This document shows, one piece after another, positions 1 through 38,466 of a stretch of 38,466 nucleotides of DNA (positions within the stretch are counted from its first letter, which is position 1; every line of letters starts with the position of its first letter). The notes beneath the pieces were generated by a model that was not told the DNA's origin, did not search any database, and saw only the letters and a list, made by a program, of their open reading frames with translations. The stretch is taken from assembly GCA_947165825.1 (NCBI GenBank), contig CAMVBX010000006.1, forward strand, positions 1 to 38,466, in the 5' to 3' direction. The position numbers and the translations under genes were made by a program. The stretch comes from an uncultured Clostridia bacterium. Lineage in GTDB: Bacteria > Bacillota > Clostridia > Oscillospirales > Oscillospiraceae.

Positions 1-2
1 CC

Positions 3-149
3 TGGAACGACGTTCAGATCAATGGCACCTCCGCCACCTTCAACCAGACCAATGTTGCCGCACGCCACAACGGATACAAGTTCCGCTGTAAAGTCACGCG
101 CAGCGGTGTCTCCTCCTTCAGCAATCCCGCTACGCTGACCCTGGGCTGA
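3..149 (+). CDS. C-terminal end of a truncated (window edge) Ig-like-domain surface/secreted protein
   Basis: Open frame from the window edge ending in TGA: WNDVQINGTSATFNQTNVAARHNGYKFRCKVTRSGVSSFSNPATLTLG*; Ig-like 'GYKFRCKVT...NPATLTL' pattern; followed by a terminator hairpin. Confidence 0.6.
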   Translation, partial: WNDVQINGTSATFNQTNVAARHNGYKFRCKVTRSGVSSFSNPATLTLG

Positions 150-171
150 ACAGGATAATTGAATCGATTTC

Positions 172-206
172 GGCCGGGCTTTCCATTCGAAGCCCGGCCA
201 TTTTTG
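172..206 (+). terminator. Rho-independent terminator
   Basis: GGCCGGGCTT-tccattcg-AAGCCCGGCC followed by ATTTTTG. Confidence 0.85.
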
Positions 207-660
207 TAAACGGAACCTCCGACCATCTCTGAATCTGTCAAGGAAAAGAAATGCAGAGATTGCGCAAGAGTGATAAATGGAGTTGCGAAGCACTTTCAAC
301 CAAATAGCAGAAGATTTCAAGATAGACGCCAGAGTGTTCCTGCAAGGACATCAAAACAGCAGAAGAGTATTTCTCGGGCCGAATCGGCCGAATGTGTACA
401 GAATTGCTGGCCATGTTGTATGTGGAAGAGAAAGCCTGCACCTGCGATCTTTTCCGCAGAGACTGTTGAAAGCCGTACAGCAGCCCAAGCAGATCTGCCT
501 GGGCTGTGCTGCGCAAACACCCGGTTTCAGCTCTGTTTTTTCGGCCTTTTCCTGGCAGCTGAAAACCAGAAAACTGTGGGAAACCTATTGCCTTAACTTA
601 GAATTACATATATAATAAAAAAATAATATGTGGTCAGGCTGACCATAAATGTGAGATATC

Positions 661-720
661 ATGATGAAAGGAATCGTTCTGGCCGGCGGGAGCGCGGCGC
701 CTGGACAACGACCCGGCATT
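661..720 (+). pseudogene. Remnant of a glucose-1-phosphate thymidylyltransferase / nucleotidyltransferase N-terminus (RfbA-like)
   Basis: ATG ATG AAA GGA ATC GTT CTG GCC GGC GGG AGC = MMKGIVLAGGS, the canonical start of RfbA-type enzymes, then coherence is lost and a stop follows. Confidence 0.5.
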
Positions 721-989
721 TGATTTCCTGGGCAGGTTTGATTGAGGATATACGACCTGAAGTCCGGGATGAACGTATTGCCTGTGGTAATGTGGTGGGC
801 GTTATGCCTATCACTTGGGAAGGAAAAGCCGCACTTTGTGCTATGGATGTCAATGGTGATCATGAATGCGGCGATGTGAATACAGAATCTGGAAACGGCG
901 TAATCGGGACTTTTTCGACCTGCACATGAAGCATCGCGTTGACGAACTCCCAGAAATCTGCCGGAACTGCACCGACTGGGAGATCATCG
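708..989 (+). pseudogene. Remnant of a radical SAM protein, SPASM-domain C-terminal part, with an internal frameshift
   Basis: Frame 1: SWAGLIEDIRPEVRDERIACGNVVGVMPITWEGKAALCAMDVNGDHECGDVNTES; shifts near 885-892 to IWKRRNRDFFDLHMKHRVDELPEICRNCTDWEIIG. 'GDVN..S..IW' and 'CRNCTDW' are SPASM-type signatures. Confidence 0.6.
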
Positions 990-990
990 G

Positions 991-1182
991 TTCTTTTCCA
1001 CCACATTGTTCAGCGTTTATGCCCTGCGCTTCATCCCCCTGTCCCTCAGCGCCGCTCTGGGGGCTTCGGGTCAGATCTTCGTCCCCCTTCTCAGCCGATT
1101 GGCGCTCCATGAGGAGATCAGCAGGCAGCGCGCCTTGGGGATGGCGGTCATCGTGGTCGGCATCGTGGTCTTCTCTCTGTAA
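991..1182 (+). pseudogene. Remnant: C-terminal end of an EamA/DMT-type membrane transporter
   Basis: FFSTTLFSVYALRFIPLSLSAALGASGQIFVPLLSRLALHEEISRQRALGMAVIVVGIVVFSL*; resembles the final TM pair of EamA/DMT proteins; no start codon or N-terminal half present. Confidence 0.6.
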
Positions 1183-1263
1183 AGAGAATCGATGACAGCC
1201 GCACCTGCAGGAATTGTGGCAGAATGGCACCGATTCCGGATTGAAACGAGAAAAGGAAAGACG

Positions 1264-2382
1264 ATGAAGAGAATCATGCTGGTCTTCGGCACCAGGCCGG
1301 AGGCGGTGAAAATGTGCCCTCTGGTGCTGGAACTGAAGCGAAGACCGGATCAGTTTGAAACGGTGGTATGTGTGACGGGTCAGCATCGGGAGATGCTGAC
1401 CCAGGTCCTGCGGGCGTTTCAGGTGACACCGGATTACGATCTGTCCATCATGAAGGACAAGCAGACCCTTTTCGATATCACCGTGAACATCCTGGAGCGG
1501 ATCAAGGCAGTGCTGGAAGAGGTGCGGCCGGACGTGGTGCTGGTCCACGGCGATACCTCCACCACCTTCGTGACGGCCCTGGCCTGCTTCTATCTCCAGA
1601 TCCCCGTGGGACATGTGGAAGCGGGTCTGCGCACCTATAACATTTACTCCCCCTATCCGGAGGAATTCAACCGGGAAGCGGTGGGGATCATCGCCCGGTA
1701 CAATTTCGCGCCGACGGCAAAGTCCCGGGAGAACCTGCTGCGTGAGGGGAAACGGCCGGATTCCATTTACGTCACCGGCAATACCGCCATCGATGCCCTA
1801 AAGACCACCGTCCGGGAGAATTACACCCATCCCGAACTGGAATGGGCGGAGGGGAGCCGGCTGGTGGTGATCACCGCCCACCGGCGGGAAAACCTGGGTC
1901 AGCCCATGCACCATATGTTCCGGGCCATCCGCCGCATCCTGGAGGAGCATCCGGAGGTGAAGGCGGTCTATCCCATCCATATGAATCCCCTTGTCCGCCG
2001 GGCGGCGGATGAGGAACTGGGCAGCTGTGAACGGATCCGGATCATCGAGCCCCTGGACGTGCTGGATTTCCATAATTTCCTGGCCCGCAGCTATATGATC
2101 CTTACGGATTCCGGCGGCATCCAGGAGGAGGCTCCCAGCCTGGGCAAGCCTGTGCTGGTCATGCGGGACACCACGGAACGACCGGAGGGGGTTGCCGCCG
2201 GGACCCTGCGTCTGGTGGGTACGGACGAGGACGTCATCTACCGGAATTTCCGGGAACTGCTGGAGGATCCGGCCGCCTACGGCGCCATGGCCCACGCCTC
2301 CAATCCCTACGGGGACGGGTTTGCCAGCCGCCGCATCGCGGATATTCTGTGGAAGGGCAGCACGGACGAGCTCCCCGGCTGA
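1264..2382 (+). CDS. wecB: UDP-N-acetylglucosamine 2-epimerase (non-hydrolysing)
   Basis: MKRIMLVFGTRPEAVKMCPLVLELK...TGQHREML...HGDTSTTF...HVEAGLRT...EEFNRE...TAHRREN...LTDSGGIQEEAPSLGKPVLVMRDTTERPEG. Internal ATG at 1264 has an upstream AAAGGAAAG. Confidence 0.93.
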   Translation: MKRIMLVFGTRPEAVKMCPLVLELKRRPDQFETVVCVTGQHREMLTQVLRAFQVTPDYDLSIMKDKQTLFDITVNILERIKAVLEEVRPDVVLVHGDTSTTFVTALACFYLQIPVGHVEAGLRTYNIYSPYPEEFNREAVGIIARYNFAPTAKSRENLLREGKRPDSIYVTGNTAIDALKTTVRENYTHPELEWAEGSRLVVITAHRRENLGQPMHHMFRAIRRILEEHPEVKAVYPIHMNPLVRRAADEELGSCERIRIIEPLDVLDFHNFLARSYMILTDSGGIQEEAPSLGKPVLVMRDTTERPEGVAAGTLRLVGTDEDVIYRNFRELLEDPAAYGAMAHASNPYGDGFASRRIADILWKGSTDELPG

Positions 2383-2407
2383 GAAGAAGGCTCCACGAAC
2401 AAAAAAA

Positions 2408-2448
2408 CCGGAAGACAGACGGAATTCTCTCCGCTGTCTTCCGGTATT
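2408..2448 (+). terminator. Terminator-like hairpin
   Basis: CCGGAAGACAGaCGG / CCGCTGTCTTCCGG inverted repeat followed by TATTTCT. Confidence 0.55.
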
Positions 2449-2501
2449 TCTGCATTTGGTCTCGGAATGAGACGCAGCTGCGTCCCGGATTCTGTTTGCG
2501 C

Positions 2502-3338
2502 TTATCCCCTCCGCAGCACCACGACGGGCGCCTCCATGGGGTTAAAGACCCGGGGAAAGCCGTTAACCTCCGCCAGGCCCCGGGACAGGACCATGGCGCT
2601 GCCGCCCCGGGTGAACAGACCGCCGTCATACTCCGGGAAAAGTACATGGCCCGGGGCCAGGACGCCCCCCAGGAAGGGGAGACGGAGCATGCCCCCGTGG
2701 ATATGCCCGCTGAACACCACCCGGAAGCCCAACTCGGCATAATCCGGGAAACGGTCGGGCCGATGCGCCAGGAGCAGGGAAAACCCGCCTCCTGCGGCTT
2801 CCAGTTCCCCGGCCAGCTCCTCCGGCGTTTTCATGTCCGCGTAGCCGTTGGGATCCTCCAATCCGGCCAGCAGGAGCCGGCCGCCGCTTCGCTCCAGGGT
2901 CACGAAGCTGTTCCGCAGAACCGTGACCCCCAGGAAGGACAGATCCCGCAGGAAGCCCTCCGTATCCGCCAAGGCCCATTCATGGTTCCCGGTGACGTAG
3001 TACACGGGAGCCAGTCCGGCAAACCCCAGGATCAGCGGTTCCAGCCGCTCCAGCTGTCCCTCCCCGTCCACCAGGTCTCCGGTGATCAGGATCAGATCGG
3101 GCTTTGCCGTCTCCGCCCGCTGCAGGAGCTGTTTGGTCAGGATATCCCGCCCATGGAGATCCGAGATGTGCAGGATGCGCAGCCCGTCAAAGGCGGTGGG
3201 CAGATCCGGGAAACGAAGCTCGTATTCCACGGAACGCACCAGAAAATTGTCCCGGAGGATCAGCGCCCCCAGGATCAGGAGGAGCAGGATGACCAGGATC
3301 CGCCGTCCGCTTCTCCGCCGCGTTTTCCTTCTTCTCAA
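2502..3338 (-). CDS. Membrane-anchored metallophosphoesterase (YkuE-like)
   Basis: N-terminal TM then LRILHISDLHGR...DLILITGDLVDG...YYVTGNHEW...LLAHRPD...FSGHIHGG, calcineurin-like phosphoesterase motifs; TTG start. Confidence 0.9.
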   Translation of the reverse strand: MRRRKTRRRSGRRILVILLLLILGALILRDNFLVRSVEYELRFPDLPTAFDGLRILHISDLHGRDILTKQLLQRAETAKPDLILITGDLVDGEGQLERLEPLILGFAGLAPVYYVTGNHEWALADTEGFLRDLSFLGVTVLRNSFVTLERSGGRLLLAGLEDPNGYADMKTPEELAGELEAAGGGFSLLLAHRPDRFPDYAELGFRVVFSGHIHGGMLRLPFLGGVLAPGHVLFPEYDGGLFTRGGSAMVLSRGLAEVNGFPRVFNPMEAPVVVLRRG

Positions 3339-3340
3339 AT

Positions 3341-4222
3341 TCAGGCTTCCTTATCCCGAAGATAGATGTGCTTTGTCCCCGTGGCGTCCGTCACCCGGGC
3401 GTCGATCTCGAAGCGGCCGATGGAGCGGATCAGCTGGGTCAGCTTGGTGAAGCCGAAGTTCCGGGGATCGAAATCCGGCTGTTTCTTCAGCAGAAGGTTT
3501 CCCAGCTCGCCCATGAAGGCGTAGCCATCCTCGTCCGCAATATCGGAAACGGAGTCCACGATGAGTTTGACGATATCCGGCGGGATCTTCTGATCCTTCT
3601 TGACGCTGCCGTGCTCCTCCTTCTGGAGGTGCTCTTCCTTGGCCTGGCCGGCCTTGGCCTGAGCGGCTTTTTCCCCTTCGGCGGGTTCCTTTTCGGCCTT
3701 TTGCCGGGTGGACTTCCGGGCCGTCGTTTTCTGCTTCTCCGGCTTGGCGGAGGCGTCCTTCTGCTTCGTCTGACTGGCGGCCCGGATCACTTCGATATAG
3801 ATAAACTTGTCGCAGGCAACGCGGAAGGCGACGGGGGTCTTCTGCTCTCCCATGCCGATGACCTTCATGCCGGCCTCCCGCAGACGGATGGCCAGACGGG
3901 TGAAGTCACTGTCGCTGGAGACGATGCAGAAGCCGTCGGTCTTCCCCTCGTACAAAATATCCATAGCGTCGATGATCATGGCGGAGTCGGTGGAATTCTT
4001 TCCCGTGGTGTAGCTGTACTGCTGGATGGGTGTCACCGCGTTTTCCAGCAGCAGGGATTTCCAGGAGCCCACGTTGGGAGAGGTCCAGTCCCCGTAAATG
4101 CGCTTGATGGTGGGGGTGCCGTAGATGGCGGCCTCCTCCATAATGGCCTTCATGCTGTTCCGGGGCACGTTTTCCGCATCGATGAGCACCGCGAGCCGCA
4201 GGTTTTTGATCTCGTTTGTCAT
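3341..4222 (-). CDS. NYN-domain (LabA/DUF88) protein with C-terminal OST-HTH/LOTUS-like domain
   Basis: LAVLIDAENVPRNSMKAIMEEAAIYGTPTIKRIYGDW...NSTDSAMIIDAMDILYEGKTDGFCIVSSDSDFTRLAIRLREAGMKVIGMG; Lys/Ala/Glu-rich linker; C-terminal LIVDSVSDIADEDGYAFMGELGNLLLKKQPDFDPRNFGFTKLTQLIRSIGRFEI. GGAGGTG RBS upstream. Confidence 0.88.
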   Translation of the reverse strand: MTNEIKNLRLAVLIDAENVPRNSMKAIMEEAAIYGTPTIKRIYGDWTSPNVGSWKSLLLENAVTPIQQYSYTTGKNSTDSAMIIDAMDILYEGKTDGFCIVSSDSDFTRLAIRLREAGMKVIGMGEQKTPVAFRVACDKFIYIEVIRAASQTKQKDASAKPEKQKTTARKSTRQKAEKEPAEGEKAAQAKAGQAKEEHLQKEEHGSVKKDQKIPPDIVKLIVDSVSDIADEDGYAFMGELGNLLLKKQPDFDPRNFGFTKLTQLIRSIGRFEIDARVTDATGTKHIYLRDKEA

Positions 4223-4268
4223 CTTTCTTTCACCTCCTTTCCCGTATGGGAATAACTTTATCAGTATA

Positions 4269-5807
4269 TCAGAAATCTCCGGCCTCCGCAACGGCGTAAA
4301 GTCCGAAAACCGACCGGATGCGGAGATAGCCGTTTTCCGCATATTTGCGGGCCTCCGCCAGGGAAAGGATGCAGATCCCCTCATCCGGCAGCACGCTGCC
4401 GAAACGCCAGCGGCCGAAGCGGGTCACGTGCCGGAAGGGGGCGTCCGGATCCGCGTAAACCACGTCCGCCTGAAATTCCTCCGGCGGCGTCCCCAGGGCA
4501 AAGAGCACGTAGACGTAGGGCATATTGACCCGGCTGGAGATCCATACCGGCTCCTCTCCCTCCTCCAGGGAGGCGATGGCCTCCGGAAGACCCGTATGGA
4601 AGGCGGGCTCCAGGGCGGCGCGCTGCTGGGTGAGGCAGTACCGGCAGAGGAAGCCCAGGGCGCAGAGCAGCAGAAGGCAGGCGGGGATCCGCAGGGCGGG
4701 AAGGGCATCCAGCAGCGCCCTGAGCCCCACCGCCTGGAACCATACCAGGGGAAGGAAAAGGAAGTTCACCCGATTGACGTTGACCTGGATGAACAGGCAG
4801 GAGACCAGCCCTGCGGCCAGGGCGAAAAGGGCGATCCGGTCCGTATCCTCCCCCTTCCGACGGGTGATCCGGCAGACGGAACAGCCCAGGCCCCCCAGGG
4901 ACAGGGCCAGGCCGGGGATCCCCCACAGCAGGCCGAAGGGCCCGGCGCTGTTCCAGGGAAGACCGTCCGACTGCAGCCACAGCAGCTTCAGGGCGTTCAG
5001 CAGGTTCCGAGGGGAAAAGGACATGGTGGCGGTCTGACGGGTCTGGGTGAGCCGGGGAAGGGTGAAGCACAGGAGCTTCGCACTGTCCATGCCCAGCAGA
5101 TTCCGCAGGTTGCACAGAAAGACGGGAAAGGCCAGAAGGATGAACAGGCCCAGAGCGGCCAGAAAGGGAAGCGGGGGAAAACGCCTCCGCAGCAGCAGAA
5201 TGCAGCAGGGGAGCAGGAACAGCGGGAGAAACAGGAAGGCTGTGCCATAGGCGTAAAGCCCCAGGGCAAAAGCCCCCGCGGCGGGAAGGATGCTCCAGGG
5301 CCGGTTCCCCAGGGCCAGATCCAGAAAGTACACGCCCAGCAGGAGGCAGACGGGGAGCAGGTTGCTCTCCAAAGCCCAGCGGCTGATGAGGAGATGCCAG
5401 GGATTCAGCGCCAACAGGCCCAGGGCGCAGAGCCCCATGGCCGGACCTCCGTGCCGTCTCCCCAGGCGCCAGAACAGAAAAAGCGATCCGGTGCCCAGCA
5501 GGGCTGCGGGCAGACGGAGCACCGCGGTACTGCGGCCGAACAGGGCCATCAGCGGCAGCAGAACGTAGGCGTACAGGGCATTCTGCCCGCTGCCCCAGCT
5601 GGTAAAGAGAACGGGCCAGCCGTCCCCGTTCCGGTCCATGCCGGAGACCAGCAGTCCCCATGCGTCGCAGCCCGTGGAGGCCTCGTCCTGGTTCAGGCCG
5701 GGGGGGAAGAAGCCCAGCCCCAAAAGCCGCAGAGCAGCGCCGAGGAACAGAAGGGACAGGGCAAAAACCAGCTCGCGCCTCTCCGGGGAAAAACCACGTT
5801 TATCCAT
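4269..5807 (-). CDS. Multipass membrane glycosyltransferase, GT39/ArnT-like
   Basis: Polytopic; GLGFFPPGLNQDEASTGCDAWGLLVSGMDRNGDGWPVLFTSWGSGQNALYAYVLLPLMALFGRSTAVLRLPAALLGTGSLFLFWRLGRRHGG is typical of GT39-type (dolichyl-P-mannose mannosyltransferase-like) proteins. Confidence 0.75.
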   Translation of the reverse strand: MDKRGFSPERRELVFALSLLFLGAALRLLGLGFFPPGLNQDEASTGCDAWGLLVSGMDRNGDGWPVLFTSWGSGQNALYAYVLLPLMALFGRSTAVLRLPAALLGTGSLFLFWRLGRRHGGPAMGLCALGLLALNPWHLLISRWALESNLLPVCLLLGVYFLDLALGNRPWSILPAAGAFALGLYAYGTAFLFLPLFLLPCCILLLRRRFPPLPFLAALGLFILLAFPVFLCNLRNLLGMDSAKLLCFTLPRLTQTRQTATMSFSPRNLLNALKLLWLQSDGLPWNSAGPFGLLWGIPGLALSLGGLGCSVCRITRRKGEDTDRIALFALAAGLVSCLFIQVNVNRVNFLFLPLVWFQAVGLRALLDALPALRIPACLLLLCALGFLCRYCLTQQRAALEPAFHTGLPEAIASLEEGEEPVWISSRVNMPYVYVLFALGTPPEEFQADVVYADPDAPFRHVTRFGRWRFGSVLPDEGICILSLAEARKYAENGYLRIRSVFGLYAVAEAGDF

Positions 5808-5938
5808 CTCTGCCCTCCCTTCTCTGGGGAAAGTCTACCACAAGCGGCGCCGCCGCGCAACGGAGAAAGAAAGAGATTATGTCACCCGAATGAGGCGGAA
5901 AGCCGGGAACAAAATCCGGGCTGATTCGTCAAAACTTA

Positions 5939-5968
5939 TTGACGAAACAGCCGTTGGTGTCGTATGAT
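5939..5968 (+). promoter_or_regulatory. Predicted sigma-A promoter overlapped by an inverted repeat (possible operator)
   Basis: TTGACG-N18-TATGAT; the -35 lies inside TTCGTCAA-aactta-TTGACGAA (5925-5946). Confidence 0.5.
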
Positions 5969-6008
5969 GTAAGCAGCAAAACAGATGCATCGGAACGGAG
6001 GGAATGGG

Positions 6009-6902
6009 ATGGCACTGTTTAAAGACGTAAAGTGTGGGCGCTGTGACAAGCATTATTCCTCGATCCACAGTAAGTGTCCCTATTGCGGAGCGAAGAAGAA
6101 CCGGGACGGTAAGACGGTGAAAATCAACAATACCGGCTGGCAGGTCATTGTCGGGCTGGTGGTGCTGATCCTCATCATCGTCGCCGTTGTGGTTCTGCTG
6201 GCCATGAGTCTGAAGGACCGGGAGCCCGAACCCGGCGGGGCAACTGCGAAGCCGGCTGTATCCGCCTCTCCCAGCAACGGGGTATCCACGGTAACCGCCA
6301 ATCCTTCTGCCTCTCCCGCCGCGCCGACCCATACGCCTCAGCCCACTCCTGAACCGACACCCGAACCGGTGGTGAACTCCATCGTGCTGAACCGGGAGGA
6401 CTTCACCCTGTCCAATCCGGGGGATACCTTCCAGATGGTTGCCACCATTTCCCCTGCCCAGGTGCAGGTGGACATCATCTGGATTTCCGAGGATCCCGAC
6501 GTGGCCACCATTGACGAAAACGGCCTGGTCACCGCCGTGAACCACGGCACCACCAAGGTCTCCGCCACCGCCGGCGGCGTCACCAAGGAATGCATCGTCC
6601 GGGTCGTGGGTTATGCGCCGAGCAATCCCAGCGGCGGAAGCAGCAGCAGCGGCAACCTGAGCCTGAGCCACAGCGACGTCACCATCCACAGCGGTACCGG
6701 CGAAACCTTCATGCTGAAGGTGAACGGAGCCGGGGACGGCGCCACCGTCACCTACGCCAGCGACAGCAGCGGCGTGGCCAGCGTGGAGAGCAACGGCCGG
6801 GTAAAGGCTGTGTCCAGGGGCACCGCCACCATCACCGTTACGGTGAAGACGGCAGACGGTAAGGAAACCACCCTGAAGTGCACCGTCCGGGTCGTCAACT
6901 GA
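6009..6902 (+). CDS. Zinc-ribbon, single-TM protein with two Big_2-type Ig-like domains
   Basis: MALFKDVKCGRCDKHYSSIHSKCPYCGAKKNRDG (CxxC...CxxC), TM VIVGLVVLILIIVAVVVLLAMSL, Pro/Thr-rich linker, then ISEDPDVATIDENGLVTAVNHGTTKVSATAGG and VTYASDSSGVASVESNGRVKAVSRGTATITVTVK. Confidence 0.85.
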   Translation: MALFKDVKCGRCDKHYSSIHSKCPYCGAKKNRDGKTVKINNTGWQVIVGLVVLILIIVAVVVLLAMSLKDREPEPGGATAKPAVSASPSNGVSTVTANPSASPAAPTHTPQPTPEPTPEPVVNSIVLNREDFTLSNPGDTFQMVATISPAQVQVDIIWISEDPDVATIDENGLVTAVNHGTTKVSATAGGVTKECIVRVVGYAPSNPSGGSSSSGNLSLSHSDVTIHSGTGETFMLKVNGAGDGATVTYASDSSGVASVESNGRVKAVSRGTATITVTVKTADGKETTLKCTVRVVN

Positions 6903-6924
6903 GCCGGTAAAACCGCATGATGCG

Positions 6925-6978
6925 GGACCGTCTGTGTCCCTGCCGGAATCCGGCAGCCGCAGACGGTCCCCTTTTTTC
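6925..6978 (+). terminator. Rho-independent terminator
   Basis: GGACCGTCTG ... CAGACGGTCC followed by CCTTTTTT. Confidence 0.85.
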
Positions 6979-7037
6979 CGAATGCCGCATCGGCCGCATG
7001 AGTTACGGATCTGCGGCTGCAAGAGGAGGAATACCCG

Positions 7038-8036
7038 TTGAACAGCGCCGTATCCCCTGCCCTGAGGAAGCACTATTCCCGCATCGCTCTGGCCTGCTTC
7101 GTTTTCCTGGCGGCGGCGGTGGCCGCTCAGTATATCGCGGCTGTTGTGCTGGGGCTTCTGGCTCCGGAGCTGCTGCGCCGGGGGTGGTTCCTCACCGCCC
7201 TCAGCTTCGTCTGCATGTATCTGGTGGGCTTCCCCCTTTTCCTGCTGATCCTGCCCAAGGCGCCGGTCCAACTGCCGGAGAAGGCGGCTTTGGGGGGGCT
7301 GGGCGAGCTGATGATCTGTCTGCTCATGTGCCTGGGGATCCTCTATCCCTGCAATCTGCTGGGGCAGGGGGTGACACAGCTCCTGGGCCGGGTCCTGGGA
7401 GGGACCGGATCCAATCCCCTGGAGCAGATGCTGGATCAGCTGGACCTCTGGTCCGTCGCTCTGTTTGCGGTGCTTCTGGCCCCCATCATGGAGGAACTGA
7501 TCTTCCGGAAGCTTCTGCTGGACCGGATGCGCACCATAGACCGGCCCACGGCGGTGCTGTTTTCTGCCATGGCCTTCGGTCTTTTCCATGGAAACCTGAG
7601 CCAGTTTTTCTATGCCTTCGGCGCAGGGATCCTCTTCGGCAGCATCTACGTCCGCACCGGAAGACTTCGGTATACCATCGTTCTCCATATCCTGGTGAAT
7701 ACCATCGGCTCTTTGGTGCCCATGCTGCTCATGGGGGACGGAGAATCCCTCAGCCTGCAGGAGCTCCTGGCCGAAGGGGAGGAGGCACTGCCCGCGGTGG
7801 TGGAGAATCTGCCCTCCATGCTGGGCATGGGCCTGTTCGGCATGCTGATCTTCTGCTGCACCGTTGCCGGGCTCATTCTGCTGGTGCGCCGCTTTCCCCG
7901 GATCCGTGCGCGTTCGCCGGAGGATCGGCTGCCGGAGACATGGACCGCCTTCCGCACGGTTTTTCTCACCGGCGGCTTTGCCGCTTTCCTTCTGGCCTCC
8001 GTGCTGCAGATGGTGCTGAGCCTGCTGGTGACCTGA
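7038..8036 (+). CDS. CPBP family intramembrane metalloprotease (Abi/CAAX-like)
   Basis: APIMEELIFRKLLLDRMR...AVLFSAMAFGLFHGNLSQFFYAFGAGILFGSIYVRTGRLRYTIVLHILVN: EExxxR, FxxxH and HxxxN motifs; TTG start after AGGAGGAA. Confidence 0.9.
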   Translation: MNSAVSPALRKHYSRIALACFVFLAAAVAAQYIAAVVLGLLAPELLRRGWFLTALSFVCMYLVGFPLFLLILPKAPVQLPEKAALGGLGELMICLLMCLGILYPCNLLGQGVTQLLGRVLGGTGSNPLEQMLDQLDLWSVALFAVLLAPIMEELIFRKLLLDRMRTIDRPTAVLFSAMAFGLFHGNLSQFFYAFGAGILFGSIYVRTGRLRYTIVLHILVNTIGSLVPMLLMGDGESLSLQELLAEGEEALPAVVENLPSMLGMGLFGMLIFCCTVAGLILLVRRFPRIRARSPEDRLPETWTAFRTVFLTGGFAAFLLASVLQMVLSLLVT

Positions 8037-8067
8037 ATGAAGGATGCCGGATCGGGAGAAAATAGGG

Positions 8068-8096
8068 TTGATTCCGGCGCGGAAGTATTGTAGAAT
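8068..8096 (+). promoter_or_regulatory. Predicted sigma-A promoter for the SRP RNA
   Basis: TTGATT-N17-TAGAAT just upstream of the SRP RNA 5' end. Confidence 0.6.
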
Positions 8097-8103
8097 ATCA
8101 GCA

Positions 8104-8424
8104 TATCGGCAAAGCCCCGCCCGACACGGGGCAGAGCCGCACTAGTCGGGGAGATAGCGGTGCCCTGTACCTGCAAACCGCTACAGCAGGGATGAATTCC
8201 CGCCCCCGGCCCTTTGGTGTGTTGTCTGCTCCCTGTAAGCAGTAATGACGGACCGGTCTTGCGCAACGCGGCCCCGTGAACCATGTCAGGCGGGAGACCG
8301 AGCAGCATTAAGCGGTGCGCCACGTGTGCCGCAAGGCAGCCGGTCCCGAGCCGGCTGCAGGGATACCGAACGGATCAGAGCGGTCAAAGGCGGGTGTGCG
8401 GTTCTGCCCTTTGCCGGGGCGGGC
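8104..8424 (+). ncRNA. ffs: Large bacterial signal recognition particle RNA (scRNA, with Alu domain)
   Basis: Alu-domain text CACTAGTCGGGGAGATAGCGGTGCCCTGTACCTGCAAACCGCTACAGCAGGGATGAATTCCC closely resembles Bacillus-type scRNA; S-domain CCATGTCAGGCGGGAGACCGAGCAGCATTAAG; 5'/3' ends pair; lies directly upstream of dnaX; T-run follows. 5' end approximate. Confidence 0.93.
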
Positions 8425-8449
8425 TTTTTTATCGTTGAGGAGAATGAGC

Positions 8450-9982
8450 ATGTATCAGGCGCTGTACCGCAAATGGCGGCCCAAGACCTTTGATGAGGTG
8501 GTAGGGCAGGAGCATATCACCGAGATCCTGAAGAAGCAGGTGCTGACGGACCGGCCCAGTCATGCCTATCTGTTTACCGGCACCCGGGGCACGGGAAAGA
8601 CCACCTGCGCCAAGCTCCTGGCCAAGGCGGTGAATTGCCTGAACCCCGTGGGGGGCAACCCCTGCAACCGGTGCGAGATCTGCCGGGGGATCGACAGCGG
8701 GGCAATTCTGGACGTAACGGAGATGGACGCCGCTTCGAACAACGGCGTGGACGATGTCCGGGCCATCCGGGACGAGGCGGTTTACGCTCCCGTGGCCGCC
8801 AGGCGGCGGGTGTACATCATCGACGAAGTCCATATGCTTTCCAAGCCCGCCTTCAACGCCCTCCTGAAGACCATCGAGGAACCACCGGAGCACCTGATCT
8901 TTATCCTGGCCACCACGGAGCTGTACAAGGTCCCGGCGACCATCCTCTCCCGCTGCCAGCGGTATTCCTTCCATCGGGTACCGCCGGATCTGATCCGTTC
9001 CCGGCTGATGCAGGTGGCGGAGGCGGAGGGGCTGGAGCTGGATGGAGAAGCCGCCGGTCTCCTGAGCCGCCTGGCGGACGGAGCCCTGCGGGACGCCCTG
9101 AGTCTTCTGGACCAGTGCTCCGGGGCAAAGATCGACCGGGAGCGGGTGCTTTCCGCCATCGGTCTGGCGGAGAATGAGGAAATCTGCCGTCTGCTGGAGT
9201 CCCTCCAGCGGGGGGACAGCGATACTGCCCTGGATATCCTGGACCGGCTGTATCAGTCGGGAAAGGACGTGGCCTCCGTGCTGGAGCAGCTGGCCGCCCT
9301 GCATCGGGATCTGCTCCTGCGTTTCGTGGCTCCGGGCTCCGGCGGCGCCCTGATGTCCGGCGGCTATTCGGAAGGGGTATTGGAGCGGCTTGCCCGGAAT
9401 ACGGATACGGGAAGCCTTCTGGCTGCGCTGGACGTGCTGGAGGAGGCGGATGCCGCTCTGGACCGGAGCAGCGACCGAAGGCTTTGCGCGGAGCTCTGCC
9501 TGGTGCGCCTGTGCGGCCTGAAGCCCGCGGCCTTCGTTCCCGCGCCCCAGATCCCGGCGCAGACGCGCAGCGCGGAAGAGCCGCCTGCTCCGGAGACCGC
9601 AGCGGCGCCGGCGGAAAGCGCGCCGGAACCGGTCCCGGAGGAACCGCAGGAGGTCCGGGAAAACCCCGCCCCGCCTGCGCTTGACTGGCAAACGCTCCTG
9701 GAAAAGCTGGGAGAGAGCCTGTTCATCGGGGATCACATGATGCTGTCGGATCCGTCCAACGTCACTGCGGCGCAGATGGGGGACGTTTTCGTCCTCACCG
9801 CCCGGAACGATGCGGCTCTGCAGATGGTGGAACGGAATCTGGATCGGATCCGGACCGAGGCGGAAAAGCTGGCAGGTCATCCTGTGCCCGTGAAGGCAGC
9901 GGGAGCGGATGGCGTCGGCGGGGATCGCTTTGCAGATATGTCGAATCTGTTCACGCAATTTGGGTTCAAGGAGGAAGAATAA
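8450..9982 (+). CDS. dnaX: DNA polymerase III subunit gamma/tau
   Basis: MYQALYRKWRPKTFDEVVGQEHITEILKKQV...AYLFTGTRGTGKTTCAKLLAKAVNC...CNRCEICRGI...DVTEMDAASNNGVDDVRAIRDE...VYIIDEVHMLSKPAFNALLKTIEEPPEH. The track ORF start (8315) is inside the SRP RNA and is not used. Confidence 0.97.
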   Translation: MYQALYRKWRPKTFDEVVGQEHITEILKKQVLTDRPSHAYLFTGTRGTGKTTCAKLLAKAVNCLNPVGGNPCNRCEICRGIDSGAILDVTEMDAASNNGVDDVRAIRDEAVYAPVAARRRVYIIDEVHMLSKPAFNALLKTIEEPPEHLIFILATTELYKVPATILSRCQRYSFHRVPPDLIRSRLMQVAEAEGLELDGEAAGLLSRLADGALRDALSLLDQCSGAKIDRERVLSAIGLAENEEICRLLESLQRGDSDTALDILDRLYQSGKDVASVLEQLAALHRDLLLRFVAPGSGGALMSGGYSEGVLERLARNTDTGSLLAALDVLEEADAALDRSSDRRLCAELCLVRLCGLKPAAFVPAPQIPAQTRSAEEPPAPETAAAPAESAPEPVPEEPQEVRENPAPPALDWQTLLEKLGESLFIGDHMMLSDPSNVTAAQMGDVFVLTARNDAALQMVERNLDRIRTEAEKLAGHPVPVKAAGADGVGGDRFADMSNLFTQFGFKEEE

Positions 9983-10351
9983 ATGGCTAAAGGCGCTTTT
10001 CGCGGCGGTTCCTATGGGGGCGGCGGCGGGTTTTCCGGCGGAATGAATATGAACATGGTCCGTCAGGCCCAGAAGATGCAGCAGGATATGCTGAAGATGC
10101 AGGAGGAGCTGGAGAAGCAGACCTATGAAGCCACCGCCGGAGGCGGCGTGGTGAAGGCGGAGGTCAGCGGGAAAAATGAGCTCCTGAGCCTGGTCATCGA
10201 TCCCGAGGCAGTGGATCCCGAAGACGTGGAAATGCTGCAGGATATGATCGTAGCCGCGGTAAACGAGGCGCTGCGGAAGGCAGACGCCGCCAAGGCTGAG
10301 AACATGAACAAGCTCACCGGAGGGCTCGGGGGACTGAACCTGGGCCTGTAA
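9983..10351 (+). CDS. ybaB: YbaB/EbfC family nucleoid-associated protein
   Basis: [79 protein letters not shown]; immediately downstream of dnaX. Confidence 0.95.
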
Positions 10352-10366
10352 ACACGAAAACGATTG

Positions 10367-10396
10367 CCGCCCGGCGCATCTGCGCCGGGCGGTTTT
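10367..10396 (+). terminator. Rho-independent terminator
   Basis: CCGCCCGGCGC-atct-GCGCCGGGCGG-TTTTC. Confidence 0.85.
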
Positions 10397-10451
10397 CTGC
10401 CGGGTCACCTTCCTGTCGTTTTCCACGTATACTGGCCTGGAGGTGAACGGC

Positions 10452-11156
10452 ATGATCCTTGCCATGATCCCCGGAGACGCCCGGCAGGACGCCCTGGGGG
10501 ATCTGCTCCGGGCCGACGGACATGAGACGCCCGCATACTGTCCCGGGCTGGAGGCGGACTGGTGGATATTTCCTCTGCCCACGGGTACCCATCCCCTGCT
10601 GGGCACCCTTCGTCCGGGCAGCCGGGTGCTGGCGGGGGGCGTCACCGGCCGGTGGCCGAATCTCCGCCTCCGGGACTACTACGCGTCGGAGACGGTGCAG
10701 GTGATGAACGCCGCCATTACGGCGGAGGGAGCCATAGGGGAGGCCATACGGGCGTCCTCCGGAACGCTTTGGGATTCCGATGCGCTGATCCTGGGCTACG
10801 GCCGCATCGGCCAGGCTCTGGCTGCCCGTCTCCGTGGACTCGGATGCCGGGTGACCGTATATGCCCGCCGGGAGGAAAGCCGTGCCATGGCCCTGTGCGC
10901 GGGCTGCCGGACCCTGGCGGATCCGGAAGAAGCCGCGGGGTTTGATTTTCTGTTCAATACCGTACCGGAGCCGGTCCTGCCCGCCGCACCGCGGGAAACG
11001 CTGTGCCTGGAGCTGGCTTCGAAGCCGGGGGGATTCCTTGACCGGCGCGGTGTGCTGCCCTGTCCCGGCCTGCCGGGGAAGACCGCGCCGCTGACGGCGG
11101 CAAGGGTGCTGAAGGCTTCCATAGACCGGATATTGAAGGAGGAATCCCCGATATGA
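10452..11156 (+). CDS. dpaA: Dipicolinate synthase subunit A
   Basis: MILAMIPGDARQDALGDLLRADGHETP...GAIGEAIRASSGTLWDSDALILGYGRIGQALAARLRGLGCRVTVYARREESRAMALCAGC: SpoVFA-type architecture; GGAGGTG RBS; overlaps dpaB by ATGA. Confidence 0.85.
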   Translation: MILAMIPGDARQDALGDLLRADGHETPAYCPGLEADWWIFPLPTGTHPLLGTLRPGSRVLAGGVTGRWPNLRLRDYYASETVQVMNAAITAEGAIGEAIRASSGTLWDSDALILGYGRIGQALAARLRGLGCRVTVYARREESRAMALCAGCRTLADPEEAAGFDFLFNTVPEPVLPAAPRETLCLELASKPGGFLDRRGVLPCPGLPGKTAPLTAARVLKASIDRILKEESPI

Positions 11157-11725
11157 TCCGCCTGGGCTTTGCCATTTGCGGTTCCTTTTGCACCTTCGAT
11201 GCGGTGCTCCCGGTGATGCGGGAGCTTGCGGCTGACTATGAGATCACCCCGATCCTGTCCCCGGCGGCCGCGGAAACGGATACCCGTTTCGGCCTGGCTT
11301 CCCGTTTCCTGGAGGAAGTGCGGGAGATCTGCGGGCGGCGCCCGATCCTGCGGTTAGAGGATGCGGAGCCCATCGGCCCGAAGGGCCTGCTGGATATCCT
11401 GGCCGTGGCGCCCTGTACGGGGAATACCCTGTCCAAGATGGCCGCCGGAGCGGCGGACACCACCGTCACCTTTGCCTGCAAAGCGCATTTGCGCAACGCA
11501 AGGCCTATCGTGCTGGCGGTGAGCACCAATGACGGGCTGGCCGCCGGGGCGGCGAACCTGGGCAGCCTGCTGAACCGGAAGCATTATTACTTCGTCCCCT
11601 TCCGCCAGGACGATCCCCGGGGAAAACCCACCAGCCTGGTCGCGGACTTTTCCCTGCTGCCGCAGACGATCCAGGCGGCCCTGGCCGGACGCCAGCTTCA
11701 GCCCATGCTCCTGCCCCCCGGATAA
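11153..11725 (+). CDS. dpaB: Dipicolinate synthase subunit B
   Basis: IRLGFAICGSFCTFDAVLPVMRELAADYEITPILSPAAAETDTRFG...PIGPKGLLDILAVAPCTGNTLSKMAAGAADTTVTFACKAHLRNARPIVLAVSTNDGLAAGAANLGSLLNRKHYYFVPFRQDDP: SpoVFB flavoprotein family. Confidence 0.93.
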   Translation: MIRLGFAICGSFCTFDAVLPVMRELAADYEITPILSPAAAETDTRFGLASRFLEEVREICGRRPILRLEDAEPIGPKGLLDILAVAPCTGNTLSKMAAGAADTTVTFACKAHLRNARPIVLAVSTNDGLAAGAANLGSLLNRKHYYFVPFRQDDPRGKPTSLVADFSLLPQTIQAALAGRQLQPMLLPPG

Positions 11726-11730
11726 AGAAC

Positions 11731-11957
11731 AGACGCGGTCCATATCGGACCGCGTCTCAGCGTGTCGACAAAGTCTTGTCGCCCCGCTGAAGCAAGTTTT
11801 TCGAACAGGAAATACGGTAGAAATTGTTCGAAAAACTTCTGATTGAACGCGAAAGACACCCCTCCTGGGTTTCTTTCGCGCTATCTTCCTTCCCGTTTTC
11901 GTTCCATTTTCGGGTTTGTCTACAGTCTGAGACGCGGGCCATATCGGACCGCGTCTC
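11731..11957. repeat. Structured intergenic element bounded by ~43-bp imperfect inverted repeats, with two internal hairpins
   Basis: Left AGACGCGGTCCATATCGGACCGCGTCTCAGCGTGTCGACAAAG; reverse complement of right end AGACGCGGTCCGATATGGCCCGCGTCTCAGACTGTAGACAAAC. Internal AAGTTTTTCGAACA/TGTTCGAAAAACTT (11794-11838) and CGCGAAAGA...TTCTTTCGCG (11848-11880). Confidence 0.75.
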
Positions 11958-12005
11958 TCTCGTTTTATGCGCATTCTATGCGTTGTGCTCAGGAAAAACC
12001 GAGGA

Positions 12006-12440
12006 TCAGATCTCCCGTATGAAGCGTTCTCCCGTGCTCTTTTGCCCCAGCCTGTCTGCCCAGCCCTCGCAGTACAGGGCGCTGTAGGAGATGCGCCGCT
12101 TTTGCCGGAGCCGCTGGAAGGGGGGCAGATTGCACCAGAGCATGGAGGGCAGACCGATGCTCAGGCTCCAGAGGGGACCCAGATACAGGGACTGGACCGT
12201 ATGTCCGTATTCGTGGATCAGCAGATCATGCTCCGATTCCTCGCTCAGGGGCTCCGTCAAAAAGATGAAAATGCCCAGGGTGAAGCCGCCGGAGAAGCGC
12301 TTCCGCCGGATGCGGGTTACCACGGCTCCGTTCCAGATCCGATGCGGCTTGCGCAGATAGAACAGGAACCAGAGCAGTCCCCCCAAGTTTTGGGGAAGGC
12401 CCCAGGTGAACTGGAGCAGATACCAGAGAAAGGGCTTCAA
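12006..12440 (-). CDS. Small membrane protein with HEYGH motif (putative metal-binding/peptidase-like, unknown function)
   Basis: Coherent C-terminal part of the 12006-12770 ORF: KPFLWYLLQFTWGLPQNLGGLLWFLFYLRKPHRIWNGAVVTRIRRKRFSGGFTLGIFIFLTEPLSEESEHDLLIHEYGHTVQSLYLGPLWSLSIGLPSMLWCNLPPF. Likely TTG start overlapping the upstream TGA (TTTGA). Confidence 0.7.
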   Translation of the reverse strand: MKPFLWYLLQFTWGLPQNLGGLLWFLFYLRKPHRIWNGAVVTRIRRKRFSGGFTLGIFIFLTEPLSEESEHDLLIHEYGHTVQSLYLGPLWSLSIGLPSMLWCNLPPFQRLRQKRRISYSALYCEGWADRLGQKSTGERFIREI

Positions 12441-13483
12441 AACTTTCCGCTGTGGTGGGAGCTGCCGTGGGAGCTGATGGAGGTGCCGCCATGGCTGCCG
12501 CCGCCCCCGCCGCCTCCGCCGCTCCGGGAGCCGCTGTTGGATTCGATCCTCGTGCGATGGACGCTTCGATGGAGGAACCGGTCGTCCCGGATGCTCAGGT
12601 TCAGCTGATCCCAGCCGGTGTACTGAGCGGCGGTCTGTTGCCGGTGAACCGTCTTCATCTTGCCCTTCATGATGAGGGTGGCGATGAGGGCGGGAATGAG
12701 GGCGATGACAGCGTGGACGATGGTGCGGGTGGTCGCGGCGTTGGCGCTGTTCTCCACCCGAACGTAGCATTCGTTGGTGAAGCCGTCCGCGTAGCCGGTG
12801 ATGCTGGCATAGCCGCGATTCACCGCGGTGACCAGGCCGTTTTCGTCAACGGTAGCCACGCTGGGATCCGAAGAACGCCAGACGACGCTGACCGGCTTCC
12901 CCCCCAGGGTGGAGGCGTACAGCTGGAAACTCTCCCCGGGGTCCTGGAAGGAATAATCAAAGACGTTCAGAACGAAGGGAATGTCCACCGGCTCGTCCTG
13001 GGCGGCTTTCTCCAGGAAACTGCCGCAATCCTCCAGAAAAGCCGTAAAGGCGCCGTTCCAGTCGTTGTTTTTCAGATAGGGAACCACGTCGTCCGCGATG
13101 AGTTCCTTTCCGTAGTCCGTGAAGGCCTCGTTGCCGTAACCGTGGGCAAAGATGTCATAGTCCCGGTATTCCATGCTCAGCAGGAGCATGATGCAGCTGC
13201 CCTGGTCCCCGAAGCCCAGATGGTACTGATCGAAGGCGGCTTCCGCAAAATCCTCAATATTGTACTGGCCGATGGACTGGACGGTGAGGATGCGCACGGC
13301 GATGCCGTATTTTTCCGTCAGTTCTGCGGCCTTCTGCTGGAGCGCTTCCGCCTGGGTGTCCGACAGGAGCTCCGCCGCGTCCGTCACCAGGGGGAGCGTA
13401 TCCTCCTCCGCCGCCAGAGCGGTGTAGCCGGGAAAAAGGGTGAGCAGCAGCAGCGCCGTCAGGATCAGAAGAAAACGTTTCAT
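12437..13483 (-). CDS. Secreted/membrane TPM-domain (YgcG-like) protein with Big_2 Ig-like domain and Gly/Ser/His-rich tail
   Basis: Signal peptide MKRFLLILTALLLLTLFPGYTALA; VTDAAELLSDTQAEALQQKAAELTEKYGIAVRILTVQSIG...DQYHLGFGDQGSCIMLLLSMEYRDYDIFAHG; SSDPSVATVDENGLVTAVNRGYASITGYADG; tail GSRSGGGGGGGGSHGGTSISSHGSSHHSGKF. Confidence 0.88.
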   Translation of the reverse strand: MKRFLLILTALLLLTLFPGYTALAAEEDTLPLVTDAAELLSDTQAEALQQKAAELTEKYGIAVRILTVQSIGQYNIEDFAEAAFDQYHLGFGDQGSCIMLLLSMEYRDYDIFAHGYGNEAFTDYGKELIADDVVPYLKNNDWNGAFTAFLEDCGSFLEKAAQDEPVDIPFVLNVFDYSFQDPGESFQLYASTLGGKPVSVVWRSSDPSVATVDENGLVTAVNRGYASITGYADGFTNECYVRVENSANAATTRTIVHAVIALIPALIATLIMKGKMKTVHRQQTAAQYTGWDQLNLSIRDDRFLHRSVHRTRIESNSGSRSGGGGGGGGSHGGTSISSHGSSHHSGKF

Positions 13484-13509
13484 CTTAATATCCCTGCCTT
13501 TCCGCCCGC

Positions 13510-14625
13510 TCAGAGCAGTCTGCCGATGATCTCGATCGCGGCGAACACCGCGGCCCAGATCCCGCCGAACCATGCCCAGAAACGGCCCTTGGATACCGGC
13601 AGGTCGCCCACCAGCTTCCCGGTCTGGCCGTTCATGGCGAAGTAGTAATCCTTATCCTGCCACTTGGTGTGCAGCATCCACACCGGAAGCAGAGCATAGG
13701 AGGCCCTGCTGGGGTAGAAGTCCGCCCGTCCTTCCCGCAGGGCTACGGAGCCGTATCCCGAGACGGTGCCGGCCAAAGCGTTCATGAAGCTCTGCTTCGC
13801 CCGGTCCGAGGCCCGGGGCGCGCTCTCCTTGGCGTCCACGTCGTATTTGTCCGCCAGGAAGCCCGGCAGATATGCGGTGGAGAAGGGCTTCAGATCCCCG
13901 TAATCATAGGGCTCGATGGACTCCATATAGTCGTCCTTCATGTTCCTGGAGGCATCCACAGGCACATGAGTAAAGGCAAGGGCGCCGGCCCGGTCGACCT
14001 CGAAATACTCCGTCTCCGTGACCCGGTAGCTGCCTTCGGTCCAGGAGCGGGAGTTGGAGGCGTTGAAGATCGCCCGACCCTCGGCCTGGCCGTCGAAGAG
14101 CCAGAAGGGAACGTACAGGCCTTTGATCTCCTCCAGGTGGGAGGCCTCGCTGAAGGCCTTGGGGAGGAGTCTCTTGCCCTGGTAGAAGCGCTTCAGCGCG
14201 GCTACGGCTTCCTCTTTGGTTTTCTGGAAAGGAATGACGAAATCCGGCTTCAGCAATCCCCCCAGCTGTCCCGGTACCACGGTGGGATTGCCGCAGTAGA
14301 TGCAGCTGGTGGCAGCGGTGGTCTCCTCACAGATGATCTCCGCCCCGCAGGAGGGGCAGTTGTAGACCTTCAGCCCGTTTGCCTCCGCCTCGGTCCAGGG
14401 CGCTCCCTCCGGCATCTGGGAGACAGCCTGGGCATACTGGGCGTCTGCCTTCTTTTTGGCGGCCTCGGCTTCGGCTTCCTTCTGGGCGTATTGCGCTTCG
14501 ATCTCCTTGGGATCGTAGACCGACTCGCAGTATTCGCATACGAGTTTTCCCGTCTGGGGATCATATTTCAGCGGACCGGTACAGGCCGGGCACTGATAAT
14601 TGGTGACCTGGGAGGACAATTCCAT
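13510..14625 (-). CDS. Double zinc-ribbon membrane protein (TFIIB-type zinc-ribbon-like), unknown function
   Basis: NYQCPACTGPLKYDPQTGKLVCEYCESVYDPKEIE...YNCPSCGAEIICEETTAATSCIYCGNPTVVPGQL...KPDFVIPFQKTKEEAVAALKRFYQGKRLLPKAF...GLYVPFWLFDG; C-terminal TM. Confidence 0.85.
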   Translation of the reverse strand: MELSSQVTNYQCPACTGPLKYDPQTGKLVCEYCESVYDPKEIEAQYAQKEAEAEAAKKKADAQYAQAVSQMPEGAPWTEAEANGLKVYNCPSCGAEIICEETTAATSCIYCGNPTVVPGQLGGLLKPDFVIPFQKTKEEAVAALKRFYQGKRLLPKAFSEASHLEEIKGLYVPFWLFDGQAEGRAIFNASNSRSWTEGSYRVTETEYFEVDRAGALAFTHVPVDASRNMKDDYMESIEPYDYGDLKPFSTAYLPGFLADKYDVDAKESAPRASDRAKQSFMNALAGTVSGYGSVALREGRADFYPSRASYALLPVWMLHTKWQDKDYYFAMNGQTGKLVGDLPVSKGRFWAWFGGIWAAVFAAIEIIGRLL

Positions 14626-14748
14626 TACCCCCTTCCGGCCGGGGACCGGCCGATTCCTTAATCTGAATACTACATACATCATATCATAGCATAACTGCCG
14701 AAAAAATACCACGCCTCTTTGACCGCCGGGTGAATTTTTTCCCGCCCC

Positions 14749-14777
14749 TTGCAGAAGTGGGCCGGTATCTGTATAAT
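14749..14777 (+). promoter_or_regulatory. Predicted sigma-A promoter
   Basis: TTGCAG-N17-TATAAT, 6 nt upstream of the GH25 ATG. Confidence 0.65.
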
Positions 14778-14783
14778 CAGGGC

Positions 14784-16655
14784 ATGAATAAGTTGAGAAA
14801 TGCGTTTGCCCTGCTGATCCTGGGCCTCCTGTGCGTGCTTGCCCTCCGGGCCTCCGGGCCCTGGTCCCCCCGTCCCCGACTCTGGCTGGGGGGCGAGGAG
14901 ATCACCCAGGGGGGAGTATACTCCTTTGGAGAGGGCACGGCGGAGTATGATCCGGAAAGCGGGACCCTCACCCTGCGCGGCGCGGTGGTGGAGGGAGAAT
15001 TTCGGGGCGCCGCATTGTATGCCGAGGGAGATCTTCTCATCCGGCTGGAGGGGGAGAACCTGCTGAAGGGTTACCGCCGCGGAGCCACGGTCCTGGGAGA
15101 CCTGACCCTGGTGGGGGAGGGGAGGATCACCTTCACCGGTCATCGCTGCGGCGCGGCGGTTCGGGGCTGCCTCACCCTCTTTGATCGGCCCATGCTCACG
15201 CTGGTGTCGGATCGGGACACGCCCCTTCTCTGGGGCAAGGTCCATGCCGCCCCCAACGTGGTGCAGGTCCGGGAGAAGGGAAGCTATCAGGCTTTCCCGC
15301 CCTGCTGGGTGACGATACAGGACGGGCGGCATGACGCCGCCAGCCACCCCCTGCCGGAGGATGGGGCGGAGTATCCCACCTTCCTCCTGCCCATGGGCAG
15401 CGCCCTGCCCGTGCCGGAGGAGCCGGAACGGGAGGGATATTGGTTCGGCGGCTGGTATACCGACCCGGACCTGACGGAGGAATATGATTTTGACAGTCCC
15501 GTGACGAAGGACATCACCCTGTACCTCCGGTGGATCCAGATCGTGACCGTCCATTTCGATACCTGGGGCGGTACGCCGGTACCGGATATCCAGGTGGCCT
15601 GGGGAGATCCCTGTCCCGAACCGGAGGCGACCGAGCGGCAGTACTGGAATTTCGTGGGCTGGTATACGGACCGGGATCTGGAAACGCCCTACGACTTCGA
15701 CCTGGCCGTTGCCTATGAGCGCACCGTGTATGCCAAATGGGAGCGGCAGGCAGAGGCCGTGGGCCGCGGTCTGGACGTGGCCCGATACCAGGGAGAGATC
15801 GATTGGGAGACCGTGGCGAAGACCCAGGACTTCGTCTTTATCCGCCTGGGCTTCCGGGGCTACGGCGCCGAGGGTACGCTGAACCTGGACGACAATTTCA
15901 CGGTCAATATGGAAGCGGCGCTGAAGGCGGGGCTGGACGTGGGGGTATACTTCTTCTCCCAGGCTGCCAGCGAAGCGGAGGCTCTGGAGGAGGCGGATTT
16001 CGTCCTGGAGGCGTTGGAGCCCTACAGCCTTACCCTTCCGGTGATCCTGGACTATGAGCTTGCCACCACGGCGGACGGGAGTATGATCGGACGGCTGTAC
16101 GAAGCGAATCTTTCCGGGGAGGAATACGGAAGGATCTGTGCGGCCTTCTGCCTGGCTGTGGAAGACGCAGGCTACACCGCCGGGGTATATGCGGGCAGGA
16201 GCATGCTGGAGGAAGGCGTGGCCCAGGCCCTGGAGGAGGCGGGCGGCTTCCCCGTCTGGCTTGCCAACTGGACGGTGCAGACCCGGTATAACGGGGATTT
16301 TGCCTATTGGCAGTATACCGGCAGCGGCAGCGCGGCGGGGATCACCGGCGCGGTGGATCAGGATATCCGGTACATCGTCCGGCCTGAACAGGTGACGGGA
16401 CTCACGGCGGAAAAACGCGGCTTGGGCTGCTTCCTGCACTGGGATAAGGTTCCCGGCGCCAGAGGCTATATCATTCTGCGCAGTGAACAGGAGGGCGGCG
16501 GATACGCGGAGGTGGCCCGGGTGACCGGGGCCGGCGCCCTGAACTGGACCGACCGGCGGACCTTCACCGGATACCGGTACATCGTCTGCGCATACATATC
16601 CCAGGGCAGCACAGAATACCGTGGGCCCATGTCTGAGCCCGCGCAGATCCCGTAA
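14784..16655 (+). CDS. GH25 lysozyme with InlB-type (Listeria-Bacteroides) repeats and C-terminal FN3-like domain
   Basis: N-terminal signal/TM; EREGYWFGGWYTDPDLTEEYDFDSPVTKDITLYLRW and YWNFVGWYTDRDLETPYDFDLAVAYERTVYAKW repeats; GLDVARYQGEIDWETVAKTQDFVFIRLGFRG...DVGVYFFSQAASEAEALEEADFVLEAL...LPVILDYE...WLANWTVQTRYNGDFAYWQYTGSGSAAGITGAVDQDI; FN3-like tail. Confidence 0.93.
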   Translation: MNKLRNAFALLILGLLCVLALRASGPWSPRPRLWLGGEEITQGGVYSFGEGTAEYDPESGTLTLRGAVVEGEFRGAALYAEGDLLIRLEGENLLKGYRRGATVLGDLTLVGEGRITFTGHRCGAAVRGCLTLFDRPMLTLVSDRDTPLLWGKVHAAPNVVQVREKGSYQAFPPCWVTIQDGRHDAASHPLPEDGAEYPTFLLPMGSALPVPEEPEREGYWFGGWYTDPDLTEEYDFDSPVTKDITLYLRWIQIVTVHFDTWGGTPVPDIQVAWGDPCPEPEATERQYWNFVGWYTDRDLETPYDFDLAVAYERTVYAKWERQAEAVGRGLDVARYQGEIDWETVAKTQDFVFIRLGFRGYGAEGTLNLDDNFTVNMEAALKAGLDVGVYFFSQAASEAEALEEADFVLEALEPYSLTLPVILDYELATTADGSMIGRLYEANLSGEEYGRICAAFCLAVEDAGYTAGVYAGRSMLEEGVAQALEEAGGFPVWLANWTVQTRYNGDFAYWQYTGSGSAAGITGAVDQDIRYIVRPEQVTGLTAEKRGLGCFLHWDKVPGARGYIILRSEQEGGGYAEVARVTGAGALNWTDRRTFTGYRYIVCAYISQGSTEYRGPMSEPAQIP

Positions 16656-16674
16656 TCAGGAGGAACAGGGCAAT

Positions 16675-17724
16675 ATGGAAGTTTTTGTAACCCTTGCCAT
16701 CATCGTCGCCGCTTTCATCGTTTACTCCCTGGCGGGGAAGATGAAACAGCAGAAGGCGCAGCAGGAGGCGGGAGACGGGCCCATCCCCGTAAAGCCCGCG
16801 AAGCCCGGGAATAAAGGCAGCGTCAAGTGGATCCTTGTCGCGGCGGCGATCCTGGTGCTGGCGGCGCTGGTGTTCAGCTCCATGTACCAGCTTCAGGAGG
16901 ATCAGTTCGCTGTGATCACCACCTTCGGCAATCCCAGCGTGGTGAGTACCCCCGGCCTGCGGTTCAAGCTCCCCCTCATTCAGAAGAAGACCATTGTGAG
17001 CAAGGCGGTGCAGGGCCTGGCCATCGGGTATGATCTGGCCACCAATGCCAGCGTGGAGGAGGAGTCCGTGATGATCTCCGTGGACTTCAACTTCGTGAAC
17101 GTGGACTTCTACGTGGAATATCGGGTGGTGGACCCGGTGAAGTATCTGTACAACAGCCAGGACCCGGTGGGCATTCTGAAAATGCTCTGCCAGAGCTATA
17201 TCCGGGACACCATCGGCCTGTACAAGGTGGACGATGTGATCACCACCGGCAAGAGCGAGATCCAGGCGACCATCAAGGAGAAGATCTCCCAGCGGCTGGA
17301 GCAGGAGGATCTGGGCATCGCCCTGGTGAATATCGCCATGCAGGACGCGGAGCCGCCCACGGAGGAGGTCCAGCAGGCCTTCAAGGCGGTAGAGACCGCA
17401 AAGCAGGAGGCGGAGACCGCCATCAACAATGCCAACAAATACGCAAATGAAGTGCTCCCCGCGGCGGACGCGGACGCGGACGAGATCCTGCAGCGGGCGG
17501 AGGCCTACAAACAGTCCCGCATCGCCGAGGCGGAGGGGCAGGCTTCCCGCTTCCGGGAGCTGTATGAAGAATACGCCAAGTATCCGGAGATCACCCGCAA
17601 GCGGCTGTATTATGAAATGATCACCGAGATCTTCCCGGGGATCAAGGTCATTATCCAGGGGGCGGACGGCAGCATGCAGACCGTGCTCCCGCTGGACGAT
17701 TTCACCGGAAAGGGGGCGGAGTGA
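16675..17724 (+). CDS. hflK: SPFH/band-7 domain protein, HflK-like
   Basis: TM then YQLQEDQFAVITTFGNPSVVSTPGLRFKLPLIQKKTIVS...VSVDFNFVNVDFYVEYRVVDPVKYLY...IRDTIGLYKVDDVITTGKSEIQATIKEKISQRLEQEDLGIALVNIAMQDAEPPTEEVQQAFKAVETAKQEAETAINNANKYANEVLPAA. Confidence 0.88.
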   Translation: MEVFVTLAIIVAAFIVYSLAGKMKQQKAQQEAGDGPIPVKPAKPGNKGSVKWILVAAAILVLAALVFSSMYQLQEDQFAVITTFGNPSVVSTPGLRFKLPLIQKKTIVSKAVQGLAIGYDLATNASVEEESVMISVDFNFVNVDFYVEYRVVDPVKYLYNSQDPVGILKMLCQSYIRDTIGLYKVDDVITTGKSEIQATIKEKISQRLEQEDLGIALVNIAMQDAEPPTEEVQQAFKAVETAKQEAETAINNANKYANEVLPAADADADEILQRAEAYKQSRIAEAEGQASRFRELYEEYAKYPEITRKRLYYEMITEIFPGIKVIIQGADGSMQTVLPLDDFTGKGAE

Positions 17725-17725
17725 A

Positions 17726-18604
17726 ATGGCGGCTAAGGGAACGAAACGCAAGGTCGGCCTCATCATTCTGATCGTCGCCGCCGTTGTCCTTCTGATCCTC
17801 ATCCTCAGCAGCTGCTACGTGGTGCGGCAGAACGAATACGGCGTGGTCCGGCAGTTCGGCGCAGTGGTGGACGTAAAGGACCAGCCTGGACTCTATCTGA
17901 AGATCCCCTTCGTCCAGTCTGCGGATAAGCTCCCCAAAACGGTGCTGCTCTACGACCTGCCCGTGAGCGATCTGCTCACGGCGGACAAGACCAGTCTGAT
18001 CGCGGACTGCTTCGCCATCTGGCGCATCGATGAGCCCCGGCGCTTCATCGAGACCCTCTCCGGCAGCGTGGAGAACGCGGAGAGCCGGATCAACGTGAAC
18101 GTGTACAACGCCCTGAAGGTGGTCATGAGCTCCATGACCAGGGACGAGATCATCAGCGGGCGCAGCGGCGCCGTGGTGGAAGCCATCATGGCCAATATCG
18201 GGGATTCCTTCACCCGGTACGGCATTCGGCTCATTGCCGTGGAGACCAAGAAGCTGGATCTGCCGGACGACAACAAGAGCGCCGTATACACCCGCATGAT
18301 CAGCGAGCGGAACAACATTGCCGCCAGCTACCTGGCCGAGGGGGAGCGGGAGGCCAAGGAGATCCGCAACAAGGCGGACCGGGACGTGGAGATCGAGGTC
18401 GCCCAGGCCCGGAGCCAGGCGGAGATCATCAAGGCGGAGGGGGACGCGGAGTATATGCGCATCCTCAGCGAAGCCTACGACAGCAGCAAGAAGGCGGAGT
18501 TCTATACCTTCATGATCGCCCTGGACGCCATGAAAAAGTCCATGAACGGGGAAAAGACCCTGATCCTCAGCGCGGACAGCCCCCTGGCGGAGCTGTTCAA
18601 CTGA
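17726..18604 (+). CDS. hflC: SPFH/band-7 domain protein, HflC-like
   Basis: SSCYVVRQNEYGVVRQFGAVVDVKDQPGLYLKIPFVQSADKLPKTVLLYDLPVSDLLTADKTSLIADCFAIWRI...GIRLIAVETKKLDLPDDNKSAVYTRMISERNNIAASYLAEGEREAKEIRNKADRDVEIEVAQARSQAEIIKAEGDAEYMRI. Confidence 0.9.
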   Translation: MAAKGTKRKVGLIILIVAAVVLLILILSSCYVVRQNEYGVVRQFGAVVDVKDQPGLYLKIPFVQSADKLPKTVLLYDLPVSDLLTADKTSLIADCFAIWRIDEPRRFIETLSGSVENAESRINVNVYNALKVVMSSMTRDEIISGRSGAVVEAIMANIGDSFTRYGIRLIAVETKKLDLPDDNKSAVYTRMISERNNIAASYLAEGEREAKEIRNKADRDVEIEVAQARSQAEIIKAEGDAEYMRILSEAYDSSKKAEFYTFMIALDAMKKSMNGEKTLILSADSPLAELFN

Positions 18605-18616
18605 ATCCGATAAACC

Positions 18617-18657
18617 GCTGATCCGATCGTCCGCTATCTGATCGGATCAGCTTTTTT
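18617..18657 (+). terminator. Rho-independent terminator
   Basis: GCTGATCCGATC-gtccgctatct-GATCGGATCAGC-TTTTTT. Confidence 0.9.
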
Positions 18658-18670
18658 CAAGGAGAAAGCT

Positions 18671-19900
18671 ATGGAATACAATGAGGCGCTGGAAAAACTG
18701 AAGCGGTACGGACAGGAGCAGGTCCTGGCCTGGTATGATACCCTGGGGGAAGAAGAAAAGTCCGCTCTTCTGCGGGAGATCGAAGAGACGGATCTTTCCC
18801 CTCTGCTGGGCTTTCGGGCCGCCCTGGAGCCCCGGGTCGGGGGGGAGAAGATCGAGCCCCTGGCCGCCATGGAGCTCCCGGAGATCGAGGCGAACCGGGA
18901 AGTGTTCACAGCCCGGGGGCTGGAGGCCATCCGGCAGCGGAAGCTGGCCGCCGTCCTCCTGGCAGGGGGCCAGGGGACCCGGCTGGGGGTGGATAAGTCC
19001 AAGGGGCTGGTGGATATCGGCCTCACCCATCCCCTGTACATCTTCGAATGTCTGTTCCGGAACCTGATGGAGGTGACGGAGCAGGCTGGGTGTACCATCC
19101 CCCTGTATATCATGACCAGCGCCATCAACGACGAGGCCATCCGGGACTTCCTGCGGGAGAAGGATTACTTCGGCTATCCGGCGGAGGAGGTGCGCTTCTT
19201 TGAGCAGGAGACCTGTCCCGCCGTGGATCCGGAGGGGAAGATCCTCATGGGCAGCCGCAGCGCCATGTTCATGGCCCCCAACGGCAACGGGGGCTGGTAC
19301 AAATCCATGGCCCGGGCGGGGATCACGCAGGAGCTCCGCCGGGCGGGGATCCAATGGCTCAATGCCTTCGCCGTGGACAATGTCCTCCAGCGCATCGGGG
19401 ATCCCTGTTTCCTGGGGGCGGTGATCAACCGGGGCTGCGACAGCGGCGCAAAGGTCATCCGCAAGGCTTTTCCCGAGGAGAAGGTGGGGGTCATGTGCCG
19501 CCGGAACGGCAGGGCCAGCGTGGTGGAGTACTATGAGCTCACCCCGGAGATGCTGCAGGAGCGGAACGAAAACGGAGACCTGGCCTACAATTTCGGCGTC
19601 ATCCTCAACTACCTGTTCCGGGTGGACGCCCTGGACCGTTTCCTGGGGGATAAGCCCATCCTCCACCTGGCGAAGAAGAAGGTACCCTGCCTCAACGCCG
19701 CCGGGGAGTTGGTCCAGCCGGAGACGGAGAACGGGTATAAGCTGGAGACCCTGATCCTGGACCTGGTGGAGAAGATGGACTCCTGCCTGCCCTTCGAGGT
19801 GATGCGGGAAAAGGAATTCGCCCCCATCAAGAACAAAACCGGAGTGGACTCCATCGAGAGTGCCAGGGAGCTGCTGAAACAGAACGGCGTAGTCCTTTGA
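18671..19900 (+). CDS. UDPGP-family nucleotide-sugar pyrophosphorylase (UAP1/UGP-like)
   Basis: KLAAVLLAGGQGTRLGVDKSKGLVDIGL...LYIMTSAINDEAIRDFLREKDYFGYPAEEVRFFEQETCPAVDPEGKILMGSRSAMFMAPNGNGGWYKSMARAGITQELRRAGIQWLNAFAVDNVLQRIGDPCFLGAVINRGCDSGAKVI. Confidence 0.9.
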   Translation: MEYNEALEKLKRYGQEQVLAWYDTLGEEEKSALLREIEETDLSPLLGFRAALEPRVGGEKIEPLAAMELPEIEANREVFTARGLEAIRQRKLAAVLLAGGQGTRLGVDKSKGLVDIGLTHPLYIFECLFRNLMEVTEQAGCTIPLYIMTSAINDEAIRDFLREKDYFGYPAEEVRFFEQETCPAVDPEGKILMGSRSAMFMAPNGNGGWYKSMARAGITQELRRAGIQWLNAFAVDNVLQRIGDPCFLGAVINRGCDSGAKVIRKAFPEEKVGVMCRRNGRASVVEYYELTPEMLQERNENGDLAYNFGVILNYLFRVDALDRFLGDKPILHLAKKKVPCLNAAGELVQPETENGYKLETLILDLVEKMDSCLPFEVMREKEFAPIKNKTGVDSIESARELLKQNGVVL

Positions 19901-19918
19901 GAGAATGATAGGATTTTT

Positions 19919-19948
19919 CCCCAGGCCGAAAGGCCTGGGGTTTTCCTA
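19919..19948 (+). terminator. Rho-independent terminator
   Basis: CCCCAGGCC-gaaa-GGCCTGGGG-TTTTCC. Confidence 0.85.
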
Positions 19949-20033
19949 TGCTGAGGACGGGGTAGACGGATTGCCGCATCGCTTCCCTCCTCTCCATCGT
20001 CATGTGCAGGCACATTACAATGAACAAAAGGAC

Positions 20034-20237
20034 CCCTCAGTCATCCGCCTTGCGTGAGACGGCGGATGCCAGCTCCCCTTTCAGGGGAGCCAGCCGCAGC
20101 AGCGGGATGGTGGCTTGCCTCCCCTGAAAGGGGCTGCGAAGCAGGGGCGCGGTAGTGAATGACGTGCCTGGGGCACGTCAGAGCCGCACTTGACTGAGCC
20201 GCAGCGAGACGGGGACCGCGAGGCGGTGGAGAGGTTT
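20034..20237. repeat. Intergenic multi-hairpin repeat element (MITE/REP-like), copy 1
   Basis: CATCCGCC...GGCGGATG (20042-20068), GCTCCCC...GGGGAGC, TGACGTGCC-tgg-GGCACGTCA (20160-20180); non-coding; related in layout to 22838-22984. Confidence 0.5.
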
Positions 20238-20283
20238 ATTTTGTCTGCAAGCGAACTTTATTCGCCTTTTTTGCAAAAACCTC

Positions 20284-20314
20284 TTGACATTGACGCGGCG
20301 TCAAATTGTAGGGT
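20284..20314 (+). promoter_or_regulatory. MerR-type promoter (19-bp spacer containing a 15-bp palindrome)
   Basis: TTGACA-[TTGACGCGGCGTCAAATTG]-TAGGGT; TTGACGC-g-GCGTCAA occupies the spacer. Confidence 0.6.
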
Positions 20315-20347
20315 GGAGGCAGAATACCGGAATGGGAGGCGAAGCTC

Positions 20348-22752
20348 ATGAAAAAGGCCCTGTGTTTTGCGCTGCTCCTGACCCTGCTCCTCTCTGCCTG
20401 CGGACGGACGCCGGCACAGCCGACGGAGCCTGCCGGGACACCGGCACCGACGACAGCCCCGGAGTCCACCCCGACGCTCGCCCCGGAGCCGACTGCGGCC
20501 CCGACGACAGCCCCGAAGCCCACCCCGGAGCCGGAAGCCGCCCCGGAGCCGGAAGCCGCCCCGGAGCCGGAACCCCAGGATCCCCTGGAGCGGGCCCTGC
20601 GTTTCCTCCGGGCCCAGGACGGAGACTACGTGTCGAGGCATATAAACACGTACCTGGAGCTCTACCGCATGATGCATCCCGGGGCAAACGTCCTTGCCAC
20701 CGGCTGGACCCACGACGCCCGGCACATGCAGCTGGACATGATGGGTCTGGACGTCCAGGCCTTCCTGGATGCGGGGTACTTCCCGGACCTGGTGACGGTC
20801 AGTTCCAAGGGTTATGCCAATGAATTCGTCCCTCTGGCCGAGCCCATCCCCCGGGAGCCGGAGTGGGAACGGGTCTCCGAACAGGGCGTGCGGGTCACCA
20901 TGGACCGGGCGGACTGGTCGGTGGGGGCGGAATACGTGCGCTTCACCATGCGCAACGAGGGGGAGGAGCCCTATCTGTACGGGGCGGACGTGGAGCTGCA
21001 GAAGTATGTGGAGGGCAGCTGGAAGGCCCTCCGGCATTCGGGTGTGATCCTCGCCATTGGTTATTCCTTGAACCCGGGGAATGAGCGCAGCCTGACCCCG
21101 CCCATGGTCTACTTCCCCGCCCTGGGGGAGGGCCTGTACCGGGTGGGCTTCATCCGGGATGGGGTCTGGGCGGAATTCGCCGTCCGGGCCGACGCGGAAC
21201 CGGTGGACTTGAGCGATATCGGGCGCGTCAGTTGGCCGGAGGCGGCCCTGCTGCTGGCGGGGCTGCCGGAAACCGTGGAAAGCGATCTGCGTGACACCCG
21301 CTGGCCCGCCATGAGCAGCTTTTCCTGGGAACTGTGGGAGGAACGGCGATTCACCGATGAAGAACTTGCCGCTCTCCTCCTGGGGGAGAGGGCGGAGTAT
21401 GACGCCTCGGCGGAGGTCTACCGCCTGGGGAATGGAACCCTGGACCTGAAACAGGGGGCGGAGCTGGACCGGGATACCCTGCCGGCAAAGGCCCTGCGTC
21501 TGGTACTGGAAAACACGACGGATTCCCCGGAGAAGGCAGGGTGGAAGAGCCGCCAGCGGACGGCGATGCTCCCGCCTCTGGACAGCCTGTACCCGGAGAT
21601 CACCGTAAACAGTTATGCCCCGGATCCGGACGTGCTCATCAGAGGCTTGAAGCGGTCTTGGAAACGCTGGGGGAGGATGCGGGGGAACTCCGGGATTTCC
21701 GCTTCACTTCTGAGGACCTGCGGGACCTGCGGCTGCTGCTGGTCCCGGTGAGTACGGAAGGGAGTTACCCCAAGGGCTTTCCCCTGTGCTCCCCCGAGGG
21801 AGAGCTGGCGTCTTCGGCGGCCTGGTGCGTTTGCCGGAATACCTACGATACCGATAGCGGCGCCGTGAGCATGGAGTTCCTGGTCCTCCACGCCCGGTAT
21901 ACGGGCTATACCCTGGTGCCGGGAGAGCAGCGTCAGACCTGCTCTCCCCTGGAGCAGGCGGAGAAATTCATCCCCCTTTTGCAGGAGGAGGGGATCAGGC
22001 TGCGGAGCTTCGACTATGTGCTCATCCCCGACCTCCATGATCCGGAGGGGAAAACCCTGCATCCCGCCTACCGCCTCCTGGCGGAGACGGCGTCGGGGGA
22101 GGAGCGGTGCTTCGTGGTGAGCGCCGTGAGCAGAGGGGCGAGCGCCTACGATCTCCCCCGGCGGGCTTACCTGGAGGAGCTCATGAACGCCCATACGGTC
22201 ATGGATATCTTTGAGACCTGCTGGGCGCAGTACCCGGAGATGGACGTGTGGCCGGTGAGCTTCGGCATCCGGGCGTTGGAGGACGGAAGGGAAGCCCTGG
22301 TGATCGACTGCGACGGAGTGGACTGTCCCGCCCTGGAGGCCTCCGGGCTCCTGCCGGAGGGGGTGGCGCTGAACTATCCGGAGGAGAAGTTCAACCAAAA
22401 GGAAGCCCACCCCTGCCCCTGGGAGCCGGAGTGGGAGAAAAGCTGGGACGGGGGGACCGTCACCCTCACCATGGCCCGGGCGGAATACCCCCTATACCCC
22501 GATCACGTGGAACTGACGGTGCGCTGCGAGAGGTCATTCAACCGAGACTGGGACCGCTTTGAAAAGTACGCGGAGGGAGAGTGGCACAACGTGCGCAGCT
22601 CAATGGCCGGCACCCTGGGCCTGCGCTACGTGGAGTCCGGGGAGACGGTGCTGCAGGTGAGGACCAACGCCAAGCTGGGACCGGGCCTCTACCGCCTGTA
22701 CCTCACCAAGGAATACTGGGTGGAGTTCAAGGTCTCTGAAATGGAAGAGTAA
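20348..22752 (+). pseudogene. Large lipoprotein (paralog A), frameshifted near 21640; tandem paralog of 23086-25422
   Basis: MKKALCFALLLTLLLSACGRT lipobox; ORF 20348-21751 runs out of frame near LIRGLKRSW and the homologous protein continues as HQRLEAVLETLGEDAGELRDFRFTSEDL... to 22752. Paralog B reads GVLNARLEAALETLG at the same place. Confidence 0.75.
20524..20571 (+). repeat. 18-bp tandem repeat encoding AAPEPE in the lipoprotein linker
   Basis: GCCCCGGAGCCGGAAGCC repeated ~3x (CCGGAGCCGGAAGCCGCCCCGGAGCCGGAAGCCGCCCCGGAGCCGGAA). Confidence 0.7.
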
Positions 22753-22837
22753 AACCCGGAGAACGGCGAACGCTGTCCTCCGTGGGTGTTGACAAACCCG
22801 GATTTGCCATTGTTATGACAGAGAGATCGAAGCAATC

Positions 22838-22984
22838 GCCCCTCATCCGTCACGGCGCTTCCGTGAGACGCACCGCACCACCTTCCCACAGGTGAAGGCA
22901 GTCGCTGCGGCGGGACGGGGGTAACGATTTGCAACCTTGGCTTCCCTTGGGGGAAGCTGTCGCCGCAGGCGACTGATGAGGGGC
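22838..22984. repeat. Intergenic repeat element with 10-bp terminal inverted repeats, copy 2
   Basis: GCCCCTCATC (22838) ... GATGAGGGGC (22975-22984); internal GTCGCC-gca-GGCGAC and CTTCCC...GGGAAG hairpins. Confidence 0.6.
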
Positions 22985-23020
22985 ATTTTGCGGATATTCT
23001 GACTTTTTTGCCAAAACCCC

Positions 23021-23051
23021 TTGACATTGACGCGGCGTCAAATTGTAGGGT
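23021..23051 (+). promoter_or_regulatory. MerR-type promoter, duplicate of 20284-20314
   Basis: TTGACA-[TTGACGCGGCGTCAAATTG]-TAGGGT; identical to the copy before paralog A. Confidence 0.6.
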
Positions 23052-23085
23052 GGAGGCAGAAAACGAAATAACGGAGGTGCTGAAC

Positions 23086-25422
23086 ATGAAAAAGGCCCTG
23101 TGTTATGTCCTGGCTCTGGCACTGGTCCTGGGGTTTTCCGCCTGCGGCGGAAGGCCGGATCCGGTCCCATCGCCGGAGAGCACGCCGACGCCCGCCCCGG
23201 AACCGACTGCGGCCCCGACGCCGGAGCCGACGCCCGCCCCGGAACCGGAGCCAGGCCAGGACCCCCTGGAGCGGGCCCTGGCCTGGCTCCGGGCGCAGAA
23301 GGACTGGAACTTTGTCGGCGCCCATCTGGGCACCTATCAGGAGCTCTATGAACTGACCCATCCCGGGGCGGACATCCAGATCCTGGGCGGCGGAATCGGC
23401 GCGAAGGAGGTATCCATAGAGGTGGCCGGGACGGATGCCCAGGCCTTTGCCGAAGCGGGATACTTCTCGGACCGGTTCACGATCCACCCGAAGAAAAACG
23501 GCGATCCCTGTTTTCCTCAGGATCTGCCCATCCCCCGGGAGCCGGAGAGCGACCACATTTCGGACCGGGGCCTGCGCATCACCATGGATCGGGCGGTGTG
23601 GCCTGTGGGGACGGATTACCTGCGCTTTACGGTAGAGAAGGAGCCAGGGGAAAACCTGGAATTCTGCCTGGAGAAGTATGCGGACGGGACATGGATACGG
23701 TATCTTTGGCCCGGCGCGAGCATAGGGAACGATCTTGGCCTGCTGCGGCGCGCCGGTACGTATTATATGAATACGCAGCTTTTACCCCGGCTGGGGGAGG
23801 GACTGTACCGCATCTTCGTTTCCCCGGAGGGGGACTGGGCGGAATTCGTCGTCCGCGCCGATGCGGAGCCCCTGGCCCTGGAACCCCTGGTCCGTCGAAG
23901 CTGGCCGGAGGCGGCCCTGCTCCTGGCGGGACTGCCGGAGCATGTGGAGACCGACCTGCGGGGCACCGTCTGGCCTGCCATGAGCCATACCTGGCAGGTG
24001 ATGGAGGATCAGAGCCTGACGGATGAAGCATTGGCGGAGCTGCTGCTGGGGACGGGGGCGGAGGTCGACCCCTCCGGGGAGGTCTGGCGCGCCGGGGAAC
24101 TGACCCTCAGCACCGGGGAAGAGATCCGGGTGGAAGACGATTCCCTGCTTACCCGGGCCCTCCGGCTGACGCTTCCCCTGCGGGACCCGGAGACCCGGGA
24201 TCCCCGGGAGCTTCCCTCCCTGGAGGAGGCGGGATGGACGTACGTGGGGATCGACTCCAACGTATACGGTCTTTCCCGTCTGTTCCCCCGGACGGGCTTC
24301 CGGTGCTATTCCCCGGATATCGGCGTGCTGAACGCCAGGCTGGAGGCAGCCCTGGAGACCCTTGGGCCGGAGGATCCCCGGCATGCAGAGCTGGCAGACT
24401 TCCGCTTCACGCAGGAGGATGCAAAGAAACTCTTCCTGGCTCTGCTCCCCATCCAGACGAGGGCAGCGGAATATATGCTTACAGAGATTTCCCTGGTTTC
24501 CCCCTGGGGTGCAATGGACGAAGCTGCAGCCTGGTGCGTTTACCGGAAAGACAAGGGAATTTTGCTCCTGGAGGCCAGGTATCCGGATCACCGCCTGGAG
24601 CCGGAGAACGCCTGGGAGACGCTCAGCCCGGAGGAACAGATCGAGAAATTCCTCCCCCTGATGGAGGGGGAGGAGGAAGGACTGCGTCTCACCCGGATGG
24701 ACTATGTGCTCATCCCCGGAAATGAGGAGGGGATATTCCAGCCCGCCTGGCGCCTCCTGGCGGAGACGGCCTCCGGGGAGGTGCGGACCTGGGTGGCGAG
24801 CACCCGGAACGATCGGCAGAGCGCCTACGACCTGCAGCGGCGGGCTTATCTGCTGGAGCTCCAGAAGCCCAACGGGATCCGGCACATTTTCCAAAGCTTC
24901 CGGGAGGAGTATCCGGACATGGACGTGTGGGAGGACAGCTGGGGGATCGATCTGCTGGAGGACGGCAGGGACTACCTGGTGGTGCTGTGCCATGGAGCGG
25001 ACATCCCGGCCCTGGAGGCCTCCGGCTTCCTGCCGGATGGAGTGGTGTTGGATTGGATCGAAAGCCCCTTCAACCAAAAGGAATCCCACCCCTGCCCCCA
25101 TGAGCCGGAGTGGGAAAAGGACTGGGGGACCGTTCGTCTTGCCATGGGTCAGGCGGAGTATCCTCCGTATCCCGGATCTGTGGAGCTGACAGTGGGCTTG
25201 GAAAAAACCTTCCGGCTGCAACCGCTCGTCTGCAAAAAGTACATGGACGGGGAATGGAGAACCGTATGCCGGGTGGATCTCGACCAGCCGCTTCGCGAGG
25301 AGGGGGAAACGACCCTGCAGGCAGCCCCTTTAGCCAGGCTGGGGCCGGGCCTTTACCGCCTGTATCTCAACGACAAGTTCTGGGTGGAATTCAAGATAAC
25401 CGATCGTACAGCTGAAAACTAG
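23086..25422 (+). CDS. Large lipoprotein (paralog B) with N- and C-terminal Ig-like repeat-type domains; unknown function
   Basis: MKKALCYVLALALVLGFSACGG lipobox, Pro/Glu-rich linker, PIPREPESDHISDRGLRITMDRAVWPVGTDYLRFTV...LGEGLYRIFVSPEGDWAEFVV and C-terminal CPHEPEWEKDWGTVRLAMGQAEYPPYPGSVELTV...LGPGLYRLYLNDKFWVEFKI. Intact; GGAGGTG RBS. Confidence 0.88.
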   Translation: MKKALCYVLALALVLGFSACGGRPDPVPSPESTPTPAPEPTAAPTPEPTPAPEPEPGQDPLERALAWLRAQKDWNFVGAHLGTYQELYELTHPGADIQILGGGIGAKEVSIEVAGTDAQAFAEAGYFSDRFTIHPKKNGDPCFPQDLPIPREPESDHISDRGLRITMDRAVWPVGTDYLRFTVEKEPGENLEFCLEKYADGTWIRYLWPGASIGNDLGLLRRAGTYYMNTQLLPRLGEGLYRIFVSPEGDWAEFVVRADAEPLALEPLVRRSWPEAALLLAGLPEHVETDLRGTVWPAMSHTWQVMEDQSLTDEALAELLLGTGAEVDPSGEVWRAGELTLSTGEEIRVEDDSLLTRALRLTLPLRDPETRDPRELPSLEEAGWTYVGIDSNVYGLSRLFPRTGFRCYSPDIGVLNARLEAALETLGPEDPRHAELADFRFTQEDAKKLFLALLPIQTRAAEYMLTEISLVSPWGAMDEAAAWCVYRKDKGILLLEARYPDHRLEPENAWETLSPEEQIEKFLPLMEGEEEGLRLTRMDYVLIPGNEEGIFQPAWRLLAETASGEVRTWVASTRNDRQSAYDLQRRAYLLELQKPNGIRHIFQSFREEYPDMDVWEDSWGIDLLEDGRDYLVVLCHGADIPALEASGFLPDGVVLDWIESPFNQKESHPCPHEPEWEKDWGTVRLAMGQAEYPPYPGSVELTVGLEKTFRLQPLVCKKYMDGEWRTVCRVDLDQPLREEGETTLQAAPLARLGPGLYRLYLNDKFWVEFKITDRTAEN

Positions 25423-25566
25423 CACAAACAGCCTCGCAGAGTTCGCGGCTCGGAAGCCGCGAATACAGGAAATCATTTTCGGGCGGAATTTATTTCTGCA
25501 CGAAAATACTTCTCGCGGAGCGTACTGTGCGAGCGAAGCGAGTGCGGGAAGCGCAGCGCGACTATC

Positions 25567-25601
25567 TCGACCTTGAGCCCAGCGAAGCGGGTCAAGGTCG
25601 A
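25567..25601. terminator. Convergent-gene hairpin (possible bidirectional terminator)
   Basis: TCGACCTTGA-gcccagcgaagcggg-TCAAGGTCGA between convergent genes; overlaps the MATE stop region. Confidence 0.45.
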
Positions 25602-27067
25602 ATTGCCTTCGCCTGCTCCGTGATCCCCTTCTCCCGCCAATGGGAGAAGAAGAACACCGGAAGGATGATGAGCATGCCCATGAGCATGCTGATGCCCCAG
25701 GCCTGGAACACGCCGATATAGTGCTCCATGCCCACCCCGGCGGCAGCCGCGGCCTCCCGGCTGGCATACTGTCCGGCGGCAAGGGCGGCATCCAGGGCTT
25801 TATCCAGGGGATAGGCGGTGATGGCCCAAGTGAGGGGGATCTTCAGAATGGTGGAGCCGATGACGCAAAGGGAAGCGCCCAGGGCGGCTCCCGCGCCCCG
25901 GAGGGCGCCGGCCAGAATATTCTGGACCCCATAGAAGAGATAGAAGAAGCAGACGAAGCGGATACCCTCCGCCGCCATGCGCCGGGAATTCTCGTTGGCC
26001 CCGAAGATCAGGGTGATGGCGGGGCAGAAGAAATACAGGATCACCGACAGGAACAGGGTGACGCCCGCGGTCATGAGCAGGGTGGTGCGTACCCCCTTGT
26101 TGGTCCGGTCCAGGTCTCCGGCCCCCACATTCTGGCCCACATAGGTGGTGATGGCGGTGGAGAAGCCCATCATGGGCAGGAGCACGAAGCCGTCGATCTT
26201 CATGAGCATGGAATTGGCGGCGATGAACTCCGTGCCGAAGCGGAAGGAAAAGCTCTGGGTGATGAGGCAGCCCCCGGCGAAGCACATGCTCTGGAGGGCG
26301 GAGGGAAGTCCCAGACGAAGGATCTGCTTCGTCTGGGCGCCGTCCATCCGCAGATGCCGGAAATCGATCTTCGCCCCGTAGACCCCCGTGGACTGCCGCC
26401 AGAGCATGAGGCAGCCGCTGAGAATATGGGCCAGGATGGTGGCGACGGCCACCCCCGCCACGTCCCAATGGAAGACGCAGACAAAGAGCAGGTCCAGGGC
26501 GATATTGGTGAGGCTGGAGACGATGAGGGCGTACATGGGCCATTTGGCGTCCCCCAGCCCCTGGACCATGCCGTTCATGTTGTTGTACAGCACGTTGCCG
26601 CAGGTGCCCAGGAAGATGATGCGGATATACAGGGTGGCGTCGTCCAGAATGTCCGCCGGTGTGCCCAGGAGGACCAGCAGCGGCCGGGCGCACAGGGTAC
26701 CGGCGACGGTGATGAAGAGCCCCGCCAGCATGCTCAGCAGGAAGGTGGTGGTCATGGCCTTCTCCAGCATCTTCGTGTCCCTGGCTCCCCGGTACTGGGA
26801 GATCACGATGTTCGCCCCCATGCTCACCCCCATGTACAGGGCGTTGAAGACCAGCATGATGGCGAAGCTGGCGTTCACCGCCGCGAGGCAGTGGGTGCCG
26901 TCCCGGGCGAAATTCCCCACCACTACGCTGTCCACCACATTGTACAGCTGCTGGAACAGGTTCCCCAGGATGATGGGCAGGGAGAAGAGAATGATCTTTT
27001 TTGCGATATTCCCCTGGGTCAGATCCCGCCGGTCGGCCGCCCGGAGCAGCCGTTCTTCTTTCGTCAA
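25592..27067 (-). CDS. MATE family efflux transporter
   Basis: LTQGNIAKKIILFSLPIILGNLFQQLYNVVDSVVVGNFARDGTHCLAAVNASFAIMLVFNALYMGVSMGANIVISQYRGARD...FVLLPMMGFSTAITTYVGQNVGAGDLDRTNKGVRTT. Confidence 0.95.
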   Translation of the reverse strand: MTKEERLLRAADRRDLTQGNIAKKIILFSLPIILGNLFQQLYNVVDSVVVGNFARDGTHCLAAVNASFAIMLVFNALYMGVSMGANIVISQYRGARDTKMLEKAMTTTFLLSMLAGLFITVAGTLCARPLLVLLGTPADILDDATLYIRIIFLGTCGNVLYNNMNGMVQGLGDAKWPMYALIVSSLTNIALDLLFVCVFHWDVAGVAVATILAHILSGCLMLWRQSTGVYGAKIDFRHLRMDGAQTKQILRLGLPSALQSMCFAGGCLITQSFSFRFGTEFIAANSMLMKIDGFVLLPMMGFSTAITTYVGQNVGAGDLDRTNKGVRTTLLMTAGVTLFLSVILYFFCPAITLIFGANENSRRMAAEGIRFVCFFYLFYGVQNILAGALRGAGAALGASLCVIGSTILKIPLTWAITAYPLDKALDAALAAGQYASREAAAAAGVGMEHYIGVFQAWGISMLMGMLIILPVFFFSHWREKGITEQAKAIRP

Positions 27068-27073
27068 CTTGCT

Positions 27074-27988
27074 TCAGTCCTTCTTGCGCAGCGCCGCTGC
27101 GATTTTTTCATAAAGGGGGAGGGTCACGCCATGCTGCGCCCCCAGCCGGGGAACGTCCAGGATGAGCCCTTCCAGCTCCGAGGCGCCGCCCCGGAGGATA
27201 TCCCGCTGGAGGGAGGTGGTCATTTCCGGCTCCACTCCGTCCAGAATGGCCAGGTTCCAGGCCGGAAGGTCCGGGTCCAGCTCCACCCCCTGCGCCTGGG
27301 CCAGCAGGACGATCTCCTCCACCAGGGCGGCGAAGCAGTCCCGGATCTCCCCGGGCTTCTGCATGGCCCCGGCGCTGACGCCGTAATACAGGCCGCAGGC
27401 CCCCTGGGGGGAAACGTAGGAAAACTTGGTCAGGCAGTCCCGCCGGATGCTCCGGGAGAGATTGGCGTCCACGCCGCAGGCGGCCAGGTCCCCCCGGATC
27501 GCTTCCAGGACGGGGAGGGTCTCTCCCCCCGGCAGACCGAAAAACACCCGGAGGATGTTTCCCCGCATGCGGATATGGCCGGGGGAAGCGAGCTCCGAGG
27601 CAATATAGATGCAGCCGTCCGTCACCAGGGGAGCTTCAAGCCGCGCCCGGAGCCGCTCGCCCGTATCCGGAAGGTTCAGAATGGGGATAATCACCGTATC
27701 CTTCCCGGCAATGCGCCGGAGAAGGGGGACCGTTTCCTCCAGGGAATACCCCTTCACGCAGAGAAAGATCACGTCGGGAGCATCGGTACGCATCTCCGCG
27801 TCCCAGACCGGCAGGGGGCCGGAGGAGAAGATCTCCCCGGGCTTTTCCACCCGGAGACCTTCGCGGGCCAGCGCCTCCCGCTGCTTTCCCCGGGCAAGGA
27901 AGGAGACCTCCAGCCCGCCCCGGAAAAGATGGGCCCCGAGAGCGCCGCCGGTGCCCCCGGCGCCCAGGATCAGATAGCGGAGGCTCAC
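27074..27988 (-). CDS. Ketopantoate reductase family (ApbA/PanE) protein
   Basis: YLILGAGGTGGALGAHLFRGGLEVSFLARGKQREALAREGL...DVIFLCVKGYSLEETVPLLRRIAGKDTVIIPILN...RRDCLTKFSYVSP; GTG start overlapping the upstream TGA. Confidence 0.85.
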   Translation of the reverse strand: MSLRYLILGAGGTGGALGAHLFRGGLEVSFLARGKQREALAREGLRVEKPGEIFSSGPLPVWDAEMRTDAPDVIFLCVKGYSLEETVPLLRRIAGKDTVIIPILNLPDTGERLRARLEAPLVTDGCIYIASELASPGHIRMRGNILRVFFGLPGGETLPVLEAIRGDLAACGVDANLSRSIRRDCLTKFSYVSPQGACGLYYGVSAGAMQKPGEIRDCFAALVEEIVLLAQAQGVELDPDLPAWNLAILDGVEPEMTTSLQRDILRGGASELEGLILDVPRLGAQHGVTLPLYEKIAAALRKKD

Positions 27989-28803
27989 CGGATCACCCGG
28001 ATGGTGGCGAGGTATTCCGTATCCGCCGCCGTCTCCAGACCGGGATCCTCCAGGGCGAGGGCAGGCTGCAGGCCGTCTTCCTTCGCCGTCAGGAAGAAAT
28101 GGCAGAGGGCGATGCCCAGGTCGATTTTCTGCAGGTCGCCGGTGGCGTCCCCGGTGAAGCCCTTATTGCGCTTCACGTAGAAATGCGCGGCATTCTCCGC
28201 GATCACCGCCCGCCATGGCTGCTTGTTCACCGCCGAGGGGGCGAGTCGAACCGCCTCCAGAGGACGGGCCAGAGGACCGGCTGCCTGGGAAGACAGGGGA
28301 TGCTGCAGATCTCCGGAAAAGAACAGCTCTCCGAAGGACAGACGGGTGTCCGCCCCCACCCCCTTGCGCATGAGCGTCTCCCGAAGAGCGGGCTTTTTCG
28401 CGGGATAGCCCAGAGGGCTGGCGCAGGGCATAAATTCCCCGGGAGCCAGGTCCATGGCTTTCTGGAAGGCCTCCCGGTTCAGGGTGCCCCCCAGCCAGAC
28501 GGTGCCGATGCCCAGGGACCAGGCGTACAGCACCAGCATCTCAAAGGCAAAGCCGCAGGCCTCCTCGGCATGCTCCCGCCGGGGCAGCTTGGCGGCGAAA
28601 TACAGGCTTTCCCCAGTGACCACCGGGCTCTTCAGCCCGAATTCCGAAGCATCCAGCAGGCGGAATTCGGGAGAGATCCCCCAGGGGGTGGGGATATCCG
28701 CCAGATATGCGGCCAGGGCGGAACGGTGTTCCGCCGAAAGCGGTTTCCCGTCGTAGGTGCGAACGCTGCGGCGGGTTCGGATCAGATCATAAACGTGCTC
28801 CAT
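27985..28803 (-). CDS. Nitroreductase family protein (TM1586-like)
   Basis: VYDLIRTRRSVRTYDGKPLS...GFAFEMLVLYAWSLGIGTVWLGGTLNREAFQKAMDL...VRLAPSAVNKQPWRAVIAENAAHFYVKRNKGF...DLGIALCHFFLTAKEDGL. Confidence 0.88.
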   Translation of the reverse strand: MEHVYDLIRTRRSVRTYDGKPLSAEHRSALAAYLADIPTPWGISPEFRLLDASEFGLKSPVVTGESLYFAAKLPRREHAEEACGFAFEMLVLYAWSLGIGTVWLGGTLNREAFQKAMDLAPGEFMPCASPLGYPAKKPALRETLMRKGVGADTRLSFGELFFSGDLQHPLSSQAAGPLARPLEAVRLAPSAVNKQPWRAVIAENAAHFYVKRNKGFTGDATGDLQKIDLGIALCHFFLTAKEDGLQPALALEDPGLETAADTEYLATIRVIR

Positions 28804-28804
28804 A

Positions 28805-30454
28805 TCATTCCGCTCCTTTGCGCCTTTCCCGCTGCCGGATGATCAGCAGGACCGCCAGCAGGATCACCAGGGAAACCGGGGTGGCCAGGGCGGCTATGCT
28901 GCTGTTCGTGCGGGAACCGATGATCCCCGCCAGGATGTACCCCGGTACGCACACCGCCGCGGCGGTGAGGGCATAGGGCAGCTGGGTGGTGACATGGTTG
29001 ATATGGTTGGACTTGGCTCCGGCGGAGGACATGATGGTGGTATCCGAAATGGGGGAGCAGTGATCCCCGCAGACGGCTCCGGCCAGACAGGCGGCGATGG
29101 AGATTACCAGCATTTCCGATTCCCCGGGGAACACGGCGCAGACGATGGGGATCAGAATGGTGAAGGTGCCCCAGCTGGTGCCCGTGGAGAAGGCCAGGAA
29201 GACGGAGACGATGAAAGCGATGGCGGGGATCAGCATCTGCACCGCCTCGGCGGAGGAGGCCATGAGCCCGTGGATGAAGTCCGCCGCCCCCAGCAGGCCG
29301 GTGACCCCGGACAGATTCCAGGAGAGGATGAGAATGATCATGGGGGCACACATGGAGCGGAAGCCCGCGGCGAAGCAGCCCATGAAATCCTTGAAACTGA
29401 TGACGCCGCGGTTCATGTACAGCCAGAAGGTGACGATGACGGTGATGAGGCTCCCCATCACCAGTCCCCGGGCGGAATCCGCATCCGCAAAGGCGTTGAT
29501 GAGGCTGGCCCCGGAGAAGAGACCGCCGGTATAGACCATACCCAGAAGGCAGGTGAAGATCAGCACGATGACGGGGATCACCAGGTCGGAGATCCGGCCA
29601 GTGCCCTGCTGCGCGTCCTCCGGCTCCTCATAGGGCTGATCCCCGGTGGTGAACAGGTCCCCCTTTCGGGCGTTGGCCTCATGGAGGCGCATGGGACCGA
29701 AGTCCAGCTTCAGCAGCACCAGAAGCAGGAGCATCACCAGGGTGACCAGGGCGTAGAGGTTATAGGGAATGGTGCGGACGAACATATGGAAACCGTTGAT
29801 TTCCATCCCCTCCGGCACCGCATAGCTCACGGCCGCGGCCCAGCAGGAGATGGGGGCGATGATGCATACCGGAGCGGCGGTGGAATCCAGCAGGTAGGCC
29901 AGCTTGGCCCGGGAGACCTGGTGCCCGTCGGTGATGGGCCGCATGACGCTGCCCACGGTCATGCAGTTGAAGCCGTCGTCCACGAAGATCAGCAGACCCA
30001 TGAGGATGGTGAGGAGCTGGGCGCCCACCCGGGTCTTGATCCGCTTCTGGGCCCAGCGGCCGAAGGCGGCCGCGCCGCCGGACCGGTTCATCAGCACCAC
30101 CAGGGTCCCCAGCAGGGTGACGAAAACCAGGATGCAGGCATGGGAGGTGTCGGCAATGCCGGAGACCAGACCGGCCTCCTCATGGAAGAGCAGGGTGTTC
30201 AGGGCCAGTTCCCCGTTGCCCCCCGCATAGAGCAGCGCGCCGACCACCACGCCCACGAAGAGGGAACTGTATACCTCCTTCGTGATGAGGGCCAGGGCGA
30301 TGGCGATCACCGGGGGCAGCAGGGACAGGATCGTAGCGTATGCCCCGGGGCTGTACTCCTCCGGCGCCTGGCCGGGGGTGAAGACGGTCAGAAGGATCAG
30401 AGCCGCGACGACGGCCAGAGCCAGAAGGTTGCAAACTAACTTTTTGGTTCTCAT
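28805..30454 (-). CDS. Na+/H+ antiporter NhaC family protein
   Basis: LLPPVIAIALALITKEVYSSLFVGVVVGALLYAGGN...LLTILMGLLIFVDDGFNCMTVGSVMRPITDGHQVSRAKLAYLLDSTAAPVCIIAPISCW...AFSTGTSWGTFTILIPIVCAVFP...CLAGAVCGDHCSPISDTTIMSSAGAKSNHINHVTTQLPYA. Confidence 0.93.
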   Translation of the reverse strand: MRTKKLVCNLLALAVVAALILLTVFTPGQAPEEYSPGAYATILSLLPPVIAIALALITKEVYSSLFVGVVVGALLYAGGNGELALNTLLFHEEAGLVSGIADTSHACILVFVTLLGTLVVLMNRSGGAAAFGRWAQKRIKTRVGAQLLTILMGLLIFVDDGFNCMTVGSVMRPITDGHQVSRAKLAYLLDSTAAPVCIIAPISCWAAAVSYAVPEGMEINGFHMFVRTIPYNLYALVTLVMLLLLVLLKLDFGPMRLHEANARKGDLFTTGDQPYEEPEDAQQGTGRISDLVIPVIVLIFTCLLGMVYTGGLFSGASLINAFADADSARGLVMGSLITVIVTFWLYMNRGVISFKDFMGCFAAGFRSMCAPMIILILSWNLSGVTGLLGAADFIHGLMASSAEAVQMLIPAIAFIVSVFLAFSTGTSWGTFTILIPIVCAVFPGESEMLVISIAACLAGAVCGDHCSPISDTTIMSSAGAKSNHINHVTTQLPYALTAAAVCVPGYILAGIIGSRTNSSIAALATPVSLVILLAVLLIIRQRERRKGAE

Positions 30455-30517
30455 ACATCCACGCCTTTCTTTTCTAACAGAGGTGTTCATTCAGATCCAT
30501 GAGGGGGAGGGGTAAGC

Positions 30518-31192
30518 TTATGCGCGGTCGTTGGTGGCATCCCCGCTGCCGGTGAGGGGGATAGATTCCCCCAGGTATGTGGGTTCGGGCAGAAATACGC
30601 ACTGGAAAAAGTCCTTGTCCCTGGCCAGGAGCTCCCGGATATCCCGGTGAAGCTGACCTGCGTAGCGCCGGGTGTCGCAGGGGATGCCCACCGCCTCCAG
30701 GCCCAGCCGGGAGGCGATATACAGGGCGCGGGGGAGATGGTAGGACTGGGTGACGATGAGGAGGCGTTCCGCCCCGAAGATCGCTTCGGCCCGGTACAGA
30801 CTGTCGTAGGTGCTGAAGCCGGCATGGTCCATGAAGACGTCTTCCGAAGGGATCCCGGCGGCCAGGGCCGCGTCCTTCATGGCGTTTACCTCATCGTGGT
30901 CCGCCCGCCCGTGGTCCCCGCTCATCAGAAGCTTCGGCGCCGCTCCGGATCCGTACAGCCGTATGCCCATATCGATCCGTTCCCGGAGCATGAGGCTGGG
31001 ACTTCCGTCCGGCTGGAGTCCCGCGCCCAGGACCAGAATACAGTCCCAATCGCCGGTGTCCAATTCCTCCGGGGTGAGGATACGGCTCCGGGCGTGCAGG
31101 AGCATCACGGCATTGGGCCCAAGTCCCAGCAGGAAAAGGAGGCAAAGGACCGCAATCAGGACGATCCGCAGACCCTTTTTCTTTCTCTTCAT
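30518..31192 (-). CDS. DUF218/SanA-YdcF-like membrane protein
   Basis: N-terminal TM; WDCILVLGAGLQPDGSPSLMLRERIDMGIRLYGSGAAPKLLMSGDHGRADHDEVNAMKDAALAAGIPSEDVFMDHAGFSTYDSLYRAEAIFGAERLLIVTQSYHLPRALYIASRLGLEAVGIPCD. Confidence 0.93.
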   Translation of the reverse strand: MKRKKKGLRIVLIAVLCLLFLLGLGPNAVMLLHARSRILTPEELDTGDWDCILVLGAGLQPDGSPSLMLRERIDMGIRLYGSGAAPKLLMSGDHGRADHDEVNAMKDAALAAGIPSEDVFMDHAGFSTYDSLYRAEAIFGAERLLIVTQSYHLPRALYIASRLGLEAVGIPCDTRRYAGQLHRDIRELLARDKDFFQCVFLPEPTYLGESIPLTGSGDATNDRA

Positions 31193-31254
31193 CAATATGT
31201 CCTCCAAGGTTTCTCCATTATAAGCGAAAACGGAAAAATATACAATACGGGGTA

Positions 31255-31284
31255 TTGCGCAGAAGGGGGAAAAAGGCATAGAAT
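31255..31284 (+). promoter_or_regulatory. Predicted promoter of the nitrogenase-like operon with overlapping palindrome
   Basis: TTGCGC-N18-TAGAAT; CAATAC-ggg-GTATTG (31243-31257) overlaps the -35. Confidence 0.45.
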
Positions 31285-31311
31285 TTCCTCAAAAAGAGAG
31301 GAGGGCAGGGG

Positions 31312-33498
31312 ATGGAGCATAGACGACTGGAGCTGGCCCTGTACGGAAAGGGCGGCATCGGCAAGTCCACGGTCAGCGCAAACCTCTCCGCCGCCCTGGC
31401 GGCGGCGGGCAGCCGGGTTCTGCAGGTGGGCTGCGATCCCAAGCATGATTCCACCCGGCTGCTCCTGGGAGGCGGGAGTCTCCCCACGGTGCTGGATTAT
31501 CTGCGGACCGTGCCCAGGGAGCAGGAAAGGCTGGATGCGGTGCTCCGCACGGGCTGGGGCAAGATCGGCTGCGTGGAGGCCGGCGGACCGAAGCCCGGCG
31601 TGGGCTGCGCGGGCCGGGGCATCATCACCGCCTTTGAATTTCTGGAGCGCCATCGGGCAAAGGCGAATTATGACGTTCTGATCTACGACGTGCTGGGGGA
31701 CGTGGTCTGCGGCGGCTTCGCCGTGCCCATCCGCCGGGAATATGCCGACGCGGTTTTTCTGGTGACCAGCGGAGAATTCATGGCCCTGTACGCCGCAAAC
31801 AATATTCTCCGGGGGATCCGGAATTTTGACGGCGGGGAATGCCGCCGCGCGGCGGGGATCATCTTCAATGCGCGGAACCTGTCCGGGGAGGCGGAGCGGG
31901 TGGAACGCTTCGCCCGGGCGGTGGGACTGCCCATCGTGGCCCGTGTCCCACGGAGCGAGGCCTTCGCCCGGGGAGAGGAGGCGGGAAAACCCCTCCTTGC
32001 CTTGGAAGGCTATGATCGGGAGAAGGCGGTATTCACCCGCCTGGCGGAGACGATCCGCAGCGGTCTGACCCTGTATGAAGCCCGCCCTCTAGAGGATGAA
32101 GCCCTGGAGGAGGTGGTGCTCCGCGGCGGCACCGCGGCTCCGGCTGCGGCTGCGGAACCGACTCCGGAACCGCAGCAGAAAGCAAAGACTTCCGATCCGG
32201 CCCCGGCGCCGGACGAACCCCGGATGCCGCTGTACGGCTGCGCCTTCAACGGCGCCGCCACCACGGCGGTCCACCTGACGGACGCGCTGGTGATCGCCCA
32301 TTCTCCCCGGTCCTGCGCCTTCTATACCTGGCAGAATATCAGCTCCCCCGGACGGCGGAATCTGTTCAACCGGGGGATCCTCATGCCCTCTGCCATCAGC
32401 CCGGGCTTCGAAACCACGGAAATCGGCCATGCCGAGGCGGTATTCGGCGGCGTGGAGAAGCTCAGGGCGCAGGTGGAGCGGGCCTTGGAGCGAAAGCCCG
32501 GGGCGGTGGTGGTGATCAGTTCCTGCGTCAGCGGGATCATCGGGGACGATCTCCTCAGCCTGGAGCGCCTCTCCACCCCGGAAACTCCGGTGATCGCCGT
32601 ACCGGCGGACGGAGTCCTGGGCGGGGACTATATGGAAGGGATCCGACTTTGCCTCCACACCCTGGCGGAGAAGCTGGTGCGTCGGGACGCGCCACTCCGG
32701 CCCAGGACGGTGAACCTCATCGGCGAGGTGGGGGTGAGCAACAATACCCAGGTGGACTATCAGACCCTGCGCCGTCTTCTGGGGGAAATGGGGATCTCCA
32801 TCGGCTGCCGCTTCCTGGGGGACTGTACGGCGCAGGAGCTGCGGGATCTGCTGAGCGCGCCGCTGAACCTTCTGGCCACGGACAGCCAGGACAATCTGGA
32901 GCTGAAGGCGTGGCTGGAAACGGAATACGGCTGCCGTTTCCACCCGGGCTGCCTGCCCATCGGTTTCCGGGCCACCCGGAATTTCCTCCTGGAGCTGGGG
33001 GACTTCTTCGGCTGCCGGGAGGAGGCGGAGGCCCTGATTTCCCGGGAAGAAGCGGATTACCGGCGGGAGATCGAAAGCCTTCGGCCTCTGCTGCAGGGAA
33101 AACGCATCCTGATGACCACCATCAACGCCAATCTGGACTGGCTCCTGGATGCGGCGGAGGACTGCGGCATGGAGTTCGTGTGGATCGGCGTGCTGAATTA
33201 TCTCCACCGGGAACTGCGGATCACGGACCGGCAGGAGCGGAATGCCGTCATCCGGGAGATCACCGGGGGAGATATCGTGGAACAGCGCATTCGGGAGCTG
33301 AAGCCGGATATGGTCCTGGGAAACTACACCGCCCGGGCGGAGGGCGGAGAGTATATCGCGGATACGCTGCCCATGACCCAGCCCATCGGCTTCGGCTCCG
33401 GGCTGACGGTCCTGCGCCGCTGGGCGCAGCTGAACAAGAACGAAAGAGAGGGGGAGTGGGAGCATGACCGGGTCTGGTTTGAACAGTATTTTGCCTGA
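31312..33498 (+). CDS. Nitrogenase-like fusion: NifH-type reductase ATPase + NifD-like component 1 subunit
   Basis: NifH part: ALYGKGGIGKSTVSANLSAAL...QVGCDPKHDSTRLLL...CVEAGGPKPGVGCAGRGIITAFEFLE (Cys99)...YDVLGDVVCGGFAVPIR (Cys133). Linker GGTAAPAAAAEPTPEPQQKAKTSDPAPAPDEPRM. NifD-like part: YGCAFNGAATTAVHLTDALVIAHSPRSCAFYTW (Cys310, Cys335)...VVISSCVSGIIGDDL (Cys405). Confidence 0.93.
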   Translation: MEHRRLELALYGKGGIGKSTVSANLSAALAAAGSRVLQVGCDPKHDSTRLLLGGGSLPTVLDYLRTVPREQERLDAVLRTGWGKIGCVEAGGPKPGVGCAGRGIITAFEFLERHRAKANYDVLIYDVLGDVVCGGFAVPIRREYADAVFLVTSGEFMALYAANNILRGIRNFDGGECRRAAGIIFNARNLSGEAERVERFARAVGLPIVARVPRSEAFARGEEAGKPLLALEGYDREKAVFTRLAETIRSGLTLYEARPLEDEALEEVVLRGGTAAPAAAAEPTPEPQQKAKTSDPAPAPDEPRMPLYGCAFNGAATTAVHLTDALVIAHSPRSCAFYTWQNISSPGRRNLFNRGILMPSAISPGFETTEIGHAEAVFGGVEKLRAQVERALERKPGAVVVISSCVSGIIGDDLLSLERLSTPETPVIAVPADGVLGGDYMEGIRLCLHTLAEKLVRRDAPLRPRTVNLIGEVGVSNNTQVDYQTLRRLLGEMGISIGCRFLGDCTAQELRDLLSAPLNLLATDSQDNLELKAWLETEYGCRFHPGCLPIGFRATRNFLLELGDFFGCREEAEALISREEADYRREIESLRPLLQGKRILMTTINANLDWLLDAAEDCGMEFVWIGVLNYLHRELRITDRQERNAVIREITGGDIVEQRIRELKPDMVLGNYTARAEGGEYIADTLPMTQPIGFGSGLTVLRRWAQLNKNEREGEWEHDRVWFEQYFA

Positions 33499-34702
33499 CT
33501 GCACCACCGGCGCCATCTTTGCGGTGGAGGGGATCCAAAACGCCGTGGTGCTGCTGAACGGACCCATGGGCTGCCGCTTCTACCACAGCACCACCTCCCG
33601 TTTCCTCACCATCCGCCCGCTGCTCCGTCTGCCTGAGGAGGAGGGGAAAGACCCCAGGCCGGTGGATTACAACACCCTGAACAACTGGTTCTTCCGCCAG
33701 GAGCGGGTGCCCTGTACCTGGCTGGACGGACGGGACTTTGTGTACGGGACGAAGGACAAGGTGCTGGAGGCTCTGGCCTATATCCGGGATCACGTGGCCT
33801 TCGACCTCCTGGCCATCGTGGATTCCCCCGGAGCCTCCCTCATCGGGGACGCGCTCCTGGAGCCAGCCCGGGGTATCCTGGGGGATAAGGTCGTGCTGCT
33901 GGAATCTCCGGGGTGGTCCGCCTCCTTTGAAGACGGCGCCTCCTATGCCGCCCTGGAGCTGCTGCGGAAGGGCGTCAGACTTCACCGTACCGGGGAAAGG
34001 AGAGAAGGGAAGTCCGTGAATCTTCTGGGCTTCAATCTCTGGCAGCGGTACCAGGAAGGGGATATCCTGGAAATGAAACGGCTCCTGGAGCTCTGCGGGA
34101 TCGGGGTCAACGCGGTCCTTTGCGCGGGCTGCAGTCTTCCCGAGCTGGAGCGGATGCCGGAGGCTGACCTGAACCTGGTGGTCTACCCGGAGCTGGGGCT
34201 GGACTGCGCCGGATACCTGGAGGAAGCCTGGGGCATGCCGTACTTTGTCTGCCCCACTCTGCCCGTGGGCTTCCGGGCGACGGAGGAGCTTCTGGAGGAA
34301 CTGTGCCGCCGGCTGGGGATGGATCCCGCCCCGGCCCTGGAGGACAGCCGTCGGGCCAGGGCCCTGGCCTGGTACAAGATCCGGGATATCCAGCAGAGCT
34401 ACGGCAGGCCCAGGGGTGTCCGATTCCACGTGGATATCGGCCCCAGCGCGGATAAGGCCTATACCGCATTTCTCCGGGATTACCTGGCGATGGAGCCCTC
34501 GCCGCCGGGGGAGGCGGAGCTGGTGTTTTCCGACGCAAACGTCATCGCGGAGCTGATGCTGGAGAACAAGCGCTTCTGCGGCATCGAAGCCCGGATGCCC
34601 GGCATGGGCTATACGGATCTGATCCCCAAGACCCATCTGGGGGTGCAGGGCGCCCTGTTTCTCATCGAACAGGTCTTGAACGGCCTGATGAGCAAAATCT
34701 GA
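33464..34702 (+). CDS. Nitrogenase component 1-like protein (NifK/NifE-like)
   Basis: LPDCTTGAIFAVEGIQNAVVLLNGPMGCRFYHSTTSRFL (Cys13, Cys37)...FDLLAIVDSPGASLIGDAL...CPTLPVGFRATEELLEEL...WYKIRDIQQSYGRPRGVRFHVDIGPSADKAYTAFLRDYLAMEP...KTHLGVQGALFLIEQVLNGLM; overlaps upstream ORF by 35 bp. Confidence 0.88.
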   Translation: MTGSGLNSILPDCTTGAIFAVEGIQNAVVLLNGPMGCRFYHSTTSRFLTIRPLLRLPEEEGKDPRPVDYNTLNNWFFRQERVPCTWLDGRDFVYGTKDKVLEALAYIRDHVAFDLLAIVDSPGASLIGDALLEPARGILGDKVVLLESPGWSASFEDGASYAALELLRKGVRLHRTGERREGKSVNLLGFNLWQRYQEGDILEMKRLLELCGIGVNAVLCAGCSLPELERMPEADLNLVVYPELGLDCAGYLEEAWGMPYFVCPTLPVGFRATEELLEELCRRLGMDPAPALEDSRRARALAWYKIRDIQQSYGRPRGVRFHVDIGPSADKAYTAFLRDYLAMEPSPPGEAELVFSDANVIAELMLENKRFCGIEARMPGMGYTDLIPKTHLGVQGALFLIEQVLNGLMSKI

Positions 34703-34802
34703 AACAGAAAATCCGAATCTGCCTGTTCACCCCTTGCGGGATACCCCGCAGGGGGTGTATTATGCTGGAGAATTAGCCTATGCTTACAAAGGAGTACATG
34801 CC

Positions 34803-35837
34803 ATGATTCCCTTCGATGAGAAGTATTGCCTGGATACCTTCCGGCGTCTGCTGGAGGTGGACAGCACCACCGGCCAGTATGAGGAGATCCAGAAGCTTCT
34901 TTGCGCCATTCTGGAGGAACTGGGTTATTCCTATTCCACCGTGCGGAAGGGCGGCGTCATCGCAGACCTGGGGGGCGAGGGAAACGCCCTGTGCCTCACC
35001 GCCCATGTGGACGATATCGGCCTTATGGTGCGCCATGTGAACCGGGACGGGACCCTGAACGTCTGCTCCGTGGGGGGACTGTACCCCTTCTACTGCGTGA
35101 CGGAAAATGTCCGGGTGTATACCCGGGAGGGAAAGGTTTTTACCGGCACCGTATGCCGTACGCCCAATTCCATCCACGTGACGGAGGAGGAGCTGCGCGC
35201 CGTGCTGCCGGATTTCCGCACCAATGTGTGCGTGGTGCTGGACGCGGACACCCGCAGCGCGGAGGAGACGAAAGCCCTGGGGGTGGATACGGGGGATATC
35301 ATCGCCCTGGAGCCCCGAATGGCCCTTTCCGGCGGGTATCTCAAGAGCCGGTTTATCGACGATAAGGCCTGCGCCGCCCTGCTCCTTGCCCTGATGAAGG
35401 GAATCAGGGAGAGCGGTAAGACCCTGGGGCGGAAGGTCTACGCCTATTTCGCCATGTATGAGGAGATCGGTCACGGCACCGTCGTGCTGCCCGGGGACGT
35501 GGAGGATATGATCGCCATCGATATCGCCCCCACAGGGCCGGATCAGAATTCCGATGAGCGGAAGGTCTCCATCTTTGCCAAGGATTCCCGCTATCCCTAC
35601 CACTGGGGCCTGACCAACGAGATCCGGGCAGCGGCGATCCGGGCGGGCGTCCCCTTCGAGATGGACATCTTCACCCCCCATTACGGTACGGACTGTGACC
35701 CCGTCATCACGGCGGGCTATGACGTGCGCCATGGGGCCATCGGTCCCGGCACCGCCAACAGCCACGGCTACGAGCGCACCCATCTGGAGGGACTCAAGGC
35801 TACCCATGACCTGCTGGCAGCCTGCCTCAATCTGTAA
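34803..35837 (+). CDS. M42 family metallopeptidase
   Basis: RLLEVDSTTGQYEEIQKLLCAILEELGY...LCLTAHVDDIGLMV...GGYLKSRFIDDKACAALLLALM...YAYFAMYEEIGHG...IAIDIAPTG...HGYERTHLEGLKATHDLL; RBS AAAGGAG. Confidence 0.93.
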   Translation: MIPFDEKYCLDTFRRLLEVDSTTGQYEEIQKLLCAILEELGYSYSTVRKGGVIADLGGEGNALCLTAHVDDIGLMVRHVNRDGTLNVCSVGGLYPFYCVTENVRVYTREGKVFTGTVCRTPNSIHVTEEELRAVLPDFRTNVCVVLDADTRSAEETKALGVDTGDIIALEPRMALSGGYLKSRFIDDKACAALLLALMKGIRESGKTLGRKVYAYFAMYEEIGHGTVVLPGDVEDMIAIDIAPTGPDQNSDERKVSIFAKDSRYPYHWGLTNEIRAAAIRAGVPFEMDIFTPHYGTDCDPVITAGYDVRHGAIGPGTANSHGYERTHLEGLKATHDLLAACLNL

Positions 35838-35857
35838 ACGGACAAGGAAGAGATCAG

Positions 35858-38203
35858 ATGACCTTACGGGATCTGGAAATCGGAAAAAGCGCCGTCGTCA
35901 CCGCCATCGGCGGACAGGGCGCGTTGCGGCAGCATTTCCTGGATATGGGCGTTCTTCCGGGAGCGGAGATCACGGTGGTGAAATACGCCCCCATGGGAGA
36001 TCCCATGGAGCTGATGATCCACGGCTACTCCCTTACCCTGCGTCTGGCGGACGCGGAGAAGATCACGGTGGAGCCCGTCCGGGGGGAGCACCGGGAGCCG
36101 GAGAAACCGGACCAGCGGAAGAAGACCGCCCACCCCGGCCTGGGGGAGGGCGGCGAGTTCCACCCCAAGGGCAGCGGGGATCCCCTGCCGGAGGGAACGC
36201 TGCTTACCTTCGCCCTGGTGGGGAACCAGAACTGCGGAAAAACCACCCTGTTCAATCAGCTCACCGGCGCCAATCAGCACGTGGGGAATTTTCCCGGGGT
36301 CACGGTGGACCGGAAGGACGGACAGATCCGGGGCCATTCGGATACCCGGGTGACGGATCTGCCGGGGATCTATTCCATGTCCCCCTATACCAGCGAGGAG
36401 ATCGTCTCCCGGAACTTTGTCATCCGGGAGAAGCCCAAGGCGATCATCAATATTCTGGACGCCACCAATATCGAACGGAACCTGTATCTCACCATGCAGC
36501 TCCTGGAGATGGACGTGCCCATGGTGGTGGCCCTGAATATGATGGACGAGGTAGCCGCCAACGGCGGAAGCATTGACATCAACCGCATGGAGAACCTCCT
36601 GGGCGTGCCTGTGGTGGCCATCGCCGCCGCGAAAAACTCCGGCGTGGATGAGCTGGTGGACCACGCCATCCATATCGCCCATTACCAGGAAAAGCCCCAG
36701 CGCCAGGATTTCTGCGGGGCGGATGACAACGGCGGCGCGGTACACCGCTGCCTCCACGGCATCAGTCATCTCATCGAGGACCACGCCCGTCGGGCAGGGC
36801 TGCCTCTGCGCTTCGCCGCATCCAAGGTGGTGGAAGGAGACCCGCTCATTCTGGAGCAGCTGGAGTTGGACGAAAACGAGCGGGACATGGTGGAGCACAT
36901 CATCCTCCAGATGGAGGCGGAGCGGGGACTGGATCGGAGCGCCGCCATTGCGGATATGCGCTTCCGCTTCATCGGGGAGACCTGCCGGGAGACCGTCATC
37001 AAGCCCAGACAGTCCCGGGAAAAGGTCCGCAGCGAGCGGATAGACCGGATCCTGACGGGGAAATATACCGCTATCCCCACCTTCGTCCTCATCATGGCCC
37101 TGGTGTTCTGGCTCACCTTCAACGTCATCGGAGCTAAGCTCCAGGAGCTGATGGATCTGGGCATCGGCGCCCTGACGGAGCTGGCGGACCGGCTTCTGAC
37201 CGCCGGAAACGTCAACGAAGCCCTCCATGGCCTGATCATCGACGGGATCTTTACCGGGGTGGGCAGTGTACTCAGCTTTCTGCCCATTATCGTGACCCTG
37301 TTTTTCTTCCTCTCCCTGCTGGAGGACAGCGGCTATATCGCCCGGGTGGCCTTCGTGATGGACAAGCTGCTCAGAAAGATCGGTCTTTCCGGCCGCAGCA
37401 TCGTGCCGATGCTGATCGGCTTCGGCTGTACGGTCCCTGCAGTTATGTCAACCAGAACCCTGCCCTCGGAGCGGGACCGGAAAATGACGATCCTGCTGAC
37501 GCCCTTTATGAGCTGCACCGCCAAGCTGCCGATTTACGCGTTTTTTGTCGGGGCCTTTTTCCCGAAGCAGGGCGGCCTGCTTATGATCGGGCTCTATTGC
37601 CTCGGGATCATCCTGGGGGTGCTGGCCGCCTTCCTGTACAAGGGGACCCTGTTCCGGGGCGAGCCGGTGCCCTTCGTGATGGAGCTGCCCAATTACCGCC
37701 TTCCCGGGGCGAAAAACGTGCTGCGGCTCCTGTGGGAAAAGGCCGGAGATTTTCTGAAGCGCGCCTTCACCGTCATCCTCATCGCCACGGTGGTCATCTG
37801 GTTCCTGAAGAGCTTCGATCCCCGCTTTGATCTGGTGCGGGATTCCCAGAAGAGCATCCTGGCCATGATCGCCGGTATCCTGACCCCCATTATGCGGCCC
37901 CTGGGCCTGGGGGATTGGCGGATCTGCACCTCCCTGATCTGCGGCTTCACCGCGAAGGAAAGCGTGGTCTCCACCATGGAGCTACTGTTCGGCGGCAGCG
38001 TGGAGCAGGCGTTGACCGCCCTTGGCGCTGCCTGCATGCTGGTATTCTCCCTGCTGTATACCCCCTGCGTGGCGGCGGTGGCCGCCGTGCGGCGGGAGCT
38101 GGGACGCCGCTGGTCCCTGGGCGTGGTGGTCTGGCAGTGCGCGGTGGCCTGGCTGGCGACCCTGGCGGTCCGGGGCGTGCTGATCCTGTTGGGAGTGCGA
38201 TAG
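35858..38203 (+). CDS. feoB: Ferrous iron transporter: FeoA domain fused to FeoB
   Basis: N-terminal FeoA-like MTLRDLEIGKSAVVTAIGGQGALRQHFLDMGVLPGAEITVVKYAPMGDPMELMIHGYSLTLRLADAEKITVEPV; then FALVGNQNCGKTTLFNQLTGANQHVGNFPGVTVDRKDG...VTDLPGIYSMSPYTSEEIVSRNFV...NMMDEV and FeoB Gate/TM regions. Confidence 0.95.
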   Translation: MTLRDLEIGKSAVVTAIGGQGALRQHFLDMGVLPGAEITVVKYAPMGDPMELMIHGYSLTLRLADAEKITVEPVRGEHREPEKPDQRKKTAHPGLGEGGEFHPKGSGDPLPEGTLLTFALVGNQNCGKTTLFNQLTGANQHVGNFPGVTVDRKDGQIRGHSDTRVTDLPGIYSMSPYTSEEIVSRNFVIREKPKAIINILDATNIERNLYLTMQLLEMDVPMVVALNMMDEVAANGGSIDINRMENLLGVPVVAIAAAKNSGVDELVDHAIHIAHYQEKPQRQDFCGADDNGGAVHRCLHGISHLIEDHARRAGLPLRFAASKVVEGDPLILEQLELDENERDMVEHIILQMEAERGLDRSAAIADMRFRFIGETCRETVIKPRQSREKVRSERIDRILTGKYTAIPTFVLIMALVFWLTFNVIGAKLQELMDLGIGALTELADRLLTAGNVNEALHGLIIDGIFTGVGSVLSFLPIIVTLFFFLSLLEDSGYIARVAFVMDKLLRKIGLSGRSIVPMLIGFGCTVPAVMSTRTLPSERDRKMTILLTPFMSCTAKLPIYAFFVGAFFPKQGGLLMIGLYCLGIILGVLAAFLYKGTLFRGEPVPFVMELPNYRLPGAKNVLRLLWEKAGDFLKRAFTVILIATVVIWFLKSFDPRFDLVRDSQKSILAMIAGILTPIMRPLGLGDWRICTSLICGFTAKESVVSTMELLFGGSVEQALTALGAACMLVFSLLYTPCVAAVAAVRRELGRRWSLGVVVWQCAVAWLATLAVRGVLILLGVR

Positions 38204-38204
38204 A

Positions 38205-38402
38205 ATGAATATCTGGGATATCCTGATCATCCTTCTGCTGCTGTTCGTCCTGGTCCGGGCGATCCTGCGCATCCGGAAGAACCGGGGCGGCTGTTCCTGC
38301 GGCTCCGGAGGCTGCAGCGGCTGTACGGGAGAAAAAAACTGCCCCGCCTGCCAGAGGGCAGGGGGGACGGATGAACCCGATCACGAAGAGGAGCGCCGCT
38401 AA
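38205..38402 (+). CDS. FeoB-associated Cys-rich membrane protein
   Basis: MNIWDILIILLLLFVLVRAILRIRKNRGGCSCGSGGCSGCTGEKNCPACQ: one TM plus Cys-rich tail immediately after feoB. Confidence 0.88.
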   Translation: MNIWDILIILLLLFVLVRAILRIRKNRGGCSCGSGGCSGCTGEKNCPACQRAGGTDEPDHEEERR

Positions 38403-38412
38403 CGGCGCTCCT
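38389..38412 (+). terminator. Terminator-like hairpin spanning the stop codon
   Basis: AGGAGCGCCG-ctaa-CGGCGCTCCT; no long T-tract. Confidence 0.5.
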
Positions 38413-38416
38413 GAGT

Positions 38417-38435
38417 GTGTCGACAAAGTCGACAC
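38417..38435. repeat. Palindrome GTGTCGAC-aaa-GTCGACAC, sharing GTGTCGACAAAGTC with 11762-11775
   Basis: Direct reading; both occurrences directly follow a GC-rich hairpin at an operon end. Confidence 0.6.
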
Positions 38436-38466
38436 GCTTCGACCGGGACCCACTTCGTTGGGCTCC

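Follow-up and report, generated by a model that had tools for sequence, protein, structure and literature searches.

Introduction

The reductase of characterised nitrogenase-type enzymes docks and then leaves again. Known NifH proteins consist of two subunits, which share one [4Fe-4S] cluster between them and bind two MgATP. Relatives of nitrogenase use such a reductase with various partners. DPOR consists of a NifH-type ATPase (BchL) and a two-subunit component (BchN/BchB) with an interface [4Fe-4S] cluster and no FeMoco-type cofactor, COR consists of BchXYZ, and CfbCD pairs a NifH-type ATPase with a component-1 protein and has a tetrapyrrole as its substrate. Among the Group IV enzymes, the methylthio-alkane reductase MarHDK binds an [Fe8S9C] cofactor, for which Cys270 of MarD is a ligand, and uses six cysteines for its P-cluster (PMC12552129). 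The isethionate reductase IsrHDK is a three-part nitrogenase-like reductase of the same group (PMC11423573).

Here, we analyse a stretch of 38,466 nucleotides (the window) from an uncultured Clostridia bacterium, in which a preliminary description had recognised two genes for a nitrogenase-like system, one of them an in-frame fusion of NifH to an alpha subunit. The system is real and conserved and, within the tools used and the open-access literature, undescribed. We refer to the fusion protein as HD, to its partner as K and to the pair as HD-K. Natural gene fusions are found elsewhere in the nitrogenase superfamily, but the NifE-NifN fusion (e.g. PDB 9i0g) joins two component-1 subunits, whereas HD joins a reductase to component 1. 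The architecture of HD-K is certain; its stoichiometry, docking cycle, cluster type, substrate and reaction are what we infer. HD-K forms a monophyletic branch of the nitrogenase superfamily, probably undescribed, in which the reductase is tethered to the catalytic subunit. The published open-access literature, to which our search was confined, held no description of a NifH-NifD fusion, of nitrogenase-like genes in Lachnospiraceae or of a nitrogenase-like corrinoid enzyme.

The HD-K locus

The hd gene (31312-33498, forward strand, like all features given below) is one open reading frame of 728 amino acids, and its full length is kept in other genomes. It begins with a NifH-type ATPase/[4Fe-4S] domain, H (residues 8-269, 31333-32118; PF00142, 285 bits), and ends with a component-1 alpha-like domain, D (32221-33495; PF00148, 222 bits over residues 310-695, and alignment). 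The curated Pfam cut-offs for Fer4_NifH and Oxidored_nitro are 25 and 28.6 bits, and the presence of both domains in one open frame, with E-values of 1e-84 and 2e-65, is far beyond chance. All the NifH motifs quoted in the preliminary description were found. In particular, the Walker A motif (near 31345-31371) and the H cluster ligands C99 (31606-31608) and C133 (31708-31710) are invariant in 36 aligned fusions. With its Pfam domains above cut-off, and with Walker A and both cluster cysteines kept, HD-K belongs to the nitrogenase superfamily.

Between the two domains lies a flexible linker rich in Ala, Pro and Glu (residues 271-303, about 32122-32220), which agrees with the position first assigned to it (about 32123-32226). 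In the AlphaFold2 model of HD (mean pLDDT 80) both domains are fair to good and the H part resembles NifH structures, while residues 276-303 fall below 50. The second gene, k (33464-34702, 412 amino acids), starts 35 nt inside the HD reading frame, a near-identical overlap being present in most homologous loci. Its earlier reading as a component-1 beta-like partner is borne out by Pfam (PF00148, 139 bits), by alignment and by the model (pLDDT 81), whose best fold match is BchB of DPOR.

Conservation of the fusion

A fusion seen once could be an assembly or sequencing error joining two separate genes. The window comes from a 73%-complete MAG, and a few related loci are not intact: H and D lie in different frames, split at the linker, in L085 and L086, and the H part is broken in L089 (TWA4). 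However, among 44 related GTDB loci the fusion is unbroken in 35, where Walker A and the start of the D domain share one frame; besides the two split loci, the other seven end at a contig edge, are broken upstream or contain a gap. Many assemblies contributed to these 35 fusions, among them few-contig genomes and that of the isolate Acetitomaculum ruminis DSM 5522. Within the window's own family, a full-length, stop-free fusion is present in seven of 201 sampled genomes (the window's own and six others at 62-66% identity). Three remoter fusions occur in 99-100% complete genomes from two other families; they came to light through the class sample alone, as the query of the GTDB scan consisted of two short D motifs. 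The linker in the window contains no stop, and, since the same fusion has been assembled independently in many other genomes, the doubt for which PCR or resequencing had been suggested is answered. An artefactual fusion is accordingly rejected as next to inconceivable.

Across 36 fusions, mean identity to the window is 69% for H and 58% for D but 16% for the linker, whose length ranges from 33 to 80 amino acids. Both domains are therefore conserved on either side of a variable linker, which is further evidence against an artefact, and, judged from the aligned proteins, HD is two constrained domains joined by a free tether. The hosts of the 44 GTDB loci are mostly MAGs from ruminant and other guts, filed under Lachnospiraceae and Oscillospiraceae, with A. 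ruminis DSM 5522 and Lachnospiraceae bacterium TWA4 in addition.

Cluster ligands and the absence of nitrogenase parts

Alignment places three D cysteines, C310 (32239-32241), C335 (32314-32316) and C405 (32524-32526), at the positions of NifD Cys62, Cys88 and Cys154, and the single cluster-type cysteine of K, C37 (33572-33574), at that of NifK Cys95. The other two P-cluster cysteine positions in K hold Asp and Pro. The six P-cluster cysteines of nitrogenase are not kept (three remain in D and one in K), and none of the 27 aligned fused D domains has a residue equivalent to the FeMoco ligands NifD Cys275 and His442. The 3+1 pattern likely reflects an interface [4Fe-4S] cluster without P-cluster or FeMoco, given ligand roles that we take, those of Mar apart, as established knowledge. 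In this arrangement HD-K would resemble DPOR, although all aligned K proteins have Cys37 where the cluster ligand of BchB is Asp36. It differs from MarHDK, since neither a counterpart of MarD Cys270 nor the six P-cluster cysteines were seen in the alignment.

No maturation genes had been noticed in the window, and this holds genome-wide: NifB above cut-off was found in none of 11 carrier genomes. In ten of the 11, the fused HD is the sole NifH-type protein, and HD and K are the sole component-1 proteins above cut-off. The exception is A. ruminis, which has extra unfused nitrogenase-like genes.

HD-K is not a nitrogenase. A minimal nitrogenase or a NifEN-like scaffold might be suggested by the D cysteine pattern (the NifEN scaffold also has three cysteines in its alpha-like and one in its beta-like subunit) and by a best PDB sequence match that is NifE-like. 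We regard this as very improbable: the FeMoco ligands are absent, NifD, NifK, NifB and a second component-1 pair are absent in ten of the 11 carriers, and every nif NCBIfam score is far below cut-off. Moreover, NifEN serves nitrogenase, whereas ten of 11 carriers have no nitrogenase to be served and none has NifB above cut-off.

Relationship to known families

In a maximum-likelihood tree of H domains, a single branch (96/89) sets all 26 fused H apart from the rest. The D/K tree groups the fused D in one clade (100/100) and the fused K in another (100/100), both separate from MarD and MarK. D sits in the vicinity of NifD/NifE and MarD, where its exact placement is weak (85/36). The references were NifH/D/K/E/N, BchL/N/B, MarD/K and three gut nitrogenase-like types, with CfbD, BchY/Z and Isr outside the trees. 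From the sequences, then, the HD-K family is separate from every group in the trees (Nif, Mar, BchN/B and the three gut types); the phylogeny that had been proposed as a check puts the fused proteins in a clade of their own, outside those characterised groups that the trees included.

CfbCD and BchX/Z were set apart by NCBIfam scores alone, all of them far below cut-off. The best-scoring model for the H domain is CfbC, with 298 bits against a cut-off of 402, while CfbD scores 31 bits against 268. CfbCD further differs in that CfbC is a separate protein and CfbD has no distinct beta partner, whereas a k gene is present in all complete HD loci. The COR models stay below their cut-offs too (BchX 197 bits against 331, BchZ 47 against 529). 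K is closest to BchB by NCBIfam score as well as by fold, yet the DPOR models also stay below their cut-offs (BchL 204 bits against 345, BchN 57 against 420, BchB 92 against 490), and BchL is a separate protein, unlike the fused H. HD-K was set apart from IsrHDK by description, as the latter has a separate H and an adjacent radical SAM gene, isrB. In the window, HD-K has no radical SAM gene as a neighbour; a TrsS-like one is present upstream in one locus (L036/L058).

The likeness to Group IV enzymes raises the question of sulfur. Profile matches link K to MarK (about 100 bits) and D to MarD (91 bits), the tree gives D a loose grouping with MarD and NifD/E, and the known Group IV enzymes Mar and Isr use sulfur compounds (PMC12552129, PMC11423573). 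HD-K could then be a sulfur-acquisition reductase that cleaves organosulfur C-S bonds and feeds the sulfur to cysteine synthesis. A cysteine synthase gene does follow K in the same orientation in the related genomes L058 and L064, lies upstream in L066 and is divergent in L083. These are, however, the only four loci with cysK nearby; the ligands for the P-cluster and [Fe8S9C] of Mar (PMC12552129) are missing in HD-K, NifB above cut-off is found in 0/11 carriers, and most loci have no adjacent radical SAM gene. We therefore hold a sulfur role to be rather improbable.

Proposed electron delivery

HD-K is best explained as a self-contained, ATP-driven and probably oxygen-sensitive reductase of the nitrogenase superfamily. 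We propose that it would follow the logic of DPOR, COR and CfbCD, with ATP hydrolysis in a NifH-type dimer gating single electrons to an organic or metal-organic substrate. Two H domains would pair, hold one [4Fe-4S] cluster between them and bind two MgATP. The long linker would allow the H pair to dock on the D/K face and to swing off for re-reduction inside the complex. While docked, the pair would pass one electron into the [4Fe-4S] cluster held by three D cysteines and one K cysteine. The assembly is envisaged as (HD)2K2, in which one H2 head would serve two D/K halves in turn, because the fused H is the only H in most carriers and a NifH cluster needs two subunits. A FeMoco- or L-cluster-type cofactor would not be bound, and electrons would pass to the substrate in the D/K cavity. 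The tether may thus alter both stoichiometry and the electron-delivery cycle, as the preliminary description suggested.

Such a tether, which in most carriers examined holds the only NifH-type reductase, makes HD-K usable to ask whether the ATP-gated cycle needs dissociation and how two halves manage with a single reductase dimer. It also bears on surveys of nitrogen fixation. Among rumen genomes, 23% were nitrogenase-positive by NifH, while fixation was reported to be negligible and nifH expression low (PMC6776011). HD-like enzymes may be scored as nifH in surveys of this kind.

Association with corrinoid synthesis

CbiD is a marker of the anaerobic corrin (B12 ring) pathway and ThiC a marker of the thiamine pathway. 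CbiD is present in 41 of 43 carriers, compared with 104 of 388 class non-carriers. In the window's own family it is found in 7/7 carriers and in 64/194 non-carriers, so that the non-carrier range is 27-33%; overall, 71 of 201 genomes in the family sample and 108 of 392 in the class sample have it. Fisher's test gives p = 3e-19 against the class non-carriers and p = 6e-4 within the family, values that ignore kinship and serve as a guide only. Carriers of unfused nitrogenase-like genes show no excess of CbiD (14/38), and ThiC shows no bias (5/38 carriers and 7/42 chosen non-carriers). Both CbiD and CbiJ occur in the genome from which the window comes. The two carriers without CbiD, which also lack CbiJ, are G662 and G678, both MAGs of unstated completeness.

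This near-constant co-occurrence with builders of the B12 ring suggests that HD-K reduces a B12-type molecule. Two places in the pathway were considered and rejected. HD-K is no stand-in for CbiJ, because CbiJ is found in the same 41 carriers. Nor does it appear to displace another cbi gene, no consistent absence being seen between 29 carrier and 20 non-carrier cbi regions, a weak test as many of them are cut by contig ends. No consistent linkage or loss was seen for any adenosyltransferase or chelatase. Many cobalamin producers have no fusion, and HD-K is thus not essential to the cobalamin pathway.

We give about an even chance to HD-K being a tethered ATP-driven reductase whose substrate is most likely a corrinoid or corrinoid precursor; that the substrate is a corrinoid or related tetrapyrrole is a reasoned guess, which could fall either way. 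A corrinoid is favoured because low-potential, ATP-coupled electrons suit the reduction of Co(II) to Co(I), which would ready the corrinoid for adenosylation. A macrocycle reduction as in DPOR, COR and CfbCD would be equally compatible with the data. More tentatively, and with the balance somewhat against it, ATP-driven reduction of corrinoids may be the dedicated task of HD-K. It would then be an enzyme of anaerobic B12 synthesis or salvage that has gone unrecognised, acting, for example, on Co(II) before adenosylation, with a nitrogenase-type design in which the electron donor stays on the catalytic subunit throughout. If the link to B12 is true, the superfamily gains a new tetrapyrrole substrate, and a gap in anaerobic cobalamin metabolism may be filled.

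The association with B12 could also be indirect, with HD-K reducing another metal complex or cofactor, such as a non-corrinoid tetrapyrrole, or a siderophore or heme so as to free its iron. Sporomusa termitida and gut genomes do have unfused nitrogenase-like trios within clusters for ferric-siderophore uptake, feoAB lies downstream of HD-K in the window, and K is similar to BchB. On the other hand, the CbiD association is strong for the fusion and absent for the unfused types, the D and K of Sporomusa match the fused ones only very distantly (42 and 41 bits), and feoAB does not recur as a neighbour. An iron or siderophore role drawn from feoAB or from the Sporomusa trio is rejected on the last two grounds, and the wider proposal of another metal complex or cofactor we consider unlikely.

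Gene neighbourhoods

K is the only conserved operon partner of HD. Neighbours vary, and no corrinoid gene adjoins HD-K in the window or in most loci. Cobalamin riboswitches ahead of HD-K were seen at L132 and L069 only, with none in the window or the other scanned carrier loci (L084 and L092-L094 lay outside the scan).

Three arrangements, however, argue for corrinoids. The G231 genome, 100% complete in three contigs, has HD-K in a run of genes on one strand, with a cobalamin riboswitch some 90 bp before the first of them; the riboswitch scores 34.6 bits, just above the gathering score of 31.5. The run opens with a membrane protein that is EcfT-like by eye but matches no family, followed by a double ABC/ECF ATPase; then come an alpha-alpha toroid/SLH protein and a DUF4430 protein, and after these HD, K and, last, an ECF S component with no substrate assigned. 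The pairing of toroid and DUF4430 is, to our eye, reminiscent of transcobalamin. In L069, cbiG follows HD-K after 26 nt, and HD-K adjoins hemL, cbiF, hemA-cbiH and a hemC-like gene (by eye); a 117.5-bit cobalamin riboswitch lies on the opposite strand, ahead of the hem/cbi cluster. In G589 and G431, a PF04071 gene is directly upstream of HD, and homologues of it occur in three cbi regions. Separately, MATE transporters are found near HD-K in five loci.

Unfused nitrogenase-like genes in other genomes

Three unfused NifH/D/K-like trios each lie within an iron-siderophore uptake cluster and are candidates for a nitrogenase-like ferric-siderophore reductase (L127:1625-14074, on plasmid pSPTER of Sporomusa termitida; L050:4291-11577; and L044:4867-11084). 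Genes around these trios include a TonB receptor, an AraC regulator, an iron ABC transporter and, in Sporomusa, an esterase-like gene. A second unfused nitrogenase-like type, hosted by gut Clostridia and Acetitomaculum ruminis, lies amid hydrogenase-maturation genes that by eye resemble hypF, hypD and hypE (L041, L045, L048 and L133).

Neighbours of the fusion and other features of the window

Downstream of K, the beta-like partner of the NifH-alpha fusion HD, the window carries genes for an M42 aminopeptidase and for a fused FeoA-FeoB protein (34797-38203); outside the window, the aminopeptidase neighbours HD-K only in the near relatives L051 and L052. Elsewhere, cysteine synthase genes occur near HD-K in four loci (L058, L064, L066 and L083), in differing arrangements. 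At L056:3821-7878, genes read only by eye as larB-like and larC-like follow K; larB and larC function in nickel-pincer cofactor synthesis.

The window also holds two adjacent paralogous secreted or lipoprotein-like genes (20348-22752 and 23008-25422). The first is spread over ORFs 20348-21751 and 21541-22752, which overlap in different frames; compared with the second gene, it looks frameshifted. A bacterial large SRP RNA lies at 8137-8401 (192 bits).

Follow-up and report, generated by a model that had tools for sequence, protein, structure and literature searches.

The two adjacent genes described here, HD and K (jointly HDK), have relatives in bacteria and archaea that lie close to B12 genes and B12-sensing RNA switches, suggesting that they probably encode an ATP-driven reductase of B12 metabolism. 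They are located in the window, the 38,466-nucleotide stretch of DNA from an uncultured gut bacterium of the Clostridia that was analysed. Judging from the alignments, the enzyme is nitrogenase-shaped, with the metal sites of nitrogen fixation lost, and four cysteines are conserved at the cluster site between its subunits, three from alpha and one from beta, as in chlorophyllide a oxidoreductase (COR). We hypothesize, giving the idea about an even chance, that HD and K form a two-gene, nitrogenase-like, ATP-dependent reductase in which electrons from NifH would travel via a [4Fe-4S] cluster to a corrinoid, converting its cobalt from Co(II) to Co(I).

The HD gene (31,312..33,498; 728 aa; this and all features below are on the forward strand) is an open reading frame that matches the Pfam profiles Fer4_NifH (residues 8–269, 1e-84) and Oxidored_nitro (residues 310–695, 2e-65). 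HD was matched in 74 of 78 loci, and wherever a locus has the gene intact, NifH and NifD are fused. As expected of a nitrogenase-like ATP-dependent reductase, the NifH-like Fe-protein domain (31,333..32,118) contains the P-loop GKGGIGKS together with Cys99 and Cys133, which are present in all 69 relatives and correspond to the 4Fe-4S ligands by homology. The NifD-like catalytic domain (32,239..33,396) has NifD and NifE as its best folds (AlphaFold model, pLDDT 86). The K gene (33,464..34,702; 412 aa), whose frame overlaps that of HD by 35 bases, encodes a NifK-like subunit (PF00148, 3e-40), the model of which (pLDDT 86) has BchB of dark-operative protochlorophyllide oxidoreductase (DPOR) as the closest solved fold; both proteins were modelled as monomers. 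Conservation was counted over 69–70 HDK relatives from Clostridia, Coriobacteriia, Desulfobacterota and Methanosarcina, the K proteins of which have a median pairwise identity of 43%. In the tree, HDK is a clade of its own, with long stems and support of 100/100 for D and K each. The clade extends over Clostridia, Coriobacteriia, Desulfobacterota and methanogens, and its cultured hosts include Desulfocicer vacuolatum, Desulfatibacillum alkenivorans, Desulfobulbus elongatus, Sporobacter termitidis and Methanolobus psychrotolerans. A search of the open-licence PMC literature found nothing tying a cobalamin riboswitch to a nitrogenase-like protein and, by title and abstract, no description of the HD fusion.

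The initial annotation of this DNA had pointed to three cysteines of the NifD-like part at spacings of 25 and 70. These are indeed present as putative alpha cluster ligands 1 to 3, namely Cys310 (32,239..32,241), which aligns with the Cys of BchY, NifD and MarD, Cys335 (32,314..32,316) and Cys405 (32,524..32,526), each invariant in the alignment (69/69). On the beta side, it had listed Cys13 and Cys37 as retained, and only the latter withstands comparison at the family level. Cys37 (33,572..33,574), which aligns with BchZ Cys35, BchB Asp36 and NifK Cys95, is the sole invariant beta cluster cysteine (69 of 70, the other row being a gap), and four residues further lies His41 (33,584..33,586; 70/70). 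At residue 13 (33,500..33,502), by comparison, Cys is confined to the window and the two relatives closest to it (of 70 rows, 46 have Ser, 10 Gly, 9 Ala and 3 Cys). The site equivalent to NifK Cys70 is Asp12 (33,497..33,499), Asp in each of the 68 rows that have no gap at this position; it aligns gap-free with the first P-cluster Cys of NifK, 25 residues before the second and with Gly-Ala at +4/+5, and it also matches Cys310 of D itself. With MarK-type proteins as the reference, their spacing of 24 would pair residue 13 with the site instead; under either alignment the sequences have no conserved Cys at site 1 of K. The five-cysteine set of the initial annotation is lineage-specific. For the third beta site, the annotation had proposed Ser121 in the motif VDSPGASLIGD. 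The motif does occupy K residues 119–129, but the ungapped IGD places the site, equivalent to NifK Cys153, at the invariant Pro122 (33,827..33,829; 70/70), with Ser121 (63/70) one residue off; the claim that a third beta cysteine is missing stands all the same.

Given the divergence of the K proteins, such conservation of the alpha cysteines and of Cys37 is not due to chance, and the rarity of Cys13 together with the invariance of Pro122 makes the conserved set 3+1 rather than 3+2 cysteines. We infer from this pattern a COR-type [4Fe-4S] cluster rather than a P-cluster. The earlier suggestion of an asymmetric cluster, as in dark-operative reductases, combined with the lack of FeMo-co is accordingly sound once the beta residues are corrected, except that the pattern resembles that of COR and not that of DPOR. 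Another cysteine of HD, Cys499 (32,806..32,808), is nearly invariant (65/69).

The FeMo-co ligands, which had not been recognised in the window, are missing from the family as well. The regions cited earlier, ATDSQDNLEL and ADTLPMTQPIGFGSG, start at fusion residues 522 and 683, respectively. The column of NifD Cys275, a FeMo-co ligand, is occupied by Thr523 (32,878..32,880), which varies among the relatives, and no Cys is found there; nor is there a conserved His after D residue 330 in the 69 relatives. Asp684 (33,361..33,363) is nearly invariant (67/69), and its region may be the counterpart of the NifD His442 loop. Moreover, NifB is absent from 11 of the 13 HDK carrier genomes, including some that are 90–97% complete (the window's genome is 73% complete), so that the large carbide cluster found in nitrogenase and in methylthio-alkane reductase (MAR) should be out of their reach. 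The missing ligands and the absence of NifB both agree with the earlier proposal of a cofactor other than FeMo-co.

What the initial annotation overlooked is the cobalamin regulon, which points to the class of substrate. In several lineages, the sequences place HDK in this regulon: a cobalamin riboswitch lies upstream of the HDK operon, on the same strand, in four lineages (loci L081, L087, L109 and L112), HDK loci contain 17 such riboswitches in 0.95 Mb versus 1.7 expected (about 10-fold enrichment), and nine of 62 loci have one versus 1.6 expected. Cobalamin riboswitches are present in the genomes of all 11 near carriers. The neighbours of HDK include CobN scoring above the NCBIfam cobaltochelatase cut-off, permeases that score best as BtuC, CbiK, which adjoins K in Methanolobus, ECF and DUF4430 genes that share one riboswitch operon with HDK, and, further, CobT, CobW, DUF3786, DUF1636 and DUF1638. 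We consider the B12 link well supported by genomics. Most HDK loci are stand-alone two-gene units. No riboswitch was found in the window itself or in the HDK loci of its nearest rumen relatives, and no corrinoid gene was recognised beside HDK in the window, the remaining genes of which are ordinary. In three loci, HDK is adjoined by an AP_endonuc_2 protein that has no match among the NCBIfam models; the cobamide hydrolase CbiR belongs to the same superfamily (PMC7733943), and a relation between the two is a lead only.

The carriers tend to make corrinoids. Within the window's family, CbiD is found in 12 of 13 carriers versus 102 of 288 (35%) non-carriers (Fisher p 5e-5, uncorrected for kinship), and counted by genus, in all six carrier genera versus 55 of 106 (p about 0.02). 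A wider scan detected CbiD in 39 of 50 HDK carriers, and some of the absences in the other 11 or so are probably due to genome incompleteness. The window's own genome encodes CbiD, CbiJ-E-T, CobQ and BtuR. About one third of the carriers are without a known adenosyltransferase. A tie between HDK and BtuR loss was considered and is not supported: BtuR is present in 8 of 12 corrinoid makers with HDK and in 45 of 102 without it (p 0.22); among corrinoid makers there is no association, and the adenosylation link is unsupported. Re-activation of corrinoid-binding proteins is likewise disfavoured as a general role, since one genome with both HDK and CbiD (G060, 95% complete) has no match to a B12-binding domain.

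The cluster site would hold an all-Cys [4Fe-4S] cluster, through which the NifH domain could send ATP-gated electrons to a tetrapyrrole that takes up the cavity left empty by FeMo-co. This tetrapyrrole would be a corrinoid, and the likeliest reaction would be the reduction of its cobalt to Co(I), a step of very low potential that is required for adenosylation or re-activation. Such a role would fit corrinoids made with CobN or de novo as well as imported ones.

Alternatively, HDK could be a reductase of the corrinoid pathway or of another tetrapyrrole ring that, like DPOR, COR and CfbCD, reduces a C=C bond, here of a cobalt-tetrapyrrole intermediate, or makes a modified tetrapyrrole. The COR-like cluster pattern, the similarity of the K fold to BchB, the top score of the H domain with CfbC and the adjoining chelatases (CobN, CbiK and a ChlI/D-like AAA protein) are all compatible with this possibility, which we nevertheless consider unlikely: the obvious vacancy, that of the cobalt-precorrin-6A reductase CbiJ, is already filled in 12 of 13 carriers, so that replacement of CbiJ by HDK was rejected, three loci (L109, L111 and L112) have contexts of uptake rather than ring synthesis, and CbiD is missing from some carriers. 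It appears less likely still that HDK is a B12-independent stand-in for a B12-dependent enzyme, induced via the riboswitch when B12 is short. At L087 the riboswitch is followed by HD-K alone, and the L086 stretch has a riboswitch that precedes an anaerobic-RNR-like gene, but HDK occurs mostly in corrinoid-making genomes and shares operons with corrinoid importers and chelatases.

A role in anaerobic iron uptake, in which HDK would free the iron of haem or of some other ferric chelate, would fit the FeoAB genes located two genes downstream in the window, the presence of FeoB near L055, L118 and L120, and the ability of CobN-like proteins to act on haem elsewhere. However, FeoB was found near only four of 79 loci and at neither of the two nearest relatives' loci, so the iron role inferred from the adjoining FeoAB was rejected; with riboswitches of the cobalamin type, permeases closest to BtuC and CobN over the cobaltochelatase cut-off, this function is very improbable. 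We give the least credence to HDK being an ordinary Nfl/MAR-type enzyme that carries a P-cluster together with a NifB-derived one: although MarK is the best match of K among solved sequences, and sequence analysis once overlooked a MAR ligand (PMC12552129), HDK has just four of the six P-cluster cysteines, no equivalents of Cys270/His429 and a separate clade, and its carriers mostly lack NifB.

Returning to corrinoid cobalt reduction, we propose, more tentatively than the reaction itself, that HDK might be the first B12 enzyme of the nitrogenase superfamily. It would be a self-contained corrinoid reductase that uses ATP, its electron-donating ATPase and catalytic subunit being one fused protein, and would account for the reduction of cobalt at low potential, a step that is poorly defined in anaerobic bacteria and archaea. 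The substrates of the known nitrogenase-like enzymes are N2, C-S bonds, chlorophyll precursors and the F430 precursor; if the proposal is true, the HDK clade brings the last of the major modified tetrapyrroles within the range of the superfamily and provides a concrete enzyme for a reaction that anaerobes require and that has been hard to assign, the reduction of corrinoids at low potential. Surveys of the rumen and of termite guts that are based on nifH may miscount the H domains of HDK as nitrogen fixers.

Compared with the known systems, the D domain has its best profile and fold matches in Mo-nitrogenase NifDK and the scaffold NifEN, but of the six P-cluster cysteines that characterize Mo-nitrogenase, three per subunit, K conserves a single one on the beta side, HD is devoid of the Cys275 and His442 ligands, and most tested carriers are without NifB. 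MAR (MarHDK) and NflDK include the best PDB sequence match of K, MarK; MAR has six P-cluster cysteines and an [Fe8S9C] cluster on Cys270/His429 (PMC12552129), whereas HDK is without two of the beta cysteines and both cofactor ligands, and NifB is absent from most hosts tested. DPOR (BchL/BchN-BchB) shares with HDK the asymmetric cluster site and, in BchB, the closest solved fold, yet the fourth ligand position is Asp36 in BchB and Cys37 in K (69/70), identity is about 20%, and the NCBIfam models for BchN, BchB and BchL stay below cut-off (at best BchB 91.8 of 490 bits; BchL 203 of 345). The H domain scores best with CfbC of the Ni-sirohydrochlorin a,c-diamide reductase CfbC/CfbD, a system of tetrapyrrole chemistry, again below cut-off (CfbC 298 of 402; methan_mark_13 31 of 268 bits, a weak local match of D). 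CfbD is a homodimer, whereas HDK has two unlike subunits and a context of B12 rather than F430. COR (BchX/BchY-BchZ) is likewise an ATP-driven NifH-type reductase in which the FeMo-co ligands are absent, and in the alignment with the R. litoralis proteins, BchY Cys76, Cys101 and Cys159 and BchZ Cys35 fall on the same sites as the four conserved cysteines of HDK. The COR models remain below cut-off (BchX 197 of 331 bits, BchZ 47 of 529), K has Asp12 and Pro122 at the first and third beta sites, where BchZ has Gly10 and Ser94, and HDK differs from COR in the fusion of NifH to D, in its distinct clade, in its mostly non-phototrophic anaerobic hosts and in a genomic context of cobalamin rather than bacteriochlorophyll.

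The window encodes a NifH-NifD fusion (HD, 728 aa, 31312-33498) and, in an overlapping gene, a NifK-like subunit (K, 412 aa, 33464-34702), the pair being denoted HDK. HD combines the Pfam domains Fer4_NifH (residues 8-269 of the fusion) and Oxidored_nitro (310-695), the latter domain also being identified in K; neither protein reached the NCBIfam equivalog cut-offs for nitrogenase, DPOR, COR, CfbC/D or scaffold proteins. Genes for an M42 peptidase and a FeoA-FeoB fusion lie downstream, whereas those for a DUF218 protein, a Na+/H+ antiporter-family protein and a nitroreductase lie divergently upstream. Outside this region the gene content is ordinary; a bacterial large SRP RNA (8137-8401) precedes a DnaX-like gene.

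A scan of 84,980 species genomes with one profile yielded 78 HDK loci, in Oscillospiraceae and Lachnospiraceae from rumen and termite gut and in other Clostridia, Coriobacteriia, Desulfobacterota, Methanosarcina, Methanolobus, SAR324 and Thermoleophilia. HD was matched in 74 of these, and every intact HD is a fusion. A tree that included BchN/B/Y/Z, NifD/K/E/N and MAR/Nfl proteins resolved the NifD-like domains of HD (D) and the K sequences each as one long-stemmed clade (both 100/100), the placement of the Bch proteins being unsure because of long branches. The remnant in Emergencia sp. (L107), with K lacking its N-terminal part, HD not found and three cobalamin riboswitches around, looks like a decaying copy. 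On plasmid pTS2 of Treponema saccharophilum (L132), two nitrogenase-like pairs are encoded together with NifX-like proteins and an ABC transporter, beside a type I-C CRISPR system.

The window's own HDK locus has no cobalamin riboswitch, so we infer a B12-related role from its relatives and its own genome. Across 62 HDK loci (0.95 Mb), 17 cobalamin riboswitches were found vs 1.7 expected from the hosts' genome-wide density, a raw count inflated by clusters in L086 and L107 and a ratio perhaps somewhat high given the stricter filters applied to the background; nine loci have at least one, with 1.6 expected (p ~4e-5). On the HD strand, a riboswitch lies 166 bases upstream with no gene between (L087), upstream with one intervening gene (L081), or at the head of an operon of ECF transporter genes, a DUF4430 protein, HD, K and an ECF S component (L109). 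At L112 a TonB receptor intervenes on the same strand, and HDK is likely co-transcribed with it behind the riboswitch, not certainly so given the 247-base gap before HD. L086 (DHER01000084.1) has four cobalamin riboswitches in 17 kb, at positions that include those upstream of an anaerobic-RNR-like gene and of a MoxR-like AAA gene.

Genes near HDK in relatives include those for CobN (L089, L090, L103), BtuC-like permeases (L089, L111), CbiK (L111), CobT (L121), CobW and DUF3786 (L092), DUF1636 (L103), DUF1638 (L099) and a ChlI/D-like AAA protein (L090). A TIM-barrel protein of one sequence cluster flanks HDK in L067, L081 and L089 (AP_endonuc_2 in L089); it may be a cobamide-processing partner, since CbiR, a cobamide hydrolase, shares this superfamily. 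Among 301 genomes of the window's family, CbiD is present in 12 of 13 carriers vs 102 of 288 non-carriers (p 5e-5 without kinship correction), and, by genus, in 6/6 vs 55/106 (p ~0.02); a wider scan, with incomplete MAGs and some carriers shared with this family sample, gave CbiD in 39 of 50 carriers. The window's own genome encodes CbiD, a CbiJ-CbiE-CbiT fusion (L161, 5830-7818), CobQ and BtuR, and contains five cobalamin riboswitches above the cut-off. In the 301 genomes, BtuR (PF02572) is missing from 61 of the 114 that have CbiD, and none of the 11 HDK carriers tested has PF01923; the family may possess a corrinoid adenosyltransferase that has yet to be recognised.

HDK is optional, given that corrinoid makers without it, congeners of carriers among them, are common. 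No association with BtuR was found in the family genomes, and a role as a CbiJ replacement is ruled out by the presence of CbiJ in 12 of 13 carriers. The gene contexts cover corrinoid synthesis as well as uptake, and the step that both share is the reduction of the corrinoid's cobalt to Co(I). We tentatively propose that HDK would catalyze this reduction, driven by ATP at very low potential, for which such an enzyme would be chemically apt; that HDK is instead a ring reductase is less likely. The proposed cobalt reduction has a precedent in the MCR activation complex, where a tetrapyrrole metal is reduced with ATP drive (PMC12176620).

With respect to cluster ligands, Cys310, Cys335 and Cys405 are invariant in 69 HD sequences; among 70 K sequences, Cys37 is kept wherever that site is occupied, as are His41 (70/70), Pro122 (70/70) and Asp12 (68/68). 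The initial annotation had added K Cys13, and its five cysteines hold for the window protein and its closest group, where Cys13 adjoins site 1, but not for the family, residue 13 being mostly Ser and Cys in only three sequences. D and K align without gaps at all three sites (C310/C335/C405 and D12/C37/P122), although site 1 is ambiguous, as the spacing of 24 in MarK-type proteins would match residue 13. The corresponding sites are BchN C29/C54/C115 and BchB P11/D36/C95 in DPOR, BchY C76/C101/C159 and BchZ G10/C35/S94 in COR, C23/C48/C106 in NifK (Nitratidesulfovibrio numbering) and C12/C36/C96 in MarK-like proteins. Judging by this alignment, the conserved set is three alpha cysteines and one beta cysteine, the COR pattern. 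Another cysteine of D, HD residue 499 (32806-32808), is nearly invariant (65/69).

The proposed lack of FeMo-co ligands was borne out: the NifD Cys275 column is variable (Thr523 in the window protein), and no conserved His occurs in the C-terminal half of D among the 69 sequences, a span that matters because MAR His429 occupies another loop and had at one time been overlooked by sequence analysis (PMC12552129). Of 13 carrier genomes, 11 lack NifB, among them genomes that are 90-97% complete; it is present only in Sporobacter, which has further nitrogenase-like genes of its own, its genomes G220/G298 (hosts of L080 and L081) combining HDK, NifB and several other matches to nitrogenase-like proteins. 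In good AlphaFold monomer models (pLDDT 86), the fold of D is nearest to NifD and NifE, and that of K to BchB of DPOR, followed by MarK.
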